NCBI RefSeq assembly: GCF_000828675.1
Contig: NZ_AP014510.1
Location: forward strand, 434,001-498,000
DNA length: 64,000 nucleotides
From: Thermotoga profunda AZM34c06
GTDB taxonomy: Bacteria; Thermotogota; Thermotogae; Thermotogales; DSM-5069
Direction: 5' to 3'
In this document: piece after piece, positions 1-64,000 of the stretch
Layout: every line of letters starts with the position of its first letter
How positions within the stretch are numbered: the first letter of the stretch is position 1
Made by a program: the position numbers and the translations under genes
Notes under the pieces: generated by a model
What the model saw: the letters and a program-made list of their open reading frames with translations, nothing else
The model's database searches: none
What the model was told of the DNA's origin: nothing

Positions 1-1
1 A

Positions 2-1141
2 ATTGCAAGCGGTGTCTGTATGGTTTTACTGGCACCATTTTTGGCGAAGATGGCTCTTAAATTTGGACCTGCGGAATATTTTTCGTTGGCTGTTTTCGGT
101 TTGACTATCATAGCGAGTGTTTCGGGTAAGAGTTTATTGAAGGGAGCCATTTCGGGTCTCATTGGCTTGTTGCTTGCGATGATAGGTATAGACAATATCA
201 GAGGGACAGAACGTTTAACCTTGGGAATCCCACAACTTGAAAGCGGCTTTGAATTTTTACCAGTTCTTATAGGTGTTTTTGCCGTTTCTGAAGTCATTCA
301 AAGACTGGAGAAAAAACAGCAAATCGAGCAAGTTACAAAGAATATTTCTGGAATATGGCTGAACTGGAGTGAATTTCGATCGATTCTGATTCCAATTTGT
401 TTTGGTGTTGTCATAGGCACAATAATAGGGGTGATACCAGGTACAGGTGGGACGATTGCGACGTTTCTTGCTTATAATGAGCTGCGAAGGTGGTCTAAAA
501 ATAAAGAGAAATTTGGTCAGGGAGCACTTGAGGGTGTGGCTGTGTGTGAAACAGCAAACAACGCAGTAACAGGTGGCGCAATGGTGCCGATGTTGGCCTT
601 GAGTATACCTGGTGATGCCGTCACAGCGGTGATGCTTGGAGCGCTTATACTCATAGGTGTTCGACCAGGTCCAATGATGTTTGCTCATAATCCCGATATG
701 ATCTACACGCTCTTTGCAGGATGGTTTATTGTGCAATTTTTGATGTTGATCGTTGGCTTTGCTTCAATTTTAATTGCACCAAATATCTTGAAGATATCGG
801 ATCGCGTACTCATGCCGATTGTTCTTGTGCTTTGTATAGTTGGGTCCTTCTCGCTGAGAAACAACATTCACGATGTTGCGGTTGCACTTATCTTCGGTGT
901 CATTGGCTATCTGATGCGAAAGGGTGATTTTCCACTTCCACCCCTTGTACTTGGGATGATCCTTGGTCCTGAGGCAGAACAGAATTTGAATCGGGCACTT
1001 TTGGTATCAAAAAACGACTGGACAATTCTATTCAAGCGACCAATATCTCTTGGTTTGTTAGTACTTGCAATCATATCTGTGACTATCAGTTTATTAGGAT
1101 CTTATAGGGCTTCAAAAAAGAAAGGAGCTGCCAATGCATGA
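2..1141 (+). CDS. tctA: TctA-family permease of a tripartite carboxylate transporter (5' end outside window)
   Basis: Large membrane subunit of a tripartite tricarboxylate transporter (TTT), a secondary importer of organic acids working with a periplasmic binding protein. The frame is open to the left edge; about 379 residues are visible against roughly 500 for the family, so some 120 N-terminal residues are missing. The ATG at 20 is internal. The family loop GVIPGTGGTIATFLAYNE lies near residues 142-159 of the visible part, followed by an AVTGGAMVPMLALSIPG stretch; the rest is hydrophobic helices. Its TGA overlaps the ATG of the next gene (ATGA). No TctC-type binding protein is visible; the nearest binding protein, at 3486, is of the DctP (TRAP) type. 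A TctB subunit would have to lie left of the window. Confidence 0.9.
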   Translation: MASGVCMVLLAPFLAKMALKFGPAEYFSLAVFGLTIIASVSGKSLLKGAISGLIGLLLAMIGIDNIRGTERLTLGIPQLESGFEFLPVLIGVFAVSEVIQRLEKKQQIEQVTKNISGIWLNWSEFRSILIPICFGVVIGTIIGVIPGTGGTIATFLAYNELRRWSKNKEKFGQGALEGVAVCETANNAVTGGAMVPMLALSIPGDAVTAVMLGALILIGVRPGPMMFAHNPDMIYTLFAGWFIVQFLMLIVGFASILIAPNILKISDRVLMPIVLVLCIVGSFSLRNNIHDVAVALIFGVIGYLMRKGDFPLPPLVLGMILGPEAEQNLNRALLVSKNDWTILFKRPISLGLLVLAIISVTISLLGSYRASKKKGAANA

Positions 1142-2235
1142 ATCGGCAAGAAGAGGTAAATGTGAAATTTGAGAGGATTAGAAAATTCATGGATCAACAC
1201 AATCTTTCTGGAATTCTCATCAAGAAACAACCGAATTTTTCTTGGATAACTGCCGGTGGATTGAACATGGTTGGTATAGCTACAGAAATGGGAGTTGCTT
1301 CTGTATTGATTACCAAAAGCAGGTGCTATGTGATAGCAAATCGCATAGAAGCACCGAGGATGAGAGACGAAGAAGTAGGAGAACTTGGATTCGAGATTAT
1401 TGATTATGAGTGGTTTGAAAACAAGGAGATCGAGTTGGTAAAAAAGATCGTTGATGGAGAAGTTGGTTCTGACTTTCTTGTAGCGGGTTTTCGTTATGTA
1501 GAATCTGATTTGAACAAACTGAGATATGAGTTAACTGAAGCTGAGATTGAAAGATATCTGTATCTTGGTGAAAAGCTCTCAAAATCTCTCGAGAGTGTTT
1601 TACTTTTTACAAAACCAGGTGATGTAGAAGCAGAGATTGCCGGGAGAATAAGTGCAGAACTGTGGAAGTACAGAATTGATCCAACAGGTTTTATGGTGGC
1701 GGCGGATGAAAGAGCCAGGTTGTATCGACATCCTATTCCCACAATGAAAAAGATAGAAAAATCTGTGATGGTTTCTGTAAATGCGCGATACAAAGGTTTG
1801 ATAACAACTGTAACTCGCATGGTGTATTTTGGCAAGATCCCAGATAGTTTTCTCAAACAGTATAGACAGAATGTTGAGATTGAATGTGTGATGATTGAAA
1901 AAACAAAAGTCGGTGAAAAAATGAATGTTCCCGTTCTTGCAGCCATAGAGGAGTACAAAAGACGAGGTTATCCTGATGAATGGAAGTTACATCATCAAGG
2001 CGGATCAATGGGTTATTATGCAAGAGATATAAGAGTCACACCTGATTGTGAAGAAATCATAAGGAAAAATCAGGCATTCTGCTGGAATCCAACGATAAGC
2101 GGCACAAAATCAGAAGACGGCTTCATAGCAACTGAGTCTGGACCGGTCATGATAACAAAACCATTTGTGTTCCCCAAAATAGAAATCGAAATCAACAAAA
2201 CAAAATTCATTCGCCCAGACATTCTTGTTCTGTAG
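1138..2235 (+). CDS. M24/creatinase-fold protein lacking most metal ligands
   Basis: 365 residues with a creatinase-type N-terminal domain and a C-terminal pita-bread (M24) domain. Active aminopeptidases of the family use two Asp, one His and two Glu as metal ligands. Here the region of the two Asp reads VSVNARYKGLITTVTR, with Asn and Thr in their places; a His survives in HHQGGSMGY; the first Glu region reads WNPTISG; a final Glu may remain in ATESGP. It is therefore probably not a dinuclear metallopeptidase. Creatinase itself is a metal-independent member, so a C-N hydrolase is possible. Translationally coupled to tctA (4-base overlap) and 11 bases from the dehydrogenase gene, suggesting that it acts on the imported compound. 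Substrate unknown. Confidence 0.72.
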   Translation: MNRQEEVNVKFERIRKFMDQHNLSGILIKKQPNFSWITAGGLNMVGIATEMGVASVLITKSRCYVIANRIEAPRMRDEEVGELGFEIIDYEWFENKEIELVKKIVDGEVGSDFLVAGFRYVESDLNKLRYELTEAEIERYLYLGEKLSKSLESVLLFTKPGDVEAEIAGRISAELWKYRIDPTGFMVAADERARLYRHPIPTMKKIEKSVMVSVNARYKGLITTVTRMVYFGKIPDSFLKQYRQNVEIECVMIEKTKVGEKMNVPVLAAIEEYKRRGYPDEWKLHHQGGSMGYYARDIRVTPDCEEIIRKNQAFCWNPTISGTKSEDGFIATESGPVMITKPFVFPKIEIEINKTKFIRPDILVL

Positions 2236-2246
2236 GAGGTATCACT

Positions 2247-3428
2247 GTGAAAAAGGTTCGCGTTGGAATGGTTGGAGTTGGTTTTATCGCAAAGATTCAC
2301 ATGGCTGCCTTTAGAGAGAATTACCCTCATGTCGAGGTTGTTGGTGTCTGTGCATCGAGAAGAGAAAATGCAGAAAGATTTGCTGCTGAATATGGAGTGC
2401 CATTGGTATTTGATAATTTTGAACAGCTATGCAAAAGTGATCAAGTAGATGTTGTTGATATATGTACTCCCACAAATTTGCACGAAGTAGTGATTTTTTG
2501 TGCGTGTGAGAACAGGAAACATGTCATATGTGAGAAGCCTTTGCTTGGTTATTATGGAGAGGATCGTCCTGAGTTGGAGAGGGTGGGGGTTGAGGTACCA
2601 AAGACAGAGATGTATCAAAAGGTCCTCAACAAGATAACTGCACTCGAGAAAAAAATAAGAGATTCAGGTATCAAGTTCATGTATGCAGAAAACTGGGTGT
2701 ATGCACCTGCGATCGAGAAGATGAAGAAAATGATCAAAGTTTCAAATGGAGTTGTTTTTGAATTGAGGGCCGAGTGTAGTCACTCTGGTTCACAGGCATC
2801 CTATTCAAGGAGATGGAGAACATCGGGTGGGGGGAGTTTGATGAGGCTCGGTTCTCATCCGATAGGTGCTGCGATACATATGAAGCACTTTGAAGGACTT
2901 ACGCGATATGGAAAACCATTAAAACCTGTTGCAGTGACAGCCCAGATAGCGTCTTTGACGAAAATGGAAGTTTTGAAAGATCGCCCCTGTTTTGTAGCAA
3001 CGGGTTGGGAAGATGTTGAGGATTGGTCTGTGGCGATCATTGATTTTGAAGATGGTTCTAAGGCAACGGTTTTTTCAACAGATCTGAGTCTTGGTGGCGT
3101 GAAGAATAAAATGGAAATTTACATGTCAAACGGTGTGGTTGTTGCCAATATGACTCCAAATGATTCAATGATTGCCTTTGCACCTGTTGACGGTACTTGG
3201 AGAGATGAGTACATTTGTGAAAAACTTGAGACCAAAGCAGGTTACAGTTTTCCATCGGCAGATGAATTTTGGACAAGGGGTTATCCACAAGAAATGAAAG
3301 ATTTTGCACTGGCTTTACTTGAAGATAGAGATCCTGTATCTGATTTTGATCTTGCCAAACAAACTGTTCAGGTGATCTATGCCGCTTATGTTTCTGCCGA
3401 GCTACAAAAGAAGGTGGAAATCGATTAA
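2247..3428 (+). CDS. Gfo/Idh/MocA-family NAD(P)-dependent oxidoreductase
   Basis: 393 residues. The N-terminal Rossmann fold starts with VGMVGVGFIAKIHMAAF (GxGxxA-type nucleotide loop), followed by ICTPTNLH and the family EKP motif in HVICEKPLLG. The C-terminal alpha/beta substrate domain contains RRWRTSGGGSLMRLGSHPIG, the region that carries the catalytic His in many members. There is a somewhat long insert just after the EKP motif. Members oxidise or reduce sugars, inositols and sugar acids. The gene sits between the M24-like gene and the binding-protein gene, so it probably acts on the substrate of this transporter. AGGAGG at 2235-2240 precedes the start. Substrate not deducible. Confidence 0.88.
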   Translation: MKKVRVGMVGVGFIAKIHMAAFRENYPHVEVVGVCASRRENAERFAAEYGVPLVFDNFEQLCKSDQVDVVDICTPTNLHEVVIFCACENRKHVICEKPLLGYYGEDRPELERVGVEVPKTEMYQKVLNKITALEKKIRDSGIKFMYAENWVYAPAIEKMKKMIKVSNGVVFELRAECSHSGSQASYSRRWRTSGGGSLMRLGSHPIGAAIHMKHFEGLTRYGKPLKPVAVTAQIASLTKMEVLKDRPCFVATGWEDVEDWSVAIIDFEDGSKATVFSTDLSLGGVKNKMEIYMSNGVVVANMTPNDSMIAFAPVDGTWRDEYICEKLETKAGYSFPSADEFWTRGYPQEMKDFALALLEDRDPVSDFDLAKQTVQVIYAAYVSAELQKKVEID

Positions 3429-3485
3429 CCCTCAAACCGTGTGGGGTGTATCTTGGGGGAATTTTTTGGGTAGGAGGGATTGAAG

Positions 3486-4448
3486 ATGAAAAGATCTATC
3501 TTTGTCTTGGTGCTACTTTTATCGGTAGTGGCTTTCAGTGCACAGATCACTCTCAAGGCTTCCACACCATTTCAAAAAGGTCATGTTTTAGCTGATGCCA
3601 TGGAATTGTTCAAAAACAAAATCGAGGTTCAGAGCAATGGTCGAATCAGTGTTGAATTAATTATCGGTCAAGCCTCAGAAGAAGATGTGAATAACCAGTG
3701 TGCTCAGGGTATTGTTGATTTACAATTTACCGGTGGACGACCTGTCGAGGTATTCGCACCACAGTATTTCTTTGTCAATGCACCATTTATCATCAAAGAC
3801 TACGAGCACTTCTTGAGAGTATGGAATGGACCTTTGGGCGAAAAAGCAAAAGCACAAGTAGCAGAAAAAGGCAATATGATCTGTCTTGGAACTGTTTATC
3901 GTGGTTACAGGCAATTCACTTCGAACAAACCCATCTACAGCCTCCAAGATTTGAAGGATATTAAGCTCAGACTACCTGTTGTACCAACCTGGGTGAAAAT
4001 ATGGGAAGCAATCGGAGCAAAGCCCGTGACTGTGCCTTTGACAGAACTCTATCAAGCACTCAAAGAGGGCAGGGCAGAAGCATCTGAAGGAGATCTGACT
4101 CAGATCTCATCTTTTAAGCTGTATGAAGTACAGTCGTATCTCACTTTGACAAACCATTTGTGCGGTGTTGGCTGGGTTACTATGAACAAGACAACCTATG
4201 AAAAGTTATCTAAAGAAGATCAGCAACTTGTTAAAACGATAATGGATGAGGTTTGTGCATGGGCTACACAAAAGATAAGAGATAATGAAAGTAACATCAT
4301 AGCTGAACTTGAGAAAAATGGCATGAAAGTAATCACGCTTGATTCTTCGACGCTTCAACAGATTAGAGAAATGGCAAAGCCAGCTATTGAAGAACTGTTC
4401 AAGACCACATGGCCTGTCACAACTTGGACTGAAGTTCTTGCACAATGA
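3486..4448 (+). CDS. dctP: DctP-family (TRAP-type) substrate-binding protein
   Basis: 320 residues. The start is taken as ATG 3486, eight bases after AGGAGG at 3472-3477; the TTG at 3480 is too close to it. A signal peptide (MKRSIFVLVLLLSVVAFS) has no lipobox Cys. Family marks include KLRLP near residue 164, whose Arg usually clamps the substrate carboxylate, and the following KPVTVPLTELYQALKEG. DctP proteins normally feed DctQM permeases; here the only permease in the operon is TctA-type. The gene closes the operon before a strong terminator at 4451. Predicted ligand: an organic or sugar acid. Confidence 0.88.
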   Translation: MKRSIFVLVLLLSVVAFSAQITLKASTPFQKGHVLADAMELFKNKIEVQSNGRISVELIIGQASEEDVNNQCAQGIVDLQFTGGRPVEVFAPQYFFVNAPFIIKDYEHFLRVWNGPLGEKAKAQVAEKGNMICLGTVYRGYRQFTSNKPIYSLQDLKDIKLRLPVVPTWVKIWEAIGAKPVTVPLTELYQALKEGRAEASEGDLTQISSFKLYEVQSYLTLTNHLCGVGWVTMNKTTYEKLSKEDQQLVKTIMDEVCAWATQKIRDNESNIIAELEKNGMKVITLDSSTLQQIREMAKPAIEELFKTTWPVTTWTEVLAQ

Positions 4449-4450
4449 AA

Positions 4451-4476
4451 AAGGCTGCCGAAAGGCAGCCTTTTTT
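4451..4476 (+). terminator. Intrinsic terminator after the DctP gene
   Basis: A 9-bp stem AAGGCTGCC / GGCAGCCTT with a GAAA tetraloop, followed by a T-rich run, starts two bases after the stop. It ends the tctA-to-dctP transcript. Confidence 0.93.
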
Positions 4477-4505
4477 GTGTTATGATCTTAAATAGGTGAA
4501 CAGGG

Positions 4506-5099
4506 GTGAAAAATACTTTAGAGACGACAGAAAGATCTTCTATATCATTTTTGGATAAGTCACTCATTGTATTCTCTTTTATACCTGTGTTTTTTTCAAT
4601 CTTTCGGCTTAAGATCGTTCAGAGTATAGGTTATGTCGTTTTCCTTCTTGGTAGTATCTCTCCTGAATTACACGAAAAAATAGTGAATCAACAAATTCCA
4701 CAAAGTGTGAAGACACTCTTTAGAGTTCATATCATCATACATTCATTGTTTGGACAATTTTTGGGTTTCTATGATCTTATACCATTTTGGGACAAGGGAT
4801 TACATTTCATGGGTTCGTTGCTGGGAGTGATTTTATTTTATTTTATCGTGTCGACAGATTCCAAATTTTGGGAAGGTGAAACAAGGAAAAAGAGGGCTGT
4901 TTTTCTTTCTTTCTTACTTACAAATTTTGCTGGGATTATCTGGGAGATATCAGAATTCATATCGGATAAACTCTTTATACTTGGTGCACAAAAAGGATTA
5001 GAAGACACCATGTTTGATTTGATATTCAATCTTTTGGGTGCTTATCTGGGAGGGAGACTTTTGATCAAAATACATCGAGGTTTGATTCATGATAAGTAA
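4506..5099 (+). CDS. YjdF-like (DUF2238) integral membrane protein
   Basis: 197 residues with about five hydrophobic segments. The C-terminal half shows the pattern recalled for the YjdF/DUF2238 family: WDKGLHFMGSLLGV, then GIIWEISEF with an acidic pair in a helix, then LEDTMFDLIFNLLGAYLGG. The GTG start at 4506 follows an AGGTGAA ribosome site. It overlaps the glycerate kinase by 11 bases, so the two are cotranslated. Biochemical function of the family is unknown to me; the conserved His, Glu and Asp in membrane segments would fit an ion-handling or membrane enzyme role, which is inference. Confidence 0.72.
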   Translation: MKNTLETTERSSISFLDKSLIVFSFIPVFFSIFRLKIVQSIGYVVFLLGSISPELHEKIVNQQIPQSVKTLFRVHIIIHSLFGQFLGFYDLIPFWDKGLHFMGSLLGVILFYFIVSTDSKFWEGETRKKRAVFLSFLLTNFAGIIWEISEFISDKLFILGAQKGLEDTMFDLIFNLLGAYLGGRLLIKIHRGLIHDK

Positions 5100-6345
5100 T
5101 GGGCTCAGAGAACATGCTATGAAAATAATAAACGAGACAATAGAAACTGTTTTACCTGATCAATCAGTTAAAAAAACTCTGATAAGTATGAACATCTCAA
5201 CAGATGTTGTACTTGTTTCCATAGGTAAAGCGGCTTGGAGGATGGCAAAGAGCGCGAAAGAAGTTCTTGGAGACAAGATATCAAAAGGAATAGTTATCAC
5301 TAAGTATGGCTACAGTCAAGGAGAAATAAAGGACATTGAAATCTACGAAGCAGGTCATCCTGTACCAGATGAAAACACGATTATCGCTACAGAAAGGGCT
5401 TTACAAATTGTGAGTGATTTGACAGAGAAAGATGTGGTTCTGTTTTTGATTTCTGGTGGTGGTTCAGCGCTTTTTGAAAAGCCAAAAGGCAATATTACAT
5501 TGCGACAACTCCAGGATCTGACCGAGCAACTTTTGAAAAGTGGTGCAAGTATCATCGAAATAAATACTATAAGAAAGCATTTATCATCCGTAAAAGGCGG
5601 AAGATTTGCTCAGAAGGTTCATCCAGCCAAGATAATCTCACTGGTCTTGTCTGATGTCTTGGGAGATAGATTGGACAGTATTGCCTCAGGTCCAGCCTGG
5701 CCGGATTCAAGTACAAGTGAAGAAGCTCTGAGAATAATTCAAAAATACAACATAAAAGTTGATGATTCTCTTTTAAAAGAATTGAATGAGGAAACTCCCA
5801 AAAAATTGGAAAATGTCGAGAGCTACATAGTAGGAAGTGTAAAAATTGCGTGTGAAAAAGCAAGTCAAGTGGCATCAAAACTTGGATATAACACATTTAT
5901 TCTGACAACCACACTCTCTTGTGAAGCGAAAGAAGCTGGTAGATTCATAGCATCCATCGCAAAAGAGATTGTTGAAAACAACAGACCAATCTCTAAACCA
6001 GCTGCGTTGATACTTGGTGGTGAAACAGTAGTACATGTAACAGGAAAAGGAAAAGGTGGTAGAAATCAAGAGTTGGTACTATCTGCCGCTATTGAAATAG
6101 ATGGACTTGAGAATGTTGTCATTTGTTCTGTTGGTACAGATGGAACAGATGGACCTACCGATGCAGCCGGTGGAATAGTGAATGGTGCGACTTTTAAAAA
6201 GATGAAATCTATCGGGATAGATCCTGTGAAAATGCTTTTAAACAACGATTCTTACAATGCACTCAAGGCTGTTGGTGATCTTTTGATCACCGGACCAACT
6301 GGTACAAATGTCAATGATTTGATAGTTGCTTTGATCGACGATTGA
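5089..6345 (+). CDS. Glycerate 2-kinase (MOFRL family)
   Basis: 418 residues, the usual length of class II glycerate kinases, which phosphorylate D-glycerate to 2-phosphoglycerate with ATP. Visible marks: VSIGKAAWRMAKSA near residue 44, AGHPVPDENT, the glycine-rich SGGGSALFEKP near residue 122, KHLSSVKGGRFA, and the C-terminal MOFRL domain with LGGETVVHVTGKGKGGRNQE and GTDGTDGPTDAAGG. It lies just after the sugar-acid type transport operon, beyond a terminator, and would pass glycerate from serine or sugar-acid breakdown into lower glycolysis. Cytosolic. Confidence 0.93.
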   Translation: MISNGLREHAMKIINETIETVLPDQSVKKTLISMNISTDVVLVSIGKAAWRMAKSAKEVLGDKISKGIVITKYGYSQGEIKDIEIYEAGHPVPDENTIIATERALQIVSDLTEKDVVLFLISGGGSALFEKPKGNITLRQLQDLTEQLLKSGASIIEINTIRKHLSSVKGGRFAQKVHPAKIISLVLSDVLGDRLDSIASGPAWPDSSTSEEALRIIQKYNIKVDDSLLKELNEETPKKLENVESYIVGSVKIACEKASQVASKLGYNTFILTTTLSCEAKEAGRFIASIAKEIVENNRPISKPAALILGGETVVHVTGKGKGGRNQELVLSAAIEIDGLENVVICSVGTDGTDGPTDAAGGIVNGATFKKMKSIGIDPVKMLLNNDSYNALKAVGDLLITGPTGTNVNDLIVALIDD

Positions 6346-6454
6346 GAAGTAAATATCCATATGGAGATCTCACCGTTTTTTAATAACTTTTTAATCTGTC
6401 GGAGCAAAAATTTTGTAAAACAAACAGACGATTTCCACCAAGGGGGTGGGTTCA

Positions 6455-7624
6455 TTGTTTAGCAAGTTAAGATCTATTCTCTGTAAGGTGTTTTTATTCA
6501 CCTTACTTTTTTTGATTGTTGGGATAACAACCATTTTTGGTGTTGAAACGTGGCAGAAGACCTTTGGAGGAAATAATGTCGACTATGGCAGGTATGTTTT
6601 AACTATAAACGATGGATTTCTCGCCGTTGGATCGACTTTTTCCTATGGAGCTGGTGGGTTTGATGTCTATGTTTTGAAAATAGATATTCACGGGAACAAA
6701 CTCTGGTACAAGACTTTTGGAGGTCAAGCCGATGATTTTGCATTTTGCGTAGTTAAGGCAAGAGGTGGTTATTTGATCGCTGGTTGGACAAAATCCTTTG
6801 GTGCTGGAAAAAGCGATGTGTACATTTTGAAAATCGATGAAGATGGCAATAGATTGTGGGAAAAGACATATGGTGGTCCAGAAGACGATTATGCGTATCA
6901 AACGCTGGCGATTGATAATGGTTTTGTAATTGTTGGCAGTACCCGATCATTTGAAGGAAAATCGTCCCAGGCTTATGTCATAAAAATAGATGAAGAAGGT
7001 AAGACTTTCTGGGAGAAAAATTATGGCACAGAAAGTAGCGAAGGATTGTTCAGTGTCGAGAAAACAGTGGATGGTTATCTCGCTGTTGGTCAATCCAATA
7101 AATCGGGTAGTTTTGATGCGTATTTTCTGTGGTTGAGTGAGAATGGCGAAATGATAAAAGAAGAATATCGTGGCGGTCCATATGAAGATTTTATCTATCG
7201 CATAAAAAGAACAACAGATGGCGGATACATAGCTGTTGGGGCATCTGAGTCGCCTCAGTATAATAGAAATTTCTATGTTGTCAGATTAAACAATGCAGGC
7301 AAATTGTCTTGGGAAAGAATTTATCATGAACCTAAGCCAGATGTCGCACGTTGCGTATTGGAGATGACAGATGGTTATTTAGTCTTCGGCTCAACCAATT
7401 CTTATGGAGCAGGGTATGATGATTTCTATTTGATGAAAATCGATAATAAAGGAGAAAAATTGTGGTCAAAAACTTATGGAGGTAAAGGTTTTGATGTAGG
7501 CTATTGCATCAACACAGTACCAGCAGGTGGTTTCATAATGATAGGAGATACCACCTCGACTGGTTCTGGTGGGTTTGATATTTACATTTTGAGAGTTGAT
7601 GAATTAGGTGGACTCTCGAATTAG
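6455..7624 (+). CDS. Exported seven-repeat beta-propeller protein
   Basis: 389 residues. AAGGGGGTG at 6440-6448 places the start at TTG 6455, giving an N-terminal hydrophobic export signal (KVFLFTLLFLIVGITTIFG). The rest is seven repeats of about 50 residues, each beginning W-x-K-T-[FY]-G-G-x-x-x-D and containing D-G-[GY]-[FL]-x-x-x-G-[ST] and D-x-Y-[VIL]-x-K-[IL]-D-x-x-G. Repeats 4 to 6 are the most diverged. Seven units match a closed seven-bladed propeller. Such proteins usually bind polysaccharide or protein outside the cell; no catalytic motif is seen. It converges on the mscL-like gene with only four bases between the stops. Confidence 0.75.
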   Translation: MFSKLRSILCKVFLFTLLFLIVGITTIFGVETWQKTFGGNNVDYGRYVLTINDGFLAVGSTFSYGAGGFDVYVLKIDIHGNKLWYKTFGGQADDFAFCVVKARGGYLIAGWTKSFGAGKSDVYILKIDEDGNRLWEKTYGGPEDDYAYQTLAIDNGFVIVGSTRSFEGKSSQAYVIKIDEEGKTFWEKNYGTESSEGLFSVEKTVDGYLAVGQSNKSGSFDAYFLWLSENGEMIKEEYRGGPYEDFIYRIKRTTDGGYIAVGASESPQYNRNFYVVRLNNAGKLSWERIYHEPKPDVARCVLEMTDGYLVFGSTNSYGAGYDDFYLMKIDNKGEKLWSKTYGGKGFDVGYCINTVPAGGFIMIGDTTSTGSGGFDIYILRVDELGGLSN

Positions 7625-7628
7625 CCTT

Positions 7629-7949
7629 TCATTTGCCTTCTTTTTTCTTTGTAGCCTCCGACACCTTTGTCATGGCTCTTATGATCAAAAAGACAACGAA
7701 TGCGACTATGAGAAAATCGATACCTGCTGATATGACCTTGCCCCAATAGATGGCTTTGTATTGGAGTTGTTCTATTGACTCGATATTTGCTGCTTTGAGT
7801 GCCGGTTGAAAAATCAAAGGCATTAGAAGATCATTCACAAGAGAGCTGACGAATTGATTTAGCTTTCCACCGATGATGATGGCTACTGCAAGGCCTATCA
7901 CATTGTACTGTTTAAGAAAAGCTGCAAATTCTTTAAACATTTTTCCCAT
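7629..7949 (-). CDS. mscL: Large-conductance mechanosensitive channel, MscL family
   Basis: 106 residues, shorter than the E. coli channel (136). The N-terminal amphipathic segment MFKEFAAFLKQYNVIGLA leads into helix 1 with the family pattern AVAIIIGGKLNQFVSSLVND, then LMPLI; a second helix (near residues 73-93) and a basic tail follow. MscL opens under membrane tension and releases solutes during osmotic downshock. GGGGGG lies six bases before the ATG. Monocistronic and convergent with the propeller gene. The short periplasmic loop and tail account for the reduced length. Confidence 0.9.
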   Translation of the reverse strand: MGKMFKEFAAFLKQYNVIGLAVAIIIGGKLNQFVSSLVNDLLMPLIFQPALKAANIESIEQLQYKAIYWGKVISAGIDFLIVAFVVFLIIRAMTKVSEATKKKEGK

Positions 7950-7976
7950 GATCTTCCCCCCTTGAGATATGAAAAT

Positions 7977-9737
7977 TTATTGAAATTGTTGACTCAATAA
8001 TTCTTTTGCAAGATACTTATCCTGCAAAACCAATTGTGTATAAATTCTTATTCTTTCTTTGAAATCCTCTAAGGTTATCATTCCTCGACCGGTATAGATT
8101 CTTGTGAGCTTTGCTGGAAGTTTGAGTTTTTCAAAATCAAAACCGAGTCTCTCTTTCAGTATGTATTTCATACCATGAATTACACGTGAAACCTTGGTGA
8201 GTTGCTGTATATCTACATCGTATCCGAGTAATCTCAAACCTTTTTCTACGATATTTGGGGTATATGTGCCTCTTGCAAAAAGACAAGTTACAAGGGAGTT
8301 GGTGATCATTCTCCAGAGAGATTCTTCGTACATCATTTTGACTTCTTTTTCAAGATCCTGTTGTCTTCCTAAGAATTTTTGGTCGATGCTGTATCCAGCA
8401 CAGTCAAGATGTGAGTGTCTTACACCGACTGCATATCCTACAAAGGCATCGGGTCCAGTCATGTTTCTGTTGAAATGTATTGCCAAGTCCTCGGCTCCAT
8501 ATTTTTTTGCACAGTGATAGACTCCTTTTTCAAGATCTCGGTAAAATTCATTCTTACCAGATGATATATTCTCCAAAACCTTCATGTAAGTTTGACTATC
8601 ACCAAAACCCAATGCAAGACCATCGGTGTGTGAAAGATTGATTATTCCTTTCTGGAAGGCTTCAGTCGCCCATGCTAAGGCGACACCAATACTTATGGCA
8701 TCCCAACCCTGTCTTTCTATGAATTGTAAGAGTTTTAGGACTTCTCCCGCATCGGCTATGCTCAAATTCGAGCCTATTGAATAAATCAGTTCATGGTCAT
8801 AGGATACCTTTATTGTCTTGTACATATGTGGGTCTGCGAATAATTCTCTTAGTGTACCAATGTGGATACATCCAATTGGGCAATGCGAACATGAGATCTG
8901 TTGTGCGAGAAAATTTTCAGCAAAATATTCTCCACTGATTCTTTGTGCATTTTCAAAGAAGCCTTGGGAAAAGTTGCGAGTAGGAAGGCTGTGTATTTTT
9001 GATAAAGGTACAACATTTGCCGAAGTTCCAAGATCTCTATATTTGTATGTGTTTTCAGAAAAAGCGAGATCTTTGAAGAGTTCATTATAAAATGCTTGGT
9101 ATTCCTTTTTGTCTGAAATAGAATTATACCTGTTTCCCGAGATCACAACAGCTTTGAGATTCTTTGATCCAAGTATCGCACCTAAGCCAAGTCTTCCAAA
9201 ATGTCTCGAGGAGTCAACGGTAACACATGCAATTGGCGACAATCTCTCTCCTGCAGGACCTATTCTTACTATGCTCTTTTTTCCTTTTCTGTTGTCTTCT
9301 TTTTCACGCAAGATTCTTTCAACTGAAAGTGCACTCCTTCCCCACAAAGATCGACATGGAACTAAATTAACTCTTTCATTGTCGATTGACAGATAAACAG
9401 GTTTTTCTGCCTTACCCGTAATTTTGATTACGTGAAATCCAGCAGCGAAGATGGCCAACGAAAGCCTTCCGCCGGCATGCGATTCGCCAAGATCGCCTGT
9501 CAAAGGAGATTTAAAGATCGCCACCGTCTTTGAAGCACTTGGGAAATAATTATTAAAGGGACCTATGCCAAAAAAAATCGGTGCTTGTGGTGAAAGAGGA
9601 TCCAATTCTCTGGTCAATTCTCTCAGAGCAAGATATGTTAAGACCCCCGTACCACCTATGAATCTTGAAAAAAGTTCAGATATATCTTTGACCTTTGTCT
9701 GTCCTGTACTGAGATCTATTTCAAGCATTTTGTACAT
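7977..9737 (-). CDS. Aldehyde:ferredoxin oxidoreductase-family tungstoenzyme
   Basis: 586 residues, the usual AOR length. N-terminal pterin-binding domain includes FIGGTG at 26-31, SHAGGRLSLAIFAAG at 86-100 and GRLGLGAILGSKNLKAV at 181-197. The [4Fe-4S] ligands are C283, C286, C290 (CSHCPIGC) and C485 (in SLVTCLFARG). Family members oxidise aldehydes to acids with ferredoxin using a tungsten bis-pterin centre. The region that usually reads ELPAYDPRG is diverged here (VGVRHSHLDCAGYS), so the substrate may not be a simple aldehyde. The gene overlaps the upstream ferredoxin gene by 17 bases, showing coupled synthesis. ATG 9737 follows GAGGTGAT. Confidence 0.9.
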   Translation of the reverse strand: MYKMLEIDLSTGQTKVKDISELFSRFIGGTGVLTYLALRELTRELDPLSPQAPIFFGIGPFNNYFPSASKTVAIFKSPLTGDLGESHAGGRLSLAIFAAGFHVIKITGKAEKPVYLSIDNERVNLVPCRSLWGRSALSVERILREKEDNRKGKKSIVRIGPAGERLSPIACVTVDSSRHFGRLGLGAILGSKNLKAVVISGNRYNSISDKKEYQAFYNELFKDLAFSENTYKYRDLGTSANVVPLSKIHSLPTRNFSQGFFENAQRISGEYFAENFLAQQISCSHCPIGCIHIGTLRELFADPHMYKTIKVSYDHELIYSIGSNLSIADAGEVLKLLQFIERQGWDAISIGVALAWATEAFQKGIINLSHTDGLALGFGDSQTYMKVLENISSGKNEFYRDLEKGVYHCAKKYGAEDLAIHFNRNMTGPDAFVGYAVGVRHSHLDCAGYSIDQKFLGRQQDLEKEVKMMYEESLWRMITNSLVTCLFARGTYTPNIVEKGLRLLGYDVDIQQLTKVSRVIHGMKYILKERLGFDFEKLKLPAKLTRIYTGRGMITLEDFKERIRIYTQLVLQDKYLAKELLSQQFQ

Positions 9738-10149
9738 TGCCTATCACCTCTTGCATTTCTAACACATTTGTTGGGCAATACATGACACAGATTCCACAGT
9801 GCAAACAAGGCAAAGGAAGTTTTGTTTCCTCATCCCACTGAAGTGCACTTGCACTGCATGCCTTAACACATTTCATACAATGTGTACATTTTTCTTTTTC
9901 TAATTCAACGCCATAACCTCTCTTCGAAAGCTTGAGTGCACCTGTAGGACAAACCTGTGCACATTCTGGATCAAGGCAAGCCTGACAGACTCTCACCGAG
10001 AATGCCCCTTCAACTCCAGGATAATTTTTCACTCTCATAGCTGATTTTTCTATCCCTATTATGTTATGCCACGCTCTGGAGCATGCAAACATACAAGAAT
10101 AACAACCTATACATCTTTCTCTGTCCTTGACGGATAATTTTTTGCCCAT
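9721..10149 (-). CDS. Four-cluster [4Fe-4S] ferredoxin, partner of the AOR-type enzyme
   Basis: 142 residues with four Cys clusters: CIGCYSCMFAC at 13-23, CQACLDPECAQVCP in the middle, CTHCMKCVKAC and CLHCGICVMYC near the C-terminus. This polyferredoxin type accompanies some tungsten AOR-family enzymes and carries electrons from the active subunit. No signal peptide. First gene of the two-gene minus operon; its ribosome site TTGGGGGAA lies upstream of the ATG, and the divergent DUF1576 gene begins 145 bases away. Confidence 0.9.
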   Translation of the reverse strand: MGKKLSVKDRERCIGCYSCMFACSRAWHNIIGIEKSAMRVKNYPGVEGAFSVRVCQACLDPECAQVCPTGALKLSKRGYGVELEKEKCTHCMKCVKACSASALQWDEETKLPLPCLHCGICVMYCPTNVLEMQEVIGNVQNA

Positions 10150-10219
10150 CTCTGTATTCCCCCAAGGTTGGTTTTTAATCGTATTATGAAAATCTTTCTA
10201 CGATAACTATAACACTAAA

Positions 10220-10239
10220 ATGACTTTTTAAAGTGTCAT
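10220..10239. promoter_or_regulatory. Palindrome in the ferredoxin/DUF1576 divergent promoter region
   Basis: The 20-base site follows the dyad ATGACnnTTTAAAnnGTCAT (16 of 20 positions symmetric). It sits in the 145-base divergent gap, just upstream of a TATAAA at 10260-10265 and overlapping the expected -35 position of the plus-strand gene. It looks like an operator for a dimeric regulator that could serve both operons. The regulator is unknown; the outer half-sites loosely resemble those of CRP/FNR-type proteins, but this is inference. Confidence 0.45.
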
Positions 10240-10294
10240 AAAATAAAGGCCAAGTTTGGTATAAATGAGATAGAAAACAAAAAGGGGGTCTTCT

Positions 10295-11542
10295 ATGAGA
10301 GTGAAGTTTTTACAGCGAGTTTTTCTTTATTCTGTTGGCGTGGTTTTCATTGCTTTTGGTTTGTTAACAGGAGGTTTGTGGCATCCAGTTGAATTGTATA
10401 GGAGCCTGGTGAGAATAGTGACCGTACCGGACTATCTTCTAACAGACTATATTGAAATAGGGGGTGTATCAGGGGCTTTCGTCAATTCTGGTCTTTTGAT
10501 GGTTCTTTTCTCTTGGTTACTTCAACTTCTAAAACTTCCAGTTACTGGTTTGTCTTTCGCATGTGTTTTAACTGTTGGTGGTTTTGCACTGTTTGGGAAA
10601 AATATATTCAACGTATGGCCTATAATCATCGGAGTTTACCTATATTCGTTGTACAAGCGTGAACCGTTCTCCAGGTACATTTACGTATCTTATTTTGGTA
10701 CGGCCATTTCACCTCTTGTAACGCAACTTGCATTTTTTTTGCCAGTTGGTGGTATGGAACAAGTGATATTGTCATATGTTGTTGCGATAATCATTGGTTT
10801 TTTCTTGACAGACTTGGCTGCTCATTTTTTGACAACGCACAAAGGTTATAATCTGTACAACGTAGGTTTTACCTGTGGGATAATAGGTATGGTCGCAGCG
10901 GCATTCATGAGAACCTATGGATATGAAATACCTTCCAGAAAAGTCTGGTCAAGCGGGAACAATCTTTTGTTGTCGATCTTTATGTTTTTGATCTTTTTCT
11001 TGCTCACATATTATGGCTGGAAACTAAATGGAAAATCGTTCAAAGATTATAAAAAATTGATGAAACACTCTGGTAGACTTGTCACCGACTTCATCATTTT
11101 AGAAGGTTTTCCAACAACACTTATTAATATGGGGATCCTTGGTTTCATAATGACTTTGTATGTGCTTTTGACTGGTAGTCAGTTGAATGGCCCAACGATT
11201 GGGGGCATAATGACAGTCGTTGGTTTTGGAGCATTTGGAAAACATCCAAAAAATGTCTTGCCGATTCTAATAGGGGTGACTATTAGTGCGGTAACCAACA
11301 AATACAGCCTCAGTGAACCAAATAATATTCTGGCTGCGTTGTTTGGAACAACGCTTGCCCCAATAGCTGGCGAATTTGGACCAATATGGGGTGTAATAGC
11401 TGGTTTTGTCCATACTGCCGTGGTAAACAATGTGGGATTTTTACACGGTGGTCTCAATCTCTACAACAACGGATTTGCAGGAGGTTTGGTTGCCATGTTT
11501 TTGGTACCACTCATTCGAGTTTTTCATAAGGGGGCGGAGTAG
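10295..11542 (+). CDS. DUF1576 membrane protein with internal duplication
   Basis: 415 residues, ten or more hydrophobic segments. Two halves repeat the same order of motifs: L-L-T-D-Y-I-E-I-G-G near residue 46 matches LVTDFIILEGFP near 265; LTVGGFALFGKNIFNVWPII matches TVVGFGAFGKHPKNVLPILI; and GYNLYNVGFTCGIIGM matches GLNLYNNGFAGGLVAM. Such duplications are typical of carriers with pseudo-twofold symmetry. I recognise the family as DUF1576 but know no substrate. The ribosome site AAGGGGG precedes ATG 10295. It is followed three bases later by a small soluble protein gene, and is divergent from the AOR pair. Confidence 0.75.
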   Translation: MRVKFLQRVFLYSVGVVFIAFGLLTGGLWHPVELYRSLVRIVTVPDYLLTDYIEIGGVSGAFVNSGLLMVLFSWLLQLLKLPVTGLSFACVLTVGGFALFGKNIFNVWPIIIGVYLYSLYKREPFSRYIYVSYFGTAISPLVTQLAFFLPVGGMEQVILSYVVAIIIGFFLTDLAAHFLTTHKGYNLYNVGFTCGIIGMVAAAFMRTYGYEIPSRKVWSSGNNLLLSIFMFLIFFLLTYYGWKLNGKSFKDYKKLMKHSGRLVTDFIILEGFPTTLINMGILGFIMTLYVLLTGSQLNGPTIGGIMTVVGFGAFGKHPKNVLPILIGVTISAVTNKYSLSEPNNILAALFGTTLAPIAGEFGPIWGVIAGFVHTAVVNNVGFLHGGLNLYNNGFAGGLVAMFLVPLIRVFHKGAE

Positions 11543-11545
11543 GTA

Positions 11546-11893
11546 ATGCCAAGAAAGATAGAGATCGTCACAAAGCTATCTTCACAGTTGATGAGATTTC
11601 TTTTCTCGAGATCTGCCAAAAAATTGAATATAGATATAGATATAAAAGAAGATGAAATTTCAGCCAAAATAGAGTCTAACGTTACATTGAATGATCAGGA
11701 TCTACATCTTCTTGAGAGCTATTTGAAAGTTGAAAGCCACGAAGAAATGGCTTATTACTATCTGCCATTGGCTGGTGAATATGGTTCAGACGAGGATATG
11801 ATGCTCATTTCAATGTTGGTGAACTCGGTGGAAATTGATTATGATAAGGAAAAGCTTCTTTTAAAAATAAAGTTCCTTGTCCATTCACGATGA
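11546..11893 (+). CDS. Small soluble protein cotranscribed with the DUF1576 gene
   Basis: 115 residues, not recognised. It has no signal peptide or membrane helix; the composition is charged, with an alternating segment LNIDIDIKEDEISAKIES that predicts beta strands, then acidic helices. GGGGGCGGAG at 11531-11540 gives a strong ribosome site six bases before ATG 11546. The gap to the DUF1576 gene is three bases, so the pair is almost certainly cotranslated. A cytosolic accessory or regulatory subunit of the carrier is the simplest reading (inference). Confidence 0.6.
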   Translation: MPRKIEIVTKLSSQLMRFLFSRSAKKLNIDIDIKEDEISAKIESNVTLNDQDLHLLESYLKVESHEEMAYYYLPLAGEYGSDEDMMLISMLVNSVEIDYDKEKLLLKIKFLVHSR

Positions 11894-11905
11894 AATGTGG
11901 AGTTG

Positions 11906-11933
11906 TTTTAAAGTGATATGTATGTGTTATAAT
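11906..11933 (+). promoter_or_regulatory. Promoter of the DUF3798-ABC operon
   Basis: A consensus -10 TATAAT at 11928-11933 with weak -35 candidates TTTTAA at 11906-11911 (16-base spacer) or TTGTTT at 11903-11908 (19). Transcription would start near 11940. Confidence 0.6.
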
Positions 11934-11971
11934 ACTGATACCAAAATCACGCGTAGGGGGTGTTTAAGAGG

Positions 11972-13090
11972 ATGCGAAAGTTAGTTGTTGGACTTGTACT
12001 TATTCTTGCCGTAACCTTTAGTTTTGCAGCACTTGGTTTTAAGATTGGTGTTGTAACGGGTACAGTTTCACAGGGCGAAGATGAGTATCGCGGTGCGGAA
12101 AATGTCATAGCAAAATATGGTAAAGAGATAATCCATGTCACTTATCCAGACAAATTCATGCAAGAGCAGGAGACAACGATTGCGAGAATAGTTGAACTTG
12201 CTTATGATCCAATGGTCAAGGCAATAGTAATTTGCCAGGGTGTACCTGGAACAGTTTCGGCTATAAGAAGAGTCAAGGAATTCAGACCTGATATGATCTT
12301 TGTCGTTGGTGTGGCACATGAAGATCCCGAACTCGTTGGTTCGGTAGCCGATGTTTCATTCCAAACCGATGACTTGGGTCGTGGTGTTACGATAATCGAT
12401 TTGGCTTACAGCATGGGCGCAAAGAGATTTATCCATTATTCTTTCCCAAGGCACATGAGTTACAAGCTCCTTGCAGAAAGACGCGATATCATGGAGAGAC
12501 GTTGTAAAGAACTCGGTATTGAATTCATATTTGTTTCCGCTCCAGATCCACTTGGAGAACAAGGTTTGACTGGCGCACAGCAATTCATTCTTGAAGATGT
12601 CCCGAGGCAAATCGCGAAGTACGGAAAGGATACTGCATTCTTCTCAACGAACTGCGGTATGCAAGAACCTCTACAAAAGGCTATTTTACAACATGGTGGA
12701 ATATATGCTGAACCATGTTGTCCATCACCAACACATGGTTTTCCGGGTTCTCTTGGCATAGCAATTCCACCTGAAAAGAAAGGCGATATTAACTACATAC
12801 TCAAGGCTGTGAATAGTAAGATAGTTGAACAAGGTGGAGCTGGCAGATTTGCAACATGGCCCATACCAATTAACATGGTCTTCGTCGAGGCTGGCGTTGA
12901 CTTGGCAGTGGAACTCGTCAAAAAGACTGTGAAGGCAGACGATATGAATGGTGTGAAAGCCATCTTTGACAAAGTGATCTCCCAAAAGGTTTCTGGATAT
13001 GGTCTAAAGTCCATAAGTAGATATCCAAATGCAGGTAATTATTATCTTGTAATATGTGATTCGGTCATCTTTGGAAAGACTCAATTCTGA
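11972..13090 (+). CDS. DUF3798 periplasmic binding protein for a nucleoside-type ABC importer
   Basis: 372 residues from ATG 11972; the in-frame GTG at 11960 sits inside the GGGGG ribosome site and is less likely. A signal peptide (MRKLVVGLVLILAVTFSFA) lacks a lipobox. The mature part has the periplasmic-binding fold pattern: FKIGVVTGTVSQGEDEYRGA, then MVKAIVICQGVPGT and PDMIFVVGVAHEDP. I recognise it as DUF3798, a family related in architecture to BMP-type ligand binders. It heads an operon with one double ATPase and two permeases. Several Cys occur (CGMQEP, EPCCPSP), unusual for an exported thermophile protein unless disulfide-bonded. Ligand unknown. Confidence 0.78.
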   Translation: MRKLVVGLVLILAVTFSFAALGFKIGVVTGTVSQGEDEYRGAENVIAKYGKEIIHVTYPDKFMQEQETTIARIVELAYDPMVKAIVICQGVPGTVSAIRRVKEFRPDMIFVVGVAHEDPELVGSVADVSFQTDDLGRGVTIIDLAYSMGAKRFIHYSFPRHMSYKLLAERRDIMERRCKELGIEFIFVSAPDPLGEQGLTGAQQFILEDVPRQIAKYGKDTAFFSTNCGMQEPLQKAILQHGGIYAEPCCPSPTHGFPGSLGIAIPPEKKGDINYILKAVNSKIVEQGGAGRFATWPIPINMVFVEAGVDLAVELVKKTVKADDMNGVKAIFDKVISQKVSGYGLKSISRYPNAGNYYLVICDSVIFGKTQF

Positions 13091-13120
13091 TGAGTATGGA
13101 TATTTAATTGCTTTTATTGA

Positions 13121-13150
13121 AGATGTCGGCTTTAACGCCGACATCTTTGA
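13121..13150 (+). terminator. Stem-loop between binding-protein and ATPase genes
   Basis: Perfect 10-bp stem AGATGTCGGC / GCCGACATCT with a TTTAAC loop, followed only by TTGATTT. The weak T-run suggests partial termination or 3'-end protection, making more binding protein than transporter. Confidence 0.65.
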
Positions 13151-13168
13151 TTTATGGGAGGAATGTGT

Positions 13169-14761
13169 GTGGAAAAAGTCCTTGAAATGAAGAACATCAG
13201 CAAATCTTTCTACGGTAACCAGGTCCTCAAAAATGTGAATATCGATTTGATGCCTGGTGAAGTTCACGGCCTTGTTGGAGAAAATGGTGCTGGTAAGTCC
13301 ACTTTGATGAATATCCTTTTTGGAATGCCTGTGATTCATTCAACTGGCGGTTTTGAGGGAGAAATATTCATAAATGGTCAGAAGGTTAACATTGATTCTC
13401 CAAGAAAGGCTATGGAACTTGGCATAGGTATGGTTCACCAAGAATTTATGTTATTGCCAGGATTCACCATTGTAGAAAACATCAAACTCAATAGAGAAAT
13501 AACCAAGAGTAATATTATCAGCAAGGTTTTTGGAAGATCTCTGGAGACTCTTGACTTCTCATCAATGAGAAAGGATGCAAAAGAAGCACTTACTTCAATT
13601 GGTATGAATGTCGATGAATTCTTGCCCGTTGCAGGACTGCCCGTTGGTCACAAACAATTCATAGAAATAGCCAGAGAAATAGACAAGAAAAATTTGAAAT
13701 TACTTGTTCTTGACGAGCCAACAGCGGTCTTATCAGAGACAGAGGCTGAAAAACTTCTTGATGCAGTTAAATTTCTTTCTTCAAAAGGCATATCAATCCT
13801 TTTCATATCTCACAGGCTTGTTGAAGTGCTGAAAGTTTCTAACAGAATAACTATCTTAAGAGATGGGATTGTCGTTGATCAGGGATCTGCCTCGTCTTTT
13901 ACGATATCTGAGATCGCGGAGAAAATGGTTGGACGAAAATTAGATTCAGTTGGTTTGCCATTTAGGAAGAGAGAACCTTCAGAAGCGGACATAATAATGT
14001 CTATCAAGAATTTGAAAGTAGAGATGCCAGGTGAGAATGTGAAAGATTTCAGTATAAATATTCGAAGGGGAGAAATACTCGGTATAGGAGGACTCGCAGG
14101 TCACGGGAAACTCGGTATAGCAAATGGCATAGCGGGTATATTCCCCGCAGTTGGAGAGATTTTGTTTGAAGGTAAACCATACAAGTTGAACGATCCAGCT
14201 TATGCTTTGAAAAACGGAGTGGTGTATCTATCTGAAGATCGTAGAGGTGTTGGACTTTTACTCAACGAATCCATAGAAATGAACATAGCAGCAACAGCAA
14301 TAGAGGCATTTGATGAATTTACAAAGCGACTCCTTGTCTTCAAGGTGTACGATAAGAAAACAATCAGAGAACATGCACTCAAAATGATCAAAGAACTTGA
14401 TATAAGATGCAAATCTCCCACTCAACCAGTTAGGAGATTGAGTGGTGGAAATCAGCAAAAGGTATGTTTAGCCAGAGCTTTTACTTTGAAACCAAAAATT
14501 CTTTTCGTGTCAGAGCCGACGAGGGGCATCGATGTTGGGGCAAAGAAACTTGTACTTGACCATCTGGTTAAGATGAATAGAGATTATGGTATCACAATAG
14601 TTATGACATCGAGTGAACTTGCCGAACTCAGAACAATTTGTGACAGAATAGCCCTTGTTGCCGAGGGAAGACTTTCTGCAATTTTACCACCAGATGCATC
14701 CGATGCGCAATTTGGACTCGCAATGGCTGGAGAATTACAGGAGGTGGATGCAAGTGAATAA
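13169..14761 (+). CDS. Double-domain ABC transporter ATPase (YufO/RbsA type)
   Basis: 530 residues from GTG 13169, seven bases behind GGGAGG at 13156-13161; the upstream ATGs at 13154 and 13163 overlap or abut that site. Two fused ATPase domains. The N-terminal domain has Walker [10 protein letters not shown], a diverged signature (LPVGHKQFIEIA) and Walker B LLVLDEPTAVLS. The C-terminal domain has a degenerate Walker A (GLAGHGKLG) but a good signature LSGGNQQKV and [10 protein letters not shown]. This asymmetry is normal for RbsA/YufO-type ATPases. It energises the two following permeases and overlaps the first by eight bases. Confidence 0.9.
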   Translation: MEKVLEMKNISKSFYGNQVLKNVNIDLMPGEVHGLVGENGAGKSTLMNILFGMPVIHSTGGFEGEIFINGQKVNIDSPRKAMELGIGMVHQEFMLLPGFTIVENIKLNREITKSNIISKVFGRSLETLDFSSMRKDAKEALTSIGMNVDEFLPVAGLPVGHKQFIEIAREIDKKNLKLLVLDEPTAVLSETEAEKLLDAVKFLSSKGISILFISHRLVEVLKVSNRITILRDGIVVDQGSASSFTISEIAEKMVGRKLDSVGLPFRKREPSEADIIMSIKNLKVEMPGENVKDFSINIRRGEILGIGGLAGHGKLGIANGIAGIFPAVGEILFEGKPYKLNDPAYALKNGVVYLSEDRRGVGLLLNESIEMNIAATAIEAFDEFTKRLLVFKVYDKKTIREHALKMIKELDIRCKSPTQPVRRLSGGNQQKVCLARAFTLKPKILFVSEPTRGIDVGAKKLVLDHLVKMNRDYGITIVMTSSELAELRTICDRIALVAEGRLSAILPPDASDAQFGLAMAGELQEVDASE

Positions 14762-15794
14762 ACTCTTTGATTTTCTAAAGCGTATGGACATACCAACTTT
14801 GATAATCTTCATCTTTCTCATAGGCCTTTTTGTCTTGGCTGCCTTTACGAATGTCTCAATCCCATCTCTAATAGGTGATTCGTTGAAGAGAATCGGGATG
14901 AACGGTGTTTTAGTGCTTGCGATGGTACCAACTATAAGATCTGGTATTGGTCCAAATTTTGGTCTTCCAATTGGAATAATCGGTGGACTCATCAGTGCGT
15001 TGATCAGTATGCAACTTGGTCTTGTTGGATTCACTGGTCTTTGGTTTTCTGTATTACTGGCTATAGCATTTTGTACAGCCATTGGTTTTGCTTATGGTTG
15101 GCTTCTCGAAAGAGTTCGTGGGCAAGAGATGATGGTAGGAACATATATGGGTTATTCAATAGTTGCATTCATGTCTATTATGTGGTTATTGTTACCTTTC
15201 TCCAATCCCGATATGGTCTGGGCAATTGGTGGTAGGGGGTTGAGGTATACATTGACTCTTCAGAATTATTTTGGGCAGGTATTGAACAATTTCTTGAAAT
15301 TCAAAATTGGAGGGATTGAAGTACCAACTGGATTGTTACTATTTTTCGCAGGTAGTTGTTTTGCCGTTTATTTATTTTTCAAAACGAGGTTAGGTCTTGC
15401 CATTGATTTGACAGGTCAGAATGAACGCTATGCGATAAGTTCGGGTGTGAACACAAAAAGAGCAAGATTGATTGCTGTAACATTTTCCACGATCATAGGT
15501 GGTGTCGGGATCATAGTATATGCACAGAGTTATGGTTTCTTACAACTATATCAAGCTCCGTTGTTCATGACCTTTCCTGCAGTGGCTTCTATTTTAATAG
15601 GAGGTGCTTCCATAAGGAGGGCTTCTATAACAAATGTCGTTGTTGGAACTGTCGCTTTTCAGACACTTCTGACGATAGCTTTACCTGTCCTGAGTCAAAT
15701 AACAAGGGGAGACATAACAGAAGTTATGAGATTAATTGTGAGCAATGGAATGATTCTATATGCACTAACCAGGACTCCAAAGGAGGCGAACTGA
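14754..15794 (+). CDS. ABC transporter permease 1 (nucleoside/BMP type)
   Basis: 346 residues from GTG 14754, eight bases after AGGAGG at 14739-14744; the in-frame frame extends upstream but that part lies inside the ATPase gene. About eight to ten membrane helices. Typical branched-permease stretches are GIGPNFGLPIGIIGGLI, QNERYAISSGVNTKRARL and ASILIGGASIRRASITNVV, the last two forming the ATPase-contact loop and the family GGAS motif. Forms a heterodimer with the next gene product. Substrate follows the DUF3798 protein and is unknown. Confidence 0.88.
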   Translation: MNKLFDFLKRMDIPTLIIFIFLIGLFVLAAFTNVSIPSLIGDSLKRIGMNGVLVLAMVPTIRSGIGPNFGLPIGIIGGLISALISMQLGLVGFTGLWFSVLLAIAFCTAIGFAYGWLLERVRGQEMMVGTYMGYSIVAFMSIMWLLLPFSNPDMVWAIGGRGLRYTLTLQNYFGQVLNNFLKFKIGGIEVPTGLLLFFAGSCFAVYLFFKTRLGLAIDLTGQNERYAISSGVNTKRARLIAVTFSTIIGGVGIIVYAQSYGFLQLYQAPLFMTFPAVASILIGGASIRRASITNVVVGTVAFQTLLTIALPVLSQITRGDITEVMRLIVSNGMILYALTRTPKEAN

Positions 15795-15795
15795 G

Positions 15796-16851
15796 ATGGA
15801 AAAATTAAGAAAAATCTTACTATCAAACGCAGTCCCCATAGCCTTTTTGGTTCTTTCCATCTCAGCGGTTTTGATTGCAAAGATACCTCCGTTGTTTTTG
15901 TTAAGTGAAGTTGTCCGGCGACTCAGTAGAAATACCTTTTTAGTGCTTTCGCTTCTTATACCAGTAGTTGCTGGAATGGGTTTGAATTTTGGTATCGTTC
16001 TTGGGGCTATGGCTGGACAAACAGCGATGTTCTTCGTGGTAGATTGGAAGATGAAAGGTATACCAGGAATTGTCGTATCTATGCTCCTTGGATCGGCTAT
16101 AGCAGTCATCTTGGGATGGATTGTGGGACTTGTTCTAAACAGGGCAAAGGGTAGAGAGATGATCACATCGATGATCCTTGGCTTTTTTGCAAATGGGGTT
16201 TATCAGTTAATCTTTTTATTCTTTATAGGCTCGATAATTCCGTTTAAAACGAAACAATTTTTACTCCCTGAAGGTGTCGGTTTGAGAAATACAGTAGACC
16301 TTTATGGAACTATTGCATCGGCCTTGAACAAACCCTGGACAATTCAAATAGGAACTGTGAGAATTTTTATGATACCGATACTCATAACAGTTATTCTTTG
16401 TTTTTTCATATACTTTTTGTTCAAAACAAAACTCGGTCAAGATATCAGAGCGGTAGGTCAAGATATGCACATAGCTGAGGTTGCTGGGATAAATGTGAAC
16501 AGGCTCAGAATAATATCGGTGATTATGTCCACAGTTCTTGCGGCAATAGGTCAGATCATATACCTGCAGGATATAAGTACCATAAATACTTATAACAGTC
16601 ACGAGCAAGTTGGGCTGTTCTCGATTGCTGCATTACTCGTTGGTGGTGCGTCGACAAGGAAGGCTTCTATCTGGAATGCGATAATAGGTGTTTTGTTGTT
16701 TCATACCCTATTTGTTGTTGCGCCGAGTGCTGGAAACAAATTGTTTGGACAACCTCAAGTTGGAGAATTTTTCAGGGAATTTCTTGCTTATGCAGTAATA
16801 GCATTTGCACTTGCAATGCATGGTTGGAGTGCAAAAAAGCAAAAGCATTAG
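15796..16851 (+). CDS. ABC transporter permease 2 (nucleoside/BMP type)
   Basis: 351 residues, paralogous to the preceding permease: GMGLNFGIVLGAMAGQ, VGQDMHIAEVAGINVNRLR and ALLVGGASTRKASIWNAI occur in the same order. AGGAGG at 15781-15786 precedes ATG 15796, one base after the upstream stop. Last gene of the operon; a bidirectional terminator follows at 16871. Confidence 0.88.
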   Translation: MEKLRKILLSNAVPIAFLVLSISAVLIAKIPPLFLLSEVVRRLSRNTFLVLSLLIPVVAGMGLNFGIVLGAMAGQTAMFFVVDWKMKGIPGIVVSMLLGSAIAVILGWIVGLVLNRAKGREMITSMILGFFANGVYQLIFLFFIGSIIPFKTKQFLLPEGVGLRNTVDLYGTIASALNKPWTIQIGTVRIFMIPILITVILCFFIYFLFKTKLGQDIRAVGQDMHIAEVAGINVNRLRIISVIMSTVLAAIGQIIYLQDISTINTYNSHEQVGLFSIAALLVGGASTRKASIWNAIIGVLLFHTLFVVAPSAGNKLFGQPQVGEFFREFLAYAVIAFALAMHGWSAKKQKH

Positions 16852-16864
16852 CGTTTGATATTTG

Positions 16865-16897
16865 ATAAAAAAGGGCCTACCAGGCCCTTTTTATTTT
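16865..16897. terminator. Bidirectional intrinsic terminator
   Basis: 8-bp stem AAGGGCCT / AGGCCCTT with loop ACC, T-rich on the right for the plus operon and A-rich on the left for the minus ugp operon. It separates two convergent transport operons. Confidence 0.92.
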
Positions 16898-17721
16898 TCT
16901 TCTTTCATACTGAAGCCTTCCATAAATGTTTTTTGAAAGATGAGCAACATGATCAGAGGTGGTAACATTGCCATTATTGTTCCTGCCATTATTATGTTCC
17001 AGTCAGCGGCTTGTGCTTCAGATGCTAAGAGTATCTTTATGCCTATTTGTACTACTCTCATTTCCTTAGTAGTAGTTATCACAAGAGGCCAAAGGTATTC
17101 ATTCCATATGTAGTTGAATTCTATCAAAAATAAAGCTCCCATATTTGTCTTCGAAAGCGGGACAAGAATGTGCCAGAGAAATCTCATCGGTCCAGCACCA
17201 TCGATTCTCGCGGCATCGGCGAGAGATGATGGGACAGTGAGAAAAAGCTGTCTAAACAGGAGTGTACCAGTTGCACTTGCAAAGAACGGTATTGTCAATG
17301 CGTAATAAGTGTTAACCCATCCAAAGGTTTTCATCATGTCATATGTTGGAAGAAGTCTCACAGGTAATGGCAACATGTGGGTTATTAATATCAATCCAAA
17401 AAATAGATACTTACCTTTAAAGTCGCCAAAATAAGTAAAGGCAAAGGCTGCAAGAATTGAAAAACATATCTTTGCCACAGCAACTACGGTTGCGGTGAAA
17501 GCGCTGTTGAACATCAATCTACCCATGCCAGCATTTTTCCAAGCTTCCTTCATATTTTCAAACAAGTGACTGCTTGGTATGAATCTTGGTGGGTAACTGT
17601 AAGATTCTACCGAGTTTAATGTTGCCATAACGAATGCATAATACACCGGAAACATTACCAAAAGTGTCAGGATCGTCAGTGTTGTATATACTTGAGTTTT
17701 TTGCCTTTTGTAAGCCTTCAC
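16891..17721 (-). CDS. ugpE: Sugar ABC permease, UgpE/MalG type
   Basis: 276 residues from GTG 17721, preceded by AGGTGAT; ATG 17727 and GTG 17730 are in frame but overlap that site. Six predicted helices. The cytoplasmic EAA loop reads LADAARIDGAGPMRFLWHIL, near two thirds of the sequence. It pairs with UgpA to form the channel of an ABC importer for a glycerol-phosphate-like or sugar ligand. The reading end overlaps the terminator stem region. The ATPase (UgpC/MsmK) is not nearby and must be supplied by another locus. Confidence 0.88.
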   Translation of the reverse strand: MKAYKRQKTQVYTTLTILTLLVMFPVYYAFVMATLNSVESYSYPPRFIPSSHLFENMKEAWKNAGMGRLMFNSAFTATVVAVAKICFSILAAFAFTYFGDFKGKYLFFGLILITHMLPLPVRLLPTYDMMKTFGWVNTYYALTIPFFASATGTLLFRQLFLTVPSSLADAARIDGAGPMRFLWHILVPLSKTNMGALFLIEFNYIWNEYLWPLVITTTKEMRVVQIGIKILLASEAQAADWNIIMAGTIMAMLPPLIMLLIFQKTFMEGFSMKEEK

Positions 17722-17730
17722 GCACATCAC

Positions 17731-18612
17731 CTAACCATAGAAAACTCTTTGTTGGGTGTATCTGAATTGTAGGACAGTCAGTATCGTTACAAAGATAAAC
17801 AGCACAACGGACTGTGCTGACGCAAAACCAATATCTATAGCTATAAAACCATCCCTGTACAGTTTGTAAACCAGTACCTCAGTTGCATTACCAGGACCAC
17901 CTTTAGTCATGATATCGATCAAGCCGAAAACCTCGAAAAAAGCATAGAGCATATTCATTATGAGCAAAAAGAATGTCGTCGGCGAAAGTAAGGGCAAGGT
18001 CACTCTGATAAATCTTTTTATCCCATTCGCACCGTCTATCGCAGCCGCTTCCAGCAATTCATCTGGAACGGCTTGTAAACCCGCAAGATAAAATATGATG
18101 TTATATCCCATCATCTTCCACACAGCAGCGATAATGACAATAGCCAAAGCCAAATTTCCATCGTTCATCCAGTTGATTGTTTTTCCTGTGAGAAGTTTTA
18201 TCAGATAAACTACTGGACCTGTTGCTGGATTGAACATCAGAGCCCATACGGTGCCTGCAATCGCTGGAGAGATAGCATAAGTCCATATGAAAAAGGTTCT
18301 GTAAATCGTCATTCCACGGAGTTTTTGGTTAAGTAATGCTGCAACTATGACACAGAAAACAAGGCCAATCAGAACCACTGAACCCGCAAAGATCAACGTT
18401 CTTATCAAGCTATCAACATAGGCTGTTGAACTAAAGAGTCTTGAGAAATTTCCAAATCCCACAAAGATCCGACGATCACCAAAAGGTGATACTCTGAAAA
18501 AACTCTGGTATATTGAACGAATCGTTGGTATCAAAAAGAAGACCACAATTACCGCTATTGATGGTAAAAGAAGGATATATGGCATGATTCTATTTGGGAA
18601 TTTGCTGTGCAC
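17731..18612 (-). CDS. ugpA: Sugar ABC permease, UgpA/MalF type
   Basis: 293 residues, six helices, EAA loop ELLEAAAIDGANGIKRFIRV. Start GTG 18612 with a weak GGTGAT ribosome site. The N-terminus MPYILLLPSIAVIVVFFLIP is typical of UgpA-like subunits, and FGLIDIMTKGGPGNATEVLV is a strong family mark near the C-terminus. Lies directly before ugpE. Confidence 0.88.
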   Translation of the reverse strand: MHSKFPNRIMPYILLLPSIAVIVVFFLIPTIRSIYQSFFRVSPFGDRRIFVGFGNFSRLFSSTAYVDSLIRTLIFAGSVVLIGLVFCVIVAALLNQKLRGMTIYRTFFIWTYAISPAIAGTVWALMFNPATGPVVYLIKLLTGKTINWMNDGNLALAIVIIAAVWKMMGYNIIFYLAGLQAVPDELLEAAAIDGANGIKRFIRVTLPLLSPTTFFLLIMNMLYAFFEVFGLIDIMTKGGPGNATEVLVYKLYRDGFIAIDIGFASAQSVVLFIFVTILTVLQFRYTQQRVFYG

Positions 18613-18635
18613 TCAGATCACCATCCAAACTAAAT

Positions 18636-18659
18636 CAAAAAGGGGGCAAAAAGCCCCCT
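18636..18659 (-). terminator. Attenuator between ugpB and ugpA
   Basis: Stem AGGGGGC / GCCCCCT with a five-base loop; on the minus strand it is followed by TTTTTGA. It lies just after the ugpB stop and before ugpA, so it likely reduces permease synthesis relative to binding protein. Confidence 0.8.
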
Positions 18660-18664
18660 GTGAT

Positions 18665-19966
18665 TTATTTACCATACAGAGAGATGTAATCTTTAAGAAT
18701 CTGGTTACATTGTTTTGCCGCGTCATCGAGTATTGATTTTGCTACTTTTTCAATATCTGGTCCTTTGTATTGCAATGCTTTCTCAAATGCAGAATCTACA
18801 ACATCTCTTATTGCTACGAAATTGCCCAATCTCACACCCTGAGATTCAGGTCTGTTGATTCCACTCAAAATCTGTAAGAAAGCAGTTAGGTGATTTGGAT
18901 GTTCTGAAAACCAACCTTCATCGAGAAGTCCTTTTAAAGCACTATTGCTTGTTGGGAAATAGCCTGTTGACTTGTGCCATTTTTGAGAGACCTCTGGTTT
19001 TGCAACGTATTTCAAGAACTCCCAAACTGCTTTGTAATCATCTTTTGGTTTTCCTTTCATGACCCAAAGAGTTGCACCACCAATAACAGAATTTCCCTTT
19101 GGATATCCTGGGATTCTCGGTAGGAAAGTCGTACCGACTTTAAAGTTGGCTTTACTTTCTATAGAGCCAACCGAAGATGTGGATTGAATCAACATTGCCA
19201 CTTGACCTGCCAAAAATGCATTGTTGGCATTGTACTCCCTTCCACCATAAACAAGAACGCCATTTTGCGCCCATCTAATCCATTCACTGAAGACTTTAAC
19301 ACCAAAATCTTTGTTGAAATAAACCTCGCTTGCCTTTGCTTTTCTCCCATTTTCGTTATTCGCATAGAATTGTGCATGAAGCGCGTGCATTTGTTCGAAA
19401 ACCCATGCAGGCCATCCAAAGGCGATTCCGCCTAAGGCAGCCTTTGATTCAACTATTTTCTTTCCATATTCGAAGACTTCATCAAAGGTTGTTGGGGGTT
19501 TATTGGGATCAAGACCAGCCTTCTGGAAGATATCTTTGTTGTAGTATAGAATAGCTGTGGATGAATTGAATGGCATTGAATAGAGTTTTCCATCAACGGA
19601 ATAATAATTTAGAATGGGTACCACTATATCTCCCCAGTCAAAATCTGGTTCCGCAAGCTCAAAAACTGGCACAATAGCACCACTGTCAAGCATTGTCTGA
19701 AGGCCAACTTCGTATACTTGAACTATGTGTGGTTGTGTATTGTTTCTGTAAGCTGCAATGGCTTTGGTGAGAGTTTCAGCATAGCTTCCTGTGAATACCG
19801 CGACAACTTCGATATCTGGATGAGTTGCATTGAAGTCTTTCACGATTTGTTCAAGAGCCGTGAGGTTTGCTCCACTCATAGCATGCCAAAGTGTTATGGT
19901 TGTTTTAGCGAGTGTGAGACTAAAAAGGGTGGCTAAAGATACAATTATCAAAACCAACCGCTTCAT
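18665..19966 (-). CDS. ugpB: UgpB-like extracellular substrate-binding protein
   Basis: 433 residues with a non-lipoprotein signal peptide (MKRLVLIIVSLATLFSLTLA). The mature start TTITLWHAMSGANLTALEQI and the later GNSVIGGATLWVMKG are marks of the UgpB (glycerol-3-phosphate) group of family 1 binding proteins; SSVGSIESKANF matches the ligand loop. Substrate is probably glycerol-3-phosphate or a glycerophosphodiester, but family 1 members also bind oligosaccharides. GGGGGTG precedes ATG 19966. First gene of the ugpBAE operon. Confidence 0.85.
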   Translation of the reverse strand: MKRLVLIIVSLATLFSLTLAKTTITLWHAMSGANLTALEQIVKDFNATHPDIEVVAVFTGSYAETLTKAIAAYRNNTQPHIVQVYEVGLQTMLDSGAIVPVFELAEPDFDWGDIVVPILNYYSVDGKLYSMPFNSSTAILYYNKDIFQKAGLDPNKPPTTFDEVFEYGKKIVESKAALGGIAFGWPAWVFEQMHALHAQFYANNENGRKAKASEVYFNKDFGVKVFSEWIRWAQNGVLVYGGREYNANNAFLAGQVAMLIQSTSSVGSIESKANFKVGTTFLPRIPGYPKGNSVIGGATLWVMKGKPKDDYKAVWEFLKYVAKPEVSQKWHKSTGYFPTSNSALKGLLDEGWFSEHPNHLTAFLQILSGINRPESQGVRLGNFVAIRDVVDSAFEKALQYKGPDIEKVAKSILDDAAKQCNQILKDYISLYGK

Positions 19967-20001
19967 ACCTACACCCCCTGCTCGGATTTTGTGACATCTC
20001 T

Positions 20002-20031
20002 ATTTTACATTTTTCTTTTTGATGAAATCAA
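20002..20031 (-). promoter_or_regulatory. Promoter of ugpBAE
   Basis: On the minus strand TTGATT (20026-20031) and TAAAAT (20002-20007) are 18 bases apart, about 35 bases before the ugpB start. Confidence 0.55.
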
Positions 20032-20060
20032 GGTATCTTGCGTGTATCCCAAAACAACTA

Positions 20061-20088
20061 AAAAAACAGGAGAAATAACCTCTCCTGT
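20061..20088 (-). terminator. Intrinsic terminator ending the xylan-xylose operon
   Basis: 8-bp stem ACAGGAGA / TCTCCTGT; read on the minus strand it is followed by TTTTTTA. It lies about 450 bases after the xylB stop, so the transcript includes the stretch 20093-20540. Confidence 0.85.
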
Positions 20089-20192
20089 GGGGGAATAATC
20101 ATATTATTTTTTTATCCAAGAACATCTTGAAAAAGATCTAAAGATGGCATATTTGTTTGATCTTTTGCATATAGTTTTTTAAACGAGTATTT

Positions 20193-20531
20193 TCATAGAA
20201 TCATTTGATTGGAAAACAAAAAACATCTGTCTTTTTCATATTCAGTTTTATCAATCCAAGCAAAGATGACCCAAGAGATTAGACCTATGGCAATATACGA
20301 TGGGGTATTTTCCCAGGATCCTGGTTGGCGCCTTCCATTATATAGTATACGATGTTACATCCTTAACAATACAATCCCTTTGCCCTTGTATTGTGATTTT
20401 GATATAAAAACTCTATGTTCTTTCAGTATCCATCTTTGTCTTGGAACTTTGTTGAGTATAACTTTTGGTGGATTTGTTTTTGTGATTTTAACTGGTTTTT
20501 TTGCTTTTACCTACTTTTGATTTTGGAACAA
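20193..20531 (-). pseudogene. Possible decayed small gene downstream of xylB
   Basis: The 450 bases between xylB and the terminator hold no intact gene. One minus-strand frame is open from a TTG at about 20531 to a TGA at 20193-20195, interrupted by TAG (20511-20513) and TAA (20355-20357). The translated pieces look protein-like: a basic stretch (PPKVILNKVPRQRWILKEH) and, after the second stop, SYIAIGLISWVIFAWID, a good single membrane helix, followed by a charged tail. No ribosome site was seen. A plus-strand frame of 103 codons (20209-20520, TTG start, no ribosome site) overlaps it and is probably chance. Either reading is weak. Confidence 0.25.
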
Positions 20532-20540
20532 TCATAGGAT

Positions 20541-22025
20541 CTAAAAGTTTTCTAAAAAGAGATCTTTCAATCTTTGATAGAGCTTTTTGTATTTATCATA
20601 AAGTTTTTGATACCTCTCGTTGTTTTCACCGGAAGGCACAGTGATATCCTTTACTTTGAACCAATCTTTAGAGACCTTGATGGGATTTTTACCCGTAAAA
20701 CCAGAAAAGGCAAGAATCGCTGCACCATAAGAAGCGCCCTCATTGACAAGGGGTCTTTGTATCTCAGATCCTAATATATCTGCCAAAATGGCAACCCAAA
20801 TGTCACTTTTTGCTCCCCCACCTGCTATTCTTATGTTTTTTACAGGGACATCAAGTTCTTTGATTATTTCAAAAGAGTCTTTTATACCACAAGCCACTCC
20901 TTCAAAGATAGCTCTAACCAAATCCCATTTGTTGTTATATGAGGATAATCCAAAGAAAACACCGCGTGCATTTGGGTCTTTATGGGGAGTTCTCTCGCCA
21001 TTCAGATAGGGTAAGAAGATAACACCATTTGAACCAACAGGAACTTTATTCACTTCTCGATTTATAGTTTCATAGTCTTCGATCAGGAACTTTTCTTTGA
21101 ACCATTCTAAAGAATAAGTTGCACAGAGCATTACTCCCATGTGGTATTTTGTCTGAGGTATGGTGTGAACAAAGAAGTGAACCCTACCTTTTGGGTCGGG
21201 TTTATCTGCAAGCGTCGGAGCAACGACTGTTCCAGATGTTCCCAAACTTATCATCACATCACCTGGGGTAGTTACACAAACACCAAGTGCCGCACATGCA
21301 TTATCTGCACCACCAGCGACGATCAAAGTTTTTTCATCTAAATCCAATTCACGGGCAATTTGTTTCTTGATCGTTCCGATTATCGAATGTGAATTGACTA
21401 TCTTTGGAAGTAGTGTCATTGAGATGCCAAATGTATTCAAGATATATTGACTCCAGTTCATGCTGTAGATGTCGTACATTACTGTTCCTGATGCATCCGA
21501 ATGTTCTGTTGCAAATTCACCAGTGAGCATATAATTTATAAAATCCTTTGGTAGCAGAATTTTATCGATCTTACCGTATATCTCACCTTCATTTTCCTTA
21601 ATCCAATAAAGCTTCGGCAAGGTGAATCCAGTTAGAATAGGGTTTGCCAGAACCTTCAAAACCTCTTCTTCTCCACCAAGTATGTTGGTTATTTTTTTAC
21701 ACTGCTCAGATGTTCTTTGATCATTCCACAATATGGCATTTCTCAGAATCTTTCCGCTTTTGTCAATAGCTACTAAACTGTGCATTTGACCACTTGTTGA
21801 TATTGCGCAAATTGTTCCATTTAACTGTCTTGCTTTCTGTGAGAGTTTTTTGATCACATTTTTTGTGGCATTCCACCATTCAAGGGGATCTTGTTCGGAC
21901 CAACCGGGTTTTGGAGTTTGCAAAGTGAGTTTTTCATTCTCAATGGTGTATATTTTTCCGTGTTCGTCTGTCAAGATACCTTTAATTCCTGTGGTACCGA
22001 GGTCTAATCCAGCAAAAAAATCCAT
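20541..22025 (-). CDS. xylB: Xylulokinase
   Basis: 494 residues, FGGY family. N-terminal phosphate loop FAGLDLGTTGIKG, then the xylulokinase marks SGQMHSLVAID, NAILWNDQRT, LPKDFINYMLTG and TEHSDASGTVMYD; the second domain has VAGGADNACAALG and MISLGTSGTV. It phosphorylates D-xylulose to xylulose 5-phosphate for the pentose phosphate pathway. AGGAGGG lies before ATG 22025. Last intact gene of the xylan operon, 12 bases after the ROK regulator. No xylA in the window. Confidence 0.95.
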   Translation of the reverse strand: MDFFAGLDLGTTGIKGILTDEHGKIYTIENEKLTLQTPKPGWSEQDPLEWWNATKNVIKKLSQKARQLNGTICAISTSGQMHSLVAIDKSGKILRNAILWNDQRTSEQCKKITNILGGEEEVLKVLANPILTGFTLPKLYWIKENEGEIYGKIDKILLPKDFINYMLTGEFATEHSDASGTVMYDIYSMNWSQYILNTFGISMTLLPKIVNSHSIIGTIKKQIARELDLDEKTLIVAGGADNACAALGVCVTTPGDVMISLGTSGTVVAPTLADKPDPKGRVHFFVHTIPQTKYHMGVMLCATYSLEWFKEKFLIEDYETINREVNKVPVGSNGVIFLPYLNGERTPHKDPNARGVFFGLSSYNNKWDLVRAIFEGVACGIKDSFEIIKELDVPVKNIRIAGGGAKSDIWVAILADILGSEIQRPLVNEGASYGAAILAFSGFTGKNPIKVSKDWFKVKDITVPSGENNERYQKLYDKYKKLYQRLKDLFLENF

Positions 22026-22037
22026 TTGAAAACCCTC

Positions 22038-23174
22038 CTATTTGACCTTTTCAATGATATCTTCTATCGCTAAAACAGCTGCACCCACAAGGTTTGAGCT
22101 CACAGTCTCAAAAATCGTTGGTCTGATCCTAAGTTGTCTTGTGGCATCTCTGAGTGCTCTTTTTTTGACTTCTTCTTCTATGGAGTTATAGAAATATTCA
22201 CCCAAGTCCTGTACCTCACCGCCAAGAATTATTAACTGTGGATTTATGATATTCACTATATTTACGATTCCAATAGCGATATTTTTTGCAAAATCTTCGA
22301 GAATTTTCCTGCTGTCTTTTTTTCTTTTCAATGAGCTGAATTTTTCTATTGCATTCTTTCCTTGTAATTCCCCTTGGTAACTTTTTATCGCCCAGTTAAT
22401 TGACGCAACAAGCTCCCAGCATCCTTCATTAGAGCAATGGCATTTTTTATCTGAGCGTATATCGACTGTCATATGCCCTGCTTCGCCTGCTGTAAAGGAT
22501 GGTCCTCGATATATTTTTCCATCTAAAAGTACACCTGTTCCAACACCTTCTCTGATCACTATGAAAACAGCTTCTTTGACTTCTTTTAAATCCTTTGAAT
22601 GATATTTTTCAGCCATCATTGACAGATTAGCTTCATTGTCTGCGAGAATTGGTATATCTACATCCAGGAATTCATTTATTGATATATCTTGCCAGTGAAG
22701 GTTAGGAGCCAAGAGAATTCTATTTTCAACCATATTTACCATACCGGGTATGGAGAAAGAAATTCTTGTTATCTTGCGCTCTTTTTGCATTTTGCTATAT
22801 ATCTCTTTTACCTTTTTGAAAAACTCTTTGGGATGTTTTGGTGTCTCAAAAGATCCACCTAAGTCAACCTTGCCATCGAAATAACCCAAACCAAATGTGG
22901 TTACATTCACACCAAGATCAAAGACAAGGCTTACAGAGGCATTTTTATTCAAGTCGAGCAACATCCTTCTTCGACCTGGGGAGTTCTTTCCAATTGTGCC
23001 TTTTTCTCTTATATAACCATCGTCGATCAGTTCTTTGGTTAATCTCGTGACACTACTTGGTGTTAGATCAGTGATGATAGATATCTCAGCACGCGAAATG
23101 GGATGATTCTCATGTATGAGTTTAAGTATATTTTGCTTGTTTAAAACTTTTATCCTTGGTGAGTTATATTTCAA
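22038..23174 (-). CDS. xylR: ROK-family regulator, XylR-like
   Basis: 378 residues. N-terminal winged helix (NKQNILKLIHENHPISRAE, TDLTPSSVTRLTKELIDDGY, then SPGRRRMLLDLN) followed by a ROK domain with VFDLGVNVTTFGLG, a zinc site GHMTVDIR...CHCSNEGCWE and IINPQLIILGGEV. TTG start with AAGGAGGG. Context, between acetyl-xylan esterase and xylulokinase, indicates a xylose-responsive repressor of this operon. The zinc motif has Ser where CxCG is usual. Confidence 0.9.
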   Translation of the reverse strand: MKYNSPRIKVLNKQNILKLIHENHPISRAEISIITDLTPSSVTRLTKELIDDGYIREKGTIGKNSPGRRRMLLDLNKNASVSLVFDLGVNVTTFGLGYFDGKVDLGGSFETPKHPKEFFKKVKEIYSKMQKERKITRISFSIPGMVNMVENRILLAPNLHWQDISINEFLDVDIPILADNEANLSMMAEKYHSKDLKEVKEAVFIVIREGVGTGVLLDGKIYRGPSFTAGEAGHMTVDIRSDKKCHCSNEGCWELVASINWAIKSYQGELQGKNAIEKFSSLKRKKDSRKILEDFAKNIAIGIVNIVNIINPQLIILGGEVQDLGEYFYNSIEEEVKKRALRDATRQLRIRPTIFETVSSNLVGAAVLAIEDIIEKVK

Positions 23175-23199
23175 CGGCTTTTCCCTCCTTAAGTAGGAT

Positions 23200-24186
23200 T
23201 CATCTTTTCATGGAGACTGTTGTTTTAACGAACTTCAATTTTTCCAATATATGGAAAGAACTACCTCCCTCATGACCATTGTATGGATAGATTTTAATAT
23301 CTTTTTCGCCTGCATAGTGATTGTAAGCAGCAAAAATTGTTGATGGTGGACAGATATCGTCCATAAGTGCTACTGAAAACAAAGCAGGGCATTTCGCACG
23401 AACTGCAAAATTAATGCCATCGAAATAAGAGAGGGTTTTGAATACTGTTTCGATTTTGTCAATATGAATTTTGCAATATCTTGCGATTTCTGCATAAGGC
23501 ATCGAATCTGTTATCTGAACTGCTCTTTTATAATGGCATAAAAAAGGAACATCACAGAGTAAGGCTTTGATTTTCGAAGACAATGCACTCACAGCCAAAG
23601 CTATTCCTCCGCCTTGACTTGCACCACAAGAGATTATCATCTGTGAATCTATTTGTGGAAGAGAGCTAACGGCCTCAACAGCCATAAAGGCATCCATGAA
23701 CACTCTTCTGTAATAAAAGGTTTCTGGGCTCATTATGCCTTTAGTCATAAAGCCTGGATACTGTGGATCTGACGGGTAATCTTCTTCATAATCTGGTGTA
23801 TCACCCTTCAACCAGTTGCTACCTTGCCCTCTTGTATCCATTACAAAGTGCGCATACCCTGCTGCACTCCAGAGCAACCAGTCGAATGGAAATCCTCTTC
23901 CACCTCCATAACCAACAAATTCAACTATACAGGGTAATTTTCCATTTCTGAGCTTTGGCAAAATCAACCATCCTTTTATTTTTTGTCCTTTGTAACCAGA
24001 GAAAGTCACATCGAAAACCTCAACGTTCTGTAAATAAAAATCTACTTTCTCAAGATTTGGTTCTTGGAAATACCTCCTTGTTTCATGAATCGTTTGTTTC
24101 CAGAAATCATCGAAATCTTTTTCTTCGTATCTTTGCGGCAAATATTTTTTAAGATCTTCCAATGGCATATCAAAATAAACCATCAT
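23200..24186 (-). CDS. axeA: Acetyl-xylan esterase / cephalosporin-C deacetylase, CE7
   Basis: 328 residues, an alpha/beta hydrolase that removes acetyl groups from xylo-oligosaccharides. The catalytic triad is visible: Ser190 in GASQGGG, Asp276 in LMDDICPP and His305 in PYNGHEGG. The CE7 marks RGQGSNW (oxyanion region) and the [14 protein letters not shown] helix are present. Spacing of the triad fits the T. maritima enzyme TM0077 as I recall it, offset by two. It overlaps the GH3 gene by four bases (ATGA). No signal peptide, so it acts inside the cell on imported oligosaccharides. Confidence 0.95.
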
Positions 24187-26519
24187 ATTACCTCCACATC
24201 GCTAAAGAATTTTCTGAGATCTCCAAGTTCTCTTTTCTCCCCTATGACTTCAAACTCTCCAGAACATCTTATGTCGTCTGAAGAGCTTCCTATCATAGCT
24301 TTAAAAACACCAGGTTCAACGACCAATTTCATATCTCTGTCGTAATAAGCAAGCATATCGGTATGAATTTTGAAAATGATTGTTTTGCTTTCTTTTGGTT
24401 TGAGCGTAATTCTTTTGAAACCCTTCAATTCCTTTAAAGGTCTTGTGACAGATGTATGTTCTCTTGTCAAATATAATTGAACTACCTCATCACCTTCTAC
24501 CTCACCAGAATTTTTCACATCGATTTTTATTGTCACTTGTCCAGCTGATGGGACTTTCTGTGGTTCTATGACGAGATTTGAAAATTCAAATGTAGTATAT
24601 GAAAGGCCGTGACCAAAGCTGAACAATGGTTCCACAGATTCATCAACGTAATCTTTATGCCAATGCGATCTACCTCCTGAGGGTTTCACGTCGTGGTGAA
24701 CAGGAATCTGTCCAGCACTCCTTGGAAAACTTATTGGTAATTTTCCACCTGGATTGACTTTTCCAAATAGGACATCAACCAGTGCCTTGCCTCCTACTTC
24801 ACCAGGCAGCCACATTTCGATTATTGCGTTCACTTTGTTCACTATGTTTTTCAACGAGTATGGTCTACCAGTCACAAGAACCAAGATTATTGGTTTGTCA
24901 AGTTTTGCGATTTCAAGAATCAATTCTTCTTGAACGCCTGGCAGTTTCAGGTTAGCACTATCCCTTGATTCGCCACTTGTGCAATCTTTGGTTAAACCTG
25001 ATTTATCTCCAACAACCACAATAGCAACGTCTGCGTTTTCTACCGTACGCAGTGCCTCTAAAAAACCACTGGTAGAATTGTCTGTAACATCACATCCCAT
25101 AGCGTACGTAAATGTTATGCCTTCAGTTTTCATGGAATCGAGTATACTTGGTATTTTTTCGATGTTCTCATTGACAATTTTTTCCACATCCTTGAGATTG
25201 AATTTTGGCATATTGAAAGTCGTTTGATTGATGTTATCGAGCAACACTTTTATGTGAGCCAGGTATGCATAATCTCCCAGAAAATTTCTTACCTGAGATG
25301 CACTCGGACCTAAGAGGGCTATTTTCACATCTTTTTTCAATGGGAGAATACCGTCATTTTTGAGCAATACGATCGACTTTCTTGCTATTTCAACTGCTAT
25401 ACTATAGTGTTTTTTCAGTTCGACTTTTTCTGTATCGACATAAGGTTTATCGAACAACCCGAGTATGAACTTTATTTGCAATACCCTTGATACAGCTTGA
25501 TCAATGGCACTTTCCGATATGAATCCTTGTTCAACCAATTCCTTCAGAGTCGCGTAACAATCTGTCTTTGGCAATTCAATATCGATACCAGCTTGCAAGG
25601 CGTATTTTGCTGCCTCTTTTTTGTCTTTCGCTAATCTATGGTATTCTCTGAGCATATCTATTGCAAAATAATCCGACACGACTATGCCATTGAACCCCCA
25701 ATGCTTTCTCAATGTATCGGTGAAAAGTTCTTTTGAAGAAGCACAAGGAATGCCATCTATTTCACTGTATGAATTCATAATGGATAGAACTTTTGCCTCT
25801 TTTACCGCTGCCTCAAACGGAAACATGAATATCTCTCTGATTTCTCTTGGAGGGATATTACTCGGTGCCCAATTCTTTCCACCTTCAGATGCACCATATC
25901 CTACGAAATGTTTTGCAGTCGCTATTACACCTTTTTTGATGTCTTCACCTTGGAGGCCTTTGATATATGAAACACCCATTTTCGCAACAAGATAAGCAGA
26001 TTCTCCAAAACTTTCTTCCGTCCTTCCCCATCTGGGATCTCTAACAACATCAAGGACAGGGGCTAAACCTTGATGAATTCCCATATTTCTCATATCATTT
26101 CTGATAGTACTCGTCATCTTTTCGATCAATTCCGGATCCCATGTGCTTGCCATCGCTATGGGTTGTGGAAAATTAGTCGCACCAAGTCCCATATAGCCAC
26201 TCAAACACTCTTCATGCATGATGGCAGGTATACCGAGTCTTGTTTGCTCAATCAAATATCTCTGTACCTGATTGACCAATTTTGCAACTTCCTTTGCAGA
26301 TAGATTAGTAGCACCACCAGGTCTTGTGATATGTCCTATACCGTTTTTCAGTAAAGCTTCTGCTCTTTCACTTGAAAAATTTCCTTGATCATCTAACAAT
26401 TCATAACTCCAAATCGAACCCAATTGGGCAATCTTTTCATCGAGGTTCATTCGCGACAAAAGGTCTTCCACTCTCGATGAAATTGGTATATCTGGATTTT
26501 TGTAAGGTGGAACTGTCAT
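24183..26519 (-). CDS. GH3 beta-xylosidase/beta-glucosidase
   Basis: 778 residues. GH3 N-terminal barrel ([44 protein letters not shown]), with the nucleophile Asp283 in [13 protein letters not shown]; middle alpha/beta domain ([39 protein letters not shown]); C-terminal fibronectin-like domain ([17 protein letters not shown]). No signal peptide: a cytosolic enzyme releasing xylose (or glucose) from imported oligosaccharides. Operon context favours beta-xylosidase. It shares ATGA with the preceding ATPase gene and with the esterase gene after it. Confidence 0.93.
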
Positions 26520-27496
26520 ATTGATTCACTCCTTTCTTGACTGTACAAAAAGCATTTGACTATTACTTGATCCACTTGATAATACGATGGTGGCTGATCG
26601 TGACATACCTTCATTGCTTGAGGACACCTTGCTGCAAATCGACATCCAATTTTTTTGTATTCTTCTTCCTCAAATTCGGTTATCTTCACTTTGTCGGTCC
26701 ACCTTCTTTTCGGATCAGCCTCAGGAACAGATTCTCTGAGTAATTTTGTGTATGGATGTTTGGGGTTTAGAAGCACTTTCTCAGCCGGTCCAAACTCAAT
26801 CAAATTACCGCGGAACATGATAGCCACTCTGTCACTCACATAATAAGCTGTGGTTAAATCATGAGTGATATAAAGAACGCTCAGACCAAATTTGTCTCTC
26901 AATTCTTTGAAAAGATTCACTATAGACATTCTCAGCGAAGCATCGACCATGGAAACAGGTTCGTCGGCAATCAACATTGAAGGGTTTGTCAGTAAAGATC
27001 TTGCTATAGAAATTCGCTGGAGTTGTCCCCCAGAAAATTCACTTGGATATCTTTCTATGAATTCATCGAAATGAACACCCACCGCATTCAGTTTTTCTTG
27101 AATTAAACGATCAGCTTCCCGACGGTTTTGTGTGATTCCAAAGTTATGAAGTGTCTCATAAAAATAACTATCGACCTTTCTCAATGGATTGAAAGTAGAA
27201 AAGGGGTTCTGGAAAACTGCCTGTATTTCTTTTAGAAAATTCATTTTTTCTTGCCTATTGCGCCTGTTAATTGGTTTTCCTTTGTAATTCACCACACCAA
27301 AAGTAGGCTCTTCAAATCCAAGGATTATTTTTGCCATTGTGGTCTTCCCACAACCACTTTCGCCGGCTAATGTCAGAATTTCTGATCGTCCTATATCGAA
27401 AGAGACATTGTCGATAGCTGTTATTTTTATTCGTGAAAAAATACTTCCAATTGAGAAAATCTTCGTAAGGTTTTTGATTTCAATGAGTTTTTGCAT
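26516..27496 (-). CDS. Oligosaccharide/oligopeptide ABC ATPase, DppF type
   Basis: 326 residues. Walker A GESGCGKTTMAK, signature FSGGQLQRISIARSL, Walker B MLIADEPVSMVD. The C-terminus carries the extra oligopeptide-family region with Cys residues (GCRFAARCPQAMKVC). Powers the Dpp-type importer together with the next entry; overlaps it by 17 bases. Context with GH3 and CE7 genes indicates xylo-oligosaccharide rather than peptide import. Confidence 0.92.
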   Translation of the reverse strand: MQKLIEIKNLTKIFSIGSIFSRIKITAIDNVSFDIGRSEILTLAGESGCGKTTMAKIILGFEEPTFGVVNYKGKPINRRNRQEKMNFLKEIQAVFQNPFSTFNPLRKVDSYFYETLHNFGITQNRREADRLIQEKLNAVGVHFDEFIERYPSEFSGGQLQRISIARSLLTNPSMLIADEPVSMVDASLRMSIVNLFKELRDKFGLSVLYITHDLTTAYYVSDRVAIMFRGNLIEFGPAEKVLLNPKHPYTKLLRESVPEADPKRRWTDKVKITEFEEEEYKKIGCRFAARCPQAMKVCHDQPPSYYQVDQVIVKCFLYSQERSESI

Positions 27497-28481
27497 ATCC
27501 TTGTCCCTCCATTAACCAGCAGGCGGCCTTATGTTTATCCGAATATTCTCTCAGTGGTGGGAATTGTTCTTTACATATCGATAAACTATATGGACATCTT
27601 GGATGGAAACTACAACCAGATGGTATGTTGTAAAGCGATGGTGGACTACCTGGTGCACTTTCTTTTTTGGTTTTGTCTCCGAACTTTGGCAGAGAGTTGA
27701 TGAGGTATTTTGTATAGGGATGTAAGGGATTGTCAAAAATCTCAATTGTAGGAGCTTCTTCGACTATCTTTCCGGCATACATAATTGCAAGTTGGTCAGC
27801 TACATTCGCATGTATACCCATATCGTGGGTTACGATGATCAAAGTGTTCTTCTGCTTTGACTGAATGTCTTTTAAAAGTTGAATAACACCCCTTTGGGTT
27901 ACAACATCCAAAGCAGTGGTAGGTTCATCTGCGATTATTAAAGTCGGATTCAACAAGGTCGCTAAAGCTATGGTGACTCTTTGTCTCATCCCACCTGACA
28001 ATTGATGGGGATAAGCATCAAGTACTTTCAAAGGAAGACCAAGTTCTTTTATATGCTGCTTTGCAATTTCATAAATCTGATCTCTATTTTTTCCTTTCAC
28101 GTGACTACTCAAAAAGTCTTTGAAAGTTTCTTTGATCTTGGTTACAGGGTTAAGAACACTCATTGAACCTTGGGGAACATACGAGACAAACGACCATCTG
28201 AGTTTTCTTCTTTCTTCATTTTTAATTGAATAAACATCGATCTCTTTATCGTTGTAGTAAAATACTTTTCCATCCACCAATCTCAATGGTGGTTCTATGA
28301 TTGCAAACAAGGTTTTCAATAAAGTTGTCTTGCCACAGCCACTTTCACCCGCTATGCCATAAACAAGACCTTTTTGTATCTCTAAATCAATATTGTCCAC
28401 TGCTTTGATGATTCTTTGTTTTCCATAAACGTCCAAGATATAATACGCTTTCAATTCTAAGGCTTTCATAACTAAATCCAT
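27480..28481 (-). CDS. Oligosaccharide/oligopeptide ABC ATPase, DppD type
   Basis: 333 residues. Walker A GESGCGKTTLLK, Q-loop YVPQGS, signature LSGGMRQRVTIALATL, Walker B IIADEPTTALDV, and the C-terminal GCSFHPRCPYSLSIC motif of the family. ATG 28481 follows GAGGTG. Partner of the DppF-type ATPase. Confidence 0.92.
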   Translation of the reverse strand: MDLVMKALELKAYYILDVYGKQRIIKAVDNIDLEIQKGLVYGIAGESGCGKTTLLKTLFAIIEPPLRLVDGKVFYYNDKEIDVYSIKNEERRKLRWSFVSYVPQGSMSVLNPVTKIKETFKDFLSSHVKGKNRDQIYEIAKQHIKELGLPLKVLDAYPHQLSGGMRQRVTIALATLLNPTLIIADEPTTALDVVTQRGVIQLLKDIQSKQKNTLIIVTHDMGIHANVADQLAIMYAGKIVEEAPTIEIFDNPLHPYTKYLINSLPKFGDKTKKESAPGSPPSLYNIPSGCSFHPRCPYSLSICKEQFPPLREYSDKHKAACWLMEGQGYAKTH

Positions 28482-28490
28482 ATCGACACC

Positions 28491-29345
28491 TCATTTTCTG
28501 CCAATTCTCTGAATTCTCATACGTGGATCTAAGTATTCACTTATACTCACCGATAGCAAATAAAGTGCTATGAAAAGAAGTACAGCGGTAACAACAGGTG
28601 TTGAAATCCACCACCAATAGCCGAGCAACATCGCCTGGTAATTGATTGCCCATTGAAGCATGGTACCGATCGTGGGTATTTCAAGATTAGATACGCCAAG
28701 AATTGCAAGGACTATTTCCATACCTATAGCCCAAGACATGTTTCCAATAAATGTGGCAAAGACGAGTGGAATTACAAAAGGCATGTATTCTTTGAAGATA
28801 ATTGAAAATGTTCCAGAACCAGATAATATAGCGGTGTATGTGAAATCTCTTTCCCTCAAACTTAGAATTTGGGATCTAATTACACGTGCATCCCAAGCCC
28901 AGCCAAAGAGACCAAGTAGTAAACCAAGAGTGACAAGAGTCATTCTTGCTCTCATCATCGTTGCAAATAGAACTATTATTAAAAACAGAGGTATTATCAA
29001 AAACGAATCACTCATGAACATCAGAATCTTGTCTGTTTTTCCACCCTTGTAACCTGCAATCATACCAATTACGATTGCAATGATTCTGGAGATGAATCCA
29101 GCCAATAAAGACACGGTGAGAGAGTTTCTAACGGCGAAAGTGAGTATCCAGAAAACATCCTGCCCCATAGAAGTCGTACCAAGAACATGAGGCCATTTTG
29201 GTGGTAAATCTCTTGGAACGAGGTTCCATCTATATGGATTGTAAGGTGAGAAGAAAGATAATACTGTCAGAACAATGAGTATCAAAACAATTAGAAACGC
29301 AAATCTAAATCTTAGGTCACGCAGCAAATCTTTTAATACATTCAT
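28491..29345 (-). CDS. Oligosaccharide ABC permease, DppC type
   Basis: 284 residues. After one helix the typical loop LGTTSMGQDVFW appears, then about five helices, with the EAA-like loop RDFTYTAILSGSGTFSIIF. DppC-type proteins pair with DppB-type ones. The C-terminus SISEYLDPRMR is the family ending. Confidence 0.92.
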   Translation of the reverse strand: MNVLKDLLRDLRFRFAFLIVLILIVLTVLSFFSPYNPYRWNLVPRDLPPKWPHVLGTTSMGQDVFWILTFAVRNSLTVSLLAGFISRIIAIVIGMIAGYKGGKTDKILMFMSDSFLIIPLFLIIVLFATMMRARMTLVTLGLLLGLFGWAWDARVIRSQILSLRERDFTYTAILSGSGTFSIIFKEYMPFVIPLVFATFIGNMSWAIGMEIVLAILGVSNLEIPTIGTMLQWAINYQAMLLGYWWWISTPVVTAVLLFIALYLLSVSISEYLDPRMRIQRIGRK

Positions 29346-29357
29346 TCTTTCAACTCC

Positions 29358-30365
29358 TTACCTATACCTTACTCTGGGATCAAAGAGTGGATAGAGAAGA
29401 TCGATGAGTAAAATACTTGTCGTGATGACGAAAATCGATATTACAGTTATACCCATTAGCAGATTGTAGTCACCGGTAAAGATGGCGTTGTAAAGGAGTG
29501 TACCAAGTCCCGGATAAGAAAAAACAATTTCTGTAATCAATGATCCACTGAATATCTGACCTAAGGAAAGCGCAAGGCCAGTTATCTGTGGTAACATGGC
29601 GTTTCTTATTATGTATTTATTGACAATTCTCGCTTGTGTAACTCCACCTATGTTGGCATAGGTCACGAAATCTTCTGACTTCACTGTCTGAACCACTAAC
29701 TTCATGGCTTGAAACCAAGTGAAGAAACCTATCAATATCAAGGACATGGCAGGAAGAAATGCGTACTTTAAGAGAGTAAGGATGGTTTGCAAACCAAATT
29801 TAATCTGTCCACCTATTAGATATCCTCCACCTAATGGAAAAATTGGGAAGATATAGGCGAACAACATGAGTAAACTCAGAGCTAATATGTAATAAGGCAT
29901 CGGCCTTATGATCATCGCTATTATATCGATCACTTTAACCCAACGTCTGTTGGAAAAATAAGCGGCAAGTGCACCGAATATATTTCCCAATATCCAAGAA
30001 ATGATTGTAGTTGTCAAAAGTAAACCGATAGTCCACGGGAGGGATTGCTTGATTAGAGAAATTACAGGTACTGGAAACTGATAATAAGATGGACCAAAAT
30101 CACCGCCAAGGAAGCGGCGCCAGAATGAACAATATTGTTGCCAGAGGCTTCCCTTTAACCCATATAATTCCTTCAAAGTGTCTATTAAGTTGTTGAGAGT
30201 TTTTGGGTCAAGATATGTACCTCGAGATGAAATTTGACCGATCAATTGTTGAATAGGATCTATTGGAAGAAGTCGTGGAATAATAAAAACCATCGTTATG
30301 CCAACGAAAATTACCAGAAAATATATGAAAAGTCTTGGTAGAAGATATCTTTTCACAAAGTTCAA
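29358..30365 (-). CDS. Oligosaccharide ABC permease, DppB type
   Basis: 335 residues, six helices. Family marks are the start RLFIYFLVIFVGITMVFIIP, the EAA-like loop SEDFVTYANIGGVTQARIV, and the end LLYPLFDPRVRYR. TTG start with AAGGAGGG at about ten bases. A GC-rich imperfect hairpin lies in the 67 bases between it and the binding-protein gene upstream. Confidence 0.92.
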   Translation of the reverse strand: MNFVKRYLLPRLFIYFLVIFVGITMVFIIPRLLPIDPIQQLIGQISSRGTYLDPKTLNNLIDTLKELYGLKGSLWQQYCSFWRRFLGGDFGPSYYQFPVPVISLIKQSLPWTIGLLLTTTIISWILGNIFGALAAYFSNRRWVKVIDIIAMIIRPMPYYILALSLLMLFAYIFPIFPLGGGYLIGGQIKFGLQTILTLLKYAFLPAMSLILIGFFTWFQAMKLVVQTVKSEDFVTYANIGGVTQARIVNKYIIRNAMLPQITGLALSLGQIFSGSLITEIVFSYPGLGTLLYNAIFTGDYNLLMGITVISIFVITTSILLIDLLYPLFDPRVRYR

Positions 30366-30432
30366 GAGCCCAGTCCCTCCTTTAACTAACCTGAATGCCA
30401 GGGCCTTTACGACCCCGGCAAGATGGGAAAGA

Positions 30433-32307
30433 TTACTTTCTACCTGTTGGTTTCAAGAATGGTAACATGTACTTGAAATTCGGCCAGTGATGGTATGGCT
30501 GAGCATACATGTTTTCTGCACCAGGATAATTTGTCCAGTAATATTCATCCCAAGCTATGACTCCAGGATAGTTGAATGTTGGTATACCAGGCATTTCCTT
30601 GATCAATAACTTGAGCCCTTCAACACCAAATGCAATTATTGAATCTGTGTCATTCCAATCTGTTTCTCTCAGTTTGACTATGATTTTGTCCAGTTCGGGA
30701 TTAGTCCATCTGCCATAGTTCCCCCAAGGTGCATTTTGGCCAATTGGCACTAAATATTCAGAGTTGAATGGGTCTAAGACTCTGTAAAGATCTGGATGAC
30801 CACCCCACGGTTCTGCTGCGGGCCAATCTGTAGTAACTTCAAATTCTCCCCTCTGTCCAAGAGTCGCGAGCGCATCCGAAGTTACGACATTTGTGTCGAT
30901 ACCGAATTTCTTCCAAGCTTGAGCGAGTGCAAAACCATTTCTGTAACTTGGATGTGCTGGGTTAGTGGTTGTCAGAATCGTGATTGTCCAAGGACGACCA
31001 TCGGGCAACAACCATTTACCGGATTTATCTCTCTTAAAGCCGTTCTTTATTAGGAGTTTCTCTGCAACATCTGGTGCGTACTTGTACCAACCTGGTCCGA
31101 ATACTTTATTTATGGTTTCTTCATCTGTTGGTACCGTGTATCCTCTGCTCTTTACATATTCTGCCAACCTCTTGCCAGCTGTGGGATCATATGGTTTGAA
31201 TTTTTCACCGTTACCAAGATCAATTTCGAATTCTTTCAACCACTTGTCGAGTTTTGTGTAATACCAATCATAATAAGCAGAAGTCAATGGCACATGTATT
31301 GGGCTGAGTGTCACAGCTCCGTCGAATGCATTGGCCGCGTATTCAACAATGTCTATTGCCAAGGTAAGAGCCCATCTGACTTCTGGGTTATTGAATGGTG
31401 CCCTCGCGTTGTTGAACATCAATCCCGTGACACATGGATCGATGTTAACAGTCCATGGGAAGTCTCTTCTCCAAGCTCTTGCGGTGTTTACTCTTTGTAA
31501 TACAGCTCTTAGAGCTTCCATAGTCAGATCTGCTGCGTCAAGTTCGTGTTGAGCCATTGCCAAAACTTGTCTTTCTGTTGTTCCGAAAGTTTGAATGAGT
31601 ACAAATCTTGGAGCAGGTTTTCCATAGAGCATACCGGTTGGAGTTCTGTTCCAATCTTCTCTTCTTTCCCAAAGTGTCCAATATCCACCTGGGTCGAAAT
31701 CTTTCAATACATAAGGTCCAGTTCCAACTGGTGGGTTGAATTCGAAAGTCAACGGGTTCTCTACTTTCTCAAAGATATGTTTTGGAAGGATTCTCAAAGC
31801 TCCCCATCTGTCAAGTAAATAAGTGTGAAATCTTGAATTAGGAACTGTGAGTTTTAACAAGACTGTGTAATCATCGATTTTAATTGCTTCTTTGACTGCT
31901 TGCATTTGAGAATTGTAGTCCATGCCAGGTGTGTTTTTGACGAGTGTGATTGTATAAACAACATCGTCTGCCGTGAATGGAACACCATCGCTCCAGTAAA
32001 CTCCTTTTCTGAGTTTGATGGTGAGCTCTGTGAAGTCTTTGTTGTAAATTGGTGGTTCGGCAGCAAGGGCATTGATAATTTCTCCTGTTGCATACTCGAC
32101 ACACCAGAGTGGTTCAAGTAGCAAGTTTTGGATTCCTCTGTCTTGTGATCTCCAACCAGCCCAAAGGTTGAAATTTCCCGGTGTCCCGACACGTCCCGTC
32201 AGTTGATTAGCAATAAATGTTTCATTACGAGGAATACCCGGAGCAAGTTGTGAAAATGCTATGATGACTGTTAGAGCAAGGATTAGAAATGATACCAAAC
32301 GCCTCAT
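30433..32307 (-). CDS. Family 5 substrate-binding protein for xylo-oligosaccharides
   Basis: 624 residues from ATG 32307, seven bases behind AGGGGAGGTG; the frame's earlier ATG at 32340 lies inside the ATPase gene. Signal peptide MRRLVSFLILALTVIIAFS, no lipobox. The family 5 pattern includes TIKLRKGVYWSDGVPFTADD near residue 110, a central ligand cleft region, and GQNAPWGNYGRWTNPELDKI. Such proteins in Thermotogae often bind oligosaccharides although they belong to the oligopeptide family; the neighbours point to xylo-oligosaccharides. Confidence 0.9.
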   Translation of the reverse strand: MRRLVSFLILALTVIIAFSQLAPGIPRNETFIANQLTGRVGTPGNFNLWAGWRSQDRGIQNLLLEPLWCVEYATGEIINALAAEPPIYNKDFTELTIKLRKGVYWSDGVPFTADDVVYTITLVKNTPGMDYNSQMQAVKEAIKIDDYTVLLKLTVPNSRFHTYLLDRWGALRILPKHIFEKVENPLTFEFNPPVGTGPYVLKDFDPGGYWTLWERREDWNRTPTGMLYGKPAPRFVLIQTFGTTERQVLAMAQHELDAADLTMEALRAVLQRVNTARAWRRDFPWTVNIDPCVTGLMFNNARAPFNNPEVRWALTLAIDIVEYAANAFDGAVTLSPIHVPLTSAYYDWYYTKLDKWLKEFEIDLGNGEKFKPYDPTAGKRLAEYVKSRGYTVPTDEETINKVFGPGWYKYAPDVAEKLLIKNGFKRDKSGKWLLPDGRPWTITILTTTNPAHPSYRNGFALAQAWKKFGIDTNVVTSDALATLGQRGEFEVTTDWPAAEPWGGHPDLYRVLDPFNSEYLVPIGQNAPWGNYGRWTNPELDKIIVKLRETDWNDTDSIIAFGVEGLKLLIKEMPGIPTFNYPGVIAWDEYYWTNYPGAENMYAQPYHHWPNFKYMLPFLKPTGRK

Positions 32308-32323
32308 TGAAACGCACCTCCCC

Positions 32324-33850
32324 TTATGTGTTCCTTTCATTCTGTTTTTTCTTACCAGATGCGTAATACATTATTTCTTCTTGAGTGACTCTCTTTTCTC
32401 TGTTATCAAGAACAGCTGTTATTTGTCCTTCCCACATAACAACTATTCTGTCGCTTAAATTCAATATTTCAGGTAGTTCCGATGAAATCATTATTACTCC
32501 CTTTCCTTTAACTGCAAGTTCTCTTATCATTCTGTGTATTTCAGCCTTTGTTCCAACATCAATTCCTCTTGTGGGTTCGTCAAAGATGATTATCTCTGAA
32601 TTTGTTGCTAACCATTTTGAGAGAACAACTTTTTGCTGATTGCCGCCTGATAAGTTCTCGACAACTTGATGGATAGATGGTGTTTTCACAGAAAGTCTTT
32701 TTACAAACGATTCAGAAATATCTACTTCTGTCTTGTCGTCAAGAATAAATTGAATTTTGCTGATTTTCTTGAGAATTGGTAGACATATATTGTCTTTAAC
32801 TGTCATTCGAAGGATTAAGCCTTGTAGTTTCCTATCTTCTGGTATCAAACCTATGCCATGTTTGATTGCTTCATGAGGAGAATTTATTTCAGCTTTTTTT
32901 CCATTTATATATATTTCTCCTGCTTCCTTTTTATTTATACCAAACAGTAGATGCATCGTTTCAGTTCTTCCGGCACCTATCAATCCAGCAAAACCAAGCA
33001 CTTCTCCCCTTCTGAGAGTGAAAGAGACATTTTTCACTTTGTTCTCCCAAGTCAAATTTTTCACCTCAAGTAGTACATCTTGCGGTTTTGTCTCCACATG
33101 TGGAAAATATTCAATATCTCTACCGACCATTAGACGAATTATGCTATCTGCGTTGAATTCATTATTTTGTAATGTTCCAACCCTTTTTCCATCTCTCATC
33201 ACGATTATTCTGTCGCTGATTTCCATCACTTCGTCGATTTTGTGGGAAACGAATACAACAGATATTTGTTTATCTTTGAGCATTCTAATGATTTCAAAGA
33301 GTTTCTTAACTTCTCCCACGGCAAGGGATGAGGTTGGCTCATCCATGAAGATTATCCTTGGTGAGCGCGTCAAAGCTTTGCAAATTTCAACCATTTGCCT
33401 TTGCGCGGTGCTCAGATTTCGAACCAATGTTTGTGGTGAAAAACGAGCACCTATTATTTCTAACAATTCTTGAGCCTTATGTTCCATGCTCGAATCATCC
33501 ACAATACTTGTCAAATTGTACCTTTTTCCTTTGGTTATCTCATAACCCAAAAATAGATTTTCAGCGACTGTTAAATTGTCACAGACATTGAGCTCTTGAT
33601 GAATGACACTTATTCCATTCTTGAAAGCATCTGAAGGATGGTGAAATTCTATCTTTTCACCATTTAGAGAGATTTCGCCTGCGTCTTTTCTATACACACC
33701 AGAAAGAACCTTTATTAAGGTTGACTTTCCAGCTCCATTTTCACCTATGAGGGAGAGAATTTCACCTCTATGAACTTCAAAATCTACCGCATCGAGTGCC
33801 AGAACACCAGGAAATCTTTTTGTAATTGCTTTTGCTGTGAGGAGTTCCAA
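32324..33850 (-). CDS. xylG: Xylose/ribose-type ABC ATPase (two domains)
   Basis: 508 residues. Domain 1: GENGAGKST, signature variant [25 protein letters not shown]. Domain 2: GLIGAGRTE (weakened Walker A), [27 protein letters not shown]. Classic RbsA/XylG/MglA layout. TTG start at 33850 with GAGGTGA upstream. Serves the permease and binding protein encoded upstream in the same operon. Confidence 0.92.
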
Positions 33851-33870
33851 AAACTGTCACCTCTTCCAAC

Positions 33871-33888
33871 GGGGGCAAGACTGCCCCC
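33871..33888 (-). other. Stem-loop after the xylose-binding protein gene
   Basis: 7-bp stem GGGGGCA / TGCCCCC with a four-base loop and no T-run on the minus strand. It probably protects the upstream messenger's 3' end and keeps the binding protein in excess. Confidence 0.6.
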
Positions 33889-33894
33889 TTGATT

Positions 33895-34869
33895 TTAGAA
33901 TCTTATTGGGATACCGAGTTTTGCCATCTCGTTCAAATATTCTGATAAATTACTTGGGGTGACTACATCAACACCTGTATCGACTATGTAGTCAACTTTG
34001 TTGTTTACGGTGACTTTCGGGAGCATTGTAAGGGTATTCTGTACCCCTATCTTTTTCATCAGATACAGAATTGTTACTGAAAGGTACCCCATCATATATG
34101 GTCTTTGGCCCATGGTTGCTTGTATGACTCCATCTTTTACATAAGAAAGGATATCTGTTGTTGTGTCAAAGCACACTATCTTTACCTTGTCCTTCTTACC
34201 AGCATTGGCAACAACCAGAGCCTGGCTTGGACCGTTGTATGCATACACACCGAAAAAGGCAGACAGATCTGGATGTGCACTCAGAACAGATTCCGCAAGC
34301 GATACAGCTCTTGCGCCGTCTTCTTCATCGTTCAATACATCGACTATTTGGATATCAGTCCCAGCAATTGCATCTCTGAAACCTTGCATTCTCTCGAGTG
34401 AATTCATTGCCGTGAGAGACCCTGTCCCGATTGCAACCTTTCCTTTGCCACCGAGCAATTCTTTCATGACTGTACCGGCTAAGTATCCAGCGCTGTAGTT
34501 ATTTGTGCCGATGTATACATATCTTCCACTTTCGGGTGTATCGGTATCAAGTGTTATGACTGGTATGCCAAGCTGCAGAGTTTTCTTAATCGTAGGAATC
34601 ACAGCGCTCGGATCGGATGGTGCTATAGCTATACCATCGAATTTCTGAGCAATAAATGCTTCAAGCATCTGAAGCTGGGCTGGGACATCTTCTTTTGCTG
34701 GAACAAAGAACCTGACGTCAATACCCAGGGCTTTGCCCGCTGCCTTGACTCCTTCTTCAACTTGTGCCCAGTATGGATGCACTGATTTCCCGATGACACC
34801 TATTGTGATGGCTAAGGAGACAGTACCTACCAGAAAAACCAACAAAGTAATCAAAAAGAGCTTCTTCAC
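33895..34869 (-). CDS. xylF: Xylose/ribose-type periplasmic binding protein
   Basis: 324 residues from GTG 34869, preceded by GGGGGAGGTG; the longer frame to 34905 overlaps the permease gene. Signal peptide KKLFLITLLVFLVGTVSLA. Mature protein has the family pattern ITIGVIGKSVHPYWAQVEEG, FDGIAIAPSDPSA, PVITLDTDTPESGRYVYIGT and NSLERMQGFRDAI. Family members bind pentoses or hexoses; the operon makes D-xylose the best guess. Confidence 0.9.
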   Translation of the reverse strand: MKKLFLITLLVFLVGTVSLAITIGVIGKSVHPYWAQVEEGVKAAGKALGIDVRFFVPAKEDVPAQLQMLEAFIAQKFDGIAIAPSDPSAVIPTIKKTLQLGIPVITLDTDTPESGRYVYIGTNNYSAGYLAGTVMKELLGGKGKVAIGTGSLTAMNSLERMQGFRDAIAGTDIQIVDVLNDEEDGARAVSLAESVLSAHPDLSAFFGVYAYNGPSQALVVANAGKKDKVKIVCFDTTTDILSYVKDGVIQATMGQRPYMMGYLSVTILYLMKKIGVQNTLTMLPKVTVNNKVDYIVDTGVDVVTPSNLSEYLNEMAKLGIPIRF

Positions 34870-34901
34870 AAGAACACCTCCCCCAAGATGGTTTAGAAAA
34901 A

Positions 34902-35864
34902 TCACTGTTTAGCCAGTCTCTTTCTGAGTACATCAAGTGTAACGGCTACTACGATGACTATGCCTATGACAACGTTATGCCAATAAGTTGAAACATTGAG
35001 CATAACAAGTGCATTCCACAGTAAACTTATTATGCTTGCTCCTATCATTGCCCCTATTACAGTTCCTTCACCTCCCGCGAGACTTGTGCCACCGATCACT
35101 GAAGAAGCAATTGCATATAACTCGTAAGAACTACCAACGCCAGGCTGACCCTGCGAGAGTCTTGAAGCTACAATGATTCCAACCAAACCAGAAAGTACAG
35201 AACAAGTAGTAAATGCCACAAACCGTACTCTATCCACATTAACACCAGAAAATCTTGCCGCGACTTCATTACCTCCAATAGCTCGTAAATGCTTTCCATA
35301 AACGGTTTTTCTCAAAACAAAATGGAGTATTAGAACACATATTCCAAATATCCAAACAGCTATTGGTACACCAAGCCAATCTCCTTGTCCTATAGTCAAA
35401 AAGCTTTTGGGCAAACCAACAATGGGCCAACCTTTTGTTATAACAGCTGCCATACCCCTGGCAATTGTGAGTGTACCAAGTGTAACGATAAATGCAGGAA
35501 CCCTCATCTTTGTTACTGCAAAACCGTGCCACATTCCAATGCCGGCAGAAAAAAGTAGAATCAACAAAATACTCAACCAAACTGGTACCTGATGCTTCAT
35601 TAACCATGCAACTGTGACACCTGATAGAGCAACTACAGATCCCGCTGAAAGATCTATCGCTCCGCCCCCAGATATAATCACAAATGTCTCACCAACGGCT
35701 AAAATACCAAAAATGGCAATTTGCCTTCCAAGAGATTGAAGATTAAAAAGAGTCAAAAACCTTGGATTGAGTACAGCTGTAAAGATCAAGAGTGCGATTA
35801 GAGCTATTAAGGGACCGAGTTCTTTGGAGAATTTCGTCTTGAACTCGTCTTTTTCTTTAGCCAA
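34902..35864 (-). CDS. xylH: Xylose/ribose-type ABC permease
   Basis: 320 residues, about ten helices. RbsC-type marks: ETFVIISGGGAIDLSAGSVV, RVPAFIVTLGTLTIARG, AIGGNEVAARFSGVNVDRV and SSVIGGTSLAGGEGTVIG. TTG start at 35864 with AGGAG ten bases upstream. First gene of the long xylan-xylose operon, which runs without clear promoter interruptions to xylB. Confidence 0.92.
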   Translation of the reverse strand: MAKEKDEFKTKFSKELGPLIALIALLIFTAVLNPRFLTLFNLQSLGRQIAIFGILAVGETFVIISGGGAIDLSAGSVVALSGVTVAWLMKHQVPVWLSILLILLFSAGIGMWHGFAVTKMRVPAFIVTLGTLTIARGMAAVITKGWPIVGLPKSFLTIGQGDWLGVPIAVWIFGICVLILHFVLRKTVYGKHLRAIGGNEVAARFSGVNVDRVRFVAFTTCSVLSGLVGIIVASRLSQGQPGVGSSYELYAIASSVIGGTSLAGGEGTVIGAMIGASIISLLWNALVMLNVSTYWHNVVIGIVIVVAVTLDVLRKRLAKQ

Positions 35865-35915
35865 AAGAGATCACTCCTCGAATGCACTTTCTCGTTTTAT
35901 TTCTTTCCTCGAAAA

Positions 35916-35944
35916 ATTGTAATAGTAATTTATCATAAAATCAA
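35916..35944 (-). promoter_or_regulatory. Main promoter of the xylan-xylose operon
   Basis: Minus-strand TTGATT (35939-35944) and TACAAT (35916-35921) with a 17-base spacer, about 50 bases ahead of the permease start. The rest of the 390-base gap (35865-36252) is AT-rich without a gene. It also holds the stem-loop CTTTCTC-ATGAC-GAGAAAG at 36162-36180 and, for the plus-strand gene, a TATAAT at 36235-36240. No clear ROK operator palindrome was found next to the promoter. Confidence 0.55.
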
Positions 35945-36261
35945 GCCTGATTTTTGATTATTTTCGGTCGATTTGGATATTTATTTATATTGTTCAGCCG
36001 ATTTCTTTCTTCTTGTTCTTTTCGTATCAAATTGTTCACAGAAGCTCGTTTTTTCAATCTATTTAATACCGTCTTCACTTAACCACATTATTTTTGAATA
36101 TTTTCTGTAACTATTTTGGTTTAACCAATCAAGGTCGCATCAACTAAAAAATAATTTCCCGCTTTCTCATGACGAGAAAGATCATGGAAAAAAACAATTG
36201 TTGTGTCGCTGTTTTTTTGAATGTGTTGTAACATTATAATTGTCTGTGAAATGTGGGAGAG

Positions 36262-37830
36262 ATGAGTTTGAAAATAGAAGTCTTGGATGGATTTGACTGT
36301 ATAGGTGGTAACAAGGTCTTAGTTCTTGATGATTCCAATGAAGGTTTTCTATTGGATTTTGGTTTGAATTTCTCGAAGTGGTCTTTATATTTTGAGGAAT
36401 ACTTAAAACCAAGAACTGGGAAGGTTTTGCATGATCTTCTCAAGCTTGGATTATTACCAAAACTCAATATTTATAGAAAAGATCTTGAACCACCAGATTT
36501 TGAAAGGAATGAACGTATAAATTTCTTGTTTTTGAGTCATGGTCATGAAGATCATACTGGTTTGAATGGATTAATAAGCGAGACGATACCAATATTGACT
36601 ACAAGTGAAACCTTTGCTATTCTCAGCACCAATGCAGAAATCAGACAGGAAGTGTGGAATGAGTTGTATTTGAGAAAAAGACAGAGACCACAAGAAGATG
36701 ATATATACAGATTTGATGTGCTCAAGACAGAAAGAAAGATGTTCATCAGAAGAAAGATGTGTGTACAAAATTATCTTGACGCACCATGTGCTTTAGATCC
36801 AAATTATTTTATTCAATTAAGTCTCAAGGAATTATGGAAAAATGAATTATATGTGTTACCCGTCTATCATTCTGTGATTGGAGCGGCTGGTTTGGTTGCA
36901 AAGGTAGGTGACTGGTGGGTTGCATACACCGGAGATTTTCGGACAGGTCCCGAAACGATTGAAGAAGAAACTTTCTGGAGAGAAAATCTGGGGGAAAAAA
37001 GACTCGAACTTTCAAAGAGAACCGATGATTTTTTCCAGTTTTTGAAGGGCAAGCATCCTTTATTGCTTATTACAGAAGGGACGACTGTGTCAAGAGAAAA
37101 TGGCCCGCATGGTAATGAAAGAAGTGTTTATGAAAATGCCCTTGAACTTGTTCGAAGTACTAATAAACTTGTTATAGTTGATTTCTCTGTGAAGCACCTT
37201 GAAAGATTAATGAGTTTTCTGAAGATAGCAATGTGTGCAAATAGATCGCTTGTCTTAATGCCAAAAGATTATGCCTATCTTGTCAAAATGGGTGAAGTGG
37301 AACCAATATGGAGATTGTCTGATCAGGAGATGAAATACATAAAGGTATTTCACACAGCCAAATCGTCATTTGTGGGTCTTGAAAAAGAAATTGTGCAACA
37401 GGCGAAGATTAACGGGATTTTGTTGCTTCCACAGTTTATTAATTCACGTCCATCGGATTATATGATTTCAGCAGGATACTGGGATTTTCACAACATACTC
37501 GATCTTGATGAAGAAGTTCTACAAGGATCTATTTATATTCACTCATCCAGTGAAGCTTACACAGAAGAGCAACAAATGGATTTTTTAAGGTTTGCCAATT
37601 GGACGAGGAGGTTTTCCATAAAGACATATGGTTTTGAAGTCACTGAAAATAACCAGGTTATTTTCAGTAAGCAATTTCATGCTTCTGGACATGTAGAAGC
37701 TAAGAAACTCGAACAGATCATAAATGAACTCAATCCAGATTTGATATTACCAGTTCATACCTTGGACAAAGAGTGGTTCATCAAGCGTTGGGGGAAAAGG
37801 GTGATTTTGGACAGCACTTTTTGGTTGTGA
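36262..37830 (+). CDS. Beta-CASP metallo-beta-lactamase ribonuclease (RNase J-like)
   Basis: 522 residues from ATG 36262 (GTG 36253 and TTG 36268 are alternatives; GGGAG at 36255-36259 suits TTG 36268 best). Metallo-beta-lactamase fold with LSHGHEDHTG (HxHxDH zinc site), a later YHSVIGAAG (His) and YTGDFRTGP (Asp). The beta-CASP part shows ITEGTT (motif A), IYIHSSSE and the C-terminal FHASGHVEAKK plus LPVHT, as in RNase J-type and related nucleases. Predicted to cut or trim RNA in the cytosol. It is shorter and more diverged than standard RNase J, so a specialised member is possible. Confidence 0.82.
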   Translation: MSLKIEVLDGFDCIGGNKVLVLDDSNEGFLLDFGLNFSKWSLYFEEYLKPRTGKVLHDLLKLGLLPKLNIYRKDLEPPDFERNERINFLFLSHGHEDHTGLNGLISETIPILTTSETFAILSTNAEIRQEVWNELYLRKRQRPQEDDIYRFDVLKTERKMFIRRKMCVQNYLDAPCALDPNYFIQLSLKELWKNELYVLPVYHSVIGAAGLVAKVGDWWVAYTGDFRTGPETIEEETFWRENLGEKRLELSKRTDDFFQFLKGKHPLLLITEGTTVSRENGPHGNERSVYENALELVRSTNKLVIVDFSVKHLERLMSFLKIAMCANRSLVLMPKDYAYLVKMGEVEPIWRLSDQEMKYIKVFHTAKSSFVGLEKEIVQQAKINGILLLPQFINSRPSDYMISAGYWDFHNILDLDEEVLQGSIYIHSSSEAYTEEQQMDFLRFANWTRRFSIKTYGFEVTENNQVIFSKQFHASGHVEAKKLEQIINELNPDLILPVHTLDKEWFIKRWGKRVILDSTFWL

Positions 37831-37918
37831 ATCTTTCTATAAACAAAATCCGACACGAGCTGAAATTTTTCAGCAATGAAAATGCGGTAAAATAAAAACA
37901 GCGATGGAGGTGATTTTT

Positions 37919-39796
37919 CTGAAGTTTTATATCACTACGCCAATATACTATGTGAATTCTGATCCTCACGTTGGTAGTGCTTACACAACGATAGTTGCTG
38001 ATATCATAGCACGTTATAAGCGCATGATGGGATATGATGTCTTTTTCTTAACAGGTACCGATGAACATGGTCAGAAGATTTTGCAGGCAGCCAGTGCAGT
38101 CGGTAAGGACCCACAGAGTTTTTGTGATGAGCTTGCTGGTAGATTCAAAAATCTTTGGAATAGACTTGGGATCACAAATGATGGTTTTATAAGGACAACT
38201 GATGAAGATCATATGAAAGTGGTCCAGTATTTTGTCAAGAAGATGTTGGAGAATGGTGATATATACAAAGGTGTGTATAAAGGTTGGTATTGTGTTCCGT
38301 GTGAGACCTATTGGAATGAAGATGAGATAGGTTCTGACAAACTCTGCCCTTCTTGCGGCAGAGAGCTAAGATATATAAGCGAAGAGAATTATTTTTTCAG
38401 GCTTTCTAAGTACACAGATGTGCTTTTAGAACACTACAGAAATCATCCTGAATTTGTCCAACCAGATTTTAGAAGAAATGAAATGTTGAAGATTCTCGAA
38501 GGTGGTTTGAAGGATTTGAGTATCACAAGAACAACCTTTAAATGGGGAGTCCCGATGCCAGATGATCCAGAACACGTCATATATGTCTGGGTGGATGCAT
38601 TGATAAACTATGTTTCAGCAATAGGTTATCCATTTAATATGGAAAGATTCAACAGATATTGGCCTGCAGATTTACATTTGATAGGTAAAGAGATAAATCG
38701 TTTCCACTCGATCGTTTGGCCTGCTATGTTGATCTCTGTTGGATTGCCTTTGCCCAAGGTTGTTTTTGCTCATGGTTGGTTAACGGTAGATGGTCAAAAG
38801 ATCTCTAAATCCCTGGGCAATGCCATTGATCCAACTTATTTTGTTGAGAAATACGGTAATGATGTTTTGAGATTTTATCTTCTTAGAGATATCAATTTTG
38901 GTAAAGATGGAGATTTTTCTGAAAAGAATCTTGTGAACAGATTGAATTCAGATCTTGCAAATGATTATGGTAATTTGTTGCATAGAACTCTCGCCATGGT
39001 GGAAAAGCATTATTCATCAATTCTGCCAGCTCCTGAAAAGTATGATGAAATAGATGAAAAGTTCAAGGAAGATGTCATGATACGTGTGAAAGAATATGAG
39101 AAACTCATGGATGAATATTCTTTAACGCAAGCTGTAGAGAAAATTCTGGAAATTTTGATGCTTTCAAACAAGTACTTTGATGAGAAAAGACCGTGGGTTT
39201 TGGCAAAACAAAAAGACTATTCAGCACTCTCTACGGTCCTGTACAATGTGTGCGAAGCTCTATTGAAGGTTGCTATAATGTTCTCTCCAATCATGCCTGA
39301 TTCTTCTAAAGAAGTTTTAACAAGGCTTGGTTTTGATTCAAAACTCACAAAAGACTTTCTCGACAATTGGGGTGTTCTCAAATCATCTGTAAAGACAGTT
39401 CATGGTAAGCCTTTATTCGAAAAGAAAGAACTCAGTTTTGAAAAAAAGGAGAGTGAATTGAAAGTGGATAATCTCATAGAAATTGATGAATTCAAAAAAG
39501 TTGAGTTGAGGACAGCAAGAGTAATTTCAGCTGAGAGAGTGCCAAAATCCGACAAATTACTCAAACTCATCCTTGATGTCGGAGAACTTGGTCAAAGGCA
39601 AATCGTAGCCGGAATCGCAAAGTATTATGAACCAGAAAATCTTGTTGGAAAAACTATTATCATAGTTGCCAATCTCAAACCAGCAAAGTTGATGGGTGTT
39701 GAATCGCAGGGAATGCTCCTTGCAGCAAAAGATGGTGTTAATCTGAGAGTTTTGACAGTAGATGGAAATATTGCACCAGGTGCGACTATCTCATAG
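37919..39796 (+). CDS. metG: Methionyl-tRNA synthetase, probable CTG start
   Basis: 625 residues. Class I synthetase charging tRNA-Met. HIGH-type motif reads PHVGSAYT; KMSKS-type reads KISKS; the zinc knuckle has CVPC and CPSC pairs. The C-terminal 110 residues are a Trbp111/EMAPII-type tRNA-binding domain (EIDEFKKVELRTARVISAE). The homologous N-terminus MKFYITTPIYYVN begins exactly at the CTG at 37919, eight bases after GGAGG (37906-37910). The in-frame ATG at 37904 overlaps that ribosome site and the GTG at 37910 lies in it, so both are poor starts. First gene of the metG-gyrA operon. Confidence 0.95.
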   Translation: MKFYITTPIYYVNSDPHVGSAYTTIVADIIARYKRMMGYDVFFLTGTDEHGQKILQAASAVGKDPQSFCDELAGRFKNLWNRLGITNDGFIRTTDEDHMKVVQYFVKKMLENGDIYKGVYKGWYCVPCETYWNEDEIGSDKLCPSCGRELRYISEENYFFRLSKYTDVLLEHYRNHPEFVQPDFRRNEMLKILEGGLKDLSITRTTFKWGVPMPDDPEHVIYVWVDALINYVSAIGYPFNMERFNRYWPADLHLIGKEINRFHSIVWPAMLISVGLPLPKVVFAHGWLTVDGQKISKSLGNAIDPTYFVEKYGNDVLRFYLLRDINFGKDGDFSEKNLVNRLNSDLANDYGNLLHRTLAMVEKHYSSILPAPEKYDEIDEKFKEDVMIRVKEYEKLMDEYSLTQAVEKILEILMLSNKYFDEKRPWVLAKQKDYSALSTVLYNVCEALLKVAIMFSPIMPDSSKEVLTRLGFDSKLTKDFLDNWGVLKSSVKTVHGKPLFEKKELSFEKKESELKVDNLIEIDEFKKVELRTARVISAERVPKSDKLLKLILDVGELGQRQIVAGIAKYYEPENLVGKTIIIVANLKPAKLMGVESQGMLLAAKDGVNLRVLTVDGNIAPGATIS

Positions 39797-39808
39797 GAGG
39801 GTTTTAAG

Positions 39809-42235
39809 GTGGCAGACGTTCTTCCAAAAAATATAGAAGAAGAACTTGTAGAACTCTACATGAATTATTCAATGAGCGTCATCATAGGACGCGCTATCCC
39901 AGATGTGCGAGATGGGTTGAAACCGGTTCAACGTAGGATTCTCTATGCGATGTATGAACTGGGTTTAACTCACAACGCTCAGTCTAAGAAGTGTGCGAGA
40001 ATCGTCGGTGAAGTTTTGGGTAAGTATCATCCCCATGGTGACGCTTCTGTCTATGATGCACTTGTGAGACTTGCTCAGCCATTTTCAATGAGGTATCCAC
40101 TGATAATAGGCCAAGGAAATTTTGGATCGATAGATAGAGATCCTCCTGCGGCTATGAGGTACACCGAGGCAAAGCTCTCAGAAATTGCTGAAGAAATGCT
40201 ACAAGATCTGGATAAAGAAACTGTACCAATGATGAAAAACTTCGATGATTCACTGGATGAGCCAGTTGTTTTGCCATCAAAGGTACCAAATCTCTTGATA
40301 AATGGTGCAAATGGAATAGCAGTTGGCATGGCAACGAGTATACCACCCCACAATATAACAGAAGTCATAAATGCCGTGCAAAAGTTAATTAGAAATCCGA
40401 ATGCGACTATCTCTGAACTTCTTGAAGAAATAAAAGGTCCAGATTTTCCAACAGGTGCGGTAATTGTTAATGCCAGTGAATTGCCTGAGATTTATGCAAC
40501 TGGAAAAGGTAGGATAATTCTGAGAGCTAAGGTTGAATTTGAGGAAGGAAAGAAATACGATAATTTGGTGATAACTGAAATACCATACAGTGTCAGTAAA
40601 GCTGCACTGATAGAAGAGATAGCCAGTTATGCTGAAAAAAATCCAAAGATGATGATAAAGAATATCAGAGACGAATCAGATAAGAGAGGTACGAGAATTG
40701 TTATAGAATTTCCAAAAAATGCCAACTACAACATCATATTGAACAACTTATACAAACATACTTCTTTACAAACATCTTTCAGTGTCCAAATGCTTGTGAT
40801 AGATAACCGAAAACCAAAATTGATGAATCTTATCCAATTACTCAAGGCTTTCATAAAACACAGATACGACGTGATCAGAGCAAGATCTCAGTTTGAGTTG
40901 AACGTTTATTCGAGAAGGGCACATGTAGTGGAAGGTATCATGAAGGCTGCGCGGGCACTCGGTGTGGTAGTTGATATAATCCGATCCAGTAAAGACAGCG
41001 ATGATGCTATAAGAAATCTAATCGAAACTCTGTCTGTGACTGAAGAACAGGCAAAAGCCATTCTTGATATGAGACTTGGTAGATTAACAAGTCTTGAAGT
41101 CGAGAAACTTCAGAATGAGTATTCTCAGTTGATTAAGAAGATAGAAGACGTTAAGGATATCCTCACACGTGATGAAAGAGTTTATGATGTGATGTATCAA
41201 GAACTTGAACAACTCAAGAAAAAGTACGCTGATGAAAGGAAAACAAAGATTGAAAACGCATCTGAGGAGTTAGAGTACATGCCAGAAGACCTCATACCAA
41301 ACGAAGAAATAGTGATCACGTTGACTGAAAAAGGTTATCTGAAGTCTACTAATTTAAAAGATTATCGCAGTCAAAGAAGAGGCGGAAAGGGAATCGTTGG
41401 TGTTAGAACAACAGAAGATGATGAGATATTGACTGTTTGCACGAGCAAAACTCACTCTCAGACGTTGTTTGTTACTTCAAAAGGAAAGGCTTACATACTG
41501 AAGAATTACGAAATAGAAATTACTGGACGCGACAGCAAAGGGAAACCTGTGAGAGTTTATCTAAATCTCGAAGAAGATGAATCTGTCCTGACTATGATTT
41601 CTTTCGATGAGTGGTTGGGTGATCTGGTTTTAGTGACCAAGAATGGCAAGATAAAGAGAACACCTTTGAAAGAGTTTGGGAATGTCACAAGTCGTGGCAT
41701 CAGGGCGATAACTTTTGAAGATAGTGACATGGTTGTTGCCGCAACATTATCTAACAACGAAGATGATCACATAATTCTTGCAACCAAGCATGGGATGTCG
41801 ATCAGGTTTCAATTAAAGGAAGTCAGGCAGATGGGCAGGAGTGCCATGGGTGTTAGTGGTATCAAGTTGAGAGATGGAGACGAAGTAGTTGGGATGGTAA
41901 ATATTTCAAACCAAAATTGCGAAATTCTTACCATAACGGCAAGAGGCTTTGGCAAAAGATCGCCGTTGAGTGAGTATAGGATACAATCTCGAGGTGGCGT
42001 TGGAATAAAGACAATGCCTGGCGTAGAGAAAGCTGGTCAATTGTGCGGCATAGATGTGGTGACCAATCCTGATTCTGATGTGATAGTTATGACCAAAAAT
42101 GGTCAATCGATAAGGTTTAAGATTTCGACGGTGAGTTTACTCAGCAGGACAGCTAAGGGAGTAAAGGTTGTTGAACTTTCAGAATCAGATGAAGTGTCTC
42201 ACTTTGCGGTGGTAGAATCATGTACAGAGAGTTAG
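39809..42235 (+). CDS. gyrA: DNA gyrase subunit A
   Basis: 808 residues. Breakage-reunion domain with [34 protein letters not shown] and catalytic Tyr118 in [10 protein letters not shown]; coiled-coil gate region near residues 370-480; C-terminal beta-pinwheel with the GyrA box QRRGGKG near residue 525, which separates gyrase from topoisomerase IV. GTG start with AGGAGGG. gyrB is not in the window. Its end overlaps the archease start by 16 bases. Confidence 0.97.
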
Positions 42236-42597
42236 ATCATGCGGCAGATCTGAGGTATGAACTGATCTGCGATGATATTGAGTCTTTGTTCAACGACCTC
42301 ATTCAGATTTTGGTAGATAATTATGAACCCGTACTCAAGTACGAAGTAGTTTTCAAAAAAGAATATCCAGTGAAAGAAATCGAAGATATGATCTTTGATA
42401 CGGTCAATGATTGGATATACATGATTGATGCGCGAAAAATCTTTCCATATAGCTGTGAAATCGATGATGTTCTATACTGTGATTTTGTTGCCTTTTCAGA
42501 ACTTCGAGGCACGGAATTGAAAGCCCTTACGTATCATGGATTGAAAATCGAACAAAAAGAAGGTAAGATAATCCTGAGGGTGGTGTTTGATAAATGA
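42220..42597 (+). CDS. Archease
   Basis: 125 residues with the archease N-terminal mark [14 protein letters not shown], a central [16 protein letters not shown] and a C-terminal [11 protein letters not shown]. Archease activates the RtcB RNA ligase by helping guanylate transfer. No rtcB gene lies in the window, so the partner must be elsewhere. Nested in a polycistronic unit between gyrA and lexA with overlaps on both sides (16 and 4 bases). Confidence 0.88.
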
Positions 42598-43193
42598 AAG
42601 AATTGACAGAAAGGCAAAAAAAGGTTCTCGATTTTGTCCTTTCCTATGTAGATAAACATGGATATCCCCCAAGTGTCAGAGATGTCGCAAGAGCTTTTCG
42701 TATAACTCCCAGAGGTGCGATGATTCACCTTGATGCTTTAGAGAAAAAAGGTTATATTACAAGAGGCAGAAGAGCAAGGAGCATAAGAATCCTGAACAGA
42801 TCTGAATCAGTTAGATTGCCCGTAGTTGGTACTATTGCTGCAGGAACTGCAATTGAAGCGATAGAAAATCCAACAGAACTCGTTGAAGTACCGATTAGTA
42901 TGGTAAAAAGTGGTTTTGAACATTTCTTGTTGAAGGTGAAAGGTGATAGCATGATAGAAGAACACATAATCGATGGAGATTATGTGGTGATCAGAAAACA
43001 AGAGTTTGTTGAAAATGGTAATGTAGCAGCTGTTTTGATAGATAACAACGAGACCACTTTAAAAAAAGTATATGTTGAAGAAGATAAAATAATCCTTCAA
43101 CCAGCAAATTCAAAATTAAAACCGATAGAAATAGATTCAGCTCGGGTAAAGATTATTGGAAAAATAGTAGGAGTGATAAGAATCTATGAATAG
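42594..43193 (+). CDS. lexA: LexA repressor
   Basis: 199 residues. N-terminal winged helix (TERQKKVLDFVLSYVDKHGY, PPSVRDVARAF) and a C-terminal S24 peptidase domain: autocleavage site Ala83-Gly84 in GTIAAGTAIE, catalytic Ser119 in VKGDSMIEEH and Lys157 in ETTLKKVY. RecA-stimulated self-cleavage derepresses DNA repair genes. It is inside an operon with gyrA, so basal transcription may come from the upstream promoter. It overlaps the STAS gene by eight bases. Confidence 0.96.
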   Translation: MKELTERQKKVLDFVLSYVDKHGYPPSVRDVARAFRITPRGAMIHLDALEKKGYITRGRRARSIRILNRSESVRLPVVGTIAAGTAIEAIENPTELVEVPISMVKSGFEHFLLKVKGDSMIEEHIIDGDYVVIRKQEFVENGNVAAVLIDNNETTLKKVYVEEDKIILQPANSKLKPIEIDSARVKIIGKIVGVIRIYE

Positions 43194-43536
43194 ACTCTAC
43201 AGTGTGACTAATATAAAAAACGTCTGGATAATTCGTCCAAGTGGAGAACTTGATATGAACAACGCAATGGATTTCAAGGAAGATATCAGAAACAATTTTG
43301 TACAGCAAGGTAAGGTGAATATCGTTCTTGATCTGTCTCAAGTCGATTACATGGACAGTATGGCACTCGGTGTCTTAATAAGTCTTCAGAGGTCCTGTAG
43401 GATGAATGGTGGTGCCTTAGTACTATGTGGACTTGAGAGTAATCTGAAGAGAATTTTCAAGATGACAATGCTTGATTCGGTTTTTTCAATCCGCGAAACC
43501 GTGGAAGAGGCATTAAAGATCTTTTTTGGAGAGTGA
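43186..43536 (+). CDS. STAS-domain anti-sigma factor antagonist
   Basis: 116 residues, SpoIIAA/RsbV-like. The phosphorylated Ser site is in DYMDSMALGVLISLQ (Ser58), followed by LVLCGLESNLKRIF. Such proteins bind and release an anti-sigma kinase or switch a partner by phosphorylation. No kinase or sigma factor gene is adjacent. Overlaps lexA. Confidence 0.9.
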   Translation: MNRLYSVTNIKNVWIIRPSGELDMNNAMDFKEDIRNNFVQQGKVNIVLDLSQVDYMDSMALGVLISLQRSCRMNGGALVLCGLESNLKRIFKMTMLDSVFSIRETVEEALKIFFGE

Positions 43537-43542
43537 TTATCT

Positions 43543-43980
43543 TTGAAAATCGCCCTTGGATCAGATCACGCTGGGTTCAGACTCAAAGAAGCGCTGAAGG
43601 GGTTCTTGGTGTCGAAGAATTTCAAGGTTCTGGATGAAGGTACTTATTCTGAAGATGCCGTTGATTATCCAGATTTTGCAAAAAAGGTAGCAAGTGATAT
43701 CAAAGACAAAAATGCCGACTTTGGAATATTGATCTGCGGTACTGGCATAGGAATGAGTATAGCGGCAAATAGAATAAAAGGCATACGTGCCGCTCTGTGT
43801 TTATTTCCAGAAATGGCAAAACTTGCAAGGTTGCATAATGACGCGAATGTACTCGTTCTTCCTGGCAGATTTATAAGTAGCGAGTTGGCACAGTGGATAA
43901 CTGAAGCCTTTCTGAATGAAAAATTTGAAGGTGGAAGACATGAAAGGCGTGTGAAGAAAATCGAGGAGATGGAGAAATGA
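43543..43980 (+). CDS. rpiB: Ribose-5-phosphate isomerase B
   Basis: 145 residues, RpiB/LacA family. KIALGSDHAGFRLK at the start, catalytic Cys65 in ICGTGIGMSIAANRIKG, and HNDANVLVLPGR near residue 100. Interconverts ribose 5-phosphate and ribulose 5-phosphate. TTG start with GGAGAGTGA. Useful together with xylulokinase for pentose flow. Overlaps the deacetylase gene (ATGA). Confidence 0.95.
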   Translation: MKIALGSDHAGFRLKEALKGFLVSKNFKVLDEGTYSEDAVDYPDFAKKVASDIKDKNADFGILICGTGIGMSIAANRIKGIRAALCLFPEMAKLARLHNDANVLVLPGRFISSELAQWITEAFLNEKFEGGRHERRVKKIEEMEK

Positions 43981-44942
43981 AGATAGTCTACGATTCATTT
44001 CATTCGACTTATAGACCAACCAAAGAGATCGACAACGGGAAATTCATAGAAAATCCTGAGAAACCTGAAAGAATAGATGCAATAAAAGAAGTACTCATCC
44101 TTCATGGCTTTGATAATCTCATTCCTCCGAGTAGATTTCCCATGAATTATGTTTATATGGTTCATGAAGAAGCGTACGTGGAATGGCTAAAGGCAAAATC
44201 TTCTTCTATCTTGGATGGTGAAGAATATATATTGGAAGTCTTTGGCTATGATATGTGTTTTGATACGGGGACACCGATCCTTCACAACACTTTCGAGATC
44301 GCCAAAAGGGCTGTGGACGTGACGTTAACGGCAGCGTCGATTATAGAGTTAAATGCCAATAGTGTATACGCTCTGGTGAGGCCACCAGGACATCATGCCA
44401 CGCAAAATCTGTGTGGAGGCTATTGTTATTTCAACAATGCAGCTATTGCTGCAAGTTACTTGATAAAAAAGGGAACAGAAAGGGTAGTAATACTGGATCT
44501 TGATTTTCACCATGGTAATGGGACTCAACAGATCTTTTACAATACTGATTTTGTATACTACATATCAATTCATGGTGATCCAAAGATTTTTTATCCCTGG
44601 ATAAGTGGTAAAGAAAGTGAAGTCGGTGAAGGGGCAGGTGAAGGCTTCAATTTGAATTTGCCACTGCCACCACACGCAGATTGGGAAAAGTATTCTGAAG
44701 CACTTTCTTATGCGATCAGGGAGATAAGAGATTATTACCCAGATGTGCTTATAGTATCTCTTGGTTTTGACACTCACAAAGAAGATCCTGTCGGTAAGTT
44801 CAACTTGGAAGATGAAGACTATGCAAGGATTGCGAAGCAGATCTCGAAACTAAAATTACCAACGCTCATCATTCAAGAAGGAGGCTATAATCCAAAGGCA
44901 AATGCCTCTGCAGCGGTGAATTTTTTCTCTAATTTTGAGTGA
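43977..44942 (+). CDS. Histone deacetylase-family (acetylpolyamine amidohydrolase-like) deacetylase
   Basis: 321 residues. Zinc ligands Asp176, His178 and Asp265 (DLDFHHGNG, GFDTHKED), relay His139-His140 in RPPGHHAT, and the catalytic Tyr304 in EGGYN. Bacterial members mostly deacetylate acetylpolyamines, protein lysine or small amides. The substrate is not determined by sequence. Ends the metG operon; its stop touches the stop of the convergent FGGY kinase gene. Confidence 0.88.
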   Translation: MKIVYDSFHSTYRPTKEIDNGKFIENPEKPERIDAIKEVLILHGFDNLIPPSRFPMNYVYMVHEEAYVEWLKAKSSSILDGEEYILEVFGYDMCFDTGTPILHNTFEIAKRAVDVTLTAASIIELNANSVYALVRPPGHHATQNLCGGYCYFNNAAIAASYLIKKGTERVVILDLDFHHGNGTQQIFYNTDFVYYISIHGDPKIFYPWISGKESEVGEGAGEGFNLNLPLPPHADWEKYSEALSYAIREIRDYYPDVLIVSLGFDTHKEDPVGKFNLEDEDYARIAKQISKLKLPTLIIQEGGYNPKANASAAVNFFSNFE

Positions 44943-46340
44943 TCACAATTTGCTGAAAAGATCTATATTGCGCTCGTGTAATTCTTTGTACACTTGGAAA
45001 TATCTTTGGTATTCGTTGTGCCTGTGCATTATAGGAGTAAATACTTTTGAAATCCTTACGATTTTTTTGCTCAGGTCTACGAAACTTTCACCGCTCAAAG
45101 CTGAGATCGAAATTATTGCACAACCAAGTAACTCTGAATCAAAAATCTGTGATACTTCAATCTCCTTTCCCAGTACATCAGCCTTTATCTGATTCCACAA
45201 TTCATTCACAGCCTGACCTCCAGTTGCTCTGATGATGTTTATTTTGCATCCACATGATTCCATTATCTCTATGATATTTTTCATTGCGTATGCAACACCT
45301 TCGATAACAGAAACCAAAAGAGATCTCCAGTCTTCCTTCAGAGTCAATCCGAAAAATACTCCCTTGAGATCTTTGTTCCAATAAGGACTTCTTTCACCGT
45401 TCAAATGTGGCAAGAAAATCACACCCGTCGGTCTTTTTACGGTGATTAATTGAGAAAGTTCAACCAATCTCGTTCGGGTTACATTTCGTGAGAACCATTC
45501 GTATGATTTTCCAGTTGTAGTCATAACGGCACTTATCTTCCAATGATTTTCGATGAAAAAAGGCGTTGTCATAAGACCTTGGCAACAAAGTTTCTTTTTA
45601 CTGCACAAGGTCAATCCTTGTGATGTCCCACCCCTATCGCACAATATGCCATCTTCTATGGTGCCGGTACCGATGAGTGCCATTGCAAAATCTGGCGCTC
45701 CAGCAATGACTTGAGCCTGATCATTGATTCGTAAGATTTTAGAAGTTTCCTTTTTGATTTTTCCAACGGGAGTTCCTGCTGGTACCAATTTTGGTATGAG
45801 AAAAGTTTTATTCAAGTTAAAGATTCTCAAAACTCTCTCATTCCATGGTAGATATCCTTCAAATGGAAAGGTTGCATTCACAATTAGTCCAGTTAATTTC
45901 AGAATTATGTAATCACTGGGTTGAATGAGATAAGCTTCATTGATAGTATTTCTAACTGTAAGAAGGTGAGAGATAACAGTGGCAATTTGTTCATCTATCC
46001 CCTTCTCGATTATAGAATTGATATGTTCATATCCCCTTTTATCGAGCCAAGTGATAGCTTTCCCCAAAATATTACCATTTTTATCCACGAGTACGGTTGT
46101 TGGTCCCTGACCTGTTGCACAAATCGAGGTGATTTTTTTTCTCAAATTTTCGTCCATCGTATGAAAGGCTTGAACGACAACCTTCCACCATTTTTCGGGA
46201 TCGATTTCATGCGCATCGCTTTTCGACGATTCAGCACACCTTCGTTGAAAATCAAAGAGTTTGTTGCCATTTTGGTCAAAAACCGCCACTTTGATATTTG
46301 TCGTACCTATATCTATGGTTGCAAAGAATTCAGAAGACAC
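44943..46340 (-). CDS. FGGY-family carbohydrate kinase
   Basis: 465 residues from GTG 46340 (the frame extends to 46379 inside the RpiR gene; GGGGAG six bases upstream supports 46340). Phosphate loop ATIDIGTTNIKVAVFD, ATGQGPTTVLVDK, NAITWLDK-type segment, the second domain VIAGAPDFAMALIG and GGTSQGLT, and ATGGQAVNELWNQIKADVLG. Substrate is uncertain: the RpiR-BMP context suggests a pentose or polyol from a nucleoside-like ligand. It is diverged from the XylB at 20.5 kb. Confidence 0.85.
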   Translation of the reverse strand: MSSEFFATIDIGTTNIKVAVFDQNGNKLFDFQRRCAESSKSDAHEIDPEKWWKVVVQAFHTMDENLRKKITSICATGQGPTTVLVDKNGNILGKAITWLDKRGYEHINSIIEKGIDEQIATVISHLLTVRNTINEAYLIQPSDYIILKLTGLIVNATFPFEGYLPWNERVLRIFNLNKTFLIPKLVPAGTPVGKIKKETSKILRINDQAQVIAGAPDFAMALIGTGTIEDGILCDRGGTSQGLTLCSKKKLCCQGLMTTPFFIENHWKISAVMTTTGKSYEWFSRNVTRTRLVELSQLITVKRPTGVIFLPHLNGERSPYWNKDLKGVFFGLTLKEDWRSLLVSVIEGVAYAMKNIIEIMESCGCKINIIRATGGQAVNELWNQIKADVLGKEIEVSQIFDSELLGCAIISISALSGESFVDLSKKIVRISKVFTPIMHRHNEYQRYFQVYKELHERNIDLFSKL

Positions 46341-47181
46341 CCTTATCTCCCCTTCGTTTGTAAGCCAATATTTGCTCAAAGTCTCTGTACTTCTTTTCCA
46401 ATTTTTCTTTGTCCAGTTCTAACATCTTTAGAACCATTAGATCTATAACCAATAATTGTAGATAGCGTGTCAAAAAACCACCCTCAGAAAGAACTTCTGT
46501 TTCGACGTATGTGGGTAATAATATATCACATGATTGTGCGATTTTTGAGGCAGGTGATGCTATTGCTATAACTTTTGCACCGGAATTTCTTGAATAATTT
46601 ATGGAATCAAGAAGATCGGTTGAAGAATGACTACTCGAAATAGCCACCGCACATCCATTCTCACCAAGTTGTGCAGCAGAAATACTCTGCAAAAATGGGT
46701 TGTCAAAAAAATTCACTTGAAAACCAAACTCTTTCAACTTCAAAAAGAGATCTTTTCCAGCGATACCATCAAAACCATAAGCAAGGATCTCTATGACTTT
46801 GCTTTTGAGAATGATTTTCGCTGCAATTTCTACTTGATCTTCACTCACGAGCTGAATAGATTCTTTGAGTTCTGAAAAGATGAAGCCAAAGAAATCCTTA
46901 GTTATTTGGCTTATTCTCAGTGGATCTGGTCTCATGGTCTGCAACAAATTTATTTCCTGTGCAATTGCGATTTTTAAAGTTCTGAATCCAGAAAAGCCAA
47001 GTCTTTTGCATAGATCGACAACTGTAGAAGGTGAGGCGTTGCATAAACGGGCGAATTCAACGATATTCATCTGCAAAACCTTTGTTGGCTGTTCTATAAT
47101 GAATCTTGCTATTCGCTCTTGTGATTCACTCAAAGTGGGTAATACATCTTTCATGCTTTGAAAAACACTCACAATATTCAT
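46330..47181 (-). CDS. RpiR-family transcriptional regulator (HTH plus SIS)
   Basis: 283 residues. N-terminal HTH_6 domain (LPTLSESQERIARFIIEQP, LCNASPSTVVDLCKRLGFSG) and C-terminal SIS sugar-phosphate domain (EILAYGFDGIAGKDLFLK, AVAISSSHSSTDLLDS, AKVIAIASPAS). Presumably senses the phosphorylated product of the adjacent kinase and controls the importer operon. Overlaps the permease gene by four and the kinase by eleven bases. Confidence 0.9.
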   Translation of the reverse strand: MNIVSVFQSMKDVLPTLSESQERIARFIIEQPTKVLQMNIVEFARLCNASPSTVVDLCKRLGFSGFRTLKIAIAQEINLLQTMRPDPLRISQITKDFFGFIFSELKESIQLVSEDQVEIAAKIILKSKVIEILAYGFDGIAGKDLFLKLKEFGFQVNFFDNPFLQSISAAQLGENGCAVAISSSHSSTDLLDSINYSRNSGAKVIAIASPASKIAQSCDILLPTYVETEVLSEGGFLTRYLQLLVIDLMVLKMLELDKEKLEKKYRDFEQILAYKRRGDKGVF

Positions 47182-48080
47182 ATTCTTACCCCCGCTTTGC
47201 TCTTTTTAAGATAGGCATAAATCAATATAACTACGGTTGTGAAAATATAGGGAACAGCCATCAGGAGTTCGGCTGGGATTTTTGAGAAAAGTTGGAGAAA
47301 GCTCGAGAGAAAACTGAACAATCCAAAGATCAAGCAAGACAAAACAACTGTGAATACCCTTTCTCCTCCTATGATAACGGCGACGAGGGCTATCCATCCA
47401 CGGTTATTACTCATACCAGATACAAAGGATCTCATAGGTAAAGACAGAACAGCTCCTGCAAGACCTGTGAAAAGGCCACTCAAAAGAAAGCTCGTGATTA
47501 TCATTTTATCAACATCTATGCCAAGATTTCTCGCAACGATTGCGTCTTTTCCAACGGCTTTTATTTGGTATCCCAACACGGTTTTGTTAACGATTGCATA
47601 ACATACAAAGACAAGTATGAAGGTTATATATTCCAAGACATTGTATCCGCTTAGTATTTTACCAATGAAAGGAACATCATTAATGAATGGTAGTTCTATT
47701 TTATTAAAGATTGGTACGTTTTGGGACACAACCGTGCCTTTCGAACCAAAAAGATGAACCATAAGAAAACTGGTGAGTCCATTTGCAAAGAGATTGATTG
47801 CCAATCCAGCAAGAAAGATATTTGCCTTTAATTTCATCGCAATGACAATCAACATTGCATAGATACAGCATATTGAAATAGATACTAAAATGGCCGTCAA
47901 AAAACTTTTAGTTTTGTCTGCGATATATATAGCCATGAATGCCGCGGTGAGCATCATACCTTCAAGGGCGATATTCAACTTCCCAACGAGGTGTGTAAAC
48001 ATTCCTCCCAAGGCAGCCAAAATTATCGGGACAGATGATGAGATCACCGAGTGTATGAAATCAGCTACCATAATCTGCAA
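47178..48080 (-). CDS. BMP-type ABC permease 2 (YufQ-like)
   Basis: 300 residues, about eight helices; GGMFTHLVGKLNIALEGMML, FLAGLAINLFANGLTSFL, AVGKDAIVARNLGIDVDK and VAVIIGGERVFTVV are typical of nucleoside ABC permeases. ATG 48080 overlaps the preceding permease by 20 bases. Confidence 0.9.
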   Translation of the reverse strand: MQIMVADFIHSVISSSVPIILAALGGMFTHLVGKLNIALEGMMLTAAFMAIYIADKTKSFLTAILVSISICCIYAMLIVIAMKLKANIFLAGLAINLFANGLTSFLMVHLFGSKGTVVSQNVPIFNKIELPFINDVPFIGKILSGYNVLEYITFILVFVCYAIVNKTVLGYQIKAVGKDAIVARNLGIDVDKMIITSFLLSGLFTGLAGAVLSLPMRSFVSGMSNNRGWIALVAVIIGGERVFTVVLSCLIFGLFSFLSSFLQLFSKIPAELLMAVPYIFTTVVILIYAYLKKSKAGVRI

Positions 48081-49101
48081 CCTTCTTTTTGATCAAGAGT
48101 ATCACAAATGCTTCTGCAGTGATCAAGTAAAATATTGTGGCTTGGATGATTTTGGAGATCTCTGGAGTTACATCTGCCATAATGGAGCTGATCTGCGCTC
48201 CTGCCTCGAGATACGAAAAGAGCAAGGCAGAAGGTATGACAAAGATGGGATTGTTCCTTGCGATCAATGCTACGGCTATGCCATTGAAACCATAGCCAAA
48301 AGAAAAACCTTTTATCATACGTCCATGTACACCTAAAACATCTATAATTCCTCCAAGACCCGCCAGTCCACCACTCAAAAGTAATGTAACAAGCCAGATC
48401 ACAGAAACTTTTATTCCACCATACCTGGCAAATTCATAGTTTGAACCTACTACTTTGATTTGATATCCAAAGGACGAAAACTGCATTATGAAGTAAATCA
48501 AAATCGTCAGAGCAAGTGCCAGGAAAATACCACTATGAAGATCTGAAGGTAACATTATCTTTGAAAACATAATAGAATTACTGATATATCTTGACGCTGA
48601 AAGACCGGCAAATGGATCTCTAAGAGGACCATTCAAAAAATAATCAACGATATAGATCAGAGCCTGACTTATCAGATATGAAGATAGTAGTTCATTTACT
48701 TTGAAAAAGACCTTCAAAAAACCACAAAGGACTCCTATTAATCCACCAGCAACGAAAGCCACCGATAAAATCAGGAATATGGAAATTTCTCTGTTCAAAT
48801 CTGTGAGATGAAGCGCCACAAATGTTGCGCACAATGTACCAAAATACAGTTGACCTTCCAATCCAAGATTAAAGGTACCTGCTGAAAAGGCGATTACAGC
48901 ACCAAGCCCAGTTAAAATCAATGGTATAGATCCACTCAATGTATTACCAAAAAAATAGGTATTACTTATAGGTCCCAAATAGAACCATTTCATTGCCAGT
49001 AATGGATTTTCACTTGTGAGTGAAATTATCATTGAGCCACACAGAAAAGATACAATTACTGTGAAAAAGAAAATCTTAAACCAATTCTGCTCTATTTTCA
49101 T
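48061..49101 (-). CDS. BMP-type ABC permease 1 (YufP-like)
   Basis: 346 residues, ten or so helices; GAVIAFSAGTFNLGLEGQLY, VNELLSSYLISQALIYI, YEFARYGGIKVSV and GYGFNGIAVALIARNNP follow the family order. It overlaps the ATPase gene by 26 bases; a GAGG site within that gene supports ATG 49101. Confidence 0.9.
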   Translation of the reverse strand: MKIEQNWFKIFFFTVIVSFLCGSMIISLTSENPLLAMKWFYLGPISNTYFFGNTLSGSIPLILTGLGAVIAFSAGTFNLGLEGQLYFGTLCATFVALHLTDLNREISIFLILSVAFVAGGLIGVLCGFLKVFFKVNELLSSYLISQALIYIVDYFLNGPLRDPFAGLSASRYISNSIMFSKIMLPSDLHSGIFLALALTILIYFIMQFSSFGYQIKVVGSNYEFARYGGIKVSVIWLVTLLLSGGLAGLGGIIDVLGVHGRMIKGFSFGYGFNGIAVALIARNNPIFVIPSALLFSYLEAGAQISSIMADVTPEISKIIQATIFYLITAEAFVILLIKKKVADYGS

Positions 49102-50605
49102 TGGACAACATCGCCTCGATCAACTCACTTTTTTTCATCATATGAGTATTTTCAAAATGCTTAACCAATTTACCTTTTGACATTACCAAAATTCTGTCGC
49201 AGATTCTTAGTATTTCGTCAAGGTCACTGGAATAGATGAAGATGGACGATTTTTGTTCGCACAAATTCAGGAAGGCTCTATGCACGAAATTTGTAGATCT
49301 CAGATCCAAGCCAGAAGTTGGATCGCATGTGATTAATAATTTTGGTTTTGAACTCAATTCTCTTGCTATCACAACTCGTTGCATGTTTCCACCTGAGAGG
49401 ATCTCAACCGGATGCCAAACAGAAGAAGTTTTGATTTCATACTCTTTCAAAAGTTGGTCAGACCATTCTTCAATCTTTTTATGTTTGAGCCAACCAAGAT
49501 AAGAAAATTTTTTATAATTACTGATGATCAAATTGTAAGCTGTTGGAAGACTCATTGAAAGTCCGATCTGAATCTTTTTTTGAGGAATATAGCCAATGCC
49601 GATTTTTCTTCTTTCACCTATGTCTTGAAAAGTTATATCTTTTCCAAGAAAAATGAGCCTTCCCTGTGATGCTCTTCTCATACCAACTATTGTCTCGGTT
49701 AATTCAATCGCTCCAGATGAACCAAATCCCACCACTCCCAATATTTCACCTTCCCTAACGTGAAACGATACAGGCCCAATTATCTGCCTGTCAGTTGCAA
49801 AGGTGAGATTCTCAACGGTTAATAGATTTTTTTTGATTCTATTGGTCGGCTGTTTACGAATAACTTCTGTTTCACCTGCCATTATTTGAGAGAGTTCTTT
49901 CACAGATGGTTTGTTTTCATCTGAAGAGTATACGGTAATGCCATTTCTCAAAATCGTTATTTGGTCTGATATAGTGAGTGCATCTTGTACATTATGTGTG
50001 ATGAAAATAATTGTTTTTCCAGATTTTTTGAGTTTTTTCACTACTTTGAAGAATTGTTCGGATTCCACTTCGGTGAGATATGAAGTTGGTTCATCGAATA
50101 TTAAGATATCTGCCGCAAGATACAAAATTCTCAATATCTCTGTTTTTTGTCTTTCCGCAATTGGTAGATCAGCTACTTTCCTGTCAAGATCAACAAAGAG
50201 ATTGTTCTGCTCCATTATCTTGTTGATCGTTTCTATGGCTTTTGATGAATCAAAAAAGGCAAAAAATTTTGAAGGCATCTTTTGCAAAACGATATTCTCC
50301 AAACTTGTGAAGTCTTCTATCAAACTCAGATTCTGTTGAACCATTGCTATACCATGTTTCAATCCATCATGCTGGTTTTTTATGTTCACTTGCTTGCCGT
50401 TCAGAAATATCTTTCCACTGTCCATTTTTTCCAGACCGCACAGAATTCTCATCAAAGTCGTTTTACCTGCACCATTTTCTCCAAGTAATGTGTGAATTGT
50501 GCCTTTTTCAACGCGGAGATTTGCCCCTTTCAATGCCACTGTATGACTCGTCGGAAAGGTTTTGTAGATTTCTCTCATTTCGACACAGGCGCTCATTTCA
50601 CTCAC
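49076..50605 (-). CDS. BMP-type ABC ATPase (YufO-like, double domain)
   Basis: 509 residues. Domain 1: GENGAGKTT, LPIAERQKTEILRIL (diverged signature), IFDEPTSYLTEVE. Domain 2: GFGSSGAIE (weak Walker A), LSGGNMQRVVIAREL, CDPTSGLDLR. Domain 2 retains a signature but its Walker B lacks the usual acid run. Eight-base overlap with the binding protein gene. Same type as the ATPase at 13.2 kb. Confidence 0.9.
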   Translation of the reverse strand: MSEMSACVEMREIYKTFPTSHTVALKGANLRVEKGTIHTLLGENGAGKTTLMRILCGLEKMDSGKIFLNGKQVNIKNQHDGLKHGIAMVQQNLSLIEDFTSLENIVLQKMPSKFFAFFDSSKAIETINKIMEQNNLFVDLDRKVADLPIAERQKTEILRILYLAADILIFDEPTSYLTEVESEQFFKVVKKLKKSGKTIIFITHNVQDALTISDQITILRNGITVYSSDENKPSVKELSQIMAGETEVIRKQPTNRIKKNLLTVENLTFATDRQIIGPVSFHVREGEILGVVGFGSSGAIELTETIVGMRRASQGRLIFLGKDITFQDIGERRKIGIGYIPQKKIQIGLSMSLPTAYNLIISNYKKFSYLGWLKHKKIEEWSDQLLKEYEIKTSSVWHPVEILSGGNMQRVVIARELSSKPKLLITCDPTSGLDLRSTNFVHRAFLNLCEQKSSIFIYSSDLDEILRICDRILVMSKGKLVKHFENTHMMKKSELIEAMLSNENRAELV

Positions 50606-51587
50606 CGAGAACTTTGATCGTCCCTTGTCTTAATTTTTCAAAAAGATCGAGCATCTTTTCTCTGATTTGTTCAGGTACGTTTCGTAGATAATAAGGATCA
50701 TCAAAAGTGAAACTGATCACACCTTCTTTTATTCCCCATCGTTCACTGGTTCCAAAAGGTAATTTTCCCTGGTAAGCCCTTTTGAGAACATCGTAGATCG
50801 CCACATCTGCTTTTTTTAATACACAAGCCAGGATTGAATTTGGTGATAGATAGATGATGTTTGAGTCGACGCCAATAATATACCTACCAAACTCTTTTGC
50901 CTTTTGAATGGCACCGACACCTGTGCCGCCCGCAACCAAGAAAATTACATCAACGCCTTGTGAAAATTGCATCTGGGCTAATTCAGCACCCTTATTCGGA
51001 TCTGCCCAACTTCCTGCCACAGAAAATAAGACCTCAATTTTCTCGTCAACATTCTTGGCGCCATTTTCATAAGCGGGCTTCATCTTCTCCATCATGGCTG
51101 GGTAGATATCACCTGCAATCATGCCGATTTTCAGTTCTTTGTTTGCCCCGCGAAGATCACTCTTTGTCACAAGACCTGCAAAATAACCTGCAAGGTATGC
51201 CATCTCTTCGTCCTTGAAGCCAAGTGAATAAACATTGGAGAGATTTGGAGCGATTCCATCTATAAGTGCAAATTTTTGATTTGGAAAGATTCTGGCTGCC
51301 TTTTCAACGCTTTTTGGCATTCCTTCCGTAAATGTCACTATCAGATCGTATGACTTGGTTGATGCAAGGCTGATCAACAAAGGTTCCCATTTAGCCGAAT
51401 TGTAACCTCCTTCGATGACCTTCACATCGAATCCAAGTTCCTTCGATGCACGTGTCGCGCCTTCTACCATCATTTCATAAATTGCATTTCCACCCACTTC
51501 ACCAGTTATCAAGAGTGCCACACTGTAACCTGTAACGATCACAGAAAAAATTGTTGTGATGAATACGATGATTTTCTTCACTTTCAC
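50598..51587 (-). CDS. BMP/PnrA-family substrate-binding protein
   Basis: 329 residues from GTG 51587 (GTG 51581 also possible; GAGGTGA upstream). An N-terminal hydrophobic signal has no lipobox Cys, unlike BmpA/PnrA lipoproteins. Fold marks: LLITGEVGGNAIYEMMVEGA, YDLIVTFTEGMPKSVEKAA, FPNQKFALIDG, LGFKDEEMAYLAGYFAGLVT, and VIFLVAGGTGVGAIQKAKE. PnrA-type proteins bind purine nucleosides; the ligand here is unproven. First gene of the minus operon ending with the FGGY kinase. Confidence 0.9.
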   Translation of the reverse strand: MKVKKIIVFITTIFSVIVTGYSVALLITGEVGGNAIYEMMVEGATRASKELGFDVKVIEGGYNSAKWEPLLISLASTKSYDLIVTFTEGMPKSVEKAARIFPNQKFALIDGIAPNLSNVYSLGFKDEEMAYLAGYFAGLVTKSDLRGANKELKIGMIAGDIYPAMMEKMKPAYENGAKNVDEKIEVLFSVAGSWADPNKGAELAQMQFSQGVDVIFLVAGGTGVGAIQKAKEFGRYIIGVDSNIIYLSPNSILACVLKKADVAIYDVLKRAYQGKLPFGTSERWGIKEGVISFTFDDPYYLRNVPEQIREKMLDLFEKLRQGTIKVLGE

Positions 51588-51633
51588 TCACCTCTGTTGT
51601 AAAATCGTATTGGATGTAGCGAGAACCAAATAT

Positions 51634-51648
51634 CCGAAATTATTTCGG
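51634..51648. promoter_or_regulatory. Palindrome upstream of the BMP operon
   Basis: Perfect 15-base dyad CCGAAATTATTTCGG, with a further half-like TTTCCGAAA at 51652-51660. It sits about 50 bases ahead of the BMP operon and about 140 bases ahead of the DUF1292 gene, in the 199-base divergent gap. Candidate operator for the RpiR protein of the operon or the GntR protein at 52.1 kb. Confidence 0.45.
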
Positions 51649-51786
51649 TACTTTCCGAAAATATTTTACCACAGATTATCTCACTGTCAAATCTTTTGTT
51701 TATACTTTTGTTTTCAAAAATCAAATTATTATCATTGTTTTGTGGTATCATGTAATTACAACATTGCTTTTTGAGGAGCTGATATT

Positions 51787-52131
51787 ATGCAAAAAGAGGA
51801 TTTTGAAGTTTTCGTTCTAACCGACGAGAACAACGTTGACCATCATTTTGTGTTACTTGCCAAGATCGAGGACTCAGGTAAGGAATACTGGGTTTGTGAA
51901 GAAATAATGGTCGACGAAAAAGGTGAAATCACAGATTTTGGTGAAATCTATCCATTCCAGGTCAAAGAAGGCGAAAATGGAGATCTCTTCGTTGATTCTA
52001 TAGAAACCGAAGAAGAGTTCGAGAGAGTCTCGGCGGCTTGGAATGAGCTCTTAGAGAAAGATGATGAACTAAGAGGTATGCTCGATGTTGAGGAGCACGA
52101 ACATGAACACGACGAAGAGGAGGACAACTGA
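51787..52131 (+). CDS. DUF1292 protein with acidic His-rich tail
   Basis: 114 residues, DUF1292-type core (DFEVFVLTDENNVDHHFVLL, YWVCEEIMVDEKGEI, FVDSIETEEEFERVSAAWNE). The function of the family is unknown. The last 15 residues are acidic with alternating His (EEHEHEHDEEEDN), which could hold a metal ion. The codons for this tail supply the GAGGAGG that precedes the next gene. GAGGAG lies before ATG 51787. Confidence 0.82.
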   Translation: MQKEDFEVFVLTDENNVDHHFVLLAKIEDSGKEYWVCEEIMVDEKGEITDFGEIYPFQVKEGENGDLFVDSIETEEEFERVSAAWNELLEKDDELRGMLDVEEHEHEHDEEEDN

Positions 52132-52136
52132 TAACT

Positions 52137-52808
52137 TTGCAAAAAAGTTATTCAGTTGAATCGATTTACAGAGATCTAAAAGCCAAGATCGAGAGTGGAC
52201 ATTATTTGGCGGATAACAGACTGCCAGATGAAAAGCAGTTAGCAAATCTCTATGGTGTTGGCAGACAAGCTGTTCGAATGGCTATCGAAAAACTCGTAGA
52301 GGAAGGTGTCGTGAAGAGAGTCAAAGGTCACGGCACCTTTGCTATTTTCAAGCCAAAAAAACAATTATTGGGACTGATCGACGATTGTTGGACTTTTGAA
52401 TTCATTCGAAAAAATCTCGCTAATGTTCCAAAAGAATACGACTATTTCAAAAAGAATATGCCTGCACTGTCATTTGAGATAACGTGGTATAAAGAAAAAA
52501 GCCGCGTGTGTTTTGAGAGATGTTTTTTGGATCCTATCAAGAACCCCATGGCTCTCAAGCTTTTGCAATCACAGGATAATATTCACCCAGTGGATTTTTG
52601 TATCCAGACCTTGGATTCAGGTGTAGTTGAGGAACACATCGAACTTGTGAAAATTCCAAGGGCTCTTTCGAAGCATTTGGATCTTGAAGATAAAAACTTT
52701 GTGATCAGACGCACCGTATTTTTGTCAAACCATATTGGTGAATTGTTCGCGTTCTCATTACTTTATTACCATCCCTCTGTTCAAATCATCCAAATACATA
52801 GAATTTAA
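52137..52808 (+). CDS. GntR-family regulator, UTRA type
   Basis: 223 residues. Winged-helix SVESIYRDLKAKIESGHY, RLPDEKQLANLYGVGRQAVR and VKRVKGHGTF, then a C-terminal effector domain of UTRA/HutC style (VCFERCFLDPIKNPMALKLL, VEEHIELVKIP, FVIRRTVFLSN, GELFAFSLLYYHP). TTG start five bases past the DUF1292 stop; GAGGAGG is 13 bases upstream, so coupling is likely. Possible controller of neighbouring operons. Effector unknown. Confidence 0.88.
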   Translation: MQKSYSVESIYRDLKAKIESGHYLADNRLPDEKQLANLYGVGRQAVRMAIEKLVEEGVVKRVKGHGTFAIFKPKKQLLGLIDDCWTFEFIRKNLANVPKEYDYFKKNMPALSFEITWYKEKSRVCFERCFLDPIKNPMALKLLQSQDNIHPVDFCIQTLDSGVVEEHIELVKIPRALSKHLDLEDKNFVIRRTVFLSNHIGELFAFSLLYYHPSVQIIQIHRI

Positions 52809-52955
52809 AAGCCGGGTTTCATGTTTTTTTGTTTACAATAATGTCACGCAATTGACTTGAACCTAAATTTGAACCACATCGTCTAAAAGATGGAATGTGA
52901 ATGGAACCCCCCACCCTCCTTTTGACACATAGATTGACTTTATAAAGGTTCACTC

Positions 52956-52980
52956 AGGGCGATCAAAAGATCGCCCTTTG
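52956..52980 (+). terminator. Intrinsic terminator after the GntR gene
   Basis: 8-bp stem AGGGCGAT / ATCGCCCT with a six-base loop, then TTTGTTTAT. The 145 bases between the gntR stop and the stem hold no gene I can recognise; they include a pyrimidine run CCCCCCACCCTCC near 52906-52919. Confidence 0.82.
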
Positions 52981-53049
52981 TTTATAGTGAGGTATTGAAT
53001 CGTATTCGAGATTAAGATTGTGCAGATTGGAGAAGAACTCGATTTTATC

Positions 53050-53895
53050 TCAAACAATTTGGTCAAAGTTGACGATCTGTAGGATATCACCTTTTAGAAT
53101 CATCGCATAGATGCCGTTTTTTGTTAATAAATTCACTGTACTTTCATTTAAGCTCATACCAGCATATATAAAAACAAGCTCGTATTCTTTCAACATAGGT
53201 ATGAAATCTTTCAAGATCTTTGTCTTTTCAATGAATTGTTCGACATATTTTATCCTATCTGGTGAACTCTTTATCTCTGTAACGAAAGCTCGCTTTTTCT
53301 CGTTGCATAGCACAAGTAGGTCTATTTCTAACTCTCTTTCGCCAGTACGCGTGTAATACCTTTGAGTCACCGTGTCAGGATCACAATCAAAGTATTTCTT
53401 GATTGCCTGAGGCATCGAAGGTGCAAAGATATCTTCTACCAGTGTCCCCATCTTGTTTGCCAAATTACCCCATTGGCGTCTCATTTCTTCTATATTTTGA
53501 TCAACTTTTTTCTTGTATTCTTCAAGGTTCAGATCTCTCTTTTTATTCAATTCAGCCATTTCGTTTTTAAAGGCAAGCATTTCTTTTTTGAATTCTTCCA
53601 TACTCTGCTCTCTTTTTCTGGTTAGTTCTGCCATTTCTTTCTTAAACTCTTCCATGCTTTGATCTCTCTTTTTATTCAATTCAGCCATTTCGTTTTTGAA
53701 GGCAAGCATTTCTTTTTTGAGTTGTTCAATACCTTCTTCTCTCTTTCGGTTTGCTTCACGAACTTCGTTTTGAAAGACCATGAATTGTTCTGTCAGATTC
53801 TGAATCTGCATCTCAGTTTTTCTCTGTGCATAAACCAATTCCATTATTGCTTGTTCTAATTTATCGACTTTGTGAACAATTTCAGAGCGAGCCAC
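53050..53895 (-). CDS. Coiled-coil protein with PD-(D/E)XK nuclease-fold domain (copy 1)
   Basis: 281 residues from GTG 53895 (eight bases after GGGAGG; TTG 53901 is too close). Residues 8-140 are one long coiled coil built of near-identical units of 25, 18 and 25 residues (KREEGIEQLKKEMLAF type); the 18-residue unit lacks exactly one heptad. A linker QWGNLANKMGTLVEDIFAPS leads to a C-terminal domain with Asp192 in ELEIDLLVL and Glu207-x-Lys209 in VTEIKSS, the core of a PD-(D/E)XK fold. It belongs to a DUF3782-like group. Function unknown. Paralogue at 63103. Confidence 0.7.
   Translation of the reverse strand: MARSEIVHKVDKLEQAIMELVYAQRKTEMQIQNLTEQFMVFQNEVREANRKREEGIEQLKKEMLAFKNEMAELNKKRDQSMEEFKKEMAELTRKREQSMEEFKKEMLAFKNEMAELNKKRDLNLEEYKKKVDQNIEEMRRQWGNLANKMGTLVEDIFAPSMPQAIKKYFDCDPDTVTQRYYTRTGERELEIDLLVLCNEKKRAFVTEIKSSPDRIKYVEQFIEKTKILKDFIPMLKEYELVFIYAGMSLNESTVNLLTKNGIYAMILKGDILQIVNFDQIV
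53531..53733 (-). repeat. In-frame repeats encoding the coiled coil of copy 1
   Basis: A block beginning GATCTCTCTTTTTATTCAAT occurs at 53532 and again at 53661, 129 bases (43 codons) apart, nearly identical over about 70 bases. A shorter related block lies between. This makes the coiled coil prone to in-frame slippage or recombination. Confidence 0.85.
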
Positions 53896-53964
53896 GTACA
53901 AGCCTCCCTTTAGAATTATACAACAATTGATATCGTTTTATTTTATAGGATGGAGAGATCAAAA

Positions 53965-53994
53965 TTGTTCAACAAAAACTAAGGAGTGTATAAT
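53965..53994 (+). promoter_or_regulatory. Promoter of the radical SAM gene
   Basis: TTGTTC (53965-53970) and TATAAT (53989-53994) separated by 18 bases, about 40 bases ahead of the start codon. Confidence 0.6.
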
Positions 53995-54037
53995 TGATGA
54001 TGAAAATATTTGTAAATATTAGGAAGTGGTGAAAGAA

Positions 54038-55387
54038 ATGAAGATTCTTCTTATCAATCCTATGAACAGTGGATATTATTACCGTTTGGGTGCTGTGTAT
54101 CCACCATTAGGACTTTCTTACATAAGTTCAGTTTTAAAAAATGCTGGTAATCTTGTCAGATTAATCGATATGAATGTAGAGAGATTCGATTGGAAAAATT
54201 TCAATTATTCTGATTTTGATATCGTTGGTATTTCAGCAGATACGGTGAGATATCCTCTGGCAAAGCAAATCTCTTTAACTGCAAAAATGCAAGGTGTTGT
54301 TACAGTCCTTGGAGGGCCACATGCAACTGCCGAGTATGGAGAGATTCTCAAAGAACGGATTTGTGATTATGTGATTCTTGGTGAGGGAGAATATACTTTT
54401 CTAAAACTCGTTGAGGCGCTTCAAAGGAACGAGAAATATCCTTTATTAAGTGGGTTGAGCTATCTCAAAGATAACATGGTAGTCATCAATCCACTTAGAT
54501 TGATAGAAAATCTTGATCAATTGCCTTTTCCCGACAGAGAAAATGCAAGGTTGTACAAAACAAAATTCGATGGCAAGCTCGCAACCAGTCTAATAACCTC
54601 GCGTGGTTGTCCTTTTGATTGTGAATTTTGTAGTGCTTCACAGTTCATGGGTCGAAAGATCAGAAAAAGAAGTGTTGAAAATGTGATCGAAGAGTTAAAA
54701 CAAGTCGAGCGATTGGGATATAATTCGGTGATCTTTTTCGACGACAATTTTACAATTGACAAAACAAGGACTATAGAACTTTGTGAGCAGATGATGAGAA
54801 AGAATCTTTCTTTTAGTTGGTGGGCTTTTTCAAGGGCAGACGAATTGTTGGGTAAAGAAGATTTGCTCGAGGCAATGTCAAAATCTGGGTGTAAGATGCT
54901 TTTTATAGGTTTTGAAAGTGCTGAAGATGATATTCTAAAAGAATACAACAAAAAACTTTCAAGCTCTATAGCTTTTGAGGTCGCAAAACTTTTGAAAAAA
55001 TACAAAATCGATCTTTTTGCAAGCTTTATCATGGGTGCATTGAATGATACGAAAGAATCTATAATGAAAACCATAAAAATGGCGAGAAAGCTGGGTGCCC
55101 AAATCGTTCAATTTTCTATTCTCACACCATACCCTGGAACGAGACTCTATGAAAAATTAAGAGCAAAAATAAATTTGAAGGATCTTTCTCTATTCGATGG
55201 AACAAATCTCGTTTTTGAGCATCCTGAGTTTTCAAAGAAAGAATTGAAAAAGCTGTTTGTGAGAGCTTATTACTCAGTTTACACCACTCCCAAGTTAATT
55301 TTCACACGCGGTATACCTTTTTTGATAAAGCTTTTGACAACAAGGGAAAAACCAACCGAATTACAGATCGATCATCAAAAGGCATAA
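54038..55387 (+). CDS. B12-binding radical SAM protein
   Basis: 449 residues from ATG 54038 (GTGs at 54026 and 54029 are in the ribosome site). N-terminal cobalamin-binding Rossmann-like domain (MKILLINPMNSGYYYRLGAV, DIVGISADTVRYP, VTVLGGPHATAEY) without the DxHxxG motif, then a radical SAM domain with CxxxCxxC in SRGCPFDCEFCSAS, and FDDNFTIDKTRT. Such enzymes perform methylations or ring rearrangements, often on lipids or cofactors. Monocistronic by promoter; neighbours give no substrate. SecG follows after a separate promoter. Confidence 0.88.
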   Translation: MKILLINPMNSGYYYRLGAVYPPLGLSYISSVLKNAGNLVRLIDMNVERFDWKNFNYSDFDIVGISADTVRYPLAKQISLTAKMQGVVTVLGGPHATAEYGEILKERICDYVILGEGEYTFLKLVEALQRNEKYPLLSGLSYLKDNMVVINPLRLIENLDQLPFPDRENARLYKTKFDGKLATSLITSRGCPFDCEFCSASQFMGRKIRKRSVENVIEELKQVERLGYNSVIFFDDNFTIDKTRTIELCEQMMRKNLSFSWWAFSRADELLGKEDLLEAMSKSGCKMLFIGFESAEDDILKEYNKKLSSSIAFEVAKLLKKYKIDLFASFIMGALNDTKESIMKTIKMARKLGAQIVQFSILTPYPGTRLYEKLRAKINLKDLSLFDGTNLVFEHPEFSKKELKKLFVRAYYSVYTTPKLIFTRGIPFLIKLLTTREKPTELQIDHQKA

Positions 55388-55404
55388 TTTTGTTATTATC
55401 TATT

Positions 55405-55434
55405 TTGAATCGCATATTCTTGTGATACTATATT
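55405..55434 (+). promoter_or_regulatory. Promoter of secG-tyrS
   Basis: TTGAAT (55405-55410) and TATATT (55429-55434) with an 18-base spacer, ahead of AGGAGGTG and the secG start. Confidence 0.6.
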
Positions 55435-55453
55435 CGAAGAAGGAGGTGTCTTG

Positions 55454-55684
55454 GTGAAAACCGTCATGATAATAGTTCATTCATTGATCAGCGTAGGGTT
55501 GATCTACATGGTACTTCAGCAGATGAGTAAATTTGCAGAGCTTGGAGGTGCCTTTGGTTCTGGGTCTTTGTACACAATGTTTGGCAGAAAGAAAGGTCTT
55601 GACACAGCAGGAAAGATTACCCTTGGTTTGAGCATAGCTTTCTTCTTGAGTAGTATTCTCACGGCATTTTTCATGTCGAGGTGA
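55454..55684 (+). CDS. secG: SecG, preprotein translocase subunit
   Basis: 76 residues from GTG 55454 (TTG 55451 is closer to AGGAGG). Two membrane helices (near residues 3-20 and 52-72) flank a glycine-rich loop GGAFGSGSLYTMFGRKKGLD, the SecG signature. SecG assists SecYEA translocation. Four bases separate it from tyrS. Confidence 0.93.
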   Translation: MKTVMIIVHSLISVGLIYMVLQQMSKFAELGGAFGSGSLYTMFGRKKGLDTAGKITLGLSIAFFLSSILTAFFMSR

Positions 55685-55688
55685 TGCA

Positions 55689-56882
55689 ATGCATCCCAAG
55701 GAACAACTTGAGATTTTGAAGAAAAACGTCGTAGATCTCGTGAACGATGAAGACCTTTTGAGCAAGCTCGAAAGAAAAAAACATCTTCGAGTGAAGCTCG
55801 GTGTTGATCCATCAAGACCAGATCTACATCTTGGTCATGCAGTTGTATTATTTAAACTCAGACAATTTCAAGATCTGGGTCATCAGGTAGTTTTGATAAT
55901 AGGAGATTTCACCGCTCAAATTGGTGATCCATCTGGTAGGGATTCAACTCGACCTATGCTATCTGAAGAGGAAGTAAGACAGAATGCAAAATCATACGAA
56001 GAGCAGGCATTCAGAATCTTGGATGAAAGCAAAACAGAGGTCCGTTTCAACAGTGAATGGCTTTCCAAAATGAGTTTTTCAGATGTAATAAAACTTGCTT
56101 CGAAATACACGGTTGCGAGAATGCTTGAAAGAGATGATTTTTCAAAAAGATATTCTTCAAATATCCCCATCTCCATAGCTGAATTTCTCTACCCACTTGC
56201 TCAAGCGTATGATTCAGTTGCAATTCAAGCGGATGTAGAACTCGGTGGAACGGATCAATATTTCAATCTCTTAGTGGGAAGAAAGATCCAAGAAGAAGTG
56301 GGACAAGAACCACAGGTTGTCATGACGATGCCTATTATAGAAGGAACAGACGGTAAGATGAAGATGAGTAAAAGCTATGGAAACTACATTGCCTTCAACG
56401 ACACACCATTTGATATGTATGGGAAGTTGATGTCCATACCAGATGAATTGATAATCAAATACATGAAGCTTTTGACACGTTTGCCTGAAAATGAAATAGA
56501 TCAATATGATAAACTCATGCAAAACAAATCGATAAATCCAAGAGATGTTAAAATGAAATTGGCTTTCGAAATAACAAGTTTTTTCCATGGGCAGAACCAA
56601 GCAAAGGATGCCGAGAATGAATTTGTAAAGATCTTTAGAAAAAAGGAATTACCAAGTGAGATGCCCGTCGTTGTACTTGACAAAGACGAGGTTGAATTGG
56701 TAGAATTACTCATGAAGTTGCAAGTTGCGTCAAGTAAAAGCGAAGCAAGAAGATTGATAATTCAAGGCGGAATAAAATTGGACGATGAAAAAATAACAGA
56801 CATCTATGCTAAAATCTCTGTAGACAGAGATAAAGTTTTGAAAGTTGGCAAGAGACAGTTTTTCAAACTCGTACGACAGTAA
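55689..56882 (+). CDS. tyrS: Tyrosyl-tRNA synthetase (TyrZ-type)
   Basis: 397 residues. Class I synthetase; HIGH-type motif is HLGH in DLHLGHAVVL, KMSKS in DGKMKMSKSYGN, and the C-terminal S4 RNA-binding domain starts near residue 335 (VASSKSEARRLIIQGGIKLD). The N-terminal GVDPSRPDLHLGH pattern is that of the TyrZ group. ATG 55689 follows GAGGTGATGC. It precedes the toga genes, an arrangement I recall from T. maritima. Confidence 0.96.
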   Translation: MHPKEQLEILKKNVVDLVNDEDLLSKLERKKHLRVKLGVDPSRPDLHLGHAVVLFKLRQFQDLGHQVVLIIGDFTAQIGDPSGRDSTRPMLSEEEVRQNAKSYEEQAFRILDESKTEVRFNSEWLSKMSFSDVIKLASKYTVARMLERDDFSKRYSSNIPISIAEFLYPLAQAYDSVAIQADVELGGTDQYFNLLVGRKIQEEVGQEPQVVMTMPIIEGTDGKMKMSKSYGNYIAFNDTPFDMYGKLMSIPDELIIKYMKLLTRLPENEIDQYDKLMQNKSINPRDVKMKLAFEITSFFHGQNQAKDAENEFVKIFRKKELPSEMPVVVLDKDEVELVELLMKLQVASSKSEARRLIIQGGIKLDDEKITDIYAKISVDRDKVLKVGKRQFFKLVRQ

Positions 56883-56897
56883 ACTTATTTGTACTCT

Positions 56898-56927
56898 TGA
56901 TTTTTGATACCAAGCAGTGTTATAATT
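56898..56927 (+). promoter_or_regulatory. Strong promoter of the toga gene pair
   Basis: TTGATT (56898-56903) and TATAAT (56922-56927), 18-base spacer, then a leader of about 75 bases with a GTGGG...CCCAC stem and GGGAGG ahead of the ompA start. Confidence 0.68.
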
Positions 56928-57011
56928 TATCTCGATCGTTGTTCTGGTCTTTGACAAGTGGGGGGAGCAATAATCCCACCGTCGAAAATAATATGAAGGG
57001 AGGTTGGAGCT

Positions 57012-58220
57012 ATGAAGAAACTCGTGCTATTAGCCTTAGCACTCTTTGTGACAGTAGGGGTACTTGCTGCGGGGATGTTCCCGGATGTTCCAAAAACACA
57101 CTGGGCTTATTCCTATGTTGAACATTTGAAAGATAAGGGTATTGTCATTGGTTATCCTGATGGTACCTTCAAAGGTGATCGGAATATCACCCGCTATGAA
57201 GAAGCAGCAATGATTAGCAGATTAATTGGTTTACTTGAAACTGAAATCGTTGCACCACATATTGCAGATGTGCTGAGGGTTCTTGATGCAATCAGCTTGA
57301 AACTCGGAGCCACGGTACAAAAGGTCGATGAACTTGAGAAAAAACTCAACGCTCTGAGCACAACTTCTGGCGAAATTGCTTCTGTCAAATCACAGGTTTC
57401 AGATCTTGCCAAGTCTTTGGAGATGCTTAAACAAACTGTGAACATCCACGATAAAGATGTCATTAAGTTGTATGAAGCAGTTGCAAATCTCCAAAAGAAT
57501 TGTGAGGGTAAATTTGCAGAATTGAGTAACGCAGATGCTGTGATTGTTGACAGAGTAGTTGCATTAGAAAAAGCCGTAAGCCAGCTTGACGAGAAAATCG
57601 CAGCTGTTCAAAAGAAGCTCCTTGCACTTGAACCTGTGAAAGATGTTCTTAAGGATTTAACAGGAAGGGTTACTGCCCAGGGTGAAAGAATTGCCGCAGC
57701 GGAAGAAAAAATAGGCGATCTGAGTGCAACATTGGATAATGCAGTCATGACACTTGGTTATGTGTCTATCAAACTCGACAGAACTCAAGAAAATCTCAAC
57801 AAAGTAACAGACAGAGTCGCAGCACTTGAAGAAAAGGCAAAAGGTATCGATGCAAATGCAAAGGCAATCGAAGCTTTGAAACAAGACACTGCCAATAGAT
57901 TTGCCGAACTTGAGTCAAAACTTTCTGGTCTTGAATCCAGCTTCAATGATTTTACAGCGATGCATGATGAACAGATCAATTATGTTCTCGATGAAATGGA
58001 CAAGATGAGCACTCAGATCGATGAAGTTCGCGAAGGTTTGTTGGCTCTTAAAGAAGATACAAATGCACAGTTTGCACAAACGACAACTTCAATTGAAAAT
58101 CTCAAGAACGAACTCATGACACAGATCTCTGAACTTCAAAAAGCAAACGCTACCCTCACAGGTGCTGTAATAGGTGCTATTGTGATTGCGGTAGCAGCGA
58201 TGATCGTAGGTGCAATGTGA
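57012..58220 (+). CDS. ompA: Toga anchor protein OmpA/Omp-alpha (SLH, coiled coil, membrane anchor)
   Basis: 402 residues. Signal peptide (MKKLVLLALALFVTVGVLAA), one SLH domain at about 20-75 (MFPDVPKTHWAYSYVEHL, GIVIGYPDGTFKGDRNITRY), a coiled-coil rod of about 280 residues made of repeated alerts such as VVALEKAVSQLDEKIAAVQK and AELESKLSGLESSFNDF, and a C-terminal hydrophobic anchor (TGAVIGAIVIAVAAMIVGAM). Thermotogae Omp-alpha spans the periplasm, linking the SLH end to the cell wall and the C-terminal end to the toga membrane. Directly before the beta-barrel gene. Confidence 0.93.
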   Translation: MKKLVLLALALFVTVGVLAAGMFPDVPKTHWAYSYVEHLKDKGIVIGYPDGTFKGDRNITRYEEAAMISRLIGLLETEIVAPHIADVLRVLDAISLKLGATVQKVDELEKKLNALSTTSGEIASVKSQVSDLAKSLEMLKQTVNIHDKDVIKLYEAVANLQKNCEGKFAELSNADAVIVDRVVALEKAVSQLDEKIAAVQKKLLALEPVKDVLKDLTGRVTAQGERIAAAEEKIGDLSATLDNAVMTLGYVSIKLDRTQENLNKVTDRVAALEEKAKGIDANAKAIEALKQDTANRFAELESKLSGLESSFNDFTAMHDEQINYVLDEMDKMSTQIDEVREGLLALKEDTNAQFAQTTTSIENLKNELMTQISELQKANATLTGAVIGAIVIAVAAMIVGAM

Positions 58221-58277
58221 TCCCCATTTGGGGTAAAATCAACACTAATCTTTAAAGGTGAAGGAGGGTGTAAAAGT

Positions 58278-59285
58278 ATGAAAAAACTTTTGGTAGTCTT
58301 ACTCGCTTTGGTAACAGTCGCAGCCTTTGGTGCAGTGAACTTTTCTGGTTGGCTTGGCACATCACTTGGTGTAACTTATGATGCTAGCGACCTTACAACA
58401 TCTCTTAGTCTTGGCGTAACAGGCAGGATTGACATCAGCGCAAGTTCTTCGCAAGGTCTTACTGGGTTTACTCTGTCTGTTTCTCGTTCTGGAAGCAGCG
58501 TTGGTGAAACCCTTGAAATGACTGGAACTGCCACATCAACATGGGAGCCTGCGATGACTTGGGGCACTCAAATTTGGCAAAAGCTTTATGTATCAGATCC
58601 ACTCACTGTAACACTCAGAGCAGGTTTACTCAGCCGTGGATTTAGCTATGTCACTGGTTCAAACTTCCAGTGGTATGTCACTCCACCATATTTTACCTCT
58701 CGAAACAGAACAGCTGCTTTGGCATTTGATTTTGCTATGAAAGCCGGAGATCTTTCTGATAACTTGGTATTGTATGCATATTTACCAAGTTCAACTGAAG
58801 TAGATTTTGATGTTTGGAATTCTTTGAACTTCTCCTTTGTCACATTGCAAGTTTTGGTTCAGAAAGTCCTTAGCAGTGCACAAGCTGGAGCTTTGCCAGG
58901 TATAGCTGTCGGTGGTAAGCTCGATGTCGCAAAGGCACTCAATATCAGTGCAGGTAGCTTAACAGGTTATGCTTACTTGGAAGTTCCAACAAGTGGTTTT
59001 GTTCCAAGCAATTACATGCTCGGTGTTGACTTTGGTATGGAAAAATTCAACGGCAGTGTGGCATTCGCGGGTCCAAGTACACTTGGCTTTGCTGTGAATA
59101 CAAATGTTTTGGATCCAGTGACAATCGGTGCAGAAGTTGCCCTTGATGTTACAAACATGTTGGGGTTCAGTGCAGCAGGTTGGGCAAGCTGGGAACAAGA
59201 CCTTATCTCTCATACAGTTTCCTTGGTCTTTGATGCAGCTGAAAAGACAACAACAGTTTCTTGGGATATGTCTGTAAGCTTCTGA
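58278..59285 (+). CDS. ompB: Toga beta-barrel protein OmpB
   Basis: 335 residues with a signal peptide (MKKLLVVLLALVTVAAFGAV). The rest alternates polar and hydrophobic residues in many short strands and ends in the aromatic TVSWDMSVSF, the usual C-terminal strand of an outer-membrane barrel. No Cys. The order ompA-ompB matches the toga operon of Thermotoga as I recall it. AGGAGGGTG precedes ATG 58278. A weak CCCCATTTGGGG hairpin lies just after the ompA stop and may set the ratio of the two proteins. Confidence 0.85.
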   Translation: MKKLLVVLLALVTVAAFGAVNFSGWLGTSLGVTYDASDLTTSLSLGVTGRIDISASSSQGLTGFTLSVSRSGSSVGETLEMTGTATSTWEPAMTWGTQIWQKLYVSDPLTVTLRAGLLSRGFSYVTGSNFQWYVTPPYFTSRNRTAALAFDFAMKAGDLSDNLVLYAYLPSSTEVDFDVWNSLNFSFVTLQVLVQKVLSSAQAGALPGIAVGGKLDVAKALNISAGSLTGYAYLEVPTSGFVPSNYMLGVDFGMEKFNGSVAFAGPSTLGFAVNTNVLDPVTIGAEVALDVTNMLGFSAAGWASWEQDLISHTVSLVFDAAEKTTTVSWDMSVSF

Positions 59286-59303
59286 GAAAATATGAGTTTT
59301 TAC

Positions 59304-59336
59304 AAACCCCGGCATGTGCCGGGGTTTTATTTTTTG
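59304..59336 (+). terminator. Intrinsic terminator of the toga operon
   Basis: 10-bp stem (AAACCCCGGC / GCCGGGGTTT) with an ATGT loop and a T-rich tail TTTTATTTTTT. Confidence 0.95.
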
Positions 59337-59363
59337 TGATATATTTGATCAGGAGGTGTTTGA

Positions 59364-59921
59364 ATGCTTATATTTGGAATAGTACTTGCGATTGTTCTTA
59401 TATTGGTTGTATGGTTCATAGGTGCATATAACTCTTTGGTTAGCAGGAAAAAGCGTGTTGAAAATGCCTGGAGTCAGATTGATGTTCAGTTAAAAAGAAG
59501 ACATGATCTTATTCCAAATCTTGTGAATGCCGTTAAAGGATATATGAAATTTGAAAAAGAAACTCTTGAAGCGGTAATAAATGCACGTGCAAAAGCAGTT
59601 GCTGGTGGTTCAATAGATGATCGCATAAAGGCAGAAGGTGAATTGTCTGGTGCTCTGTCTCGGTTGCTTGCGGTTTTTGAAAGATACCCAGAACTCAAAT
59701 CAAATCAACAAGTGAGCCAATTGATGGAAGAACTCACAAGTACTGAGAATAGAATTACATATGCTCGACAGTTCTATAACGACACAACGATGAAGTATAA
59801 TACATCTATTGAAATCTTTCCAACCAATATAGTTGCGAGAATCTTTGGTTTCAAGGCATTTCCATTCTTTGAAGCTGCGGCAACAGAGAAGGAAACACCA
59901 AAGGTTGATCTTTCTTTTTAA
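59364..59921 (+). CDS. lemA: LemA-family membrane protein
   Basis: 185 residues. One N-terminal membrane helix (LIFGIVLAIVLILVVWFIGA), then the LemA helical domain with SRKKRVENAWSQIDVQLKRR, HDLIPNLVNAVKGYMKFE, and YNTSIEIFPTNIVARIFGFK at the end. LemA proteins associate with M48 proteases; the gene for one follows nine bases later. AGGAGGTG precedes ATG 59364. Confidence 0.93.
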   Translation: MLIFGIVLAIVLILVVWFIGAYNSLVSRKKRVENAWSQIDVQLKRRHDLIPNLVNAVKGYMKFEKETLEAVINARAKAVAGGSIDDRIKAEGELSGALSRLLAVFERYPELKSNQQVSQLMEELTSTENRITYARQFYNDTTMKYNTSIEIFPTNIVARIFGFKAFPFFEAAATEKETPKVDLSF

Positions 59922-59930
59922 GGTGATTCT

Positions 59931-60911
59931 ATGAACTATTTTGCGCTTCAAAAGAAAAACCTTAGAAAGACATATTTTTTGATTTTGATTTTCATGTTGA
60001 TGATGGCAATTTTAGGAATCATCATAGATGGTCTTTTTTCAAGTTTTCCAGTTGGGACAGTTGTATTGATAATAATTGCTTCAATCCAGGTCTTGGTTGG
60101 AACTCAATCTGGAGCTTCGTTGGTGCTCAATTCAGTTGGTGCAAAACCTGTGAATGAAAAAGAATTTGAAGAAAAGCAACTCAGAAATATTGTCGAAGAG
60201 ATTTCGATTGCTTCCGGTTTAACGGTTGTTCCAAAGGTCTATGTGATGGAAGATGAAAACATCAATGCCTTTGCAACGGGCTTCAAACAAAAAGATAGTG
60301 CAATCTGTGTCACACGAGGGCTTTTGAAAAATTTGAACAGAGAAGAAACAGAAGGTGTCATTGCACATGAAGTGAGTCATATTTTGAACAAAGACACTCT
60401 TTTGATGACTACGATCAGTGCGATCCTTGGGACAATGGTTTTGGTCCAGTTGTTTGCATGGCGGGCTTTGAGGTTTATGACATGGTCTGGTTCGAGGCGT
60501 TCACGAAAAAAAGGAAAAGGTGATAGCACCGCGTACATTATTTTTGCACTTTTGATTATTGCGCTGGCTGCTACACTGTTTTCTTTTATCGGTAGGATAA
60601 CGATCTTTGCAGTCTCACGAACTCGCGAATATTTGGCAGATGCAAAGGCAGTTGAATTGACCAGAAACCCCAAAGGACTTTCAGGTGCACTCAGAAAGAT
60701 TGCAAAGACTCAAAAACTCAAGCAAAAAGTCAAAGGTGCAACCATTGCAACGGCGCATCTTTTTATCTCAGATCCACTCAAAAGAAATATCAACAACAAA
60801 GAAGGATTTTTTGCAGATTTGTTCAGCACACATCCACCAATTCACAAACGCATCGCGACACTTGAAAACATTCCGCCCGAGATAGTGCTCAGAGAATTAC
60901 AAGAACTTTGA
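59931..60911 (+). CDS. M48-family membrane metallopeptidase (HtpX-like)
   Basis: 326 residues. Two N-terminal helices, then a zinc protease motif HEVSH at 146-150 in EGVIAHEVSHILNKD, two further helices, and RTREYLADAKAVELT with the third zinc ligand Glu. HtpX-like enzymes remove damaged membrane proteins. Adjacent to lemA, the usual pairing. Confidence 0.92.
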   Translation: MNYFALQKKNLRKTYFLILIFMLMMAILGIIIDGLFSSFPVGTVVLIIIASIQVLVGTQSGASLVLNSVGAKPVNEKEFEEKQLRNIVEEISIASGLTVVPKVYVMEDENINAFATGFKQKDSAICVTRGLLKNLNREETEGVIAHEVSHILNKDTLLMTTISAILGTMVLVQLFAWRALRFMTWSGSRRSRKKGKGDSTAYIIFALLIIALAATLFSFIGRITIFAVSRTREYLADAKAVELTRNPKGLSGALRKIAKTQKLKQKVKGATIATAHLFISDPLKRNINNKEGFFADLFSTHPPIHKRIATLENIPPEIVLRELQEL

Positions 60912-60952
60912 GTTTTTTGGTTGTTAAGATGGTTGAAAGGAGCTCCATGTGA

Positions 60953-61741
60953 ATGAAAAAGCTTTTTGCCTTATTGTTTTTGGTTGCATCGAGTTTTTGC
61001 ATGGCGAAACAATTAATCCTTGCAACCACAACGAGTGTTTACAACACGGGGTTTTTAGATACTCTAAAACCCTTGTTTGAAAAACAGTATGGATATTCTT
61101 TGAGTGTCATAGCAGTTGGAACAGGTATGGCACTTGAATATGGGAAAAGGGCAGATGCAGATGTACTTTTGGTACATTCGCCTGATGATGAACTCTTGTT
61201 TATGCAACAGGGACATGGTGTTTTGAGAGTGAGTTTTATGTACAACGATTTCATAGTAGTTGGTCCAACTAAGAGTGTAGTTCCATCTTTCAAAGATCTT
61301 CAGGAATTTTTCGAGTATATCTACGATAATAAATTGACTTTCGTTTCGCGATCGGATGAATCTGGTACACACAAAAAGGAAAAACAAATCTGGAATTCGA
61401 TAGGTAAAACACCTTCTGGTGATTGGTATATTCAAACAGGTCAAGATATGGCAAAAACTCTCTTGATTGCAAATGAGAAAAGGGCTTTCACGCTCACTGA
61501 TAGGTCTACTTTTCTTTCTTTGAAGAACAGGCTTGATATGAAGATCTTTTTTGAAAACGATCCACAATTGCTGAATATCTACAGTCTCATTGTGGTTAAT
61601 CCAAATAAAAGCAGTAGAATAAATTACAAAGGCGCGTTGGATTTTGTGAGATTTGTCCTTGATCCAGATACTTTAAAGGTGATCAGAGATTTTTCAGTAA
61701 ATGGTACGAAACTTTTTAATCTACTTTTTGAACCAAAATGA
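60953..61741 (+). CDS. tupA: Tungstate-binding protein TupA
   Basis: 262 residues, signal peptide MKKLFALLFLVASSFCMA. Mature start KQLILATTTSVYNTGFLDTL and IAVGTGMALEYGKRADADVL, then LLVHSPDDELLF and YNDFIVVGP are the TupA/WtpA group marks. Tungstate (or molybdate) oxyanion binding. An internal Cys lies in the signal peptide region, so lipoprotein processing cannot be excluded. ATG 60953 follows AAAGGAG. Overlaps tupB by four bases. Confidence 0.9.
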   Translation: MKKLFALLFLVASSFCMAKQLILATTTSVYNTGFLDTLKPLFEKQYGYSLSVIAVGTGMALEYGKRADADVLLVHSPDDELLFMQQGHGVLRVSFMYNDFIVVGPTKSVVPSFKDLQEFFEYIYDNKLTFVSRSDESGTHKKEKQIWNSIGKTPSGDWYIQTGQDMAKTLLIANEKRAFTLTDRSTFLSLKNRLDMKIFFENDPQLLNIYSLIVVNPNKSSRINYKGALDFVRFVLDPDTLKVIRDFSVNGTKLFNLLFEPK

Positions 61742-62397
61742 ATGAGATAGTTGAGATATCTTTAAGGTCTGTCTATGTGAATTCAACAGCAGTTTTGATA
61801 TCGACATTGATTGCTATACCTTTAGCATTAGTTGTTGATTTTTTCCATTTTAGACTCAAAAAAATTGTAGTTGTGTTTTTTCAAACTCTAACTGGGATCC
61901 CACCTGTTTTGATTGGTCTTTTGGTGTATCTTCTTTTATCACGAAATGGACCGCTTGGAAATATGGAGCTTCTTTTTAGCTCTAATGCGATGATTTTTGC
62001 ACAGATTTTGATAGCAATTCCGATAATTTTTTCTGTGTGTTATTCACATTTTTCAAAAGTAGATGAAAGACTCAGGGTTGTCATGAAAACGCTTGGTGCA
62101 AGCGATATACAGGTGATGATGGGTATTCTCAAAGAATCTTCTGCAGGTGTGATGAACGCTGTTTTAACAGCCTTTGGTAGGGTTGTGGGTGAAGTTGGTG
62201 CTGTGATGATCGTCGGTGGAAATATTGCTGGCAAGACAAGGGTTTTGACGACTTCTATAGTTCTTTATACAAATATGGGAAAATTTGAACAAGCAATCAT
62301 ATGTGGCATAATACTTTTGGTCATAGCTTTCATCATAAATTTCTTACTCACAATGTTTTCCAACATAATGGAGAATAGAAAATGGTCTATGAGATAG
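61738..62397 (+). CDS. tupB: Tungstate ABC permease TupB
   Basis: 219 residues, five helices. GIPPVLIGLLVYLLLSRNGPLG, KTLGASDIQVMMGILKES (EAA-type loop), FGRVVGEVGAVMIVGGNI and TRVLTTSIVLYTNMG are TupB/WtpB marks. Start overlaps tupA (ATGA); end overlaps tupC by 16 bases. Confidence 0.9.
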   Translation: MNEIVEISLRSVYVNSTAVLISTLIAIPLALVVDFFHFRLKKIVVVFFQTLTGIPPVLIGLLVYLLLSRNGPLGNMELLFSSNAMIFAQILIAIPIIFSVCYSHFSKVDERLRVVMKTLGASDIQVMMGILKESSAGVMNAVLTAFGRVVGEVGAVMIVGGNIAGKTRVLTTSIVLYTNMGKFEQAIICGIILLVIAFIINFLLTMFSNIMENRKWSMR

Positions 62398-63017
62398 AAA
62401 AACTTTCCTTCAGTTATGATTCAAAGTTCACTCTTTTTGTTGAAGATTTCAAAATGAATGAGAGAATAGTTGGAATAACGGGTCCATCTGGTGCAGGTAA
62501 GACCACCTTTCTTTTGAACCTTGCTTTTTTATACACTGGTAAATGGCAGTTATTCAAATTCATGGGACAAAATATAGATTCACAGGCGATCACATATTTT
62601 AGAAAGATGGTTACCTATGTCCCACAACATCCCGTACTTTTTAAAAAAACGGTTTTTGAGAATATTGCCTATCCTTTGAAGATCAGAAAAATTTCTAAAC
62701 AGAATATACAGGACAGTGTTTACGCGATAGCTGGAAAATTGCAGATTCAGGATCTTTTGGACAAAAAGGCTTGGCAGATCTCTGGTGGCCAGGCAAAGAG
62801 GGTATGTCTTGCGCGTGGTTTTGTTTTCGAACCGAAGGTTGTACTTTTGGATGAACCAACATCAGATCTCGATGAAGATAGCAAAAGGGTAGTTGAAGAT
62901 TTCATCTTACAAATATCTACAAAAAGCTACATAATAATCGTATCGCATGATAAAGAACAGTTATCAAGATTGTGTGAAAGGATCTTTTTCATTGAAAATG
63001 GTCGTCTTTATTTGTGA
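62382..63017 (+). CDS. tupC: Tungstate ABC ATPase TupC
   Basis: 211 residues, single ATPase domain. Walker A GPSGAGKTT, Q-loop TYVPQHP, signature ISGGQAKRVCLARGF, Walker B VVLLDEPTSDLD, H-loop IIVSHDK. No C-terminal regulatory domain as in ModC. Completes a TupABC importer, likely supplying tungsten to the AOR-type enzyme at 8-10 kb. Confidence 0.92.
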   Translation: MVYEIEKLSFSYDSKFTLFVEDFKMNERIVGITGPSGAGKTTFLLNLAFLYTGKWQLFKFMGQNIDSQAITYFRKMVTYVPQHPVLFKKTVFENIAYPLKIRKISKQNIQDSVYAIAGKLQIQDLLDKKAWQISGGQAKRVCLARGFVFEPKVVLLDEPTSDLDEDSKRVVEDFILQISTKSYIIIVSHDKEQLSRLCERIFFIENGRLYL

Positions 63018-63102
63018 GTAGATTCATCATATACTGACATATTTTCGCTGAAGACAATAGTGGTTTTCTTTGTTGTAAAATAATAACATAGAGGTGGTAG
63101 AC

Positions 63103-63873
63103 ATGGAGGTTCAGGAACGTGTGGATAAACTCGAAGAAGCAATGATGCGTTTGGTTTATATTCAGCAAAAAACAGAGATAGAAATTCAAAATTTGAAGAC
63201 CGAAATGAAGATATTCAAAGACGAGATCAGAAATGACACAAAGATGCTCAAAGATGAGATGAAGGTATTCAAGGATGAGATGAAAATGTTCAAAGATGAG
63301 ATGCTCGATTTCAAAAATGATGTGAAAGCGTTTAAAGATGAGATGCTCGAGTTCAAAAACGAGATGAAAGCGTTTAAAGATGAAATGGTTGAATTCAAAG
63401 AATGGAGCAAGAGGAATATAGAGAATATGAACAAACAATGGGGGGCATTGGCAAACAAAATGGGCACACTTGTTGAGGACATCTTTGCTCCATCTATAGA
63501 GATAGCCTTGAAAAATTATTTCGATGTTTTACCAGAGATAATCGATGTGAGAAAGTACATCAGACGTGGTGGTGAATCTTTAGAGATAGATATCCTTGCG
63601 TTAAATGAATCTGAAAAGAAGGCATTTGTAGTTGAGGTAAAGGCAAATCCAGATAAGGTGGAGTACATAGAAGATTTTGTGAAAAAACTCGAAAGACTCA
63701 GGGAGTTCTTACCAACGTTGAAAGAATACAGACTTTATCCAATCTATGCAGCACTGGACATGAAAGCAAAGACGGTGGAAGTTTTGACATCTAAGGGTAT
63801 CTATGCCATGATAGTAAAAGGCGATATCTTGAAGATTGTCAATTTCGAAAAGTTGAGTGAAAAAAATATCTAA
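63103..63873 (+). CDS. Coiled-coil protein with PD-(D/E)XK nuclease-fold domain (copy 2)
   Basis: 256 residues from ATG 63103, after GAGGTGGT. Same layout as copy 1 at 53.0 kb: an N-terminal DKLEEAMMRLVYIQQKTE, a coiled coil of heptads of KDEMKxF type to about residue 100, the linker QWGALANKMGTLVEDIFAPS, Asp163 in LEIDILAL and Glu178-x-Lys180 in VVEVKAN, and the ending GIYAMIVKGDILKIVNFEKL. It may be cotranscribed behind tupC, but a 77-base gap leaves room for its own promoter. Function unknown. Confidence 0.7.
   Translation: MEVQERVDKLEEAMMRLVYIQQKTEIEIQNLKTEMKIFKDEIRNDTKMLKDEMKVFKDEMKMFKDEMLDFKNDVKAFKDEMLEFKNEMKAFKDEMVEFKEWSKRNIENMNKQWGALANKMGTLVEDIFAPSIEIALKNYFDVLPEIIDVRKYIRRGGESLEIDILALNESEKKAFVVEVKANPDKVEYIEDFVKKLERLREFLPTLKEYRLYPIYAALDMKAKTVEVLTSKGIYAMIVKGDILKIVNFEKLSEKNI
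63298..63381 (+). repeat. 42-base tandem repeat in the coiled coil of copy 2
   Basis: Two adjacent 42-base units (63298-63339, 63340-63381) encode MLDFKNDVKAFKDE and MLEFKNEMKAFKDE, two heptads each. Shorter 21-base KDEMKxF units flank them. Confidence 0.85.
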
Positions 63874-63925
63874 GAATTGCTCATTGATTATCATGGTATT
63901 GAAAATACACTTTTTATCGCATCAG

Positions 63926-63948
63926 AAAACCCTGCCATTTGGCAGGGT
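63926..63948 (-). terminator. Intrinsic terminator for a minus-strand gene entering from the right
   Basis: 8-bp stem ACCCTGCC / GGCAGGGT with an ATTT loop; the minus strand continues with a T-run (complement of AAAA 63926-63929). Confidence 0.82.
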
Positions 63949-63956
63949 ATGCAAGA

Positions 63957-64000
63957 TCAGTCGAGATATGGTAATGTTGAGTTTGCGTATGGCATCAATA
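63957..64000 (-). CDS. Possible C-terminal end of a minus-strand gene (cut by window edge)
   Basis: One minus frame reads LMPYANSTLPYLD then TGA at 63957-63959, immediately before the terminator at 63948. Only about 13 residues are visible, so the product cannot be named. Support is the stop-terminator spacing. Confidence 0.45.
   Translation of the reverse strand, partial: LMPYANSTLPYLD

Follow-up and report, generated by a model that had tools for sequence, protein, structure and literature searches.

The gene pair and its setting

The window examined here is a stretch of 64,000 nucleotides from the genome of Thermotoga profunda AZM34c06, and on its forward strand two genes follow one another with three bases between the stop codon of the first and the ATG of the second. 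The first (10295..11542, +) encodes a membrane protein of 415 residues that belongs to the DUF1576 family and is predicted from Pfam, self-alignment and a structural model to be an inverted-repeat channel of the Amt/urea transporter/RnfD type. The second (11546..11893, +) encodes a soluble partner of 115 residues, predicted from a locus survey, a model and profile comparisons to be a degenerate GHKL domain without ATP-site motifs. Downstream of the pair (11960-16851, +) lie a DUF3798 (PF12683) binding protein and then an ABC ATPase and two permeases, by eye an ABC importer resembling the BMP/ribose type. On the minus strand, divergent from the pair (7977-10149), are an aldehyde-ferredoxin-oxidoreductase-type protein and an overlapping gene for a multi-cluster ferredoxin. 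No Rfam family matched window positions 7000-14000 at E≤1.

Relatives were collected by scanning one genome per species, which gave 168 related stretches, the best 80 of which are the loci L021-L100. They come from Thermotogota, Clostridia, Synergistota, Mollicutes of the Izimaplasma/Acholeplasma type, Enterococcus, Anaerolineales and others, and DUF1576 was found in none of 14 control genomes. The alignment of the membrane protein holds the window and 73 of the 80 loci (74 rows) and omits L027, L045, L046, L071, L078, L094 and L097, which have broken or open frames or a start placed too late by the rule used. The partner alignment has 57 rows and omits L030, a locus cut by the contig end. The DUF1576 frame is broken before the end of the match in L027, L045 and L097, by sequencing error or as a pseudogene, and the partner is intact in L027 and L045.

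A gene neighbourhood survey, which the first-pass annotation had proposed as a check, identified the partner as the recurrent neighbour, directly downstream of the DUF1576 gene in 57 of these best 80 loci. Among 231 other neighbours, picked by a crude longest-ORF rule covering 150 to 900 residues and scanned against Pfam as two unrelated sets, the commonest family accounted for 6 neighbours in the set of 116 and 5 in that of 115, which leaves no conserved third gene. Riboswitches were considered as a clue to the solute and set aside: 11 Rfam matches across 33 of the 80 loci were of no use, the nearest upstream being tRNAs (L025). In L033 a glycine riboswitch lies upstream of the DUF1576 start, on the opposite strand.

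Internal duplication and conserved residues

PF07613 (DUF1576) matches the 415-residue protein in two stretches (E 1.3e-118, 393.4 bits against a gathering cut-off of 25), is the sole Pfam family found in it at E≤0.1, and is present in all 74 aligned homologues. As the PF07613 model has 178 positions and matches the protein twice, much of the self-similarity is already implicit in Pfam. The N-terminal repeat comprises residues 1-208 (10295..10918, +) and the C-terminal repeat residues 220-410 (10952..11524, +). Compared directly, the two halves align by BLASTP at E 3e-17 with 27% identity over 176 columns, and their local alignment score is 184, where 2000 shuffles reached 77 at most; as family profiles built from the 74 rows, they align over 189 columns with 99.9% probability (E 4e-34). 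This self-similarity is far above chance, and on sequence evidence the protein is an internal duplication, as had been proposed at first reading.

The motif pairs that the same reading had seen recurring about 200 residues apart are real, with 202 to 216 residues between copies. Repeat-equivalent residues are D51/D265, N64/N278, GK101-102/GK315-316, N106/N320, P140/P356, H182/H384, N186/N388 and YN188-189/YN390-391, and 20 columns of the alignment are invariant. The first copy of one motif, HKGYNLYN (residues 182-189; 10838..10861, +), contains four residues found in all 74 proteins (H182, G184, Y188 and N189). In the second copy, HGGLNLYNN (residues 384-392; 11444..11470, +), position 384 is His in 54 of 74 and Gln in the other 20. 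The Gln variant is found in 20 of 20 members of one clade, the Mollicutes-type loci within L061-L088, all of which have the partner. The symmetric loops also carry conserved lysines, K102 in 63 and K316 in 64 of 74.

Predicted fold of the membrane protein

The AlphaFold2 model computed from this alignment has a pLDDT of 94.1 and a pTM of 0.93. Each half is predicted to consist of five long helices and one pair of short helices, with helices at residues 2-27, 31-43, 52-78, 85-97 and 108-120 (the short pair), 129-148, 154-182 and 189-207 in the N-terminal repeat, and at 223-244, 272-292, 299-311 and 318-334 (the short pair), 342-361, 363-384 and 391-412 in the C-terminal repeat. Laying one repeat on the other gives 189 pairs, of which 88.9% share their predicted secondary structure; in 159 circular shifts the agreement averaged 64.0% and never exceeded 75.1%. 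The two-repeat fold suggested in the first-pass annotation is thus upheld: self-similarity and pseudo-symmetry, whose absence was to count against it, are both present. In place of its word carrier, channel-fold protein is the better label.

Foldseek candidates (998 chains) were re-aligned to the model with VIA-align, a program in which Z up to about 13 can occur among helical bundles; ranks 1-33 were all Amt/Mep/Rh proteins or urea transporters, with Z from 13.0 to 10.4. The top score for Amt/Rh was that of AmtB 1u77 (Z 13.0; 247 residues, 4.7 Å), and the urea transporters followed at Z 11.4 to 10.6 over 236-261 residues (UT-B 6qd5: 251 residues, 4.8 Å). After rank 33 came RnfD (9eri_D) at Z 8.5 and UlaA at 6.2 and 5.5, and the remainder did not exceed 4.2. 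Foldseek itself returned no match reaching E 0.001, and the highest probabilities it listed belonged to urea transporters (0.60, 0.33 and 0.30).

Sequence profiles were blank in this respect. Aligned by hhalign, the DUF1576 family gave a probability of at most 0.2% with 15 Amt proteins and at most 0.5% with 25 RnfD-type proteins; as Amt compared with RnfD came out just as blank, this profile test is insensitive. PF00909, PF03253 and PF03116 did not match any of the 74 members, in which five families were found at E≤0.1. No solved structure was related by sequence to the protein, the best E values of 0.4 and 1.3 being at chance level.

Loop charges bear on the orientation of the repeats. By the positive-inside rule, the loop 28-51 (family means K+R 1.34, D+E 3.28) should lie outside, its repeat-equivalent 245-271 (K+R 4.74, D+E 2.91) inside, and the linker 208-222 (K+R 0.92, D+E 1.99) outside, which fits inverted five-helix repeats. 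The repeat-equivalent H182 and H384 are a candidate counterpart of the twin pore histidines of Amt. The modelling strongly suggests an Amt/Rh - urea transporter - NqrB/RnfD fold for the membrane protein, built from two inverted five-helix repeats. Passages in PMC10643135 and PMC9588780 describe NqrB and RnfD as resembling urea and ammonium transporters, and the latter depicts RnfD as two inverted five-helix halves.

Linkage of the partner gene

In the 56 aligned loci the start codon of the partner lies between -38 and +56 bases from the stop codon of the DUF1576 gene. The partner was not found in 23 of the 80 loci, two of which (L057 and L094) end too near the DUF1576 gene to be judged. Plotted on the tree of the membrane protein, its presence requires 8 state changes by parsimony, against a mean of 18.4 and a minimum of 15 for shuffled labels, so that it seems to have been lost or gained several times. 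Membrane proteins without the partner retain the full conserved core.

The partner counts in these loci come from a profile seeded with the window protein and built in two rounds; whole genomes were surveyed as well. Among 103 Thermotogota genomes DUF1576 was present in 23 and the partner in 22, all of them inside those 23, and in 0 of the other 80; 22 of 23 partner places start no more than 100 bases from where the DUF1576 match ends. In one genome (G040) the partner lies some 520 bases past that match and is not directly adjoining. For the genome that bears DUF1576 and appeared without partner in this survey (G022), the two-round profile finds the partner in locus L012. Among 194 Clostridiales genomes the partner was present in 77 of the 89 that have DUF1576 and in 0 of the 105 free of it, a count that leaves aside four genomes with weak partial matches only. 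The partner was thus never found alone in the 297 genomes of the two groups. By gene order and co-occurrence the 115-residue protein is a genetically linked partner of the membrane protein, and the earlier proposal of a dedicated partner is borne out, though as dedicated rather than obligatory, given the loci in which it is absent or not seen.

Predicted fold of the partner and apparent loss of the ATP site

The 115-residue protein matched no Pfam (E≤0.1) or NCBIfam family and hence no PII/GlnK family, and HATPase_c was recovered in 2 of 57 partner members, with a best E of 0.072. Its model has a pLDDT of 91.4, and the top 50 rows of the Foldseek search, with a best E of 8.2e-4, consist entirely of GHKL proteins of the histidine-kinase or anti-sigma kind. 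VIA-align placed DesK at Z 8.3 (85 residues, 2.4 Å) and SpoIIAB at 7.9, level with designed proteins at Z 8.3-8.5. No solved structure was related by sequence, the best hit being the designed protein TOP7 at E 0.13.

A further link came from the partner profile, which in six Clostridiales genomes matched ORFs some 300 codons long (E 6.5e-5 to 6.8e-4) at the N-box helix and the strands that follow it. The translations of these six ORFs contain HDLRTPLTS and GLGL, which we take to be motifs of sensor histidine kinases, and the ORFs are read as such. An hhalign comparison of the partner family with the six kinases, themselves chosen by their own match, covered 105 columns with 92% probability. 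At partner position 18, the counterpart of the kinase N-box Asn, 50 of the 57 members have F or Y and none has Asn, and neither DxGxG nor GxGL occurs in any of the 57. In window numbering the residues held by the family majority are R64, E67, E69, Y71, W73, L75, G77, E84, D93 and R110, and the window protein departs from them at 64, 69, 73, 84, 93 and 110. In the register given by hhalign, we read the conserved R..E.E.YYW.L.G segment as occupying the place of the kinase ATP lid. Model and profiles together strongly suggest a GHKL (histidine-kinase ATPase) domain in the partner, one whose nucleotide site has been lost. The stretches L166-L171 encode sensor histidine kinases of small size; by eye their GHKL domain has no DxGxG (e.g. 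FKNDAPN) and has kept GLGL, and they are possible intermediates towards the partner family.

Distribution relative to Amt

No Amt was found in the window genome, which has two separate PF03116 genes. Across the 103 Thermotogota genomes, 1 had both DUF1576 and Amt, 22 DUF1576 only, 26 Amt only and 54 neither. The corresponding numbers for the 194 Clostridiales were 25, 64, 84 and 21, an odds ratio of 0.098 (Fisher p 3e-13, kinship uncorrected). Kinship was addressed with RpoB-domain trees of 150 among the 177 Clostridiales genomes with an RpoB match (17 of the 194 had none). Dependent evolution of the two genes was favoured over independent evolution with a likelihood ratio statistic (LR) of 27.3 on the nucleotide tree and 27.4 on the protein tree, and none of 115 bootstrap sets reached the observed value (maximum 13.8). 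By parsimony the two traits change 28 and 23 times across the nucleotide tree. Simulation on this tree gave p 0.07 for DUF1576, 5e-5 for Amt and 0.044 for both together; on the protein tree it gave 0 of 20000 for DUF1576, 0 of 20000 for Amt and 1.5e-4 for both together. The rates fitted to the nucleotide tree have the presence of either gene speeding the loss of the other; those fitted to the protein tree, one of them at its bound, show this for the loss of Amt only.

Nitrogen fixation is part of the pattern. nifH exceeded the cut-off in 54 Clostridiales genomes, all 54 with Amt, and is itself avoided by DUF1576 (4 of 89 DUF1576 genomes; LR 24.7). In the 140 nifH-negative Clostridiales, 21 had both genes, 64 DUF1576 only, 34 Amt only and 21 neither (odds ratio 0.20, Fisher p 1.7e-5, kinship uncorrected), and the corresponding tree of 114 tips gave LR 12.4 (p about 0.014 by chi-square). 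The avoidance between DUF1576 and Amt thus survives the phylogenetic test and is weaker without nitrogen fixers, indicating that nifH explains part of it. That DUF1576 replaces Amt everywhere was considered and rejected, the two coexisting in the 25 Clostridiales and the one Thermotogota genome above and in 9 of 30 DUF1576 genomes from the relative loci, 8 of these 30 being also among the 194. The avoidance fits either a functional overlap with Amt or a shared axis of nitrogen economy, which are inseparable here.

Possible function of the pair

We favour, with a probability of roughly 0.58, the reading that the pair consists of a membrane channel for a small solute and its cytosolic regulator. 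The partner would dock on the channel at the cytosolic face with its positive charge, and could then gate the channel or report its state independently of ATP. Analogies for such docking would be GlnK plugging AmtB or the kinase module reading Ks-Amt5. The solute might be ammonium or ammonia, taken up or, in amino-acid-fermenting anaerobes, released. This guess, held with low confidence, derives from the tendency of genomes to carry either the module or Amt; K102 and K316 in the symmetric loops do not favour a cation, and these lysines, together with the cases of coexistence with Amt, speak against ammonium. Still more tentative is the fuller proposal of a second, sequence-unrelated ammonium/ammonia channel system, in which a channel of Amt fold, gated by a GHKL-derived protein of its own that does not sense ATP, would replace AmtB-GlnK in anaerobic Thermotogota, Clostridia, Synergistota and Izimaplasma-type bacteria.

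A serious competitor, about on a par with ammonium itself, is a channel for another small solute such as urea, formate, bicarbonate, short amides or Na+, the avoidance of Amt then reflecting lifestyle, with amino-acid fermenters carrying the module and nitrogen scavengers carrying Amt. The conserved lysines agree with it, as do the service of one fold to both urea and Na+ and the avoidance of nifH about as strongly as of Amt; the persistence of Amt avoidance in the nifH-negative genomes runs against it. Distinctly less probable is a non-transporting sensor, in which the Amt-like domain would bind a solute and pass the signal to the partner, as if Ks-Amt5 had been split into two genes. The probable GHKL ancestry of the partner is in its favour, and so are passages reporting that Ks-Amt5 joins an Amt domain to a histidine kinase (PMC5764959) and seems occluded for transport (PMC10433425). 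However, a partner without the N-box Asn and the glycine motifs should phosphorylate nothing, the 231 neighbours scanned show no third gene, a response regulator for example, that is conserved, and the membrane proteins without partner keep the whole conserved core. That the helical likeness is a coincidence and DUF1576 a two-repeat membrane protein without relation to these channels, which might be an enzyme or an elevator carrier, is more doubtful still: blank sequence profiles, the Foldseek result and the Z of 6.2 for UlaA, an elevator-type carrier, would allow it, but ranks 1-33 are all taken by two families that share one fold without sequence kinship, RnfD comes directly after them, and Z then falls from 10.4 and 8.5 to 6.2 and 4.2.

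DUF1576 is common, being present in 89 of the 194 sampled Clostridiales genomes, and a full-text literature search, with most subscription journals outside its coverage, returned no papers under DUF1576 or PF07613. Assigning the family to a fold of ammonium, urea and Na+ channels would give it a testable function. If the proposed role of the partner is true, it would represent a rare fate for the ATP-binding domain of a kinase, that of a dedicated channel regulator working without ATP, and if the solute is ammonium, the pair would account for ammonium movement in many of the sampled anaerobes without Amt.

Comparison with known systems

Among the families of the predicted fold, NqrB/RnfD (PF03116) resemble DUF1576 in their inverted five-helix halves and in a Z of 8.5, but no PF03116 match is found in it. 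Urea transporters (PF03253) share the two repeats at Z 11.4 to 10.6, yet PF03253 is found in 0 of 74 DUF1576 members. On the side of the partner, the GHKL proteins (the CA domain of histidine kinases, SpoIIAB/RsbW) are alike in predicted fold and, by profile alignment, probably in sequence, and differ in that the ATP-site residues are missing in 57 of 57 partners.

As pairs, the closest comparisons are with Amt proteins. PII proteins are ferredoxin-like, and their gene neighbours amtB. AmtB (Amt/Mep/Rh, PF00909) with GlnK parallels the present pair in the predicted fold at Z 13.0, a candidate counterpart of the paired histidines and the small, presumably cytosolic partner, whereas DUF1576 has no Pfam or profile match to it, has paired short helices in each repeat and has a GHKL-like partner. 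In the GlnK3:AmtB3 complex, as described in part of PMC10433425, the T-loop of GlnK blocks AmtB. Ks-Amt5 is fused and catalytically active, unlike the separate DUF1576 partner of 115 residues without ATP-site motifs; it would have in common with the pair described here an Amt-fold module combined with a module of GHKL type, and the Sensor Amt Protein structure 6eu6 aligns with the model at Z 12.5.

Follow-up and report, generated by a model that had tools for sequence, protein, structure and literature searches.

A solitary coiled-coil PD-(D/E)XK protein of Thermotoga profunda with a mixed heptad/hendecad rod of variable length

What does a nuclease-like domain do at the end of a long, repeat-built rod, and does the length of that rod measure anything? 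The question is raised by a gene of Thermotoga profunda AZM34c06 (GCF_000828675.1), found in the stretch of DNA analyzed here (NZ_AP014510.1, positions 434,001-498,000; 64,000 nt, "the window"). An earlier note on this DNA had described a coiled-coil PD-(D/E)XK protein whose rod changes by whole heptads, and had suggested a measuring or assembly device, possibly in defense. We consider it fairly likely that the gene encodes a solitary, sporadically occurring nuclease-like protein, in which PD-(D/E)XK domains are carried on an oligomerizing stalk or spacer of mixed heptads and hendecads, and that the stalk changes length through its repeats while keeping its register.

Anatomy of the gene and its rod

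The gene and its rod were divided into the following features (window coordinates).
53050-53895, minus strand: whole coiled-coil and PD-(D/E)XK gene, 281 aa, GTG start at 53895 (open reading frame list and ortholog start)
53773-53895, minus strand: conserved N-terminal coiled-coil anchor (VDKLEQAIMELVYAQRKTEMQIQNL...), perfect heptads (homolog comparison and core parse)
53677-53751, minus strand: rod unit U1, NRKREEGIEQLKKEMLAFKNEMAEL, 25 residues, two heptads and one hendecad
53623-53676, minus strand: rod unit U2, NKKRDQSMEEFKKEMAEL, 18 residues, one heptad and one hendecad
53548-53622, minus strand: rod unit U3, TRKREQSMEEFKKEMLAFKNEMAEL, 25 residues
53494-53547, minus strand: degenerate fourth rod unit, running into the nuclease domain
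53506-53763, minus strand: 129-base direct repeat, copies 53506-53634 and 53635-53763
52956-52977, plus strand: hairpin resembling an intrinsic terminator, between the GntR gene and the rod gene (hairpin scan)

The GTG start is preceded by AGGGAGG, and the ortholog in the sister species has an ATG at the equivalent residue. An in-frame TTG at 53901 is a possible alternative, without a counterpart in the ortholog. Residues are numbered from the GTG, a start for which the positions given earlier for Asp192, Glu207 and Lys209 are correct. A scan for sigma-70 promoters gave no signal above background for the gene. In the divergent promoter region (53914-53995), TGTATAATT and its reverse complement lie 64 bases apart; they are possibly the -10 elements of the rod gene and of the radical-SAM gene.

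Translation bore out the rod anatomy reported before: three exact units (25, 18 and 25 residues) precede the degenerate fourth copy, and U2 is a 25-residue unit lacking exactly seven residues (LAFKNEM), which are present in the units on both sides. Unit lengths of 25 and 18 are not divisible by seven, and each unit contains one hendecad (18 = 7 + 11; 25 = 7 + 7 + 11). A register is thus indeed kept, as had been claimed, but it is that of the hydrophobic core and not the heptad register.

The core was parsed by dynamic programming, with core residues 3 or 4 apart and both ends pinned. For the window rod, this gave a core without gaps between the VDKLE anchor at the N-terminal end and the WGNLAN junction; hydrophobic residues occupy 85% of its positions, and there are five stutters. 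The core score was 48.8, compared with at most 34.6 in 2000 shuffles, which supports a coiled coil. The rods of all 12 homologs could be parsed as well (71-93% hydrophobic core positions, 1-7 stutters). Because the ends are pinned, the number of stutters is dictated by length modulo 7, and the independent evidence lies in the hydrophobic quality alone. When deletions were scanned along the rod in silico, register-keeping lengths (4, 7, 11, 18, 25) stood out only modestly from register-breaking ones (2, 5, 6, 9, 13). The full-length AlphaFold monomer was a single long helix, with confidence dropping to about 43-49 around residues 101-120 and a low-confidence break around residues 112-121, as can be expected of a coiled coil modeled without its partner chains.

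At the DNA level, the 129-base spacing of the repeats was confirmed. They had been called nearly identical; identity was 56/57 in the best stretch but 79% across all 129 bases, so that the description fits about 57-75 bases and not the full repeat. After codon shuffling of the rod (n = 1000), the best stretch never exceeded 40/57, in support of the earlier view of the repeats as a substrate for recombination. Between U1 and U3, one of the 57 bases differs according to the codon table. Read off the same table, roughly 7-9 of 57 differ between the window genome and the sister species, and about 8 between the ortholog's own two copies. Although the numbers are small, they suggest a recent homogenization or duplication of U1/U3 in the T. 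profunda lineage.

A second subclade (L014 and relatives) has another rod sequence. Its EW-K-NI motifs are spaced by 18 and 25 residues, and the copies of a 129-base repeat agree at 126/129 positions. A relative with this layout lies at 768-1808 of locus L046 (genome G098); its rod is unrelated in sequence to that of the window gene, is built of 18- and 25-residue units and has a 129-base repeat with 126/129 identity. The equal 18/25 layout in two different rod sequences either arose twice or is a spacing that persisted as the sequence changed. Near-identical 129-base repeats and an 18+25 layout in two unrelated rods could also be read as built-in recombination sites in rods that are selected to vary, an idea to which we give very little credence. 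If true, the stalk would step by ~2.7 nm per 18-residue unit, retuning the spacing or reach of the nuclease domains.

Rod length among relatives

Rod length was compared with three other genomes of the genus (G001, G002 and G003) and with 103 genomes of the phylum. An ortholog was present in one of the three (G002), so the gene occurs in two of four species of the genus. One scan of genome contigs found a single ortholog (L005), its protein identical to that in G002, and no other. Across the phylum, relatives were found in 9/103 genomes.

The units of the ortholog run 25/18/25/18. Its rod is longer than the window rod by one 18-residue unit, which sits immediately before the degenerate fourth unit; this difference was seen in a single close ortholog. 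Measured between two conserved anchor residues, a Glu and a Trp, the rods of the 12 homologs span 49-185 residues. Rods with a single stutter have spans of 49, 70, 77, 91 and 91, every one a multiple of seven, and rods with two to seven stutters have spans of 92, 95, 102, 110, 128, 146 and 185. Since the rods of the homologs are unbroken cores of heptads and hendecads, the length steps are 7 and 11.

The earlier claim of change by whole heptads therefore holds in part. It fits the 25- and 18-residue units within the rod and the five single-stutter spans, and orthologs do differ in rod length as the note had anticipated; it does not fit the spans of the window gene and its ortholog or the 18-residue difference between these two, and the steps are 7, 11 and their sum 18 rather than heptads alone. 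A heptad-only length quantum was rejected by a circular test on the spans, which did not cluster at period 7 (R 0.26). They clustered at 3.6 residues per turn (R 0.76), with a nominal p of 0.001, uncorrected for about 11 periods tried and obtained on related sequences.

As a molecular ruler, the rod would fix the distance between nuclease domains, or between a nuclease and a partner, and a change in length would retune specificity. A long, apparently rigid, repeat-built rod with recombinogenic repeats that could alter its length is what such a ruler might look like. Its length, however, is not conserved between sister species (+18 residues) and covers 49-185 residues between the anchors family-wide, and no conserved partner gene was found near the relatives. 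A loose spacer is hence more likely than a precise ruler, and the measuring device of the earlier note is disfavored; we give it a very low probability. The rod would rather serve as an oligomerizing stalk or spacer. Its steps of 7, 11 or 18 residues may be gained or lost by slippage or unequal recombination among the short tandem repeats, and selection would tolerate them because the hydrophobic core stays in register.

The PD-(D/E)XK domain and its known relatives

The C-terminal domain and its motif residues lie at the following positions.
53053-53472, minus strand: C-terminal PD-(D/E)XK domain (structure model and Foldseek)
53320-53322, minus strand: Asp192, metal-binding Asp of the E-I-D motif, invariant (homolog alignment)
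53275-53277, minus strand: Glu207, ExK motif, invariant (homolog alignment)
53269-53271, minus strand: Lys209, ExK motif, kept in 11/12 homologs, Arg in the twelfth (homolog alignment)

The AlphaFold model of the last 143 residues (pLDDT 91, pTM 0.86) has the topology H-EEE-H-E-H-E. A search of the PDB by sequence gave no significant match. With Foldseek, the best PDB match of the domain was NucS (2vld, 4.9e-5), followed by R2 endonuclease, EndoMS, Can2, XisH and Card1; restriction enzymes were also found. On the basis of this model, the Foldseek matches and the conserved motif residues, the domain can confidently be assigned to the PD-(D/E)XK fold, as the earlier note had predicted. The D...(D/E)xK catalytic residues that define the superfamily are conserved.

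A catalytically dead DNA-binding or structural coiled-coil protein would be compatible with the Arg that replaces the motif Lys in one relative. All 12 homologs share E190, D192 and E207, as well as E154/D155 in the first helix, and the conservation of the motif extends across two deep subclades, which makes a dead protein improbable. The domains may instead bind and cut nucleic acid with a divalent metal through D192, E207 and K209, plus E154/D155.

Proteins with this architecture have been described before. The DUF3782 (PF12644) proteins are stalk proteins with a C-terminal PD-(D/E)XK domain, and the stalk of their bacterial members lacks beta-layer nonads (Hartmann et al. 2016, PMC4786415). 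Like them, the window protein combines an N-terminal coiled-coil stalk with an endonuclease domain. It scores 14.4 bits, below the gathering cut-off of 24.4 bits, whereas a close homolog (L022) exceeds it with 25.7 bits. DUF1626, now PDDEXK_10 (PF07788, COG5493), also joins a coiled coil to a PD-(D/E)XK domain (Knizewski et al. 2007, PMC1913061). At E 0.01, PF07788 matched none of the 12 C-terminal domains, and a protein of the same phylum that carries both DUF3782 and PF07788 (L049) belongs to a lineage separate from the window family. In the literature searched, we found no biochemistry for the coiled-coil PD-(D/E)XK group of 2007 and 2016.

The best Pfam match of the catalytic domain was DUF234 (PF03008), below threshold (5/12 members, best E 6.7e-4). 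DUF234 is usually preceded by an ATPase domain, which the window protein lacks. RmuC (PF02646) is likewise a coiled-coil protein and has a PD-(D/E)XK domain in common with the window protein, an analogy of function only: the window protein has no Pfam match to it, and the bona fide RmuC of the same genome is encoded elsewhere (G000:C1:848505). When the whole protein was compared with Pfam, NCBIfam, PADLOC and PHROGs, nearly all matches, including those to SMC and phage tape-measure proteins, were chance coiled-coil matches and were discarded. We class the window protein as a divergent relative of the DUF3782-stalk nucleases, with an architecture that is already known; proteins of this kind occur in heat-loving microbes and have been little studied.

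Genomic setting and proposed role

The rod gene is solitary. Its neighbors in the window have metabolic or housekeeping functions; they encode a GntR regulator, a DUF1292 protein, a radical-SAM/B12 protein and tyrosyl-tRNA synthetase. The ortholog is syntenic, lying between the radical-SAM gene and the GntR gene in both species. Elsewhere, the relatives are mostly flanked by metabolic genes, and no conserved or recurring partner gene was seen in their neighborhoods. One short-rod relative (L044, genome G101) is directly adjoined by an AAA-ATPase_like/PDDEXK_9 protein of another PD-(D/E)XK family (2937-4481).

An anti-phage protein, in which the rod would sense or oligomerize and the PD-(D/E)XK domain would be the effector, would be in line with the patchy occurrence of the gene (two of four genus species, 9/103 phylum genomes) and with the CRISPR ancillary nucleases Can2 and Card1 among the Foldseek neighbors. 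The likeness to the latter is, however, that of a widespread fold (~9-20% identity). No PADLOC match covered the effector domain; the matches fell on coiled-coil segments except for a weak one to typeIV_DinG (E 0.04), which ran from the rod into the domain. The PHROGs matches were to coiled-coil segments only. With the gene alone among housekeeping genes and no recurrent partner, the defense or assembly role suggested earlier is not supported, and we consider a defense effector unlikely.

A second coiled-coil PD-(D/E)XK gene lies 9 kb from the rod gene.
63104-63873, plus strand: paralog, 51% identical

The rod of the paralog consists of heptads (FKDEMK...) and one extra hendecad. The gene lies downstream of an apparent tungstate/molybdate-type ABC transporter gene set. 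An origin by recent local duplication was rejected, as the tree places the paralog with proteins of other families (support 86/91).

Sporadic occurrence, and one genome with two distant copies that are not sisters in the tree, could point to a mobile or selfish nuclease, encoded by a stand-alone gene that spreads by horizontal transfer. The rod gene is also missing from the counterpart region in G003, where the GntR-TyrS interval lacks the radical-SAM gene too, and it is absent from G001. Against this, searches of viral contigs, phages and plasmids yielded no relative, no hallmark gene of a mobile element was recognized beside the rod gene, synteny is kept with the one ortholog, and gene loss fits the pattern equally well. 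A mobile nuclease therefore has a low probability. In G001, a protein with an RRXRR domain (PF14239), IscB-like by sequence, adjoins the radical-SAM gene (L031, 2434-3285).

The protein is thus probably a homo-oligomeric stalk that presents nuclease domains: the mixed heptad/hendecad coiled coil would homo-oligomerize and carry at least two PD-(D/E)XK domains at its C terminus. By analogy with other coiled-coil PD-(D/E)XK proteins, its cellular role is most likely in DNA maintenance or processing.

These results give no indication of a novel type of system. They add a well-modeled branch with a complete predicted active site to the coiled-coil PD-(D/E)XK proteins reported in 2007 and 2016. Register-preserving stalk steps were found in two different rod sequences, and the family offers a clean natural series in which to follow how coiled coils evolve, with the stalks of one nuclease family stepping by 7, 11 and 18 residues while the core register is kept.
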